DNA from: Spirochaetota bacterium
Lineage (GTDB): Bacteria; Spirochaetota; UBA12135; COTS27; JAFLEE01
Reading direction: 5' to 3'
DNA: 41,494 nucleotides
Assembly: GCA_017302015.1 (NCBI GenBank)
Contig: JAFLEE010000045.1
Span: forward strand, 1 to 41,494
Every line of letters starts with the position of its first letter. Position 1 is the stretch's first letter. Position numbers and translations under genes: made by a program. Of the stretch, positions 1-41,494 are shown one piece after another. The notes beneath the pieces were generated by a model. The model worked only from the letters and a program-made list of their open reading frames with translations. It had not been told where the DNA came from and searched no databases.

Positions 1-75
1 CCATTTCTTAGTGCGGCCAAAGAACCTCGGAGGAAGCGCCCGGTCGGGCGACCCGCCGTTCCCAAGGACAGAACC

Positions 76-1179
76 ATGCCCCTCAAATGGAAAAAACGCT
101 GGATCTCCGATGAAAGCTTCGAATCTGCGGGGGTCTTCGATGTCCTCGGGGATGGCAAAGCCCATATCGTCTCGGGGGCGTTCTGGTATGAGGGGCCGGA
201 TTTCCGGAAAAAACACGAGATCGGCCCGGTGGGGAAGTACGGGGAATACTACGACGATTTCTCCACCCTCCCCCTCGATGTCAACGGCGATGGCCGCATG
301 GACTTCGTCACCGGGGGCTGGTTCGGGAAAACGCTCCTTTGGAAGGAGAACCCCGGCAAGCCGGGGGCGCCTTGGCCCGTGCACCCCATCGCCGAGGTCG
401 GCCAGATCGAAACCGCCCGGGCCTGGGATGTGGACGGGGATGGGGTGGCCGAGCTCATCCCCAATACCCCCAATACGCGGGAGGTGAAGATCTTCAAACT
501 CGACACCGATAAAGAGGGGCGCGGGCTCGGCACCTTCACCTCCCACACCATCCACACCTTCCCGGAGGGGGAAAAGCAGGACCATGGCCTCGGGTGCGGC
601 GACGTGGCCGGCAACGGTCGCGCTGATATCCTCCTCCGCCAAGGCTGGCTCGAGTGCCCGGCGGACCCTTGGCGCGATCGGTGGGTCTGGCATCCCGATT
701 TCCCAGATCCGGTATGGGCCCGGGCGAGCGTGCCGATGCTCGCCGTCAAACTGAAGGGCGTCGACCGGGGCGCCGTGCTGACCGGGAGCGGGCACGGCTA
801 CGGCCTCTGGTGGAGCGAGCAGCGCGCCGAACGGGGGGAGCGCCGCTGGATCCACCATCCCATCGACCCGGAGAACGCCCAGTACCACGACCTCCAATGG
901 GCGGACGTGGACGGCGATGGGGAGTGCGAACTCGTCACCGGAAAGCGCCACCGCGCCCATTGCGGCCACGAAGCCGGCGAATGGGACGACGCGGGCATCT
1001 ATTACTTCAAATGGAACGGGGAATCGTTCTCCAAGCAGGTCATCGAGTACGGCCCCATCGGGGTCGGCAAGGGCTGCGGGCTCCAATTCGCCCTCCACGA
1101 CCTTTTCGGGACGGGGCGCCTCGACCTCATCGCCCCCGGGAAGGACGGCCTCGTCGTCTACGAAAACCTCGGCCCCTGA
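76..1179 (+). CDS. FG-GAP/VCBS-type beta-propeller protein, function unknown
   Basis: A 367-residue protein with no signal peptide or membrane segment. It carries at least four calcium-loop motifs of the FG-GAP/VCBS type: DVNGDGRMD near residues 68-76, DVDGDGVAE near 118-126, DVAGNGRAD near 176-184 and DVDGDGECE near 277-285. Their spacing suggests a multi-bladed beta-propeller. Proteins of this kind are common beside glycan-degradation genes in PVC and Bacteroidota genomes, some as part of lyases, but I see no catalytic motif that fixes a reaction. The start is supported by an AAGGA sequence a few bases upstream of the ATG. It is the first complete gene of the window and is followed after 70 bp by a convergent gene, so it appears to be transcribed alone or as the last gene of an operon lying outside the window. 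The absence of a signal peptide is odd for this family. Confidence 0.8.
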   Translation: MPLKWKKRWISDESFESAGVFDVLGDGKAHIVSGAFWYEGPDFRKKHEIGPVGKYGEYYDDFSTLPLDVNGDGRMDFVTGGWFGKTLLWKENPGKPGAPWPVHPIAEVGQIETARAWDVDGDGVAELIPNTPNTREVKIFKLDTDKEGRGLGTFTSHTIHTFPEGEKQDHGLGCGDVAGNGRADILLRQGWLECPADPWRDRWVWHPDFPDPVWARASVPMLAVKLKGVDRGAVLTGSGHGYGLWWSEQRAERGERRWIHHPIDPENAQYHDLQWADVDGDGECELVTGKRHRAHCGHEAGEWDDAGIYYFKWNGESFSKQVIEYGPIGVGKGCGLQFALHDLFGTGRLDLIAPGKDGLVVYENLGP

Positions 1180-1249
1180 CCCTTCCGTGGGCGCGACCTG
1201 CGCGCGAGCGGCCCCGCGCGCGGACAGACGGGCACCGCTTCGACGGCCT

Positions 1250-1822
1250 TCAGCGCGCCGAAGCCTCCCATTCATCCTTCAAAATGCCATAAACCACCAC
1301 GTCTTGGGCGACCTCGAAGCGCACGAAATGGCGCCGCAAGAGCCCTTCCTTCTTCATCCCGCATTTTTCCAAGACCCTCCCCGAAGCCGGATTCGTGGCG
1401 AAATGCTGGCCGTAGAGGCGATGGACGCCGCCGTCGTCGAAGGCCCAAGCGACCACGGCCCGGGCGGCCTCGGTCGCGAAGCCTTGGCCCCATGAGGCAT
1501 GCCCGATCCAATACCCCATTTCGGCATTGACATGGCGCCGGTCGTGGATCAGGCCGATGGCGCCGATGAGGCGGGGCTTCTGCGTCCCGGGGCCGGCTTC
1601 TGCCGCGGCCTTCACGTTGATCGCCCAGATGCTTTGGGTGCCGTCCAACCACCACTCGGCGTGCTTGGCGATCCATTCCGAGGCGTGTTCGCGTTTGTAC
1701 GGGAAGGGGAGCGTGCCCGTGCTGGCCGCCACCCGGCGGTCATCGGCCAAGACCGCCAGGGGATCCGCATCATAGATATTGAAGGGACGGAGTTGTAGGC
1801 GCGATGTCTCCAGGGTGACCAT
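1250..1822 (-). CDS. GNAT-family N-acetyltransferase (RimJ/RimL type)
   Basis: A 190-residue protein with the layout of the RimJ/RimL/Acetyltransf_3 branch of GNAT acetyltransferases. The N-terminus has the usual L-x-L-R-P-F segment (residues 8-14). The acetyl-CoA pyrophosphate loop is the WGQGFATEA segment near residue 110, and the following N-x-A-S-x-R-V-L-E-K-C-G-M segment is the family's alpha4 signature. Family members transfer acetyl groups to ribosomal protein N-termini, amino acids or small amines; the acceptor here cannot be read from sequence. Length is normal for the family. It is divergent from the HD hydrolase gene at 1919, with a 96 bp shared upstream region that contains a 7 bp inverted repeat, and convergent with the propeller gene. 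Confidence 0.9.
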   Translation of the reverse strand: MVTLETSRLQLRPFNIYDADPLAVLADDRRVAASTGTLPFPYKREHASEWIAKHAEWWLDGTQSIWAINVKAAAEAGPGTQKPRLIGAIGLIHDRRHVNAEMGYWIGHASWGQGFATEAARAVVAWAFDDGGVHRLYGQHFATNPASGRVLEKCGMKKEGLLRRHFVRFEVAQDVVVYGILKDEWEASAR

Positions 1823-1861
1823 GGGGATTCCAAGGCGGGCGCCCTTCTCGGGTTCCCGGCG

Positions 1862-1881
1862 GGATCCGGTGGAACGGATCC
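1862..1881. repeat. Inverted repeat in the divergent promoter region
   Basis: GGATCCG and CGGATCC, a perfect 7 bp inverted repeat with a 6-base spacer, lie between the divergent GNAT and HD-hydrolase genes. It could be an operator or a small hairpin. No good -10/-35 pair was seen beside it. Confidence 0.4.
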
Positions 1882-1918
1882 TGGGGGATCATACCTTCTG
1901 GCCAGCCGTTTTGGGGCC

Positions 1919-3361
1919 ATGCTAAAACCACCCATGGCCACCCTCGAGTTCCCCCACGTCGTGCGCGATGCCGTCCACGGCAATATCCCCTTCACGGCCC
2001 TGGAACGCGAGGTCATCGACCACCCGCTCTTCCAACGCCTGCGCCACATCGTGCAATTGGGGTTCCTCCATCTGGTCTTCCCCAGCGCGACCCATACCCG
2101 CTTCGAGCATAGCCTCGGGGTGATGCACTTGGCGGGGCGCCTCCTCACCGCGGCCCTCACCAACCAGGAGCGCCTCTTAGCCCGCCACGGCGACCCTGCC
2201 TTGCCGGGCACCGCGCGCCTCATCGCCCCCCTGCGCGAAGCCCGGGTGCTCCAAGCCGTGCGCCTGGCGGCCCTCATCCACGACCTGGGGCATGGGCCGT
2301 TCAGCCACGCCTCCGAAACCCTGACCCTCGACCGGGCGGCGGCGGTCTGGAGCGACCCCGCCCTGCCCCGCTGGCTGCGCGATCATTTCGCCCGCGAGAT
2401 CAAAGCGGGGGCCGAGGTGACGCACGAATGGTATACCCTCCTCATGGCCGTGCGGCTCTTCGCCGATTTGCCACCGAACGGCAGGGCCTTGCTCCGCGAC
2501 GTGCTCGCCCTGCTCCAGCCCGGCATCGGCTGCGACCCGAGTTCCCCCCTCTCCCGCCATCGCCTCCTGCCCTTCCTCCACGGCCTCCTCTCCAGCGAAC
2601 TCGACGCGGACCGCATGGATTACCTGCTGCGCGATAGCCGCTCGGCGGGGGTCCGCTATGGCCTCTACGACCTCGACCGCATCGCGGCGGCGCTCTGCTT
2701 CACCGGGGGGAAAAAACCCGGGCCGGCGATCCACGAGTCGGGCCTGCACGCCTTCGAGGACTACCTCATCAGCCGCTACCAGATGTACCTCCAGGTCTAC
2801 ACCCACAAGACCAATACGGCCTTCGAGGAGATGTTCGTCGCCCTTTGCTCGGGGCTCTCCCTCTCCTACCCCGCCGACTCCGCCGGGTTCCTCTCGTTCA
2901 CCGACCGCACCTTCCCCGCCCAGGTCGCCGCGAGGCTCGCGGAACTTCCCAGCGGCGAAAGGGCGAGGCGGGCCGCCCTCGCCGATTCCCTCTTCGTCGC
3001 CCGCAAGCCGTGGAAACTCGCGTGGCAGGCCACCGCCTTCGATGCCATCCCCGCGGAGGCCGCCCATTTCCGCCGCCTCGTCGCCCGCCTGAAGAAAGCG
3101 GGGGAAACCGGCCAAGTTTGCGTGTATGAATCCCGGCGCAGCCTCAGCCGCCTCGCCCCTTCCGGGGCAGAGGCCCACGCGCCCGAAGGGGGGCTCCCCA
3201 TTCTCCGCAAGAACGCGGCCCGGGGCGGACTCGAGGTCTGCGATATCCGGCGCGTGTCCTACGTGCTGGACGCGTTCCGCAAGCCGATCGCGATCTGGCG
3301 CATCTATGCGCGGCCGGACCGGCTCGGGAAGGTGCGGGGGATTTGCTCGGGGGGGCGGTGA
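1919..3361 (+). CDS. HD-superfamily phosphohydrolase (dGTPase/SAMHD1-like)
   Basis: A 480-residue HD-domain protein of the group related to SAMHD1 and to bacterial deoxyguanosine triphosphate triphosphohydrolases. The metal ligands are visible in order: H64 in TRFEHSLG, the H121-D122 doublet in ALIHDLGHGPFSHA, and the distal Asp in ELDADRMDYLLRDS near residue 220. The family removes triphosphate from (d)NTPs or hydrolyses other phosphate esters; the substrate cannot be told here. The C-terminal part (about 270-480) is all-alpha/beta as in YdhJ-like relatives. No signal peptide. A second ATG five codons downstream (1934) is an alternative start; neither has a strong Shine-Dalgarno sequence. 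A long inverted repeat starts one base after the stop codon begins to be cleared (3362), which may end transcription. Confidence 0.9.
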   Translation: MLKPPMATLEFPHVVRDAVHGNIPFTALEREVIDHPLFQRLRHIVQLGFLHLVFPSATHTRFEHSLGVMHLAGRLLTAALTNQERLLARHGDPALPGTARLIAPLREARVLQAVRLAALIHDLGHGPFSHASETLTLDRAAAVWSDPALPRWLRDHFAREIKAGAEVTHEWYTLLMAVRLFADLPPNGRALLRDVLALLQPGIGCDPSSPLSRHRLLPFLHGLLSSELDADRMDYLLRDSRSAGVRYGLYDLDRIAAALCFTGGKKPGPAIHESGLHAFEDYLISRYQMYLQVYTHKTNTAFEEMFVALCSGLSLSYPADSAGFLSFTDRTFPAQVAARLAELPSGERARRAALADSLFVARKPWKLAWQATAFDAIPAEAAHFRRLVARLKKAGETGQVCVYESRRSLSRLAPSGAEAHAPEGGLPILRKNAARGGLEVCDIRRVSYVLDAFRKPIAIWRIYARPDRLGKVRGICSGGR

Positions 3362-3415
3362 AAACACAATTTCAGAGTTTTCGTTCGATTGGATCTATTC
3401 TCTGAGATTGTGTTT
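3362..3415. repeat. 16 bp inverted repeat after the HD hydrolase gene
   Basis: The arms 3362-3377 and 3400-3415 are complementary over 16 bases with one mismatch, separated by 22 bases. The first arm begins directly after the HD gene stop codon. The stem is AT-rich compared with its surroundings. It may be a weak bidirectional terminator for the convergent HD and AAA genes, or a remnant of a small mobile element; there is no long T-run. Confidence 0.6.
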
Positions 3416-3551
3416 GATCAAGGCGGCCCCGTACACCCGACTCCCCCCGCCATCACCCGATCCCCCTCATTCATCCCTTTACCGCGGCCATTACTCTTCA
3501 TGAACCCTGATACCCCAACCCGTCGGATCCCGGTGAAAATTCCCGGCGCTC

Positions 3552-5789
3552 CTATCGCCCGAACCCGATTTTTTCCGCCCCGTCCGCCCGGTAGCGCACT
3601 TCATTGGCCAGGCGTTCGAGCACCCAGTCGAGCGTAACGGAAGCGGGGGCGAGATGCCTGGCTTGGGCCGCCACCGCGCTCACATCCCCGGGCGTCAGCC
3701 CGTCCATCTCGCGCAGGCGAACCGCCCCGCGCGCGGCGAGTTCCGCGGCTACCCCCGGAAAGTACAGGCCGACCACCCGTTCCCGAGCCTCGGGCGTCAG
3801 CGGCTTGAATGCCACCTTGAAGGCGAAGCGCCGTTTGCTCGCCGGGTCGAGGCGCTCCAGCAGGTTGGTGGAGCAGATGAGCACCCCGGTGTGGCTCTCC
3901 ATCTGGGTGAGGAACTCGTTGACCTCGGCGATTTCCCAAGATCGCGCGTGGCCGCGCCGATCCCCGAGGAACGTATCGGCTTCGTCGATGAGGAGGATGG
4001 AACGCGAGGCCGCCGCCCCCAGGAACGCATCGCGGATATTCCGTTCGGTCATCCCGACGTAGGGGTTCTGGAGATCGGAGGCGCGTTTGACCATCAGGTC
4101 GCGGCCCAGGCTCCGGGCCAGATGCTTGGCCCAAGCCGTCTTCCCGGTGCCGGGGGGGCCCCAGAAAAGGAGGTTCAGGTGGGTGCCCTCCTCTAAATTC
4201 CCTGCGTTCCAGGACCGACAGATGGCCGCGAGAGCGGAATCGACCGAAGCGATGGGCACATCCGTGTTGAGGAGGCCCGGATCGTAGCGTTCTTCCCGCG
4301 CCCTGGGCGCCGGGGCCTTCTTGCGGAACAGGTGGTGGTGGCGGTCGAGGAGATGCTCCAGCCGCCTCAGGACGCCCTCCGGCGTCTCGTTCTTTTTCGC
4401 GAGGCGATTGACCGTATTGAGCGCGTTCTTTACCCCGCCGATGTCGATGGGATACCGGGCGGCGAGCGCCTCCACATGGGGCCGCAGCAGGGCGGCGCGC
4501 GGGTGGCCCGCGAGGAGCCGGCGCCAGATCGCCCGGCGTTGGGCCTCCCCGAGCGCCCGGAACTCCCAGGAATAGTGGAATCGCCGGCAGACCGCGTCGC
4601 TTAAGGAGTGGGACTCGTTGAGGATCCACAGGGTCTTGGCCGGCGACCGGTCGAGGAAGGTGTTGAGGCGCCCCTTGTCTCGGTCGCGCCCGCCGTCCAT
4701 GAAGAAGAAGCCCATCCCCCCCCGGGTATTGAGCACGCCATCGGCCTCATCGATCATCAGCAATTCCCGGTCATGGTCGACGAGGCGGCTGGCGATCTCG
4801 ATGCGCGCCACTCGGGACCGCTCCGCGGCCCCGTCCTCATCCCGCACGAACCGGGGGATGAGGCCGCAGGATTCCGCCAGGGCCCGGGCCAATTGGGTCT
4901 TGCCCACCCCGGGTTCCCCGTAGAAGACGATATGGCAGGGCCCCTTGGCCATTAAAAGACCCCGGCACGCCTCGATGCAATCCTTCAGGCCGAAGACCTC
5001 ATCGGCGAAGGCAGAAAGCGGGAGGCCCCTTCCCGTCGCGAGGTGGCAGGAACTATTGAGGAGGGAGGCGTCATCCCCCGTTTCGAGGTACATCCTCACG
5101 TCTTCCGAGAGGCAGAGATCGCCCGACATCGGGTGGCGGTCGATGAAATCGCAGGCGCGCAGCATGCTCTGGTTCGAGAGCGCCTGCATCACCTCCGTGC
5201 GGGGCACCCCGCACCCCTTCGAGATGAAATCGATGCGGCGCGTCCCCTCGAAATCGCCCAAGACGGCGCGGAAGGCCTGGACCTCGTTTTCGAGGTACGC
5301 CGCCAGAAGCACCGCTTTTTCCCCCTCGCGGAGTTTCATGCTGCGGCAGAAGGCGTCCACGCGCTTCTCCACGGGGTGGGGGGCCGGGTGGCGGGGGAGT
5401 TTCGCCATGCAGGCCTCGAGGGCCCTCCGTAGGGCGATCCGGTAGGCCTTCGCATCGCCGATTCGGCTGGCCCGCACGCGCAATTCTCCGGCCAAATGCT
5501 CGCATTCGTCGACTTCCTCCAGGAGCGAGTCCCGGAACTGGATTTGGTCGTCGTTTTCGCGGAACCAGCGGCACCGTTTCGCCTTGGGCGCGACCTTGGG
5601 GGCCAAGGCGTCGATGATGGCCATGCGGTCGTCTGAACGCAGGAGGCTCAAGAGGAGGCGAAGGAAGGAGGGGTGGATGGGATCCGCCTCGAAATATTGC
5701 ATCGCGAACGGCTTCAGGAGCTTGAGGAAGCCCGTCGACTGGCCCCCCTTGCTTTTTCGATATCTCATCTTCCAGTGCCTCATTCCCAT
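3552..5789 (-). CDS. Double AAA-module ATPase with helical N-terminal domain
   Basis: A 745-residue cytoplasmic protein with two AAA modules. The first has a Walker A of GEPGVGKT with Lys297 and a Walker B of LLMIDEAD near residue 345. The second has GPPGTGKT with Lys550 and ILLIDEADTFLGD near 600, followed by a sensor-1-like CSTN and an arginine-containing SKRRF segment typical of AAA proteins that remodel other proteins (FtsH/Vps4/CbbX-like clade). The first 240 residues are predicted helical, without a motif I recognise. The chosen ATG at 5789 is preceded by AAAGGGG with good spacing; an upstream in-frame ATG at 5834 lacks such a site. The gene stands alone, divergent from the small exported protein at 6012. 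A role as an unfoldase or remodelling factor is an inference from fold only. Confidence 0.85.
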   Translation of the reverse strand: MGMRHWKMRYRKSKGGQSTGFLKLLKPFAMQYFEADPIHPSFLRLLLSLLRSDDRMAIIDALAPKVAPKAKRCRWFRENDDQIQFRDSLLEEVDECEHLAGELRVRASRIGDAKAYRIALRRALEACMAKLPRHPAPHPVEKRVDAFCRSMKLREGEKAVLLAAYLENEVQAFRAVLGDFEGTRRIDFISKGCGVPRTEVMQALSNQSMLRACDFIDRHPMSGDLCLSEDVRMYLETGDDASLLNSSCHLATGRGLPLSAFADEVFGLKDCIEACRGLLMAKGPCHIVFYGEPGVGKTQLARALAESCGLIPRFVRDEDGAAERSRVARIEIASRLVDHDRELLMIDEADGVLNTRGGMGFFFMDGGRDRDKGRLNTFLDRSPAKTLWILNESHSLSDAVCRRFHYSWEFRALGEAQRRAIWRRLLAGHPRAALLRPHVEALAARYPIDIGGVKNALNTVNRLAKKNETPEGVLRRLEHLLDRHHHLFRKKAPAPRAREERYDPGLLNTDVPIASVDSALAAICRSWNAGNLEEGTHLNLLFWGPPGTGKTAWAKHLARSLGRDLMVKRASDLQNPYVGMTERNIRDAFLGAAASRSILLIDEADTFLGDRRGHARSWEIAEVNEFLTQMESHTGVLICSTNLLERLDPASKRRFAFKVAFKPLTPEARERVVGLYFPGVAAELAARGAVRLREMDGLTPGDVSAVAAQARHLAPASVTLDWVLERLANEVRYRADGAEKIGFGR

Positions 5790-6011
5790 GGTGGACCCCT
5801 TTCCAGGAATGAGCATATGCCCCCCGGTGGACAATGCTTGTCATCCTTGGTTCCCCGCACGGAAAATAGTAGAATCCTTCGATCCTTTCGGGAACTTGCC
5901 GCCCATTCGTCCGGCTCGCTTGGTCCCCCGCTCTCGAGGGGCTCGGCGCCAGGACGGACCCGAATCGATCGCCCATCGACACGAGGTCAATAGCCATCAC
6001 CAGGAGCCCCC

Positions 6012-6623
6012 ATGAAACGCCTCCCCTTCATGCTCTCCCTTCTCCTGCCCGTCGGTCGATTATTCGCCGGCGACCCCCAGCCTCAGGGCGAGTTCCACCA
6101 AGCCATCGTGAAAAAAACCGATGAGGAACGCCGCGCCACCAAGGGAAAAGAATGGTGGGGCGCCGGGGTGATCTGCTTCGCCCCGGGAGACCAGATCCCC
6201 CGCCTGGGGAAAAAGGCCGAGGTCGAGGCCATGTTGCGGACTTCCTTCAAACGCGGGGAAAACTTCACCGGCCGCGTCTACCTGCCCCGCCACGTGGGGG
6301 GGATGGACGAGCAGGAGCCCGTCTCCCTCCTCTACCGCATGATCGTCGGCGGCAAGATGCTCTACCAGGTCGAACTGAAGGGAGACGTCAAGCCCGACCC
6401 GGAATGGTCCTCGTGGATGATCGACCTGCCGGCGGACCTCCAAAAAGGGTTCGATGCCCTCGCCTCCGGGACCCACTCGGTGCGTATCGAGGTATGGTCG
6501 AGCCGGGAAGCGGTGAAGACGACCCTGTGGGTGGATGAGAATGGCAAGCCCCTCGGCAAGACCCAAGAGTCGGTGAACAAGGGGAAGTTCTGGGCCTCCG
6601 GCGAGTTCAACTGGACTAAATAG
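6012..6623 (+). CDS. Small exported protein of unknown function
   Basis: A 203-residue protein with an N-terminal signal peptide (basic MKRL, hydrophobic segment to about residue 18, likely cleavage near A-G-D at 19-21). The mature part alternates charged and hydrophobic residues as in a beta-sandwich and is rich in Trp (WWGAG, EWSSWMIDL, VEVWSSRE, FNWTK). I do not recognise a family and see no catalytic triad. The start is supported by CAGGAG seven bases before the ATG. It is followed by a strong intrinsic terminator shared with the convergent histone gene. Divergent from the AAA ATPase gene. The regular upstream site, signal peptide and terminator make it a real gene although its job is unknown. 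Confidence 0.75.
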   Translation: MKRLPFMLSLLLPVGRLFAGDPQPQGEFHQAIVKKTDEERRATKGKEWWGAGVICFAPGDQIPRLGKKAEVEAMLRTSFKRGENFTGRVYLPRHVGGMDEQEPVSLLYRMIVGGKMLYQVELKGDVKPDPEWSSWMIDLPADLQKGFDALASGTHSVRIEVWSSREAVKTTLWVDENGKPLGKTQESVNKGKFWASGEFNWTK

Positions 6624-6648
6624 GCATCGGGCCCTTCGCCGCGAGGGG

Positions 6649-6681
6649 AAAAAAAAGAGCGCCGCGAGGCGCTCTTTTTTT
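6649..6681. terminator. Bidirectional intrinsic terminator
   Basis: A perfect 7 bp GC-rich stem, GAGCGCC with GGCGCTC around a GCGA loop (6657-6674), is flanked by eight A on the left and seven T on the right. It lies between the convergent exported-protein gene and histone gene and can terminate both. Confidence 0.93.
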
Positions 6682-6702
6682 AGATCGGAATATGTCTTGG
6701 GT

Positions 6703-6903
6703 TCAGGTGAAATCGCGGTCCATCACCGTCTTGCGCTTGTCGTTCTTGGCGCTCTCGATGGCCTGGTCGATGAGCACGCGCACCTTCTCGGAGAGCTTCT
6801 CGGCCACCGTCGAAGCCGTGGAGAAACCCTTGGCCTTGATGTAGGCCTTGAGCTTGGAATTGATGATGAGGATATCTTTGGGAGCGCCGGCTGCGTCAGT
6901 CAT
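6703..6903 (-). CDS. Bacterial histone (single histone fold, 66 residues)
   Basis: A 66-residue protein that reads as a minimal histone fold. Residues 10-25 form a short basic helix (alpha1, LIINSKLKAYIKAKG), 28-54 a long amphipathic helix (alpha2, STVAEKLSEKVRVLIDQAIE), then the loop with the hallmark R57-K58-T59, and a short final helix with D62 and D64. In archaeal histones the equivalent RKT loop contacts DNA and the following Asp forms the Arg-Asp clamp. Known bacterial relatives include Bd0055 of Bdellovibrio bacteriovorus and the Leptospira histone, also about 60-70 residues with a shortened alpha3. Expected role: DNA-binding dimer in nucleoid organisation. An AGGA sequence precedes the ATG. 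The gene is monocistronic, with its own terminator at 6649-6681. What it does to DNA (bending or coating) cannot be read here. Confidence 0.85.
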   Translation of the reverse strand: MTDAAGAPKDILIINSKLKAYIKAKGFSTASTVAEKLSEKVRVLIDQAIESAKNDKRKTVMDRDFT

Positions 6904-7088
6904 GGGGGTACCGTCCTATGGGGAGAGTTTCGTACATGTTGCCATATGCGGGGGCTTCTTTCAAGGAGCCGCATACCGCCCTTTTGGATGAAACCATCGG
7001 CGCCCTCCCGGCAGCGCGCAACGCGCCGCAACCGCGATTCCCGGGCCGCCACTTTTGGGGGGCCATGTTCTTTCCCGGTGGGTGGATT

Positions 7089-7094
7089 TATAAT
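7089..7094 (+). promoter_or_regulatory. Possible -10 element for the GH10 gene
   Basis: A perfect TATAAT 42 bases before the GH10 start, in an otherwise GC-rich stretch. No good -35 hexamer is seen at 16-18 bp, so an activator or weak -35 is possible. Confidence 0.45.
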
Positions 7095-7135
7095 CTCGGG
7101 CACTCGCCTGTGATGCTCCCCGACTGGAGTTCCCC

Positions 7136-9499
7136 ATGACCCGTTCCCCCATCCCGCCGCTTCTCCTGCTCCTCGCTTTAGGCGCCCAGAATCCCGCCGC
7201 CCCAGAAGCCTTCCTCCTCGATGCGAACCCGGAAGAGACGATGTCCCTCGGAAGCCAAGGCACCCGCGAGGTCTTCACCTCGCCCGGGCTCCCCGCGCCG
7301 CTGGCCTGCCGCATCACCGTCCCGGCGAAGACCGCCAAGCCTTGGGATCTCCAGCTCGCGGGCCCGCTCACCGAGCCGCTGGCCCCGGGCGAGCTCGTGG
7401 GGGTGGCATTCTTCGCGCGGTCCACCCACGGGGAAGGCGAGTTCACGGTGAGGGTGCAGAAGTCCGCGGCGCCTTCCCACGGCCCCATCCACCGCTCGGA
7501 AAAGGCGGGAAAAGACTGGAGATGCTACGGCTTTGTCGGAAAAGCCGGCGAGGCCCTTCCCCTGGCCCAATTGGCGATCCACTTGGGGGGGCGGGCCCAG
7601 TGCCTCGAGTTCAGCGGCATCACGGTGGTGCGCTTCCCGGCGGGCACGACGCTTTCCGAGGCGGCTGGGGCAAACTTCGAAGACCTGGTGCGCCGCCACC
7701 GGGGCGTCGCGTCGGCGAAGCCCGGCCGCTACGCCCTGCAAGATAAAAAACTCGAGGCCACCCTGCGGGGCAAGAACAAACTCTTCGGCAAGGGAACGCT
7801 CTTCGCCGACACCTCGGAACTCGGCGAAGCCCGGTTCCGGGACGGCAAGGGCGAGGTCAAACCCATCGTCGTCGGCGACCAGCCCTTCTCCAACGCCTAT
7901 CGGGTGAGCCTCACCCAGAAAGGCAAGAACCCCTGGGACCCGCAGATCCTCTTCTTCTCCACCCTCCCCGCGCGCCGTGGCCAGGTGCTCTGGTTCTCCG
8001 TCTGGGTGCGCAGCGCCAAGGCGGGCATGAAGACGACCCTGCAGCCCACCGTGCAACTCGCCGAACCCCCATGGGAGTGCCCCCATTTCACCGGCGCCCC
8101 GGAACTCGAGGTCGACGGCGCCTGGCGGGAATACTTCTTCGCCATGCCCGTCACCCGCCGCGATTTTCCCGCGGGGAAGCTGCAACTCGGCTTCCAATTC
8201 GGGAACCGGGAGCAGGTGATCGACATCGGGGGGCTCGCCGCCTACCTGTTCCCCGAGGGCACCGCCCCCTCCGACTTGCCGCGCACCGTGATCCCGCTCA
8301 AGTACGAGGGCAGCGAGAAGAACGCCCAATGGCGCTTCGACGCCCTGGAACGGATCGAGCAGAACCGGAAGGCCGATTTCGAGATCCGCCTCCTGACCCT
8401 GGACCAAAAGCCCGTCCCCGGCGCCACCGTCACCGTGCGCCAATTGACCCAAGAGTTCGGCTGGGGCACCGCGGTCACCGCCCACTGGATCAACGACCCC
8501 TCCCCCGAGGGCGAGCGCTACCGGGAGACCCTCAAAAAATACTTCAACAAAGCGGTCCTCGAGAACGACCTCCATTGGGAGAATTGGGAGAACGCCGGCG
8601 GCCGCGCCGCGGCCTCCAACGCCATCGCCTGGCTGCGCGGCAATGGGTTCCTTGTGCGAGGGCCTCGCCTCGTCTGGCCCTCCTGGAGCAAAACCCCGAA
8701 GGGCCTGAGGGACCTTGAAAACGACAAGCCCGCCCTCGCGGCGCGCCTCGCCTCGCGCATCGACGAGACCGTGCTCGCCTTCCGGGGCCAATTAACCGAT
8801 TGGGACGTGGTGAACGAGCCCTACGCCCATTTCGATCTCCTCAAGATCTTCGGCACCAACGCGATGGCCGATTGGTTCAAGCGGGCGCGCAAGGCCGATC
8901 CCTCGGCCCTCCTCTGGCTCAATGACTACGACCAGATCGAGAAGGACGGCCGCGAGACCGGCCACCAGGACTACCTCGAAAAACTCGTGGTCATGCTTCG
9001 CCGAGAGGGCGCGCCCATCGACGGGATGGGCTTCCAAGCCCACTTCAAGGCGCCCCTCACCCCGCTCTATAAGGTGAAGGAGATCCTCGACCGCTACGCG
9101 AGACTGGGCCTAAAACTCCAGGTGACCGAGTTCGACCTCGCCACGGAGGACGAGGCGGGCCAAGCCGCCTACACCCGCGATCTCATGACCCTTGTCTTCA
9201 GCCATCCCGCCGCCACCGGCTTCGTCAATGGGGGATTCTGGGAGGGCGCCTGTGGGATTCCCGAGGGCGCCTATTTCCGCAAGGATGGGTCCATGAAACC
9301 CAACGGCAAGGTCTGGGAAGACCTCGTCACCCGCAAATGGCGCACGGTGGAGAGCGGCAAAACGGACCCGAACGGCCTTTGGGCCACCCGTGGCTTCCTG
9401 GGGGATTACGAGGTCACGGTCACCCTCGGGGAAAAGACGCTGGTCCAGCGCATGAAACTCGGCCTCGGCGGGATGCAATGGGTCATGCCGTTTAAATAG
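7136..9499 (+). CDS. Exported GH10 endo-1,4-beta-xylanase-like enzyme with N-terminal binding modules
   Basis: A 787-residue protein with a signal peptide (residues 1 to about 22). Two beta-sandwich regions follow (about 30-180 and 195-390; the second resembles CBM4/9 modules), then a GH10 barrel from about 430 to 740. The acid/base is E561 in DWDVVNEPY and the nucleophile E665 in LQVTEFDLA, 104 residues apart, as in characterised GH10 xylanases. Expected reaction: retaining hydrolysis of beta-1,4-xylan or related hemicellulose outside the cytoplasm. The conserved His in the family's R-G-H-x-L-V-W segment is Pro510 (RGPRLVWPSW), which may alter the subsites next to the cleavage point. A short beta-rich tail follows the barrel. 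The ATG is preceded by GGAG. Upstream neighbour is the divergent histone gene; downstream lies a solute-binding protein with its own candidate promoter. Confidence 0.92.
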   Translation: MTRSPIPPLLLLLALGAQNPAAPEAFLLDANPEETMSLGSQGTREVFTSPGLPAPLACRITVPAKTAKPWDLQLAGPLTEPLAPGELVGVAFFARSTHGEGEFTVRVQKSAAPSHGPIHRSEKAGKDWRCYGFVGKAGEALPLAQLAIHLGGRAQCLEFSGITVVRFPAGTTLSEAAGANFEDLVRRHRGVASAKPGRYALQDKKLEATLRGKNKLFGKGTLFADTSELGEARFRDGKGEVKPIVVGDQPFSNAYRVSLTQKGKNPWDPQILFFSTLPARRGQVLWFSVWVRSAKAGMKTTLQPTVQLAEPPWECPHFTGAPELEVDGAWREYFFAMPVTRRDFPAGKLQLGFQFGNREQVIDIGGLAAYLFPEGTAPSDLPRTVIPLKYEGSEKNAQWRFDALERIEQNRKADFEIRLLTLDQKPVPGATVTVRQLTQEFGWGTAVTAHWINDPSPEGERYRETLKKYFNKAVLENDLHWENWENAGGRAAASNAIAWLRGNGFLVRGPRLVWPSWSKTPKGLRDLENDKPALAARLASRIDETVLAFRGQLTDWDVVNEPYAHFDLLKIFGTNAMADWFKRARKADPSALLWLNDYDQIEKDGRETGHQDYLEKLVVMLRREGAPIDGMGFQAHFKAPLTPLYKVKEILDRYARLGLKLQVTEFDLATEDEAGQAAYTRDLMTLVFSHPAATGFVNGGFWEGACGIPEGAYFRKDGSMKPNGKVWEDLVTRKWRTVESGKTDPNGLWATRGFLGDYEVTVTLGEKTLVQRMKLGLGGMQWVMPFK

Positions 9500-9576
9500 C
9501 CGGCCCGCCCCTCCCATGGGGCTGGGCGACGCCACGCATCCAGTCGGCCGGTCCCGCTATTTCTCGGGGCGTTTCC

Positions 9577-9605
9577 TTGCAAATCCAGGGAATTCGGAGT
9601 ATTCT
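9577..9605 (+). promoter_or_regulatory. Candidate sigma70-type promoter for the solute-binding protein gene
   Basis: TTGCAA, a 17 bp spacer and TATTCT lie 68 bases before the start at 9673, in a locally AT-rich region. Fits the consensus moderately well. Confidence 0.45.
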
Positions 9606-9672
9606 ATCTGCATCATATTATGAATCAGTAGCCCTTCCTGATTTTCATCGGCTGCTAGGTTCGGAGGCCTCC

Positions 9673-11148
9673 ATGCGCACGATCTTTCTCGGCATCCTCG
9701 CGACCCTCATCATCTTCAGCCAACTCATGGTCTACAAACTCCAGTCCTTGGGGGAAGCGGGCGCCCCGGTGATCTATTGGGTCACCGATCCCAACCCGGC
9801 GCGCTTCGAACAGATCGCCCTCTTTCGCCAGTGGCTGAAGAAGCACGGCTACCCCGACATCGACGTGAAACTCGACACGGCCAATCGGGGGATGCAAAAA
9901 ACCATCGTGCAGGGCGTCACGGGCGTCGCCGGCGACATGATCGACTGCAGCGGCAACCAGATCCCCATCCTCCAGAACATGGGCATGCTCGAAGATTTGA
10001 CCCCGACCTTCGCCGAGTTCAAACTCCCCGTCTACGGGAGCCACGAGGCCAACCGCCATGAGATGGTCCTCGACGGGAAGGTCTACGGCACCCCGTGCAA
10101 TACCTGGCCCTCGGTCTACCTGGTGAACCTCGACCTCTTCGCGCGCCTCGGCCTGCCCCCGCCCCCGACGCGGTGGAGCCTCGAGGAGTTCGAGCGCCGG
10201 GGCAAGATCTTCATCGCCAAAGCGAACGAGGGCCGCAAACGGCGCGAGGTCTTTTTCGCCTACCGGGTCGACACCGGGGTGGTCCGCCGTTCCCTGGGGA
10301 TCGCCGCGTTCAATGAAACGCTCACCGCGCCCTGGCCCGATGTGGCCTCCATCACCCGCGTCCTCACGCTCGTCCACAAATGGACCTACGACGACCATCT
10401 CATCCCCAGCGAGGCCGAACTCTCCTCCATGGCCACCGAGCAGGGATACGGCGGCGCCGATTACCAACTTTTCCACAAGGGCTTCTTCGGCATGATTTGG
10501 GGCGGGCGCCACGCCCTCATCCAACTCCGGAAGATGGAGCCGCCCCTGCGCCTCGACGGCGTCGAGATGCCCAACGGGGGCTACCCGAACACCGCCACGG
10601 GGAGCCGCTCGCTGGTGATGTACGCCGGGTCCCAGAAGAAGAAGTGGGCGAAGTACTTCTTCGCCTTCCTGCGCAGCGAGGAGTACAGCCTCCACGTCGT
10701 CAAGGACGCCGACAGCATGCCGCCGCTGCCTTCGATGCTCGAGCGCAAGGAGTTCCTGGAACCCTCCGCCTGGCCCAACGAATGGGCGCTCCAGAAGGCC
10801 TATGCCCACGCCACCAGAAACCTCGCCATCGGGTTCGAGATCAGCCCCTTCCTCCCGCCCACCATCAATAGCCTCAAGATGAAGGCCGGCGCGGCCTTCA
10901 TGAGCGGGGTGGGCACCGCGGAGGAGGCGGCCCGCCAAATGTACGAGGGCAACCTCGAGGAGATGGCCAAATACGTCGCCCGTAATCCGGACCGCAAGAA
11001 GGCCTACCTCGCGGCCGTCGCCCTCCAGGAAAAGATCGACGCCCGGAAGGCACGGGGCGAAAAGATCCCCGCCGAATGGATCGCCAATAATTTCCTGCGA
11101 AAGTACTATCTCGACACGGGGAAAGCCTATTGGAAGGAGACGAAATAA
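9673..11148 (+). CDS. Membrane-anchored extracellular sugar-binding protein (ABC SBP family 1 type)
   Basis: A 491-residue protein with an N-terminal hydrophobic segment (residues 4-22, FLGILATLIIFSQLMVY) that looks like an uncleaved anchor; no lipobox Cys is present. The rest resembles carbohydrate-specific solute-binding proteins (SBP_bac_1): a Y-W-V-T-D start of the first lobe, repeated Trp/Tyr-rich segments, and a C-terminal tail with a helical repeat. Expected role: capture of an oligosaccharide for an ABC importer. No permease or ATPase gene lies beside it, so it must work with a transporter encoded elsewhere. The start at 9673 was chosen because GGAGG precedes it by seven bases; the 32 upstream in-frame codons lack such a site and would bury the anchor. 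Position between GH10 and GH78 suggests a hemicellulose or pectin oligosaccharide ligand. Confidence 0.85.
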   Translation: MRTIFLGILATLIIFSQLMVYKLQSLGEAGAPVIYWVTDPNPARFEQIALFRQWLKKHGYPDIDVKLDTANRGMQKTIVQGVTGVAGDMIDCSGNQIPILQNMGMLEDLTPTFAEFKLPVYGSHEANRHEMVLDGKVYGTPCNTWPSVYLVNLDLFARLGLPPPPTRWSLEEFERRGKIFIAKANEGRKRREVFFAYRVDTGVVRRSLGIAAFNETLTAPWPDVASITRVLTLVHKWTYDDHLIPSEAELSSMATEQGYGGADYQLFHKGFFGMIWGGRHALIQLRKMEPPLRLDGVEMPNGGYPNTATGSRSLVMYAGSQKKKWAKYFFAFLRSEEYSLHVVKDADSMPPLPSMLERKEFLEPSAWPNEWALQKAYAHATRNLAIGFEISPFLPPTINSLKMKAGAAFMSGVGTAEEAARQMYEGNLEEMAKYVARNPDRKKAYLAAVALQEKIDARKARGEKIPAEWIANNFLRKYYLDTGKAYWKETK

Positions 11149-11316
11149 CCCATCGACTCCGCATCGTTCCGCACCCGCAGTGGTGCCCGGGAGCGGGCCC
11201 CGCGAGTTCATGGCGATGGCACCCGACCTTCTGTCCGCCGCCACGGGGGAGATCTCCATCTTCGGTGGATCCAAAAAAAGACATGCTCTTGTAAAAGTAG
11301 AGGTACGTTGCCGCGT

Positions 11317-11345
11317 TTGCAGCGCCGGGGGCGAGCGGCTATAAC
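11317..11345 (+). promoter_or_regulatory. Candidate sigma70-type promoter for the GH78 gene
   Basis: TTGCAG, a 17 bp spacer and TATAAC end 29 bases before the GH78 start codon, which has GGAGG in front of it. The 226 bp between the two genes and this promoter imply separate transcription. Confidence 0.5.
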
Positions 11346-11374
11346 TGGGGCGACTTCGATGCGGAGGCAGCCCC

Positions 11375-13768
11375 ATGATCACCCCCTTCCTTCCCGTGCG
11401 GGATCCCTTCGGCCGCGACCTTCCCGTGGACGACGGCAACCCCTTCCGCTTCTACCAATGGCCCGCCGCGTGGATCTGGCCCGAGGGCGCCAACCCCGAT
11501 GAACCCCTCGTCTTCGGCGCCCGCCTCGATTTCTCCCTCGCCAAACCCGAGACCGTGCGCCTCCACTTAAGCGCCGACCAGCGCTTCGAACTCTTCCTCG
11601 ACGGGAAGCGCTTCGCCCGTGGCCCCGAACTCTCGGATATCGCCCATTGGATATACGCCTCGTTCGACCTCGCGCTCACCGCGGGCGCCCACCGCCTCGG
11701 CGCACGGGTATGGTACGCCGGCGACCAGGCTGGCTACGCGCAGCAAACCGTGCGGGCGGGCTTCCTTTGCGCCGGTGAAGGCACTGGCGGGGAACGTTTC
11801 CACACCGGCATGGCCCCCTGGAGCGTGAAGCGCCTCGATGGGTACTCCCTGACCCGCCGCAAGCAGATCTGGCTCGCCCCACCGCGCCAGGAAGTCGATC
11901 TCGCGCGGGTGGAAGAAGCTTGGTTGGAGGGCGACGGGGGATGGGAAGCGCCGAAGGTCTCCGCCACCGCCCGCACCGAGGGGGGCACCGACACCACCCC
12001 GGTCTGGGTCGTCCACCCCGCCCTCCTCCCGCCCCAACGGGAGACCCCGGTCGCCTGGGCCTCCGTGCGCCATGCGGGGCCCCTCGAAGAGGGCCTCCCG
12101 AGGGTCTTCCGTGCGTCGAGCGACTCCCCCGAATGGAAGCGCCAGGCCGAGGCGTGGATCACGGGCAAGGCGAGTCTGACGCTCCCGCCCGGGGCGAAGA
12201 TCCGCATCCTCCTCGATACGGGCGAGTACCGTTGCGTTTGGCCGAGGATCGAGGCCAGCGGAGGCGAGGGGGCCCGCCTCGCGCTCGAGTGGGCGGAGTC
12301 GCTCTATGTCCACGACCCCAACGACCCCGCGTCCCTCGGAGGCTACGGCCAGGCGGACAAAGCCCATCGGGGCGAGACCGAGGGGAAGTACTTCCGCGGC
12401 GAAGGCGACGGGTGGACCTTCGACGGGCGGCCCCACGTCCTGGAATCCCATGCCTGGCACGCCGGCCGCTACGCGCTCTTCACCCTGCACGGGGGGCGCA
12501 CCCCGCTCGTCCTCGGCGCCCCGACCCTGACGCAGACGGGCTACCCCATGGATCTCGAGAGCCGCTTCGCCTCCAGCGACCCGCGCCTCGACGGGAGCAT
12601 CCCCATCCTCTGGAATGCCCTGCGGTCCTGCAGCCATGAGACCTATATGGACTGCCCGTACTACGAACGGATGATGTACGTGGGGGATACCCGCCTCGAG
12701 GCCCTCGTCACCTACGCCGCGACGCGCGACGCCCGGCTTCCGCGCAAGGCCCTCGCGCTCTTCGACTGGTCGCGCGCCGCGACGGGCCTCACCGCTTCGC
12801 GCTATCCCACCCGCTTCCGCCAGACCATCCCGCCCTTTTCCCTGTGGTGGGTCGCCATGGTCAAGGATTACGCCTGGTGGCGCGACGAGGCGGCGGTGGC
12901 GAGGGGATTCCTCCCCGGCACCCGGGCCGTGCTCGACTATTTCCTCGCGCGCCTCGACGGGGAAGGGCTACCCATGATTCCCCCGGGATGGAACTTCCAC
13001 GATTGGGTGCCCGGCTGGCCCGCCGGCATGATGCCCGCGGGCCGCGAGCGGAGCCTCCTCGGTTGGCACCTCCTCTACGCCCTCGGCCTCGCCGCCGAAT
13101 TGGAGGGCGCCCTGGGGGAGGCCGAGTTCGCCGAGCGCTACCGACGCCACCGAGGCCGCCTCTTCTTGGCTTTGGACCGCCGGTTCTGGTCCCCCGACCG
13201 GGGCCTCTTCGCCGACGACGAAGGGCTGACTTCCTACAGCGAACACGCCCAATCCCTGGCGATCCTTTCGGGGATGCTCGACCCGTCCCGCGCCGAGCAG
13301 GTCGCAGAAGGCCTCGATGCGGCGAAAGACCTCATACCCGCCACCATCTATTACAGCCATTACACCTTCGAGGCCCTCGCCCAGGCCGGCCGGGGAGACC
13401 GCATCCTCCCGCGCCTCGACCTCTGGCGCAACCTGAACGGCCAGGGCTTCACCACCACCCCGGAGATGCCCGAACCCACCCGCAGCGATTGCCACGCCTG
13501 GGGCGCCCACCCGCTCTACCACTTCTTCGCGAGCCTCCTCGGCATCCGCCCCGCCGCGCCCTCCTTCGCGCGCATCCGCATCGAACCCCGCCTGGGGACC
13601 CTGGAGCACGCCGAGGGCACGATGGTGCACCCGCTGGGTGAGGTCCACGTCCGGGCGAAAAGGGAGGGGACCGAAATCCACGGCCTCGTGAAGATTCCCG
13701 CGGGAACCCTCGGGATCCTCGCGGTCAACGGGGAAGAACTCGAGTTCGAGGGGGAGTGCGGGTTCTGA
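11375..13768 (+). CDS. GH78 alpha-L-rhamnosidase-like glycoside hydrolase
   Basis: A 797-residue protein laid out as GH78: N-terminal beta-sandwich domains (about 1-400, including a jelly-roll resembling Bac_rhamnosid_N), an (alpha/alpha)6 barrel (about 410-700) and a C-terminal beta-sandwich. The family's catalytic stretch appears as YMDCPYYERMMYVGD near residue 425, matching the acidic residues of the canonical D-E-R-x-G-W-x-G-D block (Asp, Glu and the Gly-Asp). Near the barrel end is the usual SDCHAWGAHPLYHF segment. Expected reaction: inverting release of terminal alpha-L-rhamnose from rhamnogalacturonan or glycosides. No signal peptide is visible, so it probably acts on imported oligosaccharides in the cytoplasm. 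GGAGG lies seven bases before the ATG. Substrate specificity is inferred; some GH78 relatives act on other sugars. Confidence 0.85.
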   Translation: MITPFLPVRDPFGRDLPVDDGNPFRFYQWPAAWIWPEGANPDEPLVFGARLDFSLAKPETVRLHLSADQRFELFLDGKRFARGPELSDIAHWIYASFDLALTAGAHRLGARVWYAGDQAGYAQQTVRAGFLCAGEGTGGERFHTGMAPWSVKRLDGYSLTRRKQIWLAPPRQEVDLARVEEAWLEGDGGWEAPKVSATARTEGGTDTTPVWVVHPALLPPQRETPVAWASVRHAGPLEEGLPRVFRASSDSPEWKRQAEAWITGKASLTLPPGAKIRILLDTGEYRCVWPRIEASGGEGARLALEWAESLYVHDPNDPASLGGYGQADKAHRGETEGKYFRGEGDGWTFDGRPHVLESHAWHAGRYALFTLHGGRTPLVLGAPTLTQTGYPMDLESRFASSDPRLDGSIPILWNALRSCSHETYMDCPYYERMMYVGDTRLEALVTYAATRDARLPRKALALFDWSRAATGLTASRYPTRFRQTIPPFSLWWVAMVKDYAWWRDEAAVARGFLPGTRAVLDYFLARLDGEGLPMIPPGWNFHDWVPGWPAGMMPAGRERSLLGWHLLYALGLAAELEGALGEAEFAERYRRHRGRLFLALDRRFWSPDRGLFADDEGLTSYSEHAQSLAILSGMLDPSRAEQVAEGLDAAKDLIPATIYYSHYTFEALAQAGRGDRILPRLDLWRNLNGQGFTTTPEMPEPTRSDCHAWGAHPLYHFFASLLGIRPAAPSFARIRIEPRLGTLEHAEGTMVHPLGEVHVRAKREGTEIHGLVKIPAGTLGILAVNGEELEFEGECGF

Positions 13769-14177
13769 GTCGCCGCTCCAGCAACACCCGAGAGCATCGA
13801 TTTTGCCCTGGATCACCACATCGTTGGCATAAGCGCATCCGCCCCCCAAATAGCTTACGTCTCGGCTCCCGTAAGCATCCACGCGCGTGCCTCCAGCCCA
13901 GTGAACTCTCACGGGTTCGTGGCACTTTCTTTCCTCTGATTTCGAATCCCCAATTTGACTACCACACCAATGCCTCCCAAGGGCCTTCACTTACCGGGAG
14001 ATGCCTGATGGCATGGCCTTGCCCAGGCCTGGTCTGAACGCGAGGATCTCCCTAGCATTTCGAAACCGCCTGCCGGAAACGCCATGTTCCCACAAGCCAC
14101 GTCGGTAGCATCGAAGAGGAATTTGCCCAACCTCTCGACCAGGGACGCTCCGTTGGTCGTGGAAAAACGGTTCAGCG
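13769..14177. other. 409 bp without an intact gene, possible gene fragments on the minus strand
   Basis: Between the convergent GH78 and DUF4886 genes there is no complete reading frame with coding-like codon use. Two minus-strand stretches (about 13790-13930 and 14010-14175) translate into protein-like segments that are interrupted or lack a start, for example RLGKFLFDATDV in the second. They may be remains of a decayed gene; this is weak. Confidence 0.3.
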
Positions 14178-15098
14178 CTAGGGACGTCGTTTCTCGCTGA
14201 CCACGCGGTGAGCCACCCTCTGCAGAATGGCAGCATCCTCGGCCTTCATCCCGGCGGGAAGGAAGCTATTTCCCTCGGCGCTCACCCCAAATACCGACTC
14301 GAGCCAAACGCACCCAAGGAGGTATTTCCCTGAGCGATTGGCGTGGATGCCATCAAAGGCGAGCTGCGCCACTTGGGTCCTTGCATTTGTTTTCCAGGCA
14401 AAACCCTCGTGCAACGCCCGAGATTCTGCGGTCGGGAGCGTGGGAGCTTGTGCCGACTTTCGGTCGAACGTGGGATCTGGCAGGAAGCGTCCCCAAGCAG
14501 GGTCGCGTCGGGCGGCTTCGAACGCGTCACCCGATGGAATGAGGCGGAACCCGGTCTCCGACGCGAGGCCATCGTAGGCCGCCCGCACTAGGCGGTACAT
14601 CTCGTCGGTATTCAGGTTGGTGAGGCCGAAAAATGCATGATCGTCGCGATAGGCCCAGGTCTCGTGAATGAGGATTTCCGCTCCTGGGGCGTTCGCGCGA
14701 ATATAGGCGATCAAACGGTCGACGTGGGGATGGTAAGTCTCGGGCTTGAAACTCTTGGGGCTCGCCTGTTGGATGGTGACGAGGTCCCAGGGTCGTGCGC
14801 AGAGGAGTTCTTTCAGGCTGCTCCGTCCCCCATAATAGGGTCTCCCGTTCGAGGAGGATGGATCGGCCTCATAGGCATCGGCGTGCCTCATGTGGCGCTC
14901 GAAATCGCAGCCGCCGATCACGGCGTTGGTGAGCACGATTTGGTGGCCTGCGGCCTCCGTTAATTGCGCGAGGTAGCTGTGTGCGTTCTGCGAGAAACTA
15001 TTCCCGACCGAGAGAAGACTGACGGATCTCGCACCCAGGCCAAGAGGAGACCAGAGGAAGACGAGGAAGAGGCAAGCCAGCCATCTGGAGCGGGGCAT
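14178..15098 (-). CDS. Exported DUF4886 (SGNH-hydrolase-like) protein
   Basis: A 306-residue protein with a signal peptide (basic start, hydrophobic to about residue 22). It matches DUF4886, an SGNH/GDSL-type fold: the nucleophile block is LLSVGNSFSQN with Ser34, an Asn-containing block is WDLVTIQQASP near residue 110, and the C-terminal Asp-His pair is in AFDGIHANRSG near residue 255. Members probably act as esterases on acylated glycans, but characterised examples are few. Codon use is looser than in neighbours (AGA, TTA, GCA, GGA and CCA appear), consistent with a more recent arrival. No gene abuts it; a candidate promoter lies at 15148-15176. Function as an acetylesterase is inferred from fold and neighbourhood. 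Confidence 0.8.
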   Translation of the reverse strand: MPRSRWLACLFLVFLWSPLGLGARSVSLLSVGNSFSQNAHSYLAQLTEAAGHQIVLTNAVIGGCDFERHMRHADAYEADPSSSNGRPYYGGRSSLKELLCARPWDLVTIQQASPKSFKPETYHPHVDRLIAYIRANAPGAEILIHETWAYRDDHAFFGLTNLNTDEMYRLVRAAYDGLASETGFRLIPSGDAFEAARRDPAWGRFLPDPTFDRKSAQAPTLPTAESRALHEGFAWKTNARTQVAQLAFDGIHANRSGKYLLGCVWLESVFGVSAEGNSFLPAGMKAEDAAILQRVAHRVVSEKRRP

Positions 15099-15557
15099 AG
15101 ATCAACTCCACAGCGGCCGTACGATGGATCGCAACACCACGGATAGAACTTTACACCCTTATCATGGGTAGTGCAAATTTCGGGCGCCCATCCGCCCTCC
15201 TTCGTCCGTGCTGCTTTGGTTTGCCGCTCATCCGTGCATCCACCGCTTCGAGATTCCATGACACGCGGGGCACGCGGTGCTGCGTAAACCGATCGCACCG
15301 GGGCCACGAACCCAGTCGCCCGGGTGTCCTCGTTTCCGCGGCGATCTCCCCTCCAACATGAAGGCGGTTTGGCACCATTTTGCCACAGGCTTTTCACCGG
15401 GCCGCGATTCCTGCGCTAGGTGAAACCAACGCCATCACGCGCGTTAGGGCGCGCGCCTTTTCGCGCATCCCGCGTACGTTACCAAATGTCTCTCTGACGT
15501 TAGGTTTCGCGCCTATTCGCGCATCCTGCGCGGCGCGAGCCCAACACCCTCGTGGTG
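15099..15557. other. 459 bp intergenic region
   Basis: This stretch holds a candidate promoter for the DUF4886 gene (15148-15176) and, at its right end, the tandem hairpin repeats described separately. The middle (15180-15410) shows no convincing gene or RNA. Confidence 0.5.
15148..15176 (-). promoter_or_regulatory. Candidate promoter for the DUF4886 gene
   Basis: On the minus strand TTGCAC, 17 bp, TAAAGT, ending 49 bases before the start codon at 15098. Moderate match. Confidence 0.35.
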
Positions 15558-15562
15558 TTAGG
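15426..15562. repeat. Three tandem hairpins with conserved flanks and differing stems
   Basis: Three short hairpins repeat with a period of 56-58 bases: A 15426-15448, B 15481-15505, C 15541-15562. On the plus strand each opens with CCAAC or ACCAAA and closes with GTTAGG. The inner stem differs in each copy but stays paired: AACGC with GCGTT, AATGTC with GACGTT (one G-U pair), AACACC with GGTGTT. A and C carry the same bulged A, B an A-A mismatch at that place. The two spacers share CGCGCCT, TTCGCGCATCC and GCG and can themselves form small hairpins. Hairpin C overlaps the stop codon of the dihydroorotate-dehydrogenase-like gene, so the array forms the 3' end of the nifJ transcript. Confidence 0.7.
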
Positions 15563-16559
15563 GAAGCGTCTTGAAATCGCCCAGGACTTTCATGTAATTG
15601 GCGCGTTCGTAGGCGGCGGGGGCGGCGACGCGTTTTTGGCACATGGCGCCCTTCATTTCGGAGACGGTCTTGTACTCGTGCTGCTCCAGGATCGCCTTGA
15701 AACCATCGAGGATCTCCTTCACGCGGCCGGGGCCGTGCTTGAGGAGGGCCGAGGTCACCTGGCCCACGCTGGCGCCCACGAGGATGGCCTTGGCGAGGTC
15801 GTCGCCGGTATGGAGGCCGGTGGACAGGGCGAAATCGCACTTCACCCGGTCGGCGAGCACGGCGATCCAGCGCAGGGGCAGGCGGAGCTCGTCGGAGCGG
15901 GAGAGTTGGAGGTTGGGCTCGACTTCCAGCTTCTCGAGGTTGATGTCGGGCTGGTAGAAGCGGTTGAAGAGCACGAGGCCCGCGGCGCCGGCCCCGGCGA
16001 ATTGCTGGGCCACGTTGGGCATGGCCGTGTAGAAGGGGCTGAGCTTCACCGCCAGCGGGATCTTGATCTGCGCCTTCACGTCGCGCACGAGCGACACCTG
16101 GTCGCTGACGATATTGCGCCCGGCGATGGCGGGGTCGGTGGGCATGAAGTAGATGTTGAGTTCCAGGGCGTCGGCCCCGGCTTCCTCGATCTTCTTGGCC
16201 CATTTGACCCAACCGCCCGTGGACACGCCGTTGAGGCTGCCCAGGACGGGGATCTTCACGGCCTTCTTCACCTTGGCCAAGTGCTCGAGGTACTTGTCGG
16301 GGGAGAGGGAGTACTTCCCCGCGTCGGGGAGGTAGCTCTGGGCCTCGGCGAAGCTGTCGGTGCCCGCCGTGAGGTAATGGTCGAGTTCCTCGCTCTCGTG
16401 GATGATCTGCTCCTCGAAGAGGGAGTAGAGGGTGACGGCGGAGACGCCCGCGTCTTCCAGGCGCTTGACGCCGTCGACCGTCTCGGTGAACGGCGAGGGC
16501 GAGGCGACGAGGGGGTTCTTCAGTTTGAGGCCGAGGTATTGGGTGCTCAGGTCTGCCAT
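15558..16559 (-). CDS. Dihydroorotate-dehydrogenase-like FMN protein linked to PFOR
   Basis: A 333-residue TIM-barrel flavoprotein of the dihydroorotate dehydrogenase-like group. It begins with LSTQYLGLKLKNPLVASPSP, the usual first strand of class 1 enzymes, followed by EAGADALELNIY, KIPLAVKLSPF and a phosphate-binding end at STGLHTGDDLAKAILVGA. It lacks the complete catalytic Cys/Ser loop of true pyrimidine enzymes and is not beside pyr genes. In many anaerobes this group sits next to nifJ, as here: the gap to nifJ is 33 bp and both are on the minus strand, so one transcript is likely. A redox role connected with ferredoxin-dependent pyruvate metabolism is inferred from that conserved neighbourhood; the reaction is unknown. 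The stop codon lies inside the first of three tandem hairpins. Confidence 0.88.
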   Translation of the reverse strand: MADLSTQYLGLKLKNPLVASPSPFTETVDGVKRLEDAGVSAVTLYSLFEEQIIHESEELDHYLTAGTDSFAEAQSYLPDAGKYSLSPDKYLEHLAKVKKAVKIPVLGSLNGVSTGGWVKWAKKIEEAGADALELNIYFMPTDPAIAGRNIVSDQVSLVRDVKAQIKIPLAVKLSPFYTAMPNVAQQFAGAGAAGLVLFNRFYQPDINLEKLEVEPNLQLSRSDELRLPLRWIAVLADRVKCDFALSTGLHTGDDLAKAILVGASVGQVTSALLKHGPGRVKEILDGFKAILEQHEYKTVSEMKGAMCQKRVAAPAAYERANYMKVLGDFKTLP

Positions 16560-16592
16560 GGTGCGTTCCTTGGTGGGGGGTTCCGGCGCCCC

Positions 16593-19500
16593 TTAGGCGT
16601 CGGCCTTGGGCGTTTCGGCGGCGCCGCCGTCGTAGTGCATGGCGGCCATCTGCTTGTAGTATTCCCAGCGGGTCTTGGCGTCGTGCTCGACCTGCTTGGC
16701 CAGCAGGGCGGCGCGCTCGGGATCCTGGGCCTGGAGCATCTTGTAGCGGGTCTCGCTGTAGATGTACTCCTCGACCTTCATCGTGGCGTCCTTGCTGTCG
16801 ATGGTGAGCGGGTTCTTGCCGGCCATCGCGAGGGACGGGTTGAAGCGGTAGAGCGGCCACATGCCGCACTGCACGGCCTTCTTCTGCTGCTCGAGGCCCT
16901 TGCGCATGTCGATGCCGTGGGCGATGCAGTGGCTGTAGGCGATGATCAGCGAGGGGCCGTCGTAGGCTTCGGCCTCGAGGAACGCGTTGAGCGTCTGCTG
17001 GTCGTTGGCGCCCATGGCGATGCGGGCGACGTAGACGTAGCCGTAGGCCATGGCGATGAGGCCGAGGTCTTTCTTCGGCATGCCCTTGCCCTGGGCGGCG
17101 AACTTGGCCACCGCGCCGCGGGGGGTGGATTTGGAGGCCTGGCCGCCGGTATTGGAATAGACCTCGGTGTCGAGCACCAGGAGGTTGACGTTGCGGCCCG
17201 AGGCCAGCACGTGGTCGAGGCCGCCGTAGCCGATGTCGTAGGCCCAGCCGTCGCCGCCGACGATCCACACGCTCTTCTTCACGAGCATGTCGGCGAGCGA
17301 CAGGACGTCTTTCGCCTTGGCGTCGTTGGAGCCCTTCAGTTTGGCCTTCAGTTTCTCCACCCGCTCGCGCTGGGCGGCGAGGCCGGCCTCGTCCTTCATG
17401 TCGGCGGAGAGGAGCGCGTCGACGAGGTCTTGCCCGACGAGGCCCGAGAGTTTCGGGAGCACTTCCTTCACGTACTCGGTCTGCTTGTCGATGGTGAGGC
17501 GCATGCCCAGGCCGAACTCGGCGTTGTCCTCGAAGAGGGAGTTGTTCCACGTGGGGCCTCGGCCCTGGGCGTTCTTGGACCAGGGGGTCGTGGGCAGGTT
17601 GCCGCCGTAGATCGAGGAGCAGCCCGTGGCGTTGGCCACGTACATCCGGTCACCGAAGAGTTGGGAGGCGAGCTTGATGTAGGGCGTCTCGCCGCAGCCG
17701 GAGCAGGCGCCGGAGAACTCGAAGAGCGGCTGGAGGATCTGGCTCGACTTCACCGTCTTGAGGGGCACCTGGGCGCGGTCGACCTCGGGGAGGCCGAGGA
17801 AGAACTCCCAGTTCTTCGCCTCCTCGGCGCGCAGCGCGGGCTGCGGGGCCATGTTGATGGCGCGGCGGCTGACGTTGGTCTTGTCCTTCGCGGGGCAGGC
17901 CTCGACGCACAGCGCGCAGCCGGTGCAATCCTCGGGGGCCACCTGGATGGTGAACTTGGTGCCGGGGAACTCCTTGAACTTGGCGTCCACCGACTTGTAG
18001 GAGGCCGGCGCGCCGGCGAGGAGTTTCGGGTCGTAGATCTTCTGGCGGATCGTGGCGTGGGGGCAGACGAAGGCGCACTTGCCGCACTGGATGCAGAGGT
18101 CCTTCTCCCACACGGGGATCTCGAGGGCGATATTGCGCTTCTCCCACTGGGTGGTGCCCGTGGGGAAGGTGCCGTCGATGGGCATGGCCGACACCGGCAG
18201 GCTATCGCCGTCGAGGGCGATGATCTTGCCGAGGACGTCCTTCACGAATTTCGGGGCCTGGGCGGGCACCGCGGGGAGGAGGCCGAAGGAGGCGTTCGCC
18301 GAGGACGGCACCGCCACTTCCTTGAGGTTGGCGAGGGTCTGGTCCACCGCGTCGAAGTTCTTCTGGACGACCGCGTCGCCGCGCTTGCCGTAGGTCTTCT
18401 TGATGGCCTTCTTGATCTGCGCGATGGCCTCTTCGCGGGGCAGCACGCCCGAGATGGCGAAGAAGCAGGTCTGCATGATCGTGTTGATGCGCTGGCCCAT
18501 GCCGGTCTTCTTGGCGACCTCATAGGCGTCGATGACGTAGAACTTGAGCTTCTTGTCGAGGATGCCCTTCTGGATCTCCTTGGGGATGTGGTTCCAGACC
18601 TGGTCGGGCGCGTAGAGGGAATTGAGGAGGAAGGTGCCGCCGACCGCGGCGTTCTTCAGCACGTCGTATTTCTCGAGGAAATTGAACTGGTGGCAGGCGA
18701 CGAAATTGGCGCTCTCGATGAGGTAGGGGGCGAGGATCGGCTTGGTGCCGAAGCGCAGGTGGGACACCGTGATGGAGCCCGACTTCTTGGAGTCGTAGAC
18801 GAAATAGCCCTGGGTGTAATTGTCCGTCTCTTCCCCGATGATCTTGATGGAGTTCTTGTTGGCCCCCACCGTGCCGTCGGCGCCGAGGCCCCAGAAGACG
18901 CAGCGCTTGGTCTCGGGGAACTCGATGGAGAACGAGGTGTCCCACGGCAGGCTCAGGTGGGAGACGTCGTCGTGGATGCCGATGGTGAAGTGGTTCTTGG
19001 GCTCGGGCTTGGCGAGTTCGTCGAAGACGGCCTTCACCATGCCGGGGGTGAACTCCTTGGAGGAGAGGCCGTAGCGGCCGCCGACGACCTTGGGAGCCGC
19101 GCCCTTCCAATGCTCGCTCATGGCGGTGACCACGTCGAGGTGCAGCGGCTCGGCGGGGGCGCCGGGCTCCTTCGTGCGGTCGAGGACGGCGATCTTCTTC
19201 ACCGTCTTGGGCAGGGCGTCGACGAAATGCTTCATGGAGAAGGGGCGGTAGAGGCGCACGCGCAGCACGCCGACCTTCTCGCCCTTCTGGGCGAGGACCT
19301 TGGCCGTCTCGCAGGCCGTGTCGGCGCCGGAGCCCATGAGCACGATCACGCGCTCGGCGTCGGGAGCGCCCTCGTAGTCGAAGAGGTGGTAGGCGCGGCC
19401 GGTGAGCTTGGCGAAGGCGTCCATGGCCTTCTGCACGAGGTCGGGGCACTTATCATAGTAGAGATTCGAGGATTCGCGGCCCTGGAAATACACGTCGGGG

Positions 19501-20168
19501 TTCTGGGCGGTGCCGCGGAGGATGGGGAGGTCGGGGGTCATGGCCCGGGCGCGGTGGGCGCGCACCAGGTCGTCGGTGAGCATGGCGCGGATCTGGTCGT
19601 CGGGGATGAGCTTGATCTTGTTGACTTCGTGGCTCGTGCGGAAGCCGTCGAAATAGTGCATGAAGGGCACCCGGCTCTCCAGGGTGGCCTGCTGGCAGAT
19701 GAGGGCGAAATCGTGGGCTTCCTGGACGGAATGGCTGGAGATGAGCGCCCAACCCGTCTGGCGGACGGCCATGACATCCTGGTGGTCGCCGAAGATCGAG
19801 AGGCCCTGGGCCGCCAGGGAGCGCGCGGACACGTGGAAAACGGTGCTGGTGAGTTCCCCCGCGATCTTGTACATGTTGGGGATCATGAGCAGCAGGCCCT
19901 GGCTGGCCGTGAAGGTCGTGGTCAGGGCCCCGGCCTGGAGCGCCCCGTGGACGGCCCCGGCGGCGCCGCCCTCGCTCTGCATCTCGATGACCGTGGGGAC
20001 GGTTCCCCAGATATTGGGCTGTTTTTTAGCGGTCCACTCGTCGGCCCATTCGCCCATATTGGAGGACGGGGTGATCGGGTAGATGGCGATGACTTCGGCG
20101 CACCGGTGGGCGATGTAGGCCGTGGCTTCATTACCGTCGATATTGGTCATTTCTTTGTCGGATGCCAT
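16593..20168 (-). CDS. nifJ: Pyruvate:ferredoxin (flavodoxin) oxidoreductase, single chain
   Basis: A 1191-residue homodimeric-type PFOR, close to the family's usual 1170-1230. It catalyses CoA-dependent oxidative decarboxylation of pyruvate to acetyl-CoA and CO2, reducing ferredoxin. Domain order is standard: N-terminal pyrimidine-binding domain (DGNEATAYIAHRCAEVIAIY at the start, YPITPSS motif), transketolase C-like domain, gamma domain, a 2[4Fe-4S] ferredoxin domain with C-I-Q-C-G-K-C-A-F-V-C-P near residue 692 and C-T-G-C-A-L-C-V-E-A-C-P near 746, and the TPP domain with CSGCGET near 823 (a proximal cluster ligand) and GDGWAYDIGYGG near 970. The start at 20168 was chosen for CAGGAG nine bases upstream; an earlier in-frame ATG at 20318 would add 50 residues foreign to the family and place the promoter inside the gene. 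Followed by the dihydroorotate-dehydrogenase-like gene. Confidence 0.97.
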   Translation of the reverse strand: MASDKEMTNIDGNEATAYIAHRCAEVIAIYPITPSSNMGEWADEWTAKKQPNIWGTVPTVIEMQSEGGAAGAVHGALQAGALTTTFTASQGLLLMIPNMYKIAGELTSTVFHVSARSLAAQGLSIFGDHQDVMAVRQTGWALISSHSVQEAHDFALICQQATLESRVPFMHYFDGFRTSHEVNKIKLIPDDQIRAMLTDDLVRAHRARAMTPDLPILRGTAQNPDVYFQGRESSNLYYDKCPDLVQKAMDAFAKLTGRAYHLFDYEGAPDAERVIVLMGSGADTACETAKVLAQKGEKVGVLRVRLYRPFSMKHFVDALPKTVKKIAVLDRTKEPGAPAEPLHLDVVTAMSEHWKGAAPKVVGGRYGLSSKEFTPGMVKAVFDELAKPEPKNHFTIGIHDDVSHLSLPWDTSFSIEFPETKRCVFWGLGADGTVGANKNSIKIIGEETDNYTQGYFVYDSKKSGSITVSHLRFGTKPILAPYLIESANFVACHQFNFLEKYDVLKNAAVGGTFLLNSLYAPDQVWNHIPKEIQKGILDKKLKFYVIDAYEVAKKTGMGQRINTIMQTCFFAISGVLPREEAIAQIKKAIKKTYGKRGDAVVQKNFDAVDQTLANLKEVAVPSSANASFGLLPAVPAQAPKFVKDVLGKIIALDGDSLPVSAMPIDGTFPTGTTQWEKRNIALEIPVWEKDLCIQCGKCAFVCPHATIRQKIYDPKLLAGAPASYKSVDAKFKEFPGTKFTIQVAPEDCTGCALCVEACPAKDKTNVSRRAINMAPQPALRAEEAKNWEFFLGLPEVDRAQVPLKTVKSSQILQPLFEFSGACSGCGETPYIKLASQLFGDRMYVANATGCSSIYGGNLPTTPWSKNAQGRGPTWNNSLFEDNAEFGLGMRLTIDKQTEYVKEVLPKLSGLVGQDLVDALLSADMKDEAGLAAQRERVEKLKAKLKGSNDAKAKDVLSLADMLVKKSVWIVGGDGWAYDIGYGGLDHVLASGRNVNLLVLDTEVYSNTGGQASKSTPRGAVAKFAAQGKGMPKKDLGLIAMAYGYVYVARIAMGANDQQTLNAFLEAEAYDGPSLIIAYSHCIAHGIDMRKGLEQQKKAVQCGMWPLYRFNPSLAMAGKNPLTIDSKDATMKVEEYIYSETRYKMLQAQDPERAALLAKQVEHDAKTRWEYYKQMAAMHYDGGAAETPKADA

Positions 20169-20542
20169 GGAAAACTGCTCCTGAATCTGGATGGGGGACC
20201 CGGGCGGACGGCCGCTTAACGGTGGGCCATTATCCCCCAAGAATGCGGATTTTTCAAATTCCGGCTCCCAGATGTCCGATTTTAATAGACGGACCTGGAT
20301 ATTTCCCACGAAATTCACAATATTCGGTCTAAGAGGGGGGGCATCCCGGATTTAGAATAGGCCGAAAATTCGGCTTGGATGGTCTTTCCGGCGGAAGCGG
20401 GGCCCGCCCGTCCATTGAAATTGAAAAGACCGCGGGACGGGAAAGAAGGGAAATGGACCTTGGATTGACGAAAGAGAACGACTTAATCGCTCCAAATCGC
20501 GCGAATGAAGGCCCGCCGTCGAGGTATCAGACGGTCGAGGCC
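20169..20542. other. 374 bp between oligogalacturonate lyase and nifJ
   Basis: It contains the nifJ promoter and leader, and a small perfect stem at 20361-20374 (GCCGAA with TTCGGC) that may help end the upstream tdh-kbl-ogl transcript, although no T-run follows on the minus strand. No gene was recognised. Confidence 0.5.
20229..20257 (-). promoter_or_regulatory. Sigma70-type promoter of nifJ
   Basis: On the minus strand TTGAAA, exactly 17 bp, GATAAT. The -10 ends 60 bases before the chosen nifJ start, leaving a leader with an imperfect palindrome CCGTTAAGCGG just downstream of the start site, a possible operator. Confidence 0.7.
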
Positions 20543-21652
20543 TTACGCCGTTCGCGCTAGCAGGTCGTCCACCGCCACCAGGGCCACATCCACCTCCCCC
20601 CGGATCGTGGTGGTGAAATGGACGAAGCGCCCGCCCGCGGTGAAGCGCGGATGGGGATCGATGTGGTAATGCTGGCCGGCGTGGTCGGCGCGGCCCGGGT
20701 TGTCCAAGATCTTCACCGTCTTGCCCGTGGACCGGTCCATGAAATGCACGGTGGAGGGGCAGCCCCGGAAGAAGGCCTCGCACGAATCGCCCACGAGAAA
20801 CCGGCCATCGGGGCTGGAATGGGAATGCCAGCAATGGCGCGGGAAGGGGATCTTCTCCACCTCGCCATCTGAGAGCCGCACCCGCCAGGTCTCTTTTCCC
20901 GTGACGCACCACACGTGCTCGCCGGCGGGGTCCCACCATTCGTGGGTCACGGCTCGGGGCTCGCGCAAAATCGGCCGGGGCGCCTCGCCGCGGCGCAGCA
21001 GCCAGAGCCGATTGGTGATGGGGATGGTGATGCCCGTCTGGGGATCGGTATGGTTCTCTTGGGCGAAGAGTACGGCGTCGGGATCCACCGGGCTCATCAT
21101 GGCGTGGTTATGGCAGCGGTCGAACCGGTGCCACTCGGTGAAGGGCCCCCCGTCAAGTGGGAGCGTGCCGAAGACGTATTGGGTGCCGATCTTGCCGTCG
21201 ACGAAAAAGTTCCGCCCATCGGCCGAGAGGGTCAGGTGGGTGGAGAGATGGGAAACGGGCCGACCCCCGATGAGCTCCGCGGGGAGGGCGTTCACCCTTT
21301 CGACCCGGTCCTGGGGCAGCGGGCCCCGCCGGTAGAGGACGGGGCCGCTCGTCCAATAGACGCGGCCACTCGCCGGCTCGACCCACGGGGAGGCGTGGAG
21401 GAATTGGGTGTCGGGATAGCAGGTCACGGTGCCCGCCTCGTGGTCCACCACGCCCAGCACGCGGTCGGACGAAGGGGGGAAGCCGCAATAAAACCACAGG
21501 AAACGCCCATCGGCGCTCATCCCGTCATTGACGAAATAAAAGGACTGCTGGGAGGGCGCGACGCGCTTGGCGAGCAGGTAGAGCGGAATGCCCGTGTCGG
21601 GCGCGGAAAGGCGCGTGTAGAGCCCGCTGGCGACGAGGCGTTGGGGATTCAT
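20543..21652 (-). CDS. ogl: Oligogalacturonate lyase (PL22 family)
   Basis: A 369-residue seven-bladed propeller protein of family PL22. It cleaves short oligogalacturonides by beta-elimination, ending in the 4-deoxy-5-hexosulose uronate that feeds the KDG pathway; it acts in the cytoplasm, and no signal peptide is seen. Family marks are FDRCHNHAMMSPVDPD near residue 200, the repeated HCWHSHSSPDGRFLVGDSC near 280 and DHAGQHYHIDPHPRFT near 335, which supply the histidines that hold Mn2+ in the characterised Yersinia enzyme. The start at 21652 lies only seven bases after the kbl stop and lacks a Shine-Dalgarno sequence, so translation is probably coupled to kbl. Its place as third gene of a threonine-degradation unit is unusual. 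Slightly shorter than the usual 385-390 residues. Confidence 0.88.
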   Translation of the reverse strand: MNPQRLVASGLYTRLSAPDTGIPLYLLAKRVAPSQQSFYFVNDGMSADGRFLWFYCGFPPSSDRVLGVVDHEAGTVTCYPDTQFLHASPWVEPASGRVYWTSGPVLYRRGPLPQDRVERVNALPAELIGGRPVSHLSTHLTLSADGRNFFVDGKIGTQYVFGTLPLDGGPFTEWHRFDRCHNHAMMSPVDPDAVLFAQENHTDPQTGITIPITNRLWLLRRGEAPRPILREPRAVTHEWWDPAGEHVWCVTGKETWRVRLSDGEVEKIPFPRHCWHSHSSPDGRFLVGDSCEAFFRGCPSTVHFMDRSTGKTVKILDNPGRADHAGQHYHIDPHPRFTAGGRFVHFTTTIRGEVDVALVAVDDLLARTA

Positions 21653-21659
21653 GGGGCGA

Positions 21660-22856
21660 TTATACAACCCCGGGGATCCCCATTTCCTTCGCCGATTCCG
21701 CGAAGGCTTCCACCGCGAAGTCCAAGTCGTCCAAGCGGTGGGAAGCCGAAACCTGGGTGCGGATGCGTGCCTGCCCCTTGGGCACCACGGGATAGAAAAA
21801 CCCGCTGACATACACGCCCTTGGCGTAGAGGCGGGAAGCGAGTTCCTGGGCGAGGGGCGCCTCGCCGAGCATCACGGGCACGATGGGGTGCTCGCCCTCG
21901 CGGATGCGAAAGCCACGGCGGGCGAGTCCGGCGCGGAAATGGGCCGTGTTGCGGCGCAAGGCGCCCAAAATCTCCGGGGAAGAGGCGAGGAGTTCCAGCG
22001 CCTTCAGCGATCCGCAGGCCACGGCGGGCGGGAGGGTGTTGGAGAAGAGGTAGGGCCGGGAGCGCTGGCGCAGGAGTTCGATGAGTTCCTTGCGGCCGCT
22101 GGTATAGCCCCCGCTGGCGCCCCCGAGGGCCTTGCCCAGGGTGCCCGTGACGAGGTCGACGCGGCCCATCACCCCGCAATGCTCGAGGCTGCCCCGCCCG
22201 CCCGCGCCGAGCACGCCCACCGCGTGGGAATCGTCGACCATCACCAGCGCGCGGTACTTGTCGGCCAGATCGCAGATGCCCGCGAGGTCGGCGATGGTGC
22301 CGTCCATGGAGAACACCCCGTCGGTGGCGATGAGGCGGAAGCGCGCCCCCTCGGCCTCGCGCAGGCGCGCCTCGAGGTCGGCGAGGTCGCGGTTCTTGTA
22401 GCGCAGGCGCCTGGCCTTGCACAGGCGCACGCCGTCGATGATGCTGGCGTGGTTGAGTTCGTCGCTGATGACGGCGTCTTCCTCGCCCAGGAGGGTCTCG
22501 AAGAGCCCGCCGTTGGCGTCGAAGCACGATCCGTAGAGGATCGCGGCCTCGGTGGCGAGGAAGGCGGTGAGGCGCGCCTCGAGTTCGAGGTGGACATCCT
22601 GGGTGCCGCAGATGAAGCGCACCGACGAGAGGCCGAAGCCCCAACGCTCGAGGCCGGCCTTCGCCGCGGCGACGATATCGGGGTGGGAAGCGAAGCCGAG
22701 GTAATTATTGGCGCACAGGTTGAGGAGGTCGGCGCGCCCCTCGGCGCGCATGCGCGCTCCCTGGGGCCCCGCCAAGGGGCGCTCGGTTTTCAGGAGGCCC
22801 TGCTCCTTTATGTCGGAGAGGGCCGCGCGGGCATGGTCGAGGAATTTCGCGTCCAT
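21660..22856 (-). CDS. kbl: 2-amino-3-ketobutyrate coenzyme A ligase
   Basis: A 398-residue PLP enzyme of the alpha-oxoamine synthase family, exactly the length of E. coli Kbl. It converts 2-amino-3-ketobutyrate and CoA to glycine and acetyl-CoA, the second step of threonine breakdown. Visible marks: [15 protein letters not shown] at 45-60, the [11 protein letters not shown]-phosphate loop, [15 protein letters not shown] with the PLP-ring Asp, and [15 protein letters not shown] with the Schiff-base Lys near residue 244. It follows tdh with only five bases between, and precedes the oligogalacturonate lyase by seven bases, so the three genes are almost certainly one transcript. Assignment as Kbl rather than a biotin or serine-palmitoyl homologue rests on the length and the tdh partner. 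Confidence 0.96.
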
Positions 22857-22861
22857 GGGGT

Positions 22862-23902
22862 TCAGAGCCCTTCCCAATCGAGGATCACCTTCCCCGCCTG
22901 GCCGCTTTTCATGGTGTGGAAGGCCTCCTCGAAGAGCGGCGCGCGGAAGCGGTGGGTGATGACGGGGCTGATATCGAGGCCGCTTTGGAGCATGCTCGTC
23001 ATCTTGTACCAGGTCTCGTACATCTCGCGGCCGTAGATGCCCTTGAGGGTGAGGCCGTTGAAGACCACCGTATTCCAATCGATCCGGGTGTCGGGGCCGT
23101 GGATGCCCAGGAGCGCGATCTTGCCCCCGTGGCACAAGTTGGCGATCATGTCGGACAGGGCCGCGGCGTTGCCCGACATCTCGAGGCCCACGTCGAAGCC
23201 CTCTTTCATGCCCAGTTCTTTCATGACGTCGGGGAGTTTCTCTTTGCCGACGTGCACCCCCCGGGTAGCGCCCATGCGCTTGGCGAGGTCGAGGCGCCAG
23301 GGGTTCACGTCGGTCACCACCACGAAACGGGCCCCGGCGTGGCGGGCGATGGCGGCGGCCATGCAGCCGATGGGGCCGGCGCCGGTGATGAGCACGTCTT
23401 CGCCGAGCAGGTCGAAGGAGAGCGCGGTGTGGGTGGCGTTGCCCAGGGGGTCGAAGATCGCCAGGTGGTCGAGGGGGATGGCCGGGTCGCAGTACCACAC
23501 GTTGGACTGGGGCATGCTCAAGTACTGGGCGAAGGCCCCGGGGCGGTTGACGCCGACCCCGCTGGTGTGCATGCAAAGGTGGCGGCGGCCCGCGAGGCAA
23601 TTGCGGCAATGGCCGCAGACGACGTGCCCCTCGCCGCTTACCAGGTCGCCGGGCTTGAAATCCTTCACGTATTCGCCGACCTCGGCCACCGTGCCCACGA
23701 ACTCGTGGCCCACGACCATGGGCACGGGGATGGTCTTCTGGGACCAGGCGTCCCAATCCCAGATGTGCACGTCGGTGCCGCAGATAGCCGTCTTTTTGAC
23801 CTGGATGAGGACGTCGGTGGGCCCGATGGCGGGGACGGGGACCTCTTCCATCCAGAGGCCCGTGGCGGCGTCGCGTTTGACGAGGGCTTTCATGGTGTTC
23901 AT
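22862..23902 (-). CDS. tdh: L-threonine 3-dehydrogenase
   Basis: A 346-residue zinc-dependent medium-chain dehydrogenase. It oxidises L-threonine to 2-amino-3-ketobutyrate with NAD+, and the product goes to Kbl encoded next. Visible marks: catalytic-zinc region [13 protein letters not shown] near residue 42, GHEFVGTV near 67, four-Cys structural zinc loop (C-G-H-C-R-N-C near 98-104 and C near 112), and the NAD-binding [12 protein letters not shown] near 175. The ATG at 23902 is preceded by GAGGT; the second ATG three codons later is possible. The gene is divergent from an XRE-cupin regulator across 52 bp that hold a perfect palindrome, so control by that regulator is likely. Confidence 0.96.
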
Positions 23903-23917
23903 CGGCCGACCTCACAC

Positions 23918-23953
23918 GTTCACTATAGTGAACAAATATAAAGTATAATGAAC
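23918..23953. promoter_or_regulatory. Divergent operator region between tdh and the XRE-cupin gene
   Basis: GTTCACTATAGTGAAC (23918-23933) is a perfect 16 bp palindrome. A further half-site TAATGAAC (23946-23953) repeats TAGTGAAC of the palindrome at a 20 bp offset, two helical turns. TATAAT (23944-23949) lies just before the XRE start, with TTCACT 19 bp upstream. The palindrome would cover promoter elements in both directions. Confidence 0.75.
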
Positions 23954-23954
23954 C

Positions 23955-24527
23955 ATGAAACGCGTCAATAGCCCCCCGGAACCCGGCCCGGTCATCCTCG
24001 CCCTGCGCCGTGAACGGCGCCTCACCCTCGACGCCCTCGCCGTCGCCGCGGGCGTGAGTAAGGCCATGCTTTCCCAGGTCGAGCAGGGCAAGGCGAACCC
24101 GACGGTCGCCACCCTTTGGAAGATCGCCGGGGGGCTCAAGGTGCCGGTGACCCGCCTCTTGGGCGCCGAAATCCCCACGGCGAAATTATCGGTGCGGCGA
24201 TCGGGCGAACTGGCCCAATTGCCCACCGGCGACGGGCGTTGCCGCATCACCCTGCTCTCCCCCGCCGCCCATGTCGACCGGTGCGAGCTCTACCGGCTGG
24301 CCTTCGCCCCCGGTGGCAGCCTGGCTTCCGCGCCCCACGTGCCCGGCACCGAAGAGGTGGTCACCGTGCTCCAAGGGCGACTGCGCTGCCAATCCGCGGG
24401 CGAATCATCGCTGCTCGGCCCCGGCGACACGGCCCATTACCCGGCGGACGTGCGCCACTCGCTCACCCAGGAAGGAAAGACGCCGACCGAGGCGGTGTTG
24501 ACGGTGGTATTTTCAGGGAGGGGATGA
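23955..24527 (+). CDS. XRE-family transcription regulator with C-terminal cupin domain
   Basis: A 190-residue regulator. Residues 15-70 form an HTH_3 domain ([20 protein letters not shown] with the recognition helix [16 protein letters not shown]), and residues 105-185 a small cupin beta-barrel ([36 protein letters not shown]). Such proteins usually sense a small metabolite through the cupin and repress or activate neighbouring amino-acid or sugar genes; the ligand here could be threonine, glycine or a uronate. It is divergent from tdh-kbl-ogl with a shared operator, so autoregulation and control of that unit are expected. The TATAAT ends only five bases before the ATG and no Shine-Dalgarno site exists, so the message may be leaderless. 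Confidence 0.92.
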
Positions 24528-24706
24528 AGTTACAGGAAGGACGGATCAGGAGCGTCCCCTCCTCGACTCCTGCTCGGACCGGTTTCAATCGGGCAACACC
24601 CATCCCTCTCTTGCCCTATCAGCGCGGGGTTCCGCACCTCGGTGGCGCTCAAACCGGCGAAGGCAAGGAAAGCCGAGAGACGGGAAGGCGGGGTGGGATC
24701 GGCCCC

Positions 24707-26221
24707 TTATGCAGGCTTATGCATGGTCTCAGATAGTTCTTTCAACACGGGGTAGGCCCTCTGATAAGATTCAAACCGTTCCTGGTAGCGAGCTCGGCAG
24801 GCTTCCTTGGGTTCAAGAGTCTCCACCCTTTCCACCCAATGGCGCGAAAGTTCTTCGATCGTTGCGCCCCCCAGCGCGGCGCGCGAAAGCATGGCCGCCC
24901 CCAGGCACCCCGCTTCCGAAACCTTCACGGTGGTCAGGGGCACGCCCAGCGCATCGGCCTTCAGTTGCAGGAGTTTTCGATTGCGGGCGCCGCCGCCGAT
25001 GGCGCGCAATTCCCGAACGGGGATCCCGTTTCGACCCAGCAGGTCGAGATTCAGGCGCATCTCCATGGCCACGCCTTCCATGAGCCCGCGAAGGATTTCC
25101 CCGCGCCCCGTATCGAGCCTCAGGCCCAGGATGGCCCCGGGCGTCGCGGCGTCGAAGTAGGGCGTGCCGCTGGGGGTGAAATAGGGCAAAACTAAAAGCC
25201 GGGAGGGTTCGTCGGGCATTTGTTCCAGCAATAAATCGTAGGCATCCCGACCGCCCGACTTCGCGAGGTTCTTCTCCATCCCCCCGAACTCGTCCCGGAA
25301 CCAGCGGAAGAGGTTGCCCCCGGTGAGCGAATACGCCACGGTGGTGTAATGGCGCGGCAGCGCGAAATCATAGGTGACGAGGTTCGCCTGGGCGAGGTTT
25401 GCGCTTCGGATCGGACTCCGAAAACACGGCGTGATGCAATCCACCGTGCCGCTGCCGTACATGGCGATGCCTTCCTCCACGACGCCGGCCCCCAGGGCCC
25501 CGCAGCTTTGGTCATGGCCGCCGGCGACCACCCGGCATCCTTTGGCGAGGCCCAAGGCGTCGCATCGATCATCGGGGAGGATGCCGCACACGGAACCGGA
25601 AGGGACGGGTTTGGCGAGTTGGGATTCTTGGACGCCCGCGAGGGAAAGCAATTCGGCGTTCCATCGGTGGGCGTTCACATCGAAGAGGAGCGTGCGGCCG
25701 GCCAGGGGCCACCCCATGTGGGGCTCGATGCCCAGATGTTTTTGGAGGAGATCCTCAAAGCAAAGGAAGTGCCTCGACCGCTGGAACAAGGCCCCTCGCT
25801 TTTCCCGGAACCAGAGCAGTTTGAAGATCGTAAAGAGCGCCTGGGGCGTGTGCCCGGTGATTTGATAGAGGCGCTCCTTCGGGAAAGACCTTAAAAACCA
25901 GGGAATTTGACCGCCCGGTCTCGCATCGGAGGAAACCAGGGCCGGGTGGAGGATCTTCCCCTCCCCGTCCAGCGCGGTGAAACTCTCCCCTTGGCTCGAG
26001 ATCGCGAGGGCTTCCACGGAAACCCCGGATTTCGCGCAGGCCTCGCGGATCACTTCGTCGCAGGCGCAAAGCACCTCCGCCGAGTCCAGTTCCGCGGCGC
26101 CGGGCTCGGGATGGCTCAGCGGATATTCGCGGTACGCGTTGGAGAGGAGCCGCCCGCCTTCGTCGAAAGCCGCGGCCTTGCACCCCGTGGTGCCGATATC
26201 CACCCCCATGGTGGCGGGCAT
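24707..26221 (-). CDS. FGGY-family carbohydrate kinase (xylulokinase-like)
   Basis: A 504-residue sugar kinase. The N-terminal phosphate loop is MGVDIGTTGCKAAAFD, the catalytic Asp is in AGGHDQSCGALG near residue 240, and the C-terminal ATP-binding loop is AIGGGARNRKLLQLKAD near 415. The family phosphorylates xylulose, fuculose, rhamnulose, glycerol and similar polyols; the closest look is to xylulokinases, but the sugar cannot be fixed by sequence reading. The preferred start is the ATG at 26221, just after the TGA of the aldolase gene (26224-26226); a TTG overlapping that stop is an alternative. It is the third gene of the isomerase-aldolase-kinase operon. Convergent with the XRE-cupin gene, 179 bp apart, with no clear terminator seen. 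Confidence 0.9.
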   Translation of the reverse strand: MPATMGVDIGTTGCKAAAFDEGGRLLSNAYREYPLSHPEPGAAELDSAEVLCACDEVIREACAKSGVSVEALAISSQGESFTALDGEGKILHPALVSSDARPGGQIPWFLRSFPKERLYQITGHTPQALFTIFKLLWFREKRGALFQRSRHFLCFEDLLQKHLGIEPHMGWPLAGRTLLFDVNAHRWNAELLSLAGVQESQLAKPVPSGSVCGILPDDRCDALGLAKGCRVVAGGHDQSCGALGAGVVEEGIAMYGSGTVDCITPCFRSPIRSANLAQANLVTYDFALPRHYTTVAYSLTGGNLFRWFRDEFGGMEKNLAKSGGRDAYDLLLEQMPDEPSRLLVLPYFTPSGTPYFDAATPGAILGLRLDTGRGEILRGLMEGVAMEMRLNLDLLGRNGIPVRELRAIGGGARNRKLLQLKADALGVPLTTVKVSEAGCLGAAMLSRAALGGATIEELSRHWVERVETLEPKEACRARYQERFESYQRAYPVLKELSETMHKPA

Positions 26222-26223
26222 GG

Positions 26224-27228
26224 TCAACGGTACCAGAGTTCCAGGTATCCCTGGACGATGGCTTTCATTTTCCCGTAGACAAGGGCTTGGCGGTACTCGG
26301 TGGTGAAGTGGCCGAGGTCGGCGTTCCCCTCCACCGGCGCCTTCGGCCCCAAGAGCCCCTCATCCCGAAGTTTCTTCGCTTCCGCGCTCCCGGCCACCTG
26401 GGCCGCGTGGGCGACCATGTCCCTCAGGAGCACGGGGGAGGCGTCGCGCTCCAGGGCCGTCCAGATGTTCACCTTGCACACCCCATCCGCCATGAGCGAG
26501 CCGACCTGTTCGGAGGGGACGGAGGAAGTGCCGTGGAGGACGATCTTGGGCCCGATGGCGGCCCGGATCTCCCGCGCCCTCGCCCCGTCGTACTTCAGGT
26601 TCGCGGTATTGGCGCGGTGCTCGGTGCCCAGATTGGCGACCATCATGTCGACGCCGGTTTCCTTCAGGTAGCGCTCGGCCCGCTCCGCCGTCGTCATTTC
26701 ATTGTGGACGGTGCCGGTGGCGTCCATGATCTCGTCGCAGGCGCCTTCCACCACGACCTTCTTGCCCTTTCCCGCGACGAACGCCCGGGTCTTGGCCATG
26801 TTCTGCTCGAAGGGGAGCGTCGAGGCGTCATACATGATCGAAGAAACGTCCTCGAAATCGGAGGCGAGGAGTTCGTGGTCGAGGTCGTGCTGGATGTGGT
26901 CCAGGTGGATCATGACCGACAATTCGCGAAAGGGCGATTTCGGCCCGCACAGCACCCGAAGATCCGCCAGGAAGAGTTCCAATCCCACCCGCCAATCGCG
27001 GGTATGGGTGTAGGCCACGGTTTGGGACCGGTGGTCGTAGAGGTTGGTCACCGCCAGGGTCACGGGGAGTTTGGCGTCGGCGATCTTTTTCCCGTGATCG
27101 TAGACGGCGGCGAGGACCGCCTCGGTGGTGGTCAGGTTCTCGGTGCAGAAGCAGGGGATGACCCAACCGCGGTCGCGGCCGCGCTGGTAGAGGTCGAGGA
27201 CATCAGGGCGCTTGAGGATGAGGGGCAT
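26224..27228 (-). CDS. Class II fructose-bisphosphate-aldolase-type enzyme
   Basis: A 334-residue class II aldolase of the FBA/tagatose-bisphosphate type. Zinc and phosphate sites are visible: SVMIHLDHIQHD near residue 110, KVVVEGACDEI near 165, ANLGTEHRANTANLKYD near 205 with a zinc His, and IVLHGTSSVPSEQV near 238 with the second zinc His and the phosphate loop. It would cleave a ketose 1-phosphate or bisphosphate to dihydroxyacetone phosphate and an aldehyde. The sequence differs from glycolytic FBA in its longer N-terminal half, so another substrate is likely. It sits four bases after the isomerase gene and abuts the kinase gene, giving an isomerase, aldolase, kinase order. In classical fucose and rhamnose operons the aldolase is of the AraD type instead, which makes this combination notable. 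Confidence 0.88.
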   Translation of the reverse strand: MPLILKRPDVLDLYQRGRDRGWVIPCFCTENLTTTEAVLAAVYDHGKKIADAKLPVTLAVTNLYDHRSQTVAYTHTRDWRVGLELFLADLRVLCGPKSPFRELSVMIHLDHIQHDLDHELLASDFEDVSSIMYDASTLPFEQNMAKTRAFVAGKGKKVVVEGACDEIMDATGTVHNEMTTAERAERYLKETGVDMMVANLGTEHRANTANLKYDGARAREIRAAIGPKIVLHGTSSVPSEQVGSLMADGVCKVNIWTALERDASPVLLRDMVAHAAQVAGSAEAKKLRDEGLLGPKAPVEGNADLGHFTTEYRQALVYGKMKAIVQGYLELWYR

Positions 27229-27232
27229 GGGC

Positions 27233-28636
27233 TTACTCCGGCGTCACCAGGTCGTAATCCAAGTAACGGGCGAACGCCTCCTGGAGGGCCCGGCCATGAT
27301 GCCCCTTCGTCACGCTCACGTGGTGGCGGAATCCCTTGCGGGCCACCATTTCCAAGACCTTCTCGAGCCCGGGGATCTCGGCCACCCCGGCGCACCCGAA
27401 GAACGCCTTTTCGATGGGATCGTCGGTCATCTTCCCCTCGCCGAAATACCAGGTCAGCACGCCGTTTTCGGTCTTGGCGCTGGCGTAACTCATGTCGAAG
27501 GCGGCGATGCGGCCCACGTTGCACCCCCACCCCTTCCCGCACCCCAGATCCTTGGCGAACATGGGATGGTCGATGACCTCGCCCTTGGCGGCCATGAGCG
27601 ATTGGGGCACCGGGCCGCAGTGGAAGAGGATGCAGGCGTCTTTCTTCGCCCCGTAATTATTGTTCCAGTCGAGGCACGTGGAGGGCCCCTGGGACGCGAG
27701 CGTCAAGGCGCGCATGGCCACGGCATTGCACACGTCGAGTTCGCAGGCGGCCGCGATGCCGCGATCATTGAGTTCGCTGAGCACCACGCAGGGGGCGACA
27801 TGGAGTTCCTTTTCCAGTTCGATCCAGCAGCGCAACGCGATGGCATCCATGGCGAACTCGGCCATGAGGTCGTCGAGGACCAGACTCAGTTTAATGAGGT
27901 TGTCGAACGCCTCGGGAGGGGTCGCGCCCCAATTTGTGTAGCCCTTCATGCGCTCGGCGCGCTCGCGGTAGCGCGGGGTCGTCGCTTCGGTCTTCTTGAC
28001 CCGGTCGAACACTTCCGAAAGATCGATGGTTTCGACGGTGATGCCCTTGCGCTCCAAGGCCAATTCGTCGAACCGAACCGTCTTGAACGCGGTGGTGCGC
28101 GCGCCGATGGCCCCGATGACGAAGCGCTTCATGCCCTTCACCACGCGGCAGACCGCGGCGAAATCGTGCACCTGGTCGGCGAAGGCCGGGTCGTTCGGGT
28201 GGATGACATGGGGCGAGAAGATCGTGGCCTTGATGCCGTACTGGTGGAAGACGTCCATGATAGAGAATTTCCCGCAGAAGGCGTCGCGGCGCTCAGTGAA
28301 GCCCATCTTCCCGATCTCATCGGGATAGGCCTGGACGAGGATGGGCACCCCCGCGTCGCGCAGGGCGGCGACGGCCCCGGTTTCATCGCCGAAGTTCGGC
28401 AGGCAGAGGATCACCCCATCCACCTCGCCGCGATGGGCCTCGAGGAAGGCGGCGTAGCGGCGCCCCTCGGCCGGGGTCTCCACGGCCCCGTGCTTGGTCG
28501 CTTTTTCCTCCATAAGGAGGGCCCGGTAGCCCAGGGATTCGACCCGCGCCGTGAGCTCCGCCCGGGCCGAAGCCACGAGTTCACCTGGGAAAAAGCCGCG
28601 ATTTCCGAAATAGAGGGCGAAAGTCTGCTGTTTCAT
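27233..28636 (-). CDS. L-fucose/L-arabinose isomerase-family protein
   Basis: A 467-residue sugar isomerase-fold protein (FucI/AraA superfamily). The metal ligands known from L-fucose isomerase are present: E288 in VLSELND, D323 in CLDWNNNY and H339 in LFHCGPVP. The enzyme should interconvert an aldose and a ketose in the cytoplasm with Mn2+ or a similar metal; the sugar is unknown. It is shorter than FucI (about 590 residues). The start at 28636 has no Shine-Dalgarno sequence; an upstream in-frame ATG at 28672 would run through the duplicated regulatory sequence and is disfavoured. First gene of the operon with aldolase and kinase. Its leader holds a GC-only palindrome and the 34 bp sequence shared with the PocR-AraC regulator gene. 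Confidence 0.88.
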   Translation of the reverse strand: MKQQTFALYFGNRGFFPGELVASARAELTARVESLGYRALLMEEKATKHGAVETPAEGRRYAAFLEAHRGEVDGVILCLPNFGDETGAVAALRDAGVPILVQAYPDEIGKMGFTERRDAFCGKFSIMDVFHQYGIKATIFSPHVIHPNDPAFADQVHDFAAVCRVVKGMKRFVIGAIGARTTAFKTVRFDELALERKGITVETIDLSEVFDRVKKTEATTPRYRERAERMKGYTNWGATPPEAFDNLIKLSLVLDDLMAEFAMDAIALRCWIELEKELHVAPCVVLSELNDRGIAAACELDVCNAVAMRALTLASQGPSTCLDWNNNYGAKKDACILFHCGPVPQSLMAAKGEVIDHPMFAKDLGCGKGWGCNVGRIAAFDMSYASAKTENGVLTWYFGEGKMTDDPIEKAFFGCAGVAEIPGLEKVLEMVARKGFRHHVSVTKGHHGRALQEAFARYLDYDLVTPE

Positions 28637-28649
28637 GGAAGAAGGATAG

Positions 28650-28663
28650 GCCCCCCGGGGGGC
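28650..28663. repeat. GC-only palindrome in the isomerase leader
   Basis: GCCCCCCGGGGGGC is a perfect 14 bp palindrome 14 bases upstream of the isomerase start codon. As RNA it could fold over the ribosome entry region, which lacks a Shine-Dalgarno sequence. Confidence 0.5.
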
Positions 28664-28667
28664 GGGG

Positions 28668-28701
28668 CCCATGGAAAAGGAGGGATTTCCATGTAAAATC
28701 C
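28668..28701. promoter_or_regulatory. Duplicated 34 bp regulatory sequence, copy 1 (isomerase operon)
   Basis: 34 bases identical to 31263-31296. It contains the inverted repeat CATGGAAA (28670-28677) and TTTCCATG (28686-28693) with an 8 bp spacer. A related TGGAAAT occurs again just to the right (28704-28710). It lies 32 bases upstream of the isomerase start and is the best candidate for the binding site of the PocR-AraC regulator encoded 2.6 kb away. Confidence 0.65.
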
Positions 28702-28729
28702 GGTGGAAATCGGTCCTTTTAGCGGGTGC

Positions 28730-28842
28730 CTAATGGTGCCCCGTGATGGCCTCGACTTCCCCGGCCGTCCAATCGGTGTTCAGGACCGCTTGGGCGAACC
28801 CCGACGAATAGGCGCGTTCAGCGAGGCCCAGACTCCGTTGCC
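28730..28842 (-). pseudogene. Possible 3' remnant of a lost gene
   Basis: Directly after the esterase stop, another minus-strand frame gives about 38 protein-like codons (…LAERAYSSGFAQAVLNTDW…, ending ITGHH and TAG at 28730-28732) with the same GC-rich codon use as real genes, but no start. It looks like the C-terminus of a deleted gene. The family is not identified; a chance open frame is also possible. Confidence 0.3.
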
Positions 28843-31056
28843 TCAATAGTACCACCCGCCGCCCTCCCCGAGTTTCACCTCGACCGGCGGCCCCTTATAA
28901 GCGTTCGAGCCGTTCCACCATATAGTGACCGTATTGGTGAACCCCAGCCCGTTCTCGCCCAGGCGGACCGTCAGACCGCTGGCGCCCTGGCTCGTCAACC
29001 GAACCGACTCGGGCTCGAGGGCGCAGTCGAAACGGGAGATCGCGGGACCCTTCAGATCGCGTCGCATCCAAATACCGCGCGTACCGCGGAATGAGTCGCA
29101 CTCCGTGGAGTAACTGAAGCGCTCCGGGAGCTTGCGCACATGGGAGAGGAGCCATTGGGTATTGCTGTAGATCCAGTCGCCCGACGGGTATTCGTGCCCC
29201 CATCCGGGCACGAGGACGAGCTCCCCCCGATTGCCGTAGCGGCCCAATTCTTCGAGCATATTCGTCGCGTGGGTGGCGCGCACGACCGTATCCTTCTCCC
29301 CCTGCCAAATGCGCACGGGCAGGTTCGAAGCGTTCATCCCCAGACCGACGCCCAGGGGCGTATACCAGGTACCCCCGGCGATCGGGCAGACGGCGGCCCA
29401 CAGGTGGGGCATGCGCAGGGCAAAGTTCCACGCGGCCCCGCCCCCCATGGAATGCCCGGTCAGGTAGATGCGGTTGGAATCGACCTTGAACTCGCGCAGC
29501 ACCTCTTCGAGGGCCGCGAAGACGTCCATTTTGCCCCAATCGTCGTAGCCGTTATTGCCGCGGCCCCAGGGCTCGAGGCGGTAATGGGCCTTCTCGTCCG
29601 GGGACCAGTTCGTCTCGTTCGTACGCGTCTGCAAGCGCATGGCCGGGTAGAACAACACATGGGAGGGCCCCGCCCCGTGGAGGTCGACAATGAGAGGGTA
29701 GGCCCGGTTGGAGTCCCAGGCCTTCGGCAGGCTGAACGTCGCGAATTGCAGGGTGGAATCGGGCCACGCCTCGCGAACGAAGAGCAGGCTGCGCCCGTCC
29801 ACCGCGAAGGACTTCCATTGCCCCATCTCGGCGTTGAGCCCGTCGAGGATGGTTTGGGCGTCGCGCACCACGCCGTCGGGGGCGCCGGGCACCCGGTCGA
29901 CGAGGAATAGCGCCCGGTTCCATTCCGCGCCCACGAGCGCCTGGATCGACCGCAGGTGGCGCGTGAAGAGCGGGTGGGGCGACTTCTCGAGGAGGGCTTC
30001 GATGCGCCGCTCCAGGGCGGCGATCACCCCCGCCGTGAACACGAGTTTCGACGCGCAGATCACGGGGGCCTTCTTCTGGGAATCGAGGAGTCGGCACTCG
30101 AACGGGAGGGCCGCCGCGGGCAGGACCCCCGGGGTGGCGCGCACCAAGAAGCGCCGCACGCCCTTTCCGGGGGCTTTCGCGGGCGCCCAGGTTTTCTGCA
30201 GGTTCCCGAGGCGCGCCTGGAGTTGGAACGCATCGACTCCCCAGGCCACCACGGCGATTTCGCCGAAATCCGTCGGGCGCCACAGCGTCGTGCGCGTCGC
30301 CGTCGCGATCCGCAGGGCCCCGGGCGGGGCGCCGGGGGCAAGACGCTCGAAGAGCGAAGGCCGGGGAGCTCCATCCGCGCCGCGCCCCCAATAGATGCGC
30401 CGCTGCTTTTCATTCGGGGTGGAATCGTTCACCTGCACGCAGAGGCCGATGAGGGGCGCGAAGCCCGGCAGCGACGCGAACTCGCCCCAAGGGAACGCCA
30501 GGGAGTAGGTCGTCGTTTTCGCGCGCTCGTCGCGGACGATGGCGCAGGGGTAATGGCGTTTGCCCTCGCGCAGCCGCCCGGTGCCGTACTGGCCCTGGTA
30601 ATGGGCCCAGAGTTCGGGTCCGCGCGCTGTGAGGGCGGCGGTGATGGAGGCGACGGTGGGGCTGACGGAGCTTTGCACTTTTTCCGAAGCCGCGCCGCTC
30701 GCGTCGATTCCGATCTGGAGGCAGTCCCCATCCCAAATATCGGACTTCTCCTTGGCATTGAAATGCGCCTGGTCGCGCACTTCGACCTTGAGGAGGATGG
30801 CCTGCTCCGAGACCGCCAACCACCCGCGCGCCGAAACCTTGGGATCCCCTTCGATTTTGAAGGAGGGTTCGCCGTTCGTCCAGGTGGGGTCATTCGTCGC
30901 GACCCAGCGCAGCTTCGGGGCCTGGGCGGGAGCCTCGGCGCCCTCGAGTTCGATGAACTCGATGCGCGGAGCGCGGGATTTTTCCTGGGGCGCGCCGTGG
31001 AGCATGGGCACCGCGATCAGAATGAAGAGGCCGGGGCGAAAATTCCAATGGAGCAT
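28843..31056 (-). CDS. Exported esterase with N-terminal CBM9-like domain
   Basis: A 737-residue protein with a signal peptide (to about residue 22, A-P-Q). Residues 45-230 resemble a CBM9-like carbohydrate-binding domain (NDPTWTNGEP…, EVRDQAHFNA, DIWDGDCLQIGID, YSLAFPWGEF). A middle domain follows, then an alpha/beta hydrolase of the PHB-depolymerase/CE1-like type at about 440-660. Its catalytic Ser is S536 in YLTGHSMGGGAAW, Asp probably in WQGEKDTVV, and His in PGWGHEYPSGD. The final 80 residues form a beta-rich tail. Expected role: removal of acyl or feruloyl groups from plant polysaccharide outside the cell. AAGGA precedes the start. A candidate promoter and an operator-like palindrome lie just upstream (31091-31124). 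Divergent from the PocR-AraC regulator, so joint control is possible. Confidence 0.85.
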   Translation of the reverse strand: MLHWNFRPGLFILIAVPMLHGAPQEKSRAPRIEFIELEGAEAPAQAPKLRWVATNDPTWTNGEPSFKIEGDPKVSARGWLAVSEQAILLKVEVRDQAHFNAKEKSDIWDGDCLQIGIDASGAASEKVQSSVSPTVASITAALTARGPELWAHYQGQYGTGRLREGKRHYPCAIVRDERAKTTTYSLAFPWGEFASLPGFAPLIGLCVQVNDSTPNEKQRRIYWGRGADGAPRPSLFERLAPGAPPGALRIATATRTTLWRPTDFGEIAVVAWGVDAFQLQARLGNLQKTWAPAKAPGKGVRRFLVRATPGVLPAAALPFECRLLDSQKKAPVICASKLVFTAGVIAALERRIEALLEKSPHPLFTRHLRSIQALVGAEWNRALFLVDRVPGAPDGVVRDAQTILDGLNAEMGQWKSFAVDGRSLLFVREAWPDSTLQFATFSLPKAWDSNRAYPLIVDLHGAGPSHVLFYPAMRLQTRTNETNWSPDEKAHYRLEPWGRGNNGYDDWGKMDVFAALEEVLREFKVDSNRIYLTGHSMGGGAAWNFALRMPHLWAAVCPIAGGTWYTPLGVGLGMNASNLPVRIWQGEKDTVVRATHATNMLEELGRYGNRGELVLVPGWGHEYPSGDWIYSNTQWLLSHVRKLPERFSYSTECDSFRGTRGIWMRRDLKGPAISRFDCALEPESVRLTSQGASGLTVRLGENGLGFTNTVTIWWNGSNAYKGPPVEVKLGEGGGWYY

Positions 31057-31090
31057 GGGGAATCCTTCTGGGAGGGAAACGGGGCTATGG

Positions 31091-31124
31091 CCGTTACCCT
31101 AACGGAAAACCCGCCTTTTATCAA
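31091..31124 (-). promoter_or_regulatory. Candidate promoter and operator of the esterase gene
   Basis: On the minus strand TTGATA (31119-31124), 17 bp, TAGGGT (31096-31101). The -10 lies inside the palindrome CCGTTACCCTAACGG (31091-31105; 6 bp arms), which would place a bound protein on the promoter. Confidence 0.5.
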
Positions 31125-31262
31125 TTCTAATGGCATGTCCCAGGAGGGGACCCTTACGTCTTCAGCGTCGTGCCCGGCGGCGATGGGCTAAAAGCAAAGT
31201 CTTCCCCTTCGAGGCGCTCGTAGACCGAGTGGCCTGACCGCAGCAAGCCCCTAAGGAGGCGT

Positions 31263-31296
31263 CCCATGGAAAAGGAGGGATTTCCATGTAAAATCC
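31263..31296. promoter_or_regulatory. Duplicated 34 bp regulatory sequence, copy 2 (PocR-AraC gene)
   Basis: Identical to 28668-28701, with the same CATGGAAA/TTTCCATG inverted repeat. Here it overlaps the translation start of the regulator gene (ATG at 31266), so binding or RNA folding there could autoregulate the gene. The first codons of the protein are therefore written in the repeat. Confidence 0.6.
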
Positions 31297-32105
31297 CTGT
31301 CATGCTGCGCGCGATCATCGAAAAGAAAGCCCTGGGCGAGGTGCTCACCCTACTCTCGCGCCTCTTCGACGTGCGCATCGCCTTCTTCGACCCCCAGGGG
31401 CGCGAACTGACGGCCTTCGACGTCAAGCCCATGTCGGATTATTGCGCCGCGCGCCGGCAGGACCCGGGCTTCAACGCCCAGTGCGAGGCCTGCGACCGCC
31501 TCCACCTGGAACGGGCGCGCAAAAGCCGCAAATCCCAGGGCTACGAATGCCATGCGGGGCTGCGGGAGGCCGTGATCCCCCTGGTGACCGAGGACGGCCA
31601 TTATGTGGGGGCGATGATGATGGGCCAGGTCCGCGTCCACGAAATCGCGCCCGGGGGCCTCTCCGCCGCCGCCCTCGCGGCCTACCGACGCCTCCCCGAC
31701 CACGGCGCCGAGCGCTTTTCAGAAATGGTGCGCCTGCTGGAGCATATGAGCGTCTACCTCATCCGCGCCGAGATCGTGCGCCACCACGGGCGCAGCTGGG
31801 AGGAGCGCCTGCACCTCCACATCGCCGAGCACCTCGAGGAGAAGATCACCCTCCCCGTCCTCGCCCGCCTCGCCGGGCGCTCCCCCTCGTTCATCTCCCG
31901 CTATTTCGCCGACGAGTTCGGGCTCACGCCCCGGGAGTTCATCGAGCGCGAGCGCATGAAAGAGGCCTTCACCCTCCTGCGCGCCGGGGAAAAGGTGAAC
32001 GCCATCGCCGCCCGCCTGGGCTATTACGACGAGTTCCACTTCTCGAAGGCGTTCAAGAAGCGGTTCGGAAAGCCGCCATCGCTCTACCGAAAATTGGGGG
32101 GATGA
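31266..32105 (+). CDS. AraC-family regulator with PocR sensory domain
   Basis: A 279-residue regulator. Residues 13-165 form a PocR domain, with the cysteine-rich signature C-A-A-R-R (near 60), C-E-A-C-D-R (near 74) and Y-E-C-H-A-G (near 95) that in this family surrounds a small-molecule or metal-binding pocket. Residues 180-279 are the AraC double HTH (HIAEHLEEKITLPVLARLAG and AIAARLGYYDEFHFSKAFKKRFG). The start at 31266 was chosen for AAGGAGG six bases upstream; a second ATG at 31302 lacks such a site but gives a more typical N-terminus. It shares its start region with the leader of the isomerase operon, so it probably controls that operon, and it is divergent from the CBM9-esterase gene. 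Convergent with lacI, 12 bp apart. Confidence 0.92.
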   Translation: MEKEGFPCKIPVMLRAIIEKKALGEVLTLLSRLFDVRIAFFDPQGRELTAFDVKPMSDYCAARRQDPGFNAQCEACDRLHLERARKSRKSQGYECHAGLREAVIPLVTEDGHYVGAMMMGQVRVHEIAPGGLSAAALAAYRRLPDHGAERFSEMVRLLEHMSVYLIRAEIVRHHGRSWEERLHLHIAEHLEEKITLPVLARLAGRSPSFISRYFADEFGLTPREFIERERMKEAFTLLRAGEKVNAIAARLGYYDEFHFSKAFKKRFGKPPSLYRKLGG

Positions 32106-32117
32106 GGGCGCCCCGTC

Positions 32118-33128
32118 TCACCCCGCGGAAGCCTGCCCCACCGACGCCCGCTCCACGATGCGCCAGGGGAGTTTCACTTCCTCCGCCCCGCCGTCGCCCT
32201 CCATGGCGCGGCGCAGGAGTTCGAACATACGCGCGCCCAGGTCCCGGGCGGATTGGTCCACCGTGGTCAAGGGAACGGCGAGGGCGTGGCCGAAGGAGAG
32301 GTTTCCGAACCCCATCACCGAGACATGGCCGGGCACCGCGAGCCCACGCTCCAGGCACTCGAGGATCACTCCCGATGCCACCAAGTCGTTCTGGCAGAGG
32401 ATCGCGAGGGGACCCGCCTTCTGGCCGAGAAGCGTGGCGACGGCGAGGCGACCGGTCTCTTCGGTGAGGGGCCCTCGGATTTCCTTCCCCGCGGGGAGCG
32501 CGGCTGCGCGCAGGGCGCCCTGGAAGCCCTTAAGCCGCTTGAGGGCGCTGGTGGATTCGGGATTGGCCCCCACGAAGGCGAGGCGCCGATGGCCCTTGCC
32601 GAGGAGGTACTTCGTGGCGCCCGCCGAGGCGGCTTCGTCGTCGATGCCGATCCACGGGTAGGCCTTGGGGCCGGCGCCCGGTTCGAGGGCATCGTCGAAG
32701 AGCACCACGGGTTTGGTGAAGAAGCCCAATTCTTCCCGGGCGGCGAGGCCCAAGGTCTTGGCCACGGGCACCAGGCAGAGGCCGTCGACCTGGTAGCGCC
32801 CGAAGAGCGCCACGGCCTCGGCGAGTTTGGGATCGCGGTGATCGTGCTTGGCGATGAGGATATTGTATTTTTCCAGGCTCGCGGCGGTCTCGAACCCGTC
32901 GATCACCTCAGGAAAAAAACTGGTGGCGAGTTCGGGGACCAGGACCCCGATGAGCCGGCTCTTCTTGGTGACGATGGCCTGGGCGAGAAAATTGGGCCGG
33001 TAGCCCAGTTCGGCCGCGAGGGCCTTCACCCGGACCTTCGTCGCCGGCGGGATATCTGGAAAATCCTTCAGCGCGCGGCGCACCGCGCTGACGGAAAGGT
33101 TGGCTCGGCGGGCGATTTCCTTGATCAA
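32118..33128 (-). CDS. LacI-family transcription regulator
   Basis: A 336-residue regulator with an N-terminal LacI HTH (IKEIARRANLSVSAVRRALK at 2-21), a hinge helix (YRPNFLAQAI near 45-54, with Ile where LacI has the minor-groove Leu) and a periplasmic-binding-protein-like sensor (IGVLVPELATSFFPEVIDG, LFDDALEPG, ILCQNDLVASGVILEC, VMGFGNLSFGHA, PLTTVDQSARDLG). The start is a TTG at 33128, preceded by CAGGA with good spacing; upstream in-frame codons do not fit the family. It follows the DUF4838 and SGNH genes on the same strand with gaps of 133 and 136 bp, so it may be the last gene of their operon and feed back on the promoter at 36924-36952. The operator proposed for it has the central CG typical of LacI-family sites. 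Confidence 0.93.
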   Translation of the reverse strand: MIKEIARRANLSVSAVRRALKDFPDIPPATKVRVKALAAELGYRPNFLAQAIVTKKSRLIGVLVPELATSFFPEVIDGFETAASLEKYNILIAKHDHRDPKLAEAVALFGRYQVDGLCLVPVAKTLGLAAREELGFFTKPVVLFDDALEPGAGPKAYPWIGIDDEAASAGATKYLLGKGHRRLAFVGANPESTSALKRLKGFQGALRAAALPAGKEIRGPLTEETGRLAVATLLGQKAGPLAILCQNDLVASGVILECLERGLAVPGHVSVMGFGNLSFGHALAVPLTTVDQSARDLGARMFELLRRAMEGDGGAEEVKLPWRIVERASVGQASAG

Positions 33129-33261
33129 GAGGCGTCCTGGGGGGAAAGATACCTTTTGGTGGGGCTCGCGATCAAGCGCGCCCCCGGCGCCACGGCTGCC
33201 GTCGTGGAGGGCCGGTGACTCATCGGTGGCTCGCTTCCGCCCAAGCGTCCAAGGGCGCCCT

Positions 33262-35577
33262 TCACTCCCGCACGAGCATAAGTCGATCGACGCGGATTTC
33301 TTTCGCGTTCTCGGCGTTCTTGGCGGGGGCCACCCAGATGTATTTGGCCCCGGGAACCACGGTGCCGATGGCATAGAGGTGATAGCCCTCGCCGACGACC
33401 TGGGGCAGCGCGATTTCGATGGACGCGGGGTTCTTCTTTTCCACCAGGTCGTAGACGCCCGCCGTGAACGCGAGTCCCTGATCCCCCTGCTTGACCACCT
33501 TGACCGCGGCGTAGACTTTCCATCGCCCCGAGGCGCCGGGCTTGGCCGGCATGGTGGGCAGGTCCACCTGAACCGCCCAGGCCGTGTGGCTTCCCGGCAT
33601 CGAGGCCGCGAAGCCGTCGGAGGCGCTTTCGTCCGCCACCGTGAATACCAGTTCCCCCTTTTTATACAAGCGGAACCGGTCGTCTTGGATCTCCCGCTTA
33701 TCCACGGGGGGGATCTTCTCGAATTCGGGCGCCGTCTTTCCCATGCGCCCCGGAATGCGGTAATCCTTCACCCAAGCCGATAGGGACGTGCGCGCCTCGT
33801 TGGCGAAGCGCACCCCGTTCTCGGCGCCGATGCGCACGAACGCGTCGGCGAGTTCGGCGGGTTCCGCCGGGAACGGCCAGGCTCCTCCGGCGGCTTGTTG
33901 GCGATAGGAGGTCCAATTCACCAGGAGCACGTTTAACATCGGCATGAAGGCGAGTTCGACGCGGCGGAGCAGCTCCGGATCGCGGCCGGCCAGGGTGCGG
34001 CCCTCCCGGTAGAGGGGATAGGCCTTCTCCATGAAGGAGAGGAGCAGGTGGTTCTGCTGCATCGGGTCGCCCGCGTAGACGAGGTCGAGGTAGCGGGTGA
34101 TGGCCGGGGCCGCGGGGCCGTAATACCCGGCGACGAACTCGGAAACCAAGGCGCGTTCATCCAAGGAGGGATCCCAGAGGAGTTTGGCGAAGACCCAATC
34201 CTTGAGCACGGCGAGGTCGCCCCCCGGGGTATTGAAGGTGCCCTGGTGCATCAGGCCCCGCACCTGGTTCGAGGCGAAGAGGCGGAGATTCCCCGCGCTG
34301 ACATAGAGGTTGGGGAAGATCGAATGGTAATCGGCGAAATCGGTCGTGTAGTCCCAGACGTGGAGGTTGGAGGTCCATTTCCGCCAGCCCTGCAGGTCCG
34401 CGAAGAACGCCGCGTTCGCCTTCGAATCGTAGGGCGCGAGCCAACGGCACTTGAAGGGGCAGAGGCGGATTCGCACATTGGCCCGCGGCCCCGTGAGCGC
34501 CGGGGGTTTCTGGCTGTAGAGGTAGGCCAGGGTGTCGATGGTCGCCTGGGGATACTCGGCCTCGATGGCCTTGGCCACGGCGTTGACGAAGCGCACCACG
34601 GGCCCGGCGGGGCTGCCCTCCTCCGCTTCGATGGCGCGGCAATCCGCGCACTCGCAGGCGCCCGCCCCGTCGTTCTGGGAAACGCTCACGATGGAATCGG
34701 GGGGCGCGTCGGCCAAGTAACCCTTCACTTTTCCGATCACCAAGGCCAAGAGATCGCCGTTCTTCGGGCTGAGGCAGAGTTGCCCATCGAACGATTTGTT
34801 GATCCGCTTCCCCTGGATCTCCGAGAACCACTGGGGATGCCCCGCGAAATACTCCTTCGGGGGCACGATCTGGGCGAAGGTGTGCACGAAATAGGGCCCG
34901 CGGTACTTGATGCTTCCGCCGCGGGATTCGGGGATGGGGTAGCCGTTTCCGTTTAAGCGATTCTCCACGGCGAAATTGGTGGCGAAATAACTGAGGAGTT
35001 CACGGTACTCGAAACCCGGCCGATAGCGGAGGGAGAAGGAGGGGACCGAAAGGGATGAAATTTTCGGGAGGGTCGAGGCCGATTCCGTCCACCAGCGGCA
35101 GCCCAGTTTCTCGAGGAAGAGCCCCACCGCGTAGACGGTGCCCCGGCGGGAGGACTGGGCCCCCGTGAGGAGGAGCGCCCCGCCTTCGGTGCGCATCACC
35201 ACGCCGTCATGGCCGAGGGCGGAGAGGTCGAGGGGAAGCGACGGGCTCAGGCGTTTGGCCGCGGCGGGTCCGACGGCGATGATCCCCCGCGTTCCGCTGG
35301 GCGGGGCCTCCACCACCGGGAACGCCGCCCCGGTGATATCCCCGAGCCGGGCGGCGAGGAAAGCCGCCGCTCCCTTTTCCGCGGCGGTGGCCCCCGCGTC
35401 CACATGGATGGCATAGGTCGTGGCGCCCTTATCGGCGAGGAGTAGCGTGACCGTGGGCGAGCCGCCCTTCTCGGTCGGGAACCCCGACAAGGGCGAGGCC
35501 GGCGTGGCCGCCGCGGCGAGCATTCCGAGGAGGGCGAGCGCGGCCCATGAAAGGCGGGGAATCGTGAATAGGCTCAT
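33262..35577 (-). CDS. Exported DUF4838 protein (alpha-glucuronidase-superfamily-like)
   Basis: A 771-residue protein with a signal peptide (to about residue 26). Residues 45-190 resemble the N-terminal domain found in GH67 and GH20 enzymes (glyco_hydro_67N-like: AAAFLAARLGDITG, RGIIAVG, GGALLLTGAQSSRRGTVYAVGLFLEKLGCRWWT). Residues 200-560 match DUF4838, with SVSQNDGAGACECADCRAIE near 300 and the YHSIFPNLYVSAGNLRLFA stretch near 430. The C-terminal 150 residues form a beta-sandwich. DUF4838 proteins are presumed glycosidases, but the reaction is not established. GGAG precedes the ATG. Located between the SGNH hydrolase gene (136 bp upstream) and lacI, it is likely part of the LacI-controlled unit. 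The cysteine quartet C-E-C-A-D-C suggests a structural disulfide or metal site. Confidence 0.85.
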   Translation of the reverse strand: MSLFTIPRLSWAALALLGMLAAAATPASPLSGFPTEKGGSPTVTLLLADKGATTYAIHVDAGATAAEKGAAAFLAARLGDITGAAFPVVEAPPSGTRGIIAVGPAAAKRLSPSLPLDLSALGHDGVVMRTEGGALLLTGAQSSRRGTVYAVGLFLEKLGCRWWTESASTLPKISSLSVPSFSLRYRPGFEYRELLSYFATNFAVENRLNGNGYPIPESRGGSIKYRGPYFVHTFAQIVPPKEYFAGHPQWFSEIQGKRINKSFDGQLCLSPKNGDLLALVIGKVKGYLADAPPDSIVSVSQNDGAGACECADCRAIEAEEGSPAGPVVRFVNAVAKAIEAEYPQATIDTLAYLYSQKPPALTGPRANVRIRLCPFKCRWLAPYDSKANAAFFADLQGWRKWTSNLHVWDYTTDFADYHSIFPNLYVSAGNLRLFASNQVRGLMHQGTFNTPGGDLAVLKDWVFAKLLWDPSLDERALVSEFVAGYYGPAAPAITRYLDLVYAGDPMQQNHLLLSFMEKAYPLYREGRTLAGRDPELLRRVELAFMPMLNVLLVNWTSYRQQAAGGAWPFPAEPAELADAFVRIGAENGVRFANEARTSLSAWVKDYRIPGRMGKTAPEFEKIPPVDKREIQDDRFRLYKKGELVFTVADESASDGFAASMPGSHTAWAVQVDLPTMPAKPGASGRWKVYAAVKVVKQGDQGLAFTAGVYDLVEKKNPASIEIALPQVVGEGYHLYAIGTVVPGAKYIWVAPAKNAENAKEIRVDRLMLVRE

Positions 35578-35713
35578 TCGAGGGCTCCGTGGTTTTAGAT
35601 TGAATAATAAACGCCGATGGCTTCCGATCCAGCGGCGCGCGGAGAGATCAGCGCCCCGCCCCGGTGTAAATCGGTCAGCGCTCCGGGATCCAACGTCGGC
35701 CCCGCGCCTTCCC

Positions 35714-36832
35714 TCACCGCAATACCCATTTCATCCAGCACCAGAAACTCGTACCGATCTGGCGGTATCCGGCGTTATTCGGATGCACCGCGTTGTCCAC
35801 CGGGTAGCCGTCGATGGGATCGATGAAGAGTTCCGTGGGGATGAGGGTGAGTTTCTCCCCTTCCCGCCCGCCGTACTTCGCGATGAGTTTTTCCACCAAG
35901 CGGTGCTGGACGAGCTTCCATTCCCAACGATGGTAGGCGCCTTTGTAATTCGTGACGAAGGCGCCCTCCCGGGAATTCGGCGGCGTCGTGAGGCCGATGC
36001 CCAGCGTCGCGCCCGGGAGCGCGGCGCGGAAGGCCCCCACGAGGCGGTCCGCATTGGAGAGCACGCTGTCGATGCCCACATCCACCGCGGCGGGATCGCC
36101 GGTCTTCGTGCCGAGCCCGAAGCAATCGTTGATCCCCAATAGGAACGTCACGAGCTCGGGACGGGCGCCGCCGAGCGTCTGGTTGAAATAGCGGTCGAGG
36201 TCGAGATTCGTCTTCCCCAGCTCGACGAAGAGGAAGGGGCTCGTGCGTTCGCGGTAAGTGGCCCCCGGTTTTTCCACCACCTGGCTCAGGAAGGATCTCC
36301 AAGTCCAGCCGCCGTAGCCCTCGTGGGCGATGGGCGCCTTCGCCGCACCGGAGGTGCCGAGCATGGTGAGGATGGGATTCCCCGGAGAGCCCATGAGCCG
36401 GTGGATTTCCGTGGGATAGAGGCTGGCGCCAGTGAGGCTATCCCCCACGATGAGGAGTTTGAGCGCCTTCCCCGCCCCCGCATCCGCCGGCGCCACCCGC
36501 AGTATCGTGGATGCTTTTCCGAGTTCGATCCCGTTCCCATCGCGAACGGTGATGGTGAGGGGATGCTCGCCCGCGTCCCCCGCGGCGGGGGTGAGGGAAA
36601 AACGCCGCGCTTCGTGGGTTCCCTTCACGTCGCACACGACGGTGAAACGGAGAGACTCAGGCGTTTGGGAGAGAACGAGATTGTCGAAGTAGAGGGCGGT
36701 GGACGTTCCGCAAACGGCATACACGTAGGGAGGAAGCGTGAGGCGAACCGAGTCGGGGAGCGCAAAGAGGGCGCTGACCGGCACCCACGCCGCAAGCATC
36801 CAAATAACGCACTTGCTCAGAAGTCGATTCAT
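35714..36832 (-). CDS. Exported SGNH/GDSL hydrolase with N-terminal beta-sandwich
   Basis: A 372-residue protein with a signal peptide (to about residue 24, F-A-L-P). Residues 28-118 form a beta-sandwich, and the hydrolase follows. SGNH blocks are complete: nucleophile S132 in LLIVGDSLTG, the oxyanion Gly in GYGGWTW, G-x-N-D in TFLLGINDCFG, and the Asp-His pair in DNAVHPNNAGY near residue 348. Expected role: deacylation of a carbohydrate, as in rhamnogalacturonan acetylesterases. The start at 36832 begins the signal peptide and has AAAGGG close by; an ATG at 36865 would add 11 unlikely residues. First gene after the strong promoter and operator at 36906-36952, followed by the DUF4838 gene and lacI on the same strand. 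Confidence 0.85.
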   Translation of the reverse strand: MNRLLSKCVIWMLAAWVPVSALFALPDSVRLTLPPYVYAVCGTSTALYFDNLVLSQTPESLRFTVVCDVKGTHEARRFSLTPAAGDAGEHPLTITVRDGNGIELGKASTILRVAPADAGAGKALKLLIVGDSLTGASLYPTEIHRLMGSPGNPILTMLGTSGAAKAPIAHEGYGGWTWRSFLSQVVEKPGATYRERTSPFLFVELGKTNLDLDRYFNQTLGGARPELVTFLLGINDCFGLGTKTGDPAAVDVGIDSVLSNADRLVGAFRAALPGATLGIGLTTPPNSREGAFVTNYKGAYHRWEWKLVQHRLVEKLIAKYGGREGEKLTLIPTELFIDPIDGYPVDNAVHPNNAGYRQIGTSFWCWMKWVLR

Positions 36833-36905
36833 CCCTTTGGCTCCCTCGAATTGACTCACCAGCATGTGATGCTCCGTTTTCCGCGTAGATTAAGAAATGA
36901 CCATT

Positions 36906-36923
36906 TTACTATAGCGATGTAGT
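36906..36923 (-). promoter_or_regulatory. Operator copy 1 (SGNH unit)
   Basis: TTACTATAGCGATGTAGT on the plus strand, identical over 18 bases to 41345-41362. Its core ACTATAGCGATGTAGT is an imperfect palindrome (12 of 16 positions symmetric) centred on CG. It begins directly after the -10 of the promoter, covering the expected start of transcription, as a repressor site would. Confidence 0.8.
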
Positions 36924-36952
36924 ATTGTATCTATTGAGCGAGCACCTGTCAA
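36924..36952 (-). promoter_or_regulatory. Near-consensus sigma70 promoter of the SGNH unit
   Basis: On the minus strand TTGACA (36947-36952), exactly 17 bp, TACAAT (36924-36929). Same architecture as the promoter at 41364-41392. Confidence 0.85.
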
Positions 36953-37207
36953 TCAAACACGTCCAACTCGCCAATGGCCCGTGGCGGGAAGTGCATGGAA
37001 CCGGGCCATATGAGGCGATAGGCAACCCGCGTTCTGAATCCGTCCATCGCCCTGTGCTCAAACGCGAGGGGGGCTCGCACCGATTCCATTTGTTGAAATA
37101 AGGCCCTTAGCCAGCCACGTAGAGGTTGACAAGGCATACCATTTTACCAATAACACCGACATCGCGGGTTGAATCGAACTCCCATCCCTCCGTCTATTTC
37201 TCCCCCC

Positions 37208-39196
37208 TCATTCCTCGAACACCACCACCGCCCACCCCTCCAGCGCGGGCACCGTGACGCGGGCATAGGCGCCGTCGACCGCCACGGGCAATTCATCCCC
37301 TATGGGGAGTAGGCGCGCCTTACGCACCCGCCGCCCATCCATGCGCAGGCGGACCTCGACGTCGCGCGTCTCGATGGCTTCTTCAATCATGTCGATGCTC
37401 GCGCCCCGGCGTTCGGCGACGTAATTCATGAGCCAGACCATACGGCGACCCGCCTGGCTCGTGACGGCGCTGCGCCCGAAGGAGGGAAAATGGCCCAAGC
37501 GCAGGAGCGGCTGCGGATGGAGCCGTTCGAGTAATCGGGCCACGATCTGTTTCAGCGGCACGGGGGCCGCCTGGTGGTAGGCGGTGAAGAAGGGATGGGA
37601 CAGGTAGGCCACCTTGCCTCTTTGGACGATGACGGGGCGCTGGGTGAGGCGATCGGGCGCCAGATAGAGATGGTGGTGTTCCCCATCCCAATGCCGCGGG
37701 AAGAAGGTCGTGATGGAATGGGCGAGCACTTCGCTCCCCGCAGCGGCTTCCACGATCGCACCGCGCACGTAGGCATTGAGGGGCATATCGGGTAGGCCCT
37801 CGGAGAGAGGCTTCTCTACCCTGAAATAGCCGTTGTCGCGGGGCGGCACGAAACCGTCTTCCCGTTTGGGCTCGAATTGCGAGTCGGCAACCGGGTCTTC
37901 CCCCGCGTAGGTCACCCCCCACTCCTGGAAGACGAAGTTTTTTTTATCGGCGTCCAAGCCCGCCCATGCGCTGGCGAGGATCGCGCCGCCCCGACCTAAG
38001 TGGGCGCGGATCCTTTCGGCGAGGGGGCCGTCCAGAACGAGTTCGTCCGGCAGGATGAGGAGCGTATAGTTTCCCCACTGGGAAGCGGACGTCACCACGT
38101 CGAAGGACACCTGAAGTTCGGCGAGCATGCGGGTCGCCCCGAGCACCGCGGGTCCGAAAGGGGGCGGGGGCACGACCAGGGCCACATCCGCTTGGGGCCG
38201 GGCCCCTTCGACCCAGGCGTCGATGGACTGGAGTTTCCGGTAGATCGGGCGGATGAGGTCGAACACCGCGTCGTTGCGCTCCCCGCGGGGGTGCCAATGG
38301 TCTCCCACCGACGGGCGCATGCCTTGGGAGAGGCCCTGCACGCAATCGAACTCGAGGCTGGGCGCCGTGCGTAGGCCCCCGAAATCGCCCCAGGCGCGGT
38401 GGAAGCGACCGGTCATGTTGATGGCGGGCTTCCCGAGGGTGCGGAGATAGCGCGCGTAGGCGGGCAGTAACTCGTAGCCCCAACCGCCCGTGGGCAGGCA
38501 CTCGAACTCGTTGTAATTTCCGAGGGAGAGTTGGTCCTCGAAATTCACCCCGTTGAAATACAGGAGCAGGTCGGGCTTGGCGGCGAGGGCCGTCTCGCGC
38601 AGGCGCCGCGCCAGGCGCAATTGGGAAGTATGGGCGAAGGCCTTGCGCTCCGTCTCGTCCGCCCAGTCGATGCCGAGGCGCTTCATCTCCTGGACGCATT
38701 CCACCCCGACGCATTCCTGGACCGTGAAGCAATCGAAGAAGAATCCCGCGATGGGGTAGCGGGAGGCGACCTCCTCCACCATGGCGAGCAGGTTCTCGGC
38801 GTAGCCGGTGTTGTAGCACATGCCGCGCATGAAATGGTCCATGCGGTTGGGCTTCATGACCTGGCCTTCCGGCGTCACGACGGTCCATTCCCGGTGGCGC
38901 AGGCCCTCTTCATGGCTGAGGCCCACGTTGAAATAGGCGCCCAGGGCCACGCCGCCCTGGGCACAGGCCTCGGCCAATTTCCCCAGGAGGTCGTAGGTCA
39001 AGGAGGGATGGCGAATGCCCACTTGGGTGTCGTAATAGGCCGTACCGAGATTGCACCGGGCGTGGAAGATCACGTAATCGACCCCGCAGGATTTCCATGC
39101 GGCCACCGCGCCGTCGACGTCAAAATCTTTTCCCACATCCGGCTGGTCGGGTTGGGTGTGGAAATCGTAGAAGATGGCGTATTTGGGTTGGTGCAT
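37208..39196 (-). CDS. GHL6-type putative glycoside hydrolase with beta-galactosidase trimerisation-like domain
   Basis: A 662-residue protein without a signal peptide. Residues 1-200 match the hypothetical glycosyl hydrolase 6 (GHL6) barrel: CGVDYVIFHARCNLGTAYYD, the G-I-R-H-P stretch, LGKLAEACAQGGVALGAYFN and the acidic IAGFFFDCFTVQE. The barrel continues to about 360, then a Rossmann-like domain (about 365-480; FGPAVLGATRMLAELQVSFD, LLILPDELVLDGPLAERIRA) resembles the trimerisation domain of GH42 beta-galactosidases. The last 150 residues form beta-sandwiches. The overall layout is that of GH29/GH42-related cytoplasmic glycosidases; substrate is unknown. The start at 39196 has GGAG seven bases upstream, preferred over the ATG at 39211. 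It lies 205 bp after the creatininase-like gene on the same strand, so it may belong to that operon. Confidence 0.85.
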   Translation of the reverse strand: MHQPKYAIFYDFHTQPDQPDVGKDFDVDGAVAAWKSCGVDYVIFHARCNLGTAYYDTQVGIRHPSLTYDLLGKLAEACAQGGVALGAYFNVGLSHEEGLRHREWTVVTPEGQVMKPNRMDHFMRGMCYNTGYAENLLAMVEEVASRYPIAGFFFDCFTVQECVGVECVQEMKRLGIDWADETERKAFAHTSQLRLARRLRETALAAKPDLLLYFNGVNFEDQLSLGNYNEFECLPTGGWGYELLPAYARYLRTLGKPAINMTGRFHRAWGDFGGLRTAPSLEFDCVQGLSQGMRPSVGDHWHPRGERNDAVFDLIRPIYRKLQSIDAWVEGARPQADVALVVPPPPFGPAVLGATRMLAELQVSFDVVTSASQWGNYTLLILPDELVLDGPLAERIRAHLGRGGAILASAWAGLDADKKNFVFQEWGVTYAGEDPVADSQFEPKREDGFVPPRDNGYFRVEKPLSEGLPDMPLNAYVRGAIVEAAAGSEVLAHSITTFFPRHWDGEHHHLYLAPDRLTQRPVIVQRGKVAYLSHPFFTAYHQAAPVPLKQIVARLLERLHPQPLLRLGHFPSFGRSAVTSQAGRRMVWLMNYVAERRGASIDMIEEAIETRDVEVRLRMDGRRVRKARLLPIGDELPVAVDGAYARVTVPALEGWAVVVFEE

Positions 39197-39401
39197 GGGG
39201 ACTCCGTTCACTCGAAGAGGAGGGGGGTGGCGGACGAGCCCTCGGTCGCGAACTCATGTTCCCATCGGACTCGGGCATGGGACCCATGGTGAAGGGTTCC
39301 CACGCCCCCTCCGATTCCGCACGTTCCAGGCGCCGGTTCACCACCGCCCACGCCCACCGGAGACCGGATCCTTTTCATCGGGGCCTCCTGCGCAGCCGTT
39401 T

Positions 39402-40142
39402 TCATCCCCCCAACGTCTTCTTGAGCGAGGCCAGGATCTCGCGGCGGGCCTCCTGCCCGTAGGCCAGGCTCGCCGATGCCCCCGTCTCGCAGTACCATAA
39501 TTTCGAATCGAACTTCGCCATGTCGACCCCCTCGGGGCAGAAGGCCATCATGAGCGAGGTCTCCTGGAGGCCGGCGTGGTCGATGGGGTATTTCTTCTGG
39601 ACCTCCTCGGCCATGAGGGGGTGGACCGAGATCCAACTGAAGGGATCGGCCCCGGCCTCTCGGGAGGCGTAATAATGGCGCATCTCTTCCCGTCCCCACC
39701 AGCCTTCGCCCTTCTCCCGATCCAGGAAATCGAAGATGATCTGCCGCGCCGCGAAGCGGAACGCCAGGTCGGTGGGCATGCCGGCCTTGAAGTTCTCGCT
39801 CTGGTGGTGGACGAAGGCGTGGATGTTCCGGAACCCGTTCTTCAGGAGTTGGGTGAAGAGTTCCTTGGCGAACGGGAGGATCGACTCGGCGCGCACCGGG
39901 AGCGTGCCGCTGGCGGCCGTGGGCCCCACCGCCACGCTCGCCGCCCCGTACCAGAAGGCGGGCATGAGCACAAGATCCATCTCCTTCTCGAGGGCCTCGA
40001 AGGCCCGCACGACGAGGAGCGTATCCACCCCGTTCACGCAATGCTCCCCGTGGTACTCGAGCACGCCCAGGGGCAGGACAATGGGCCAATTCTCGTCGAT
40101 GGCCTTGCGGATCTGGTGGGGAAACATCAATTCGTAGCGCAT
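39402..40142 (-). CDS. Creatininase-family amidohydrolase
   Basis: A 246-residue protein of the creatininase superfamily, which hydrolyses cyclic amides and related C-N bonds with two metal ions. First-site ligands are conserved: Glu and His in VLEYHGEH (near residue 29) and Asp in VNGVDTLL (near 40). The second block, usually N-G-H-x-E/G-N, is FVHHQSEN here (near 111), with an altered spacing of His and Glu; a further Glu occurs in GLQETSLM. So metal binding is probable but the active site differs from true creatininase. It starts 14 bases after the creatinase-like M24 gene stop, with GGGGG before the ATG, and is likely co-transcribed. Family members act on creatinine, formamidopyrimidines, lactams and mycofactocin peptide; none is implied directly here. 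Confidence 0.85.
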   Translation of the reverse strand: MRYELMFPHQIRKAIDENWPIVLPLGVLEYHGEHCVNGVDTLLVVRAFEALEKEMDLVLMPAFWYGAASVAVGPTAASGTLPVRAESILPFAKELFTQLLKNGFRNIHAFVHHQSENFKAGMPTDLAFRFAARQIIFDFLDREKGEGWWGREEMRHYYASREAGADPFSWISVHPLMAEEVQKKYPIDHAGLQETSLMMAFCPEGVDMAKFDSKLWYCETGASASLAYGQEARREILASLKKTLGG

Positions 40143-40156
40143 GGGACCCCCGCCGC

Positions 40157-41314
40157 TTAGACGATCTCGATGAGTTCGGTGCGGAAGCGGGAGAGCATCT
40201 CGTTGCCGCCCTTCACGATGCGCACGCCGTTCTCCCAGCGCAGGCCGAAGGTCGGGGCCTGGAGGAAGGTATCGACCTGGAAGGTCATATTGGGCTGGAA
40301 CGCGTAGGCCGAGTTGGACTCCACCCAGGGCTCCTCCACCTCGATCATGCCGAGGCCGTGGGCGGGCCCGTAGAGGTAGTTCTCTTCGCAGCCCCGCGAC
40401 TTCACGAACTCGTAGAACTTGGCGGTGACGCCGCTGGCGGGTTCGCCCTCCTTCATCCACTCGTAGGTCTTGAAATGCGCCTCGAGGCCGACCTCCAGGA
40501 GTTTCTTCTGCTCCGGGGAGGCCTTGCCCATGACCACCGGGCGGCCGACGCTGGGGGAATAGCCCTCGATGCGGGCGCCGAGATTGAGCTGCACCAGGTC
40601 GCCCTTCTCGATGACCTTATGGGTGGCGCGGCCGATGGCGTGGTTGCTGTTCTTCCCCGAGAGCACGTAGACCGGGTGGGCCTCGTACTCGCCGCCGAAC
40701 TCGTAGAGGTAGCGCTGGATATGCCCGACCACCTCGGTTTCGCGCATGCCGGGCTTCATGATGCCCAAGATCTTCTCGAGCACCTTCTCGGAGGCCGCGA
40801 AGCCCGCCTTGAGGGCCGCGATCTCTTCATCGCTCTTGATGCGGCGCATGTCAGAGACGATGCCCGACTTGGCGATGGCCGCTCCGGGAAAGGCCTCCCG
40901 CAGTTTCTCCCAGATGGTCACGGGGAGGATGGACATGCCGCAGACCCCGATCTTCTTAAAGGCCCCCGCCCCGCCGAGGCCGGCGGCGATGGATTCGAAG
41001 GTATCGAGTTTCGCCCCCGGGAAGGCCGGGTCGGCGGACTCCCGGTACTCGAGGATCTGGGCGAGTTTCTTCACCTTGCTGCGGTCCTTGGCGAAGGTGA
41101 GGGTTTCGGGGCCGATGATGAGCACCGGCTCGCCCTTCTTGGGGATGAAGAGCCCCGTGGTCTCGAAGATCGGCCAATAATCGCAGAAATACCGCACGTT
41201 GGCGAAGTCGGCCTCGTTGCTGTGGACAAGGATAGCGTCGAGGCCCGCCTCGCCCACCCTTTTCTGGGCTTCAGCCATGCGCCGCTGGTATTCGCCTTCG
41301 CTGATCTTGAACAT
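40157..41314 (-). CDS. M24-family protein resembling creatinase, metal ligands lost
   Basis: A 385-residue pita-bread-fold protein. The N-terminal creatinase_N-like domain spans about 8-150 (RMAEAQKRVGEAGLDAILVH), the M24 domain 160-380. In aminopeptidase P five metal ligands (two Asp, His, two Glu) are needed; here the first two positions are Asn and Ser (VQLNLGARIEGYSPSVGR), the first Glu position is Asp (FQVDTFLQ), and only His in PAHGLGM and Glu in RWENGVRI remain. Metal-free creatinase also lacks the Asp pair and uses a His as base; H225 in KNSNHAIGRATH fits that place. A C-N hydrolase acting on an amidino or similar compound is therefore more likely than a peptidase; this is inference. 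AGGAG precedes the ATG. First gene of the unit behind the promoter-operator at 41345-41392. Confidence 0.85.
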   Translation of the reverse strand: MFKISEGEYQRRMAEAQKRVGEAGLDAILVHSNEADFANVRYFCDYWPIFETTGLFIPKKGEPVLIIGPETLTFAKDRSKVKKLAQILEYRESADPAFPGAKLDTFESIAAGLGGAGAFKKIGVCGMSILPVTIWEKLREAFPGAAIAKSGIVSDMRRIKSDEEIAALKAGFAASEKVLEKILGIMKPGMRETEVVGHIQRYLYEFGGEYEAHPVYVLSGKNSNHAIGRATHKVIEKGDLVQLNLGARIEGYSPSVGRPVVMGKASPEQKKLLEVGLEAHFKTYEWMKEGEPASGVTAKFYEFVKSRGCEENYLYGPAHGLGMIEVEEPWVESNSAYAFQPNMTFQVDTFLQAPTFGLRWENGVRIVKGGNEMLSRFRTELIEIV

Positions 41315-41344
41315 AGGGAACTCCTAAAAACCGGTGTTTTTCGC

Positions 41345-41362
41345 TTACTATAGCGATGTAGT
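41345..41362 (-). promoter_or_regulatory. Operator copy 2 (creatinase-like unit)
   Basis: The same 18 bases as 36906-36923 (TTACTATAGCGATGTAGT on the plus strand). It begins one base after the -10 of the promoter and ends 31 bases before the start codon. Confidence 0.8.
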
Positions 41363-41363
41363 G

Positions 41364-41392
41364 AGTATAGGACTAAATTTGGGGAATGTCAA
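41364..41392 (-). promoter_or_regulatory. Near-consensus sigma70 promoter of the creatinase-like unit
   Basis: On the minus strand TTGACA (41387-41392), exactly 17 bp, TATACT (41364-41369). Confidence 0.88.
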
Positions 41393-41416
41393 AAGAGCGC
41401 ATTGCATCACCAGAAT

Positions 41417-41462
41417 TCCGGACGAAAGCCCCCCATTGCCTCAACTAAAAATCCGGACGAAA
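41417..41462. repeat. Direct repeat TCCGGACGAAA upstream of the promoter
   Basis: TCCGGACGAAA occurs at 41417-41427 and again at 41452-41462, 35 bases apart. Each includes the palindrome TCCGGA. They are upstream of the -35 and could be an activator site or the edge of an element continuing beyond the window. Confidence 0.45.
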
Positions 41463-41494
41463 CGGTCGGCTCTTTTAGGAGCCAATCGTGGAAA

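What the first reader, a model, noticed from the sequence alone, without database searches (positions are those of the whole stretch)
36906..41392. Two transcription units with identical promoter-operator architecture: a local LacI regulon
Seen: an identical 18 bp sequence at 36906-36923 and 41345-41362, each placed zero or one base after the -10 of a TTGACA-17 bp-TATAAT-like promoter, in the same orientation. The flanking DNA is unrelated, so this is not a simple duplication. Known: LacI-family operators are typically palindromes with a central CG, and repressor sites often overlap the start of transcription. Inference: the LacI protein encoded at 32118-33128, apparently last in the first unit, binds both sites and coordinates an SGNH hydrolase, a DUF4838 protein, a creatinase-like M24 protein, a creatininase-like protein and a GHL6 glycosidase.
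Basis: partly seen in the sequence, partly recalled or inferred. Interest (0 to 1): 0.72.

Follow-up and report, generated by a model that had tools for sequence, protein, structure and literature searches.

The report
LacI repressor's three-site sugar-enzyme regulon
Two neighbouring gene groups carry the same DNA switch right at their start points, a third copy sits before a related gene elsewhere in the genome, and the evidence says one sugar-sensing repressor gene in this cluster controls all three; this is a normal kind of bacterial control, unusual only in its exact DNA-recognition code.

Summary
TTACTATAGCGATGTAGT lies at 36906-36923 and 41345-41362. Read on the minus strand it follows TTGACA-17-TACAAT by 0 nt and TTGACA-17-TATACT by 1 nt. 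The genome (5.4 Mb) has one further site, ACTACATCGATATAGT on contig C125. It overlaps a TTGACG-17-GATACT promoter before a GH20-like gene, so the regulon has three sites and is not purely local.

(1) A distant relative of the same phylum (G146) has an orthologous cluster: M24 77%, creatininase 62%, LacI 48%, DUF4838 53%, and the C125 GH20-like protein 58% identical. There, M24 is preceded by a promoter followed by ACTACATCGTTTCCGGTAACGATGTAGT. (2) Other genomes of the phylum carry ACTACAACGTTGTAGT. Every LacI found within 1.5 kb of one (12/12) has a helix [FV]S[AST]VSK. The window LacI has VSAVRR and its G146 orthologue VSTVRR. In ten such genomes, only the site-adjacent LacI (10 of 73) has the xS.VSK helix.

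Remaining doubts: no binding data; 34 LacI-type genes in the genome; Arg-20 usually goes with G, not T, at NT-6. Verdict: an ordinary LacI regulon with an atypical recognition class and an uncharacterised target module.

The parts
36906..36923 (-). operator 1 (core 36908-36923; minus strand ACTACATC|GCTATAGT), directly after the -10 of P1
36924..36952 (-). promoter P1: TTGACA-17-TACAAT
35714..36865 (-). SGNH/GDSL hydrolase, probable start 36832 (signal-peptide-like N-terminus)
   Evidence: Pfam Lipase_GDSL_2
33262..35577 (-). DUF4838 protein; orthologue in the G146 cluster (53% over 533 aa)
32118..33128 (-). LacI-family regulator, helix V-S-A-V-R-R, last gene of unit 1; the proposed repressor
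41345..41362 (-). operator 2 (core 41347-41362), one base after the -10 of P2
41364..41392 (-). promoter P2: TTGACA-17-TATACT
40157..41314 (-). creatinase-like M24 protein; two metal-site Asp positions read Asn and Ser
39402..40142 (-). creatininase-family protein
   Evidence: Pfam PF02633 3.5e-27
37208..39211 (-). GHL6 / GH42M-type glycoside hydrolase, last gene of unit 2

Best explanation
A dimeric LacI-family repressor encoded at 32118-33128 binds ACTACATC|GCTATAGT-type operators that cover the region between the -10 box and the start of transcription. It blocks RNA polymerase at P1 (SGNH-DUF4838-LacI, so it regulates itself), at P2 (M24-creatininase-GHL6) and at a third promoter on contig C125 (a GH20-like 755-aa protein). 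A sugar or sugar-derived ligand released by these enzymes presumably lowers its affinity and induces all three units. Shown: the sites, promoters, gene order, conserved cluster and operator half-site in a relative, and helix-motif association. Inferred: binding, repression, ligand, and cotranscription across the 133 and 136 bp gaps.
For: Sites and promoters. Genome-wide rarity and third promoter site. LacI domains, hinge present (A at AA-51, Ile at AA-54). Orthologous cluster in G146 (M24 77%, creatininase 62%, LacI 48%, DUF4838 53%, C125 GH20-like 58%). G146 promoter TTGACT-16-TATATT followed by ACT and ACTACATCGTTTCCGGTAACGATGTAGT, shortly before the M24 start codon. Helix-motif association: 12 of 12 LacI next to ACTACAACGTTGTAGT have [FV]S[AST]VSK, and all 10 xS.VSK proteins among 73 LacI in ten such genomes are the site-adjacent ones. 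The two groups are only about 25% identical to each other. Published norms fit: central-CG even palindromes, 72% autoregulation, about 90% local regulons (PMC4052901).
Against: In the published code Arg at AA-20 goes with G at NT-6 (PMC2978694), while these sites have T; the code was derived for TVSR proteins, and this one is AVRR. The G146 operator is a 28-nt inverted repeat with two ACTACATC arms, not the same 16-mer. A rival helix, ISAVSK, exists in the genome (C79). The operator is only 6/8 palindromic. The ten genomes were chosen because a LacI lay near a site, and they are not phylogenetically independent. Only one relative with the orthologous cluster was found.
Confidence: 0.88

Rival explanations
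1. Another LacI paralogue of the genome, best the C79 protein with helix ISAVSK, is the real binder of the three sites, alone or in competition.
For: 34 LacI-type genes. The C79 helix has K at AA-20 like the proteins beside ACTACAACGTTGTAGT.
Against: No ACTAYANCGNTRTAGT site lies on C79. The start of the C79 gene carries a different weak palindrome, TGGAAAACGGTTTCCC. The relative with the conserved operator has the orthologue of the window LacI in that operon.
Confidence: 0.07
2. The C125 LacI, 4.7 kb from the third site, binds at least that site.
For: Proximity.
Against: Helix QTAASL and no canonical hinge helix. Its own promoter carries a different palindrome without central CG, GTTATATTATTACTAATATCAC. 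The C125 GH20-like gene lies in the same cluster as the window LacI's orthologue in G146.
Confidence: 0.04
3. The shared sequence is not an operator: a chance repeat, a conserved initial transcribed region or a site for a non-LacI protein.
For: Some exact 18-mer repeat appears in 12% of shuffled windows.
Against: Same position at three promoters, half-site conserved in G146, LacI-type palindrome with central CG, neighbouring LacI genes in other genomes.
Confidence: 0.03

Closest known systems
LacI-family local carbohydrate regulons (RegPrecise type; Ravcheev et al. 2014, PMC4052901)
   Same: Central-CG even palindrome, operator between -10 and start codon, autoregulation, few operons, sugar-enzyme targets.
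   Different: Targets are uncharacterised (DUF4838, GHL6, creatinase-like M24, creatininase family); no ligand can be assigned.
LacI recognition code for TVSR proteins (Camas et al. 2010, PMC2978694)
   Same: AA-15/16 and AA-20 in the recognition helix would be the specificity residues; hinge residue at AA-54 with central CG.
   Different: Helix is VS-AVRR, outside the TVSR set; T instead of G at NT-6.
lac operator O1 arrangement (general knowledge)
   Same: Repressor site overlapping the transcription start.
   Different: No evidence for auxiliary operators or looping; other half-site sequence.

Membership tests
LacI-family transcription factor | N-terminal LacI HTH plus periplasmic-binding-like core | tested here: met
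   Pfam LacI 35.4 bits (cut-off 27) and Peripla_BP_3 1.1e-28; CcpA/PurR nearest solved structures
LacI-family transcription factor | hinge helix with Ala at AA-51 and hydrophobic residue at AA-54 | tested here: met
   YRPNFLAQAI: A51, I54; numbering from PMC2978694
LacI-type operator | even palindrome with central CG near the promoter | tested here: met
   ACTACATC|GCTATAGT, 6/8 pairs, at the -10 of both promoters
LacI-type operator | half-site agrees with the published code (R20 with G at NT-6) | tested here: not met
   T at NT-6; this is a frequent correlation, not a defining rule, and the code covers TVSR proteins while this helix is AVRR
LacI local regulon | operator conserved upstream of orthologous operon together with the regulator | tested here: met
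   G146 cluster, (one relative only)
LacI local regulon | protein binds the site and represses; ligand releases it | not testable with these tools
   needs gel shift, DAP-seq or reporter assays

The most novel reading that the evidence does not exclude
LacI proteins with xS[AST]V[SR][KR] helices form a recognition class outside the TVSR code that reads ACTACA-NC half-sites (T at NT-6). Here such a protein controls a conserved, uncharacterised catabolic module that pairs a creatinase-like M24 protein lacking key metal ligands with a creatininase-family enzyme and GH20-like/DUF4838 glycosidases.
Probability: 0.5. Interest if true: 0.5.

Novelty: new member of a known kind. Interest (0 to 1): 0.36.

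Why it matters
It gives three testable operator sites and a regulator for enzymes of unknown substrate, so induction tests can find the substrate. It also extends LacI recognition rules to non-TVSR helices using natural pairs from several lineages.

Tried and rejected
Other hits to the 16-mer with 2-3 mismatches, or to the palindromic core with 1 mismatch: those examined lie in coding frames. The C57 hit with 2 mismatches was judged coding by reading its frame and has no promoter at the same place. Orthologue search in the nearest genomes and in GTDB 220: best matches 28-33%, no orthologue. The ORF 39208-40089 first taken as a gene is a shadow frame; the creatininase is 39402-40142. Further G146-like orthologues in its order: none among 31 genomes. 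The window's GHL6 and SGNH proteins have no counterpart in the part of the G146 cluster that was read. Literature: no paper with ACTACAACGTTGTAGT, none with creatininase plus M24 plus LacI plus glycoside hydrolase, one passing mention of DUF4838.

Full report
OBSERVATION. The 18-mer TTACTATAGCGATGTAGT is present at 36906-36923 and 41345-41362. Transcription reads the minus strand, so the operator there is ACTACATC|GCTATAGT(AA). It directly follows TTGACA-17-TACAAT (P1) and, with one base between, TTGACA-17-TATACT (P2). A consensus scan of 32.0-41.5 kb found three promoter-like sites; these two are by far the best, 11/12 each against 9/12. Flanks are otherwise unrelated (15/60 and 7/42 identical). 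The core with up to 3 mismatches is expected 0.04 times in the window and occurs twice. An exact 18-mer repeat by itself is not extraordinary in a 41.5-kb GC-rich sequence (12 of 100 shuffles), so the argument rests on its position and its genome-wide rarity.

GENOME-WIDE. The window is the whole of contig C106 of a 5.43-Mb, 165-contig assembly. With up to 3 mismatches the core has two exact copies, one copy with a single mismatch (C125:25520-25535), and seven further listed hits with 2-3 mismatches, one of which is the C125 site read on the other strand. The palindromic core CTAYANCGNTRTAG has exactly the same three places without mismatch, and six with one mismatch, each inside a long open frame. 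The C125 site, ACTACATCGATATAGT, overlaps the -10 of TTGACG-17-GATACT and lies just before the ATG of a 755-aa protein with a weak GH20 domain-2 match. The regulon therefore has three known promoters.

TARGETS. Unit 2 (P2): creatinase-like M24 protein 40157-41314, creatininase family 39402-40142, GHL6 glycosidase 37208-39211. Unit 1 (P1): SGNH hydrolase, DUF4838 protein, LacI. The M24 protein aligns to a prolidase with Asn and Ser where the first two metal-binding Asp residues stand (ligand positions from general knowledge of the family), so it is more creatinase-like than prolidase-like.

WHICH REGULATOR. The genome has 34 LacI HTH matches, so assignment needs more than proximity. The window LacI has V15 S16 A17 V18 R19 R20 and an intact hinge (A51, I54). 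Camas et al. 2010 (PMC2978694) tie AA-15/16 to NT-5/-4, Arg-20 to G at NT-6, and hydrophobic AA-54 to the central CG. The sites here have T at NT-6, a real tension, although that code was drawn from TVSR proteins.

TEST 1, MOTIF FIRST. A search of 393 genomes of the phylum for ACTAYANCGNTRTAGT, then of 245 genomes of one family and 139 of another, found the perfect palindrome ACTACAACGTTGTAGT in 32 and 2 genomes, in several loci right after a promoter. LacI genes within 1.5 kb were found at 12 of the loci examined, and all have [FV]S[AST]VSK helices. In ten of these genomes all 73 LacI matches were censused. Exactly ten have xS.VSK, and they are the ten site-adjacent genes. The two families' proteins are only about 25% identical to each other, so the association is not plain orthology. 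Caveats: the genomes were chosen for having a LacI near a site, and they are related. The window LacI shares V/F15, S16, A17, V18 and a basic residue at 20.

TEST 2, ORTHOLOGUE FIRST. Searching the phylum with the HTH found one close relative, in genome G146 (69% in the HTH, helix VSTVRR; 48% over the whole protein). In G146 contig C22 it lies in a minus-strand cluster M24 (77%), creatininase (62%), a 472-aa protein, a 1291-aa GH123/DUF6259 protein and LacI, followed by a DUF6259 protein, two more genes, the orthologue of the C125 GH20-like protein (58%) and the DUF4838 orthologue (53%). Thus proteins from behind all three operators of our genome are brought together with this LacI in G146. 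In front of the G146 M24 gene stands TTGACT-16-TATATT, then ACT, then ACTACATCGTTTCCGGTAACGATGTAGT, an inverted repeat with two ACTACATC|G arms. The next promoter after the G146 LacI, TTGACA-17-TACTAT, is followed by GGTGTAACGTTACATT, again with T at NT-6 in both half-sites. This suggests, but does not prove, that the VRR helix reads T rather than G there.

ALTERNATIVES. The C79 LacI (ISAVSK) is the best rival by helix, but has no such site near it. The C125 LacI lacks the usual hinge, has helix QTAASL, and its own promoter carries a different palindrome without CG.

VERDICT. Mechanistically this is an ordinary LacI-family repressor that covers the start of transcription. What is less usual is the helix and operator class and the uncharacterised enzyme set. 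Binding, ligand and co-transcription remain inferred.

Noticed in passing
window 28668-28701 and 31263-31296: A 34-bp exact repeat, CCCATGGAAAAGGAGGGATTTCCATGTAAAATCC, containing an inverted repeat (CATGGAAA...TTTCCATG), stands at the start of the PocR/AraC-type gene (31266) and again 2.6 kb away, on the far side of the esterase-like gene 28843-31056. It may be another regulator's site or a duplication remnant.
   Followed up: partly
L010 (C125:18000-31837), about 12390-12640, minus strand: The C125 LacI lacks the usual hinge helix, and its promoter carries GTTATATTATTACTAATATCAC, a palindrome without central CG: a possible hinge-less LacI operator type.
   Followed up: partly
L075, L076, L078-L080, L088, L094, L100, L105, L107-L109: Genomes of two families of the phylum carry ACTACAACGTTGTAGT next to LacI genes with [FV]S[AST]VSK helices; no paper in the library mentions the sequence.
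   Followed up: yes
window 40157-41314: The M24 protein has Asn and Ser in place of the first two metal-binding Asp residues, and of the genes compared it is the most conserved in the cluster (77% to G146), suggesting a non-metal, creatinase-like enzyme.
   Followed up: partly
L214 (G146:C22:8000-27500), promoter near C22:18862-18818: A second promoter with palindrome GGTGTAACGTTACATT follows the LacI orthologue and precedes the DUF6259...GH20-like...DUF4838 genes; TGTAACGTTACA occurs once in that genome without mismatch.
   Followed up: partly
L012 (C86:42331-42468): Another LacI of the genome (helix FKTVSN) has TTTACAGCGTTGTAAT just before its HTH, also with T at NT-6.
   Followed up: no
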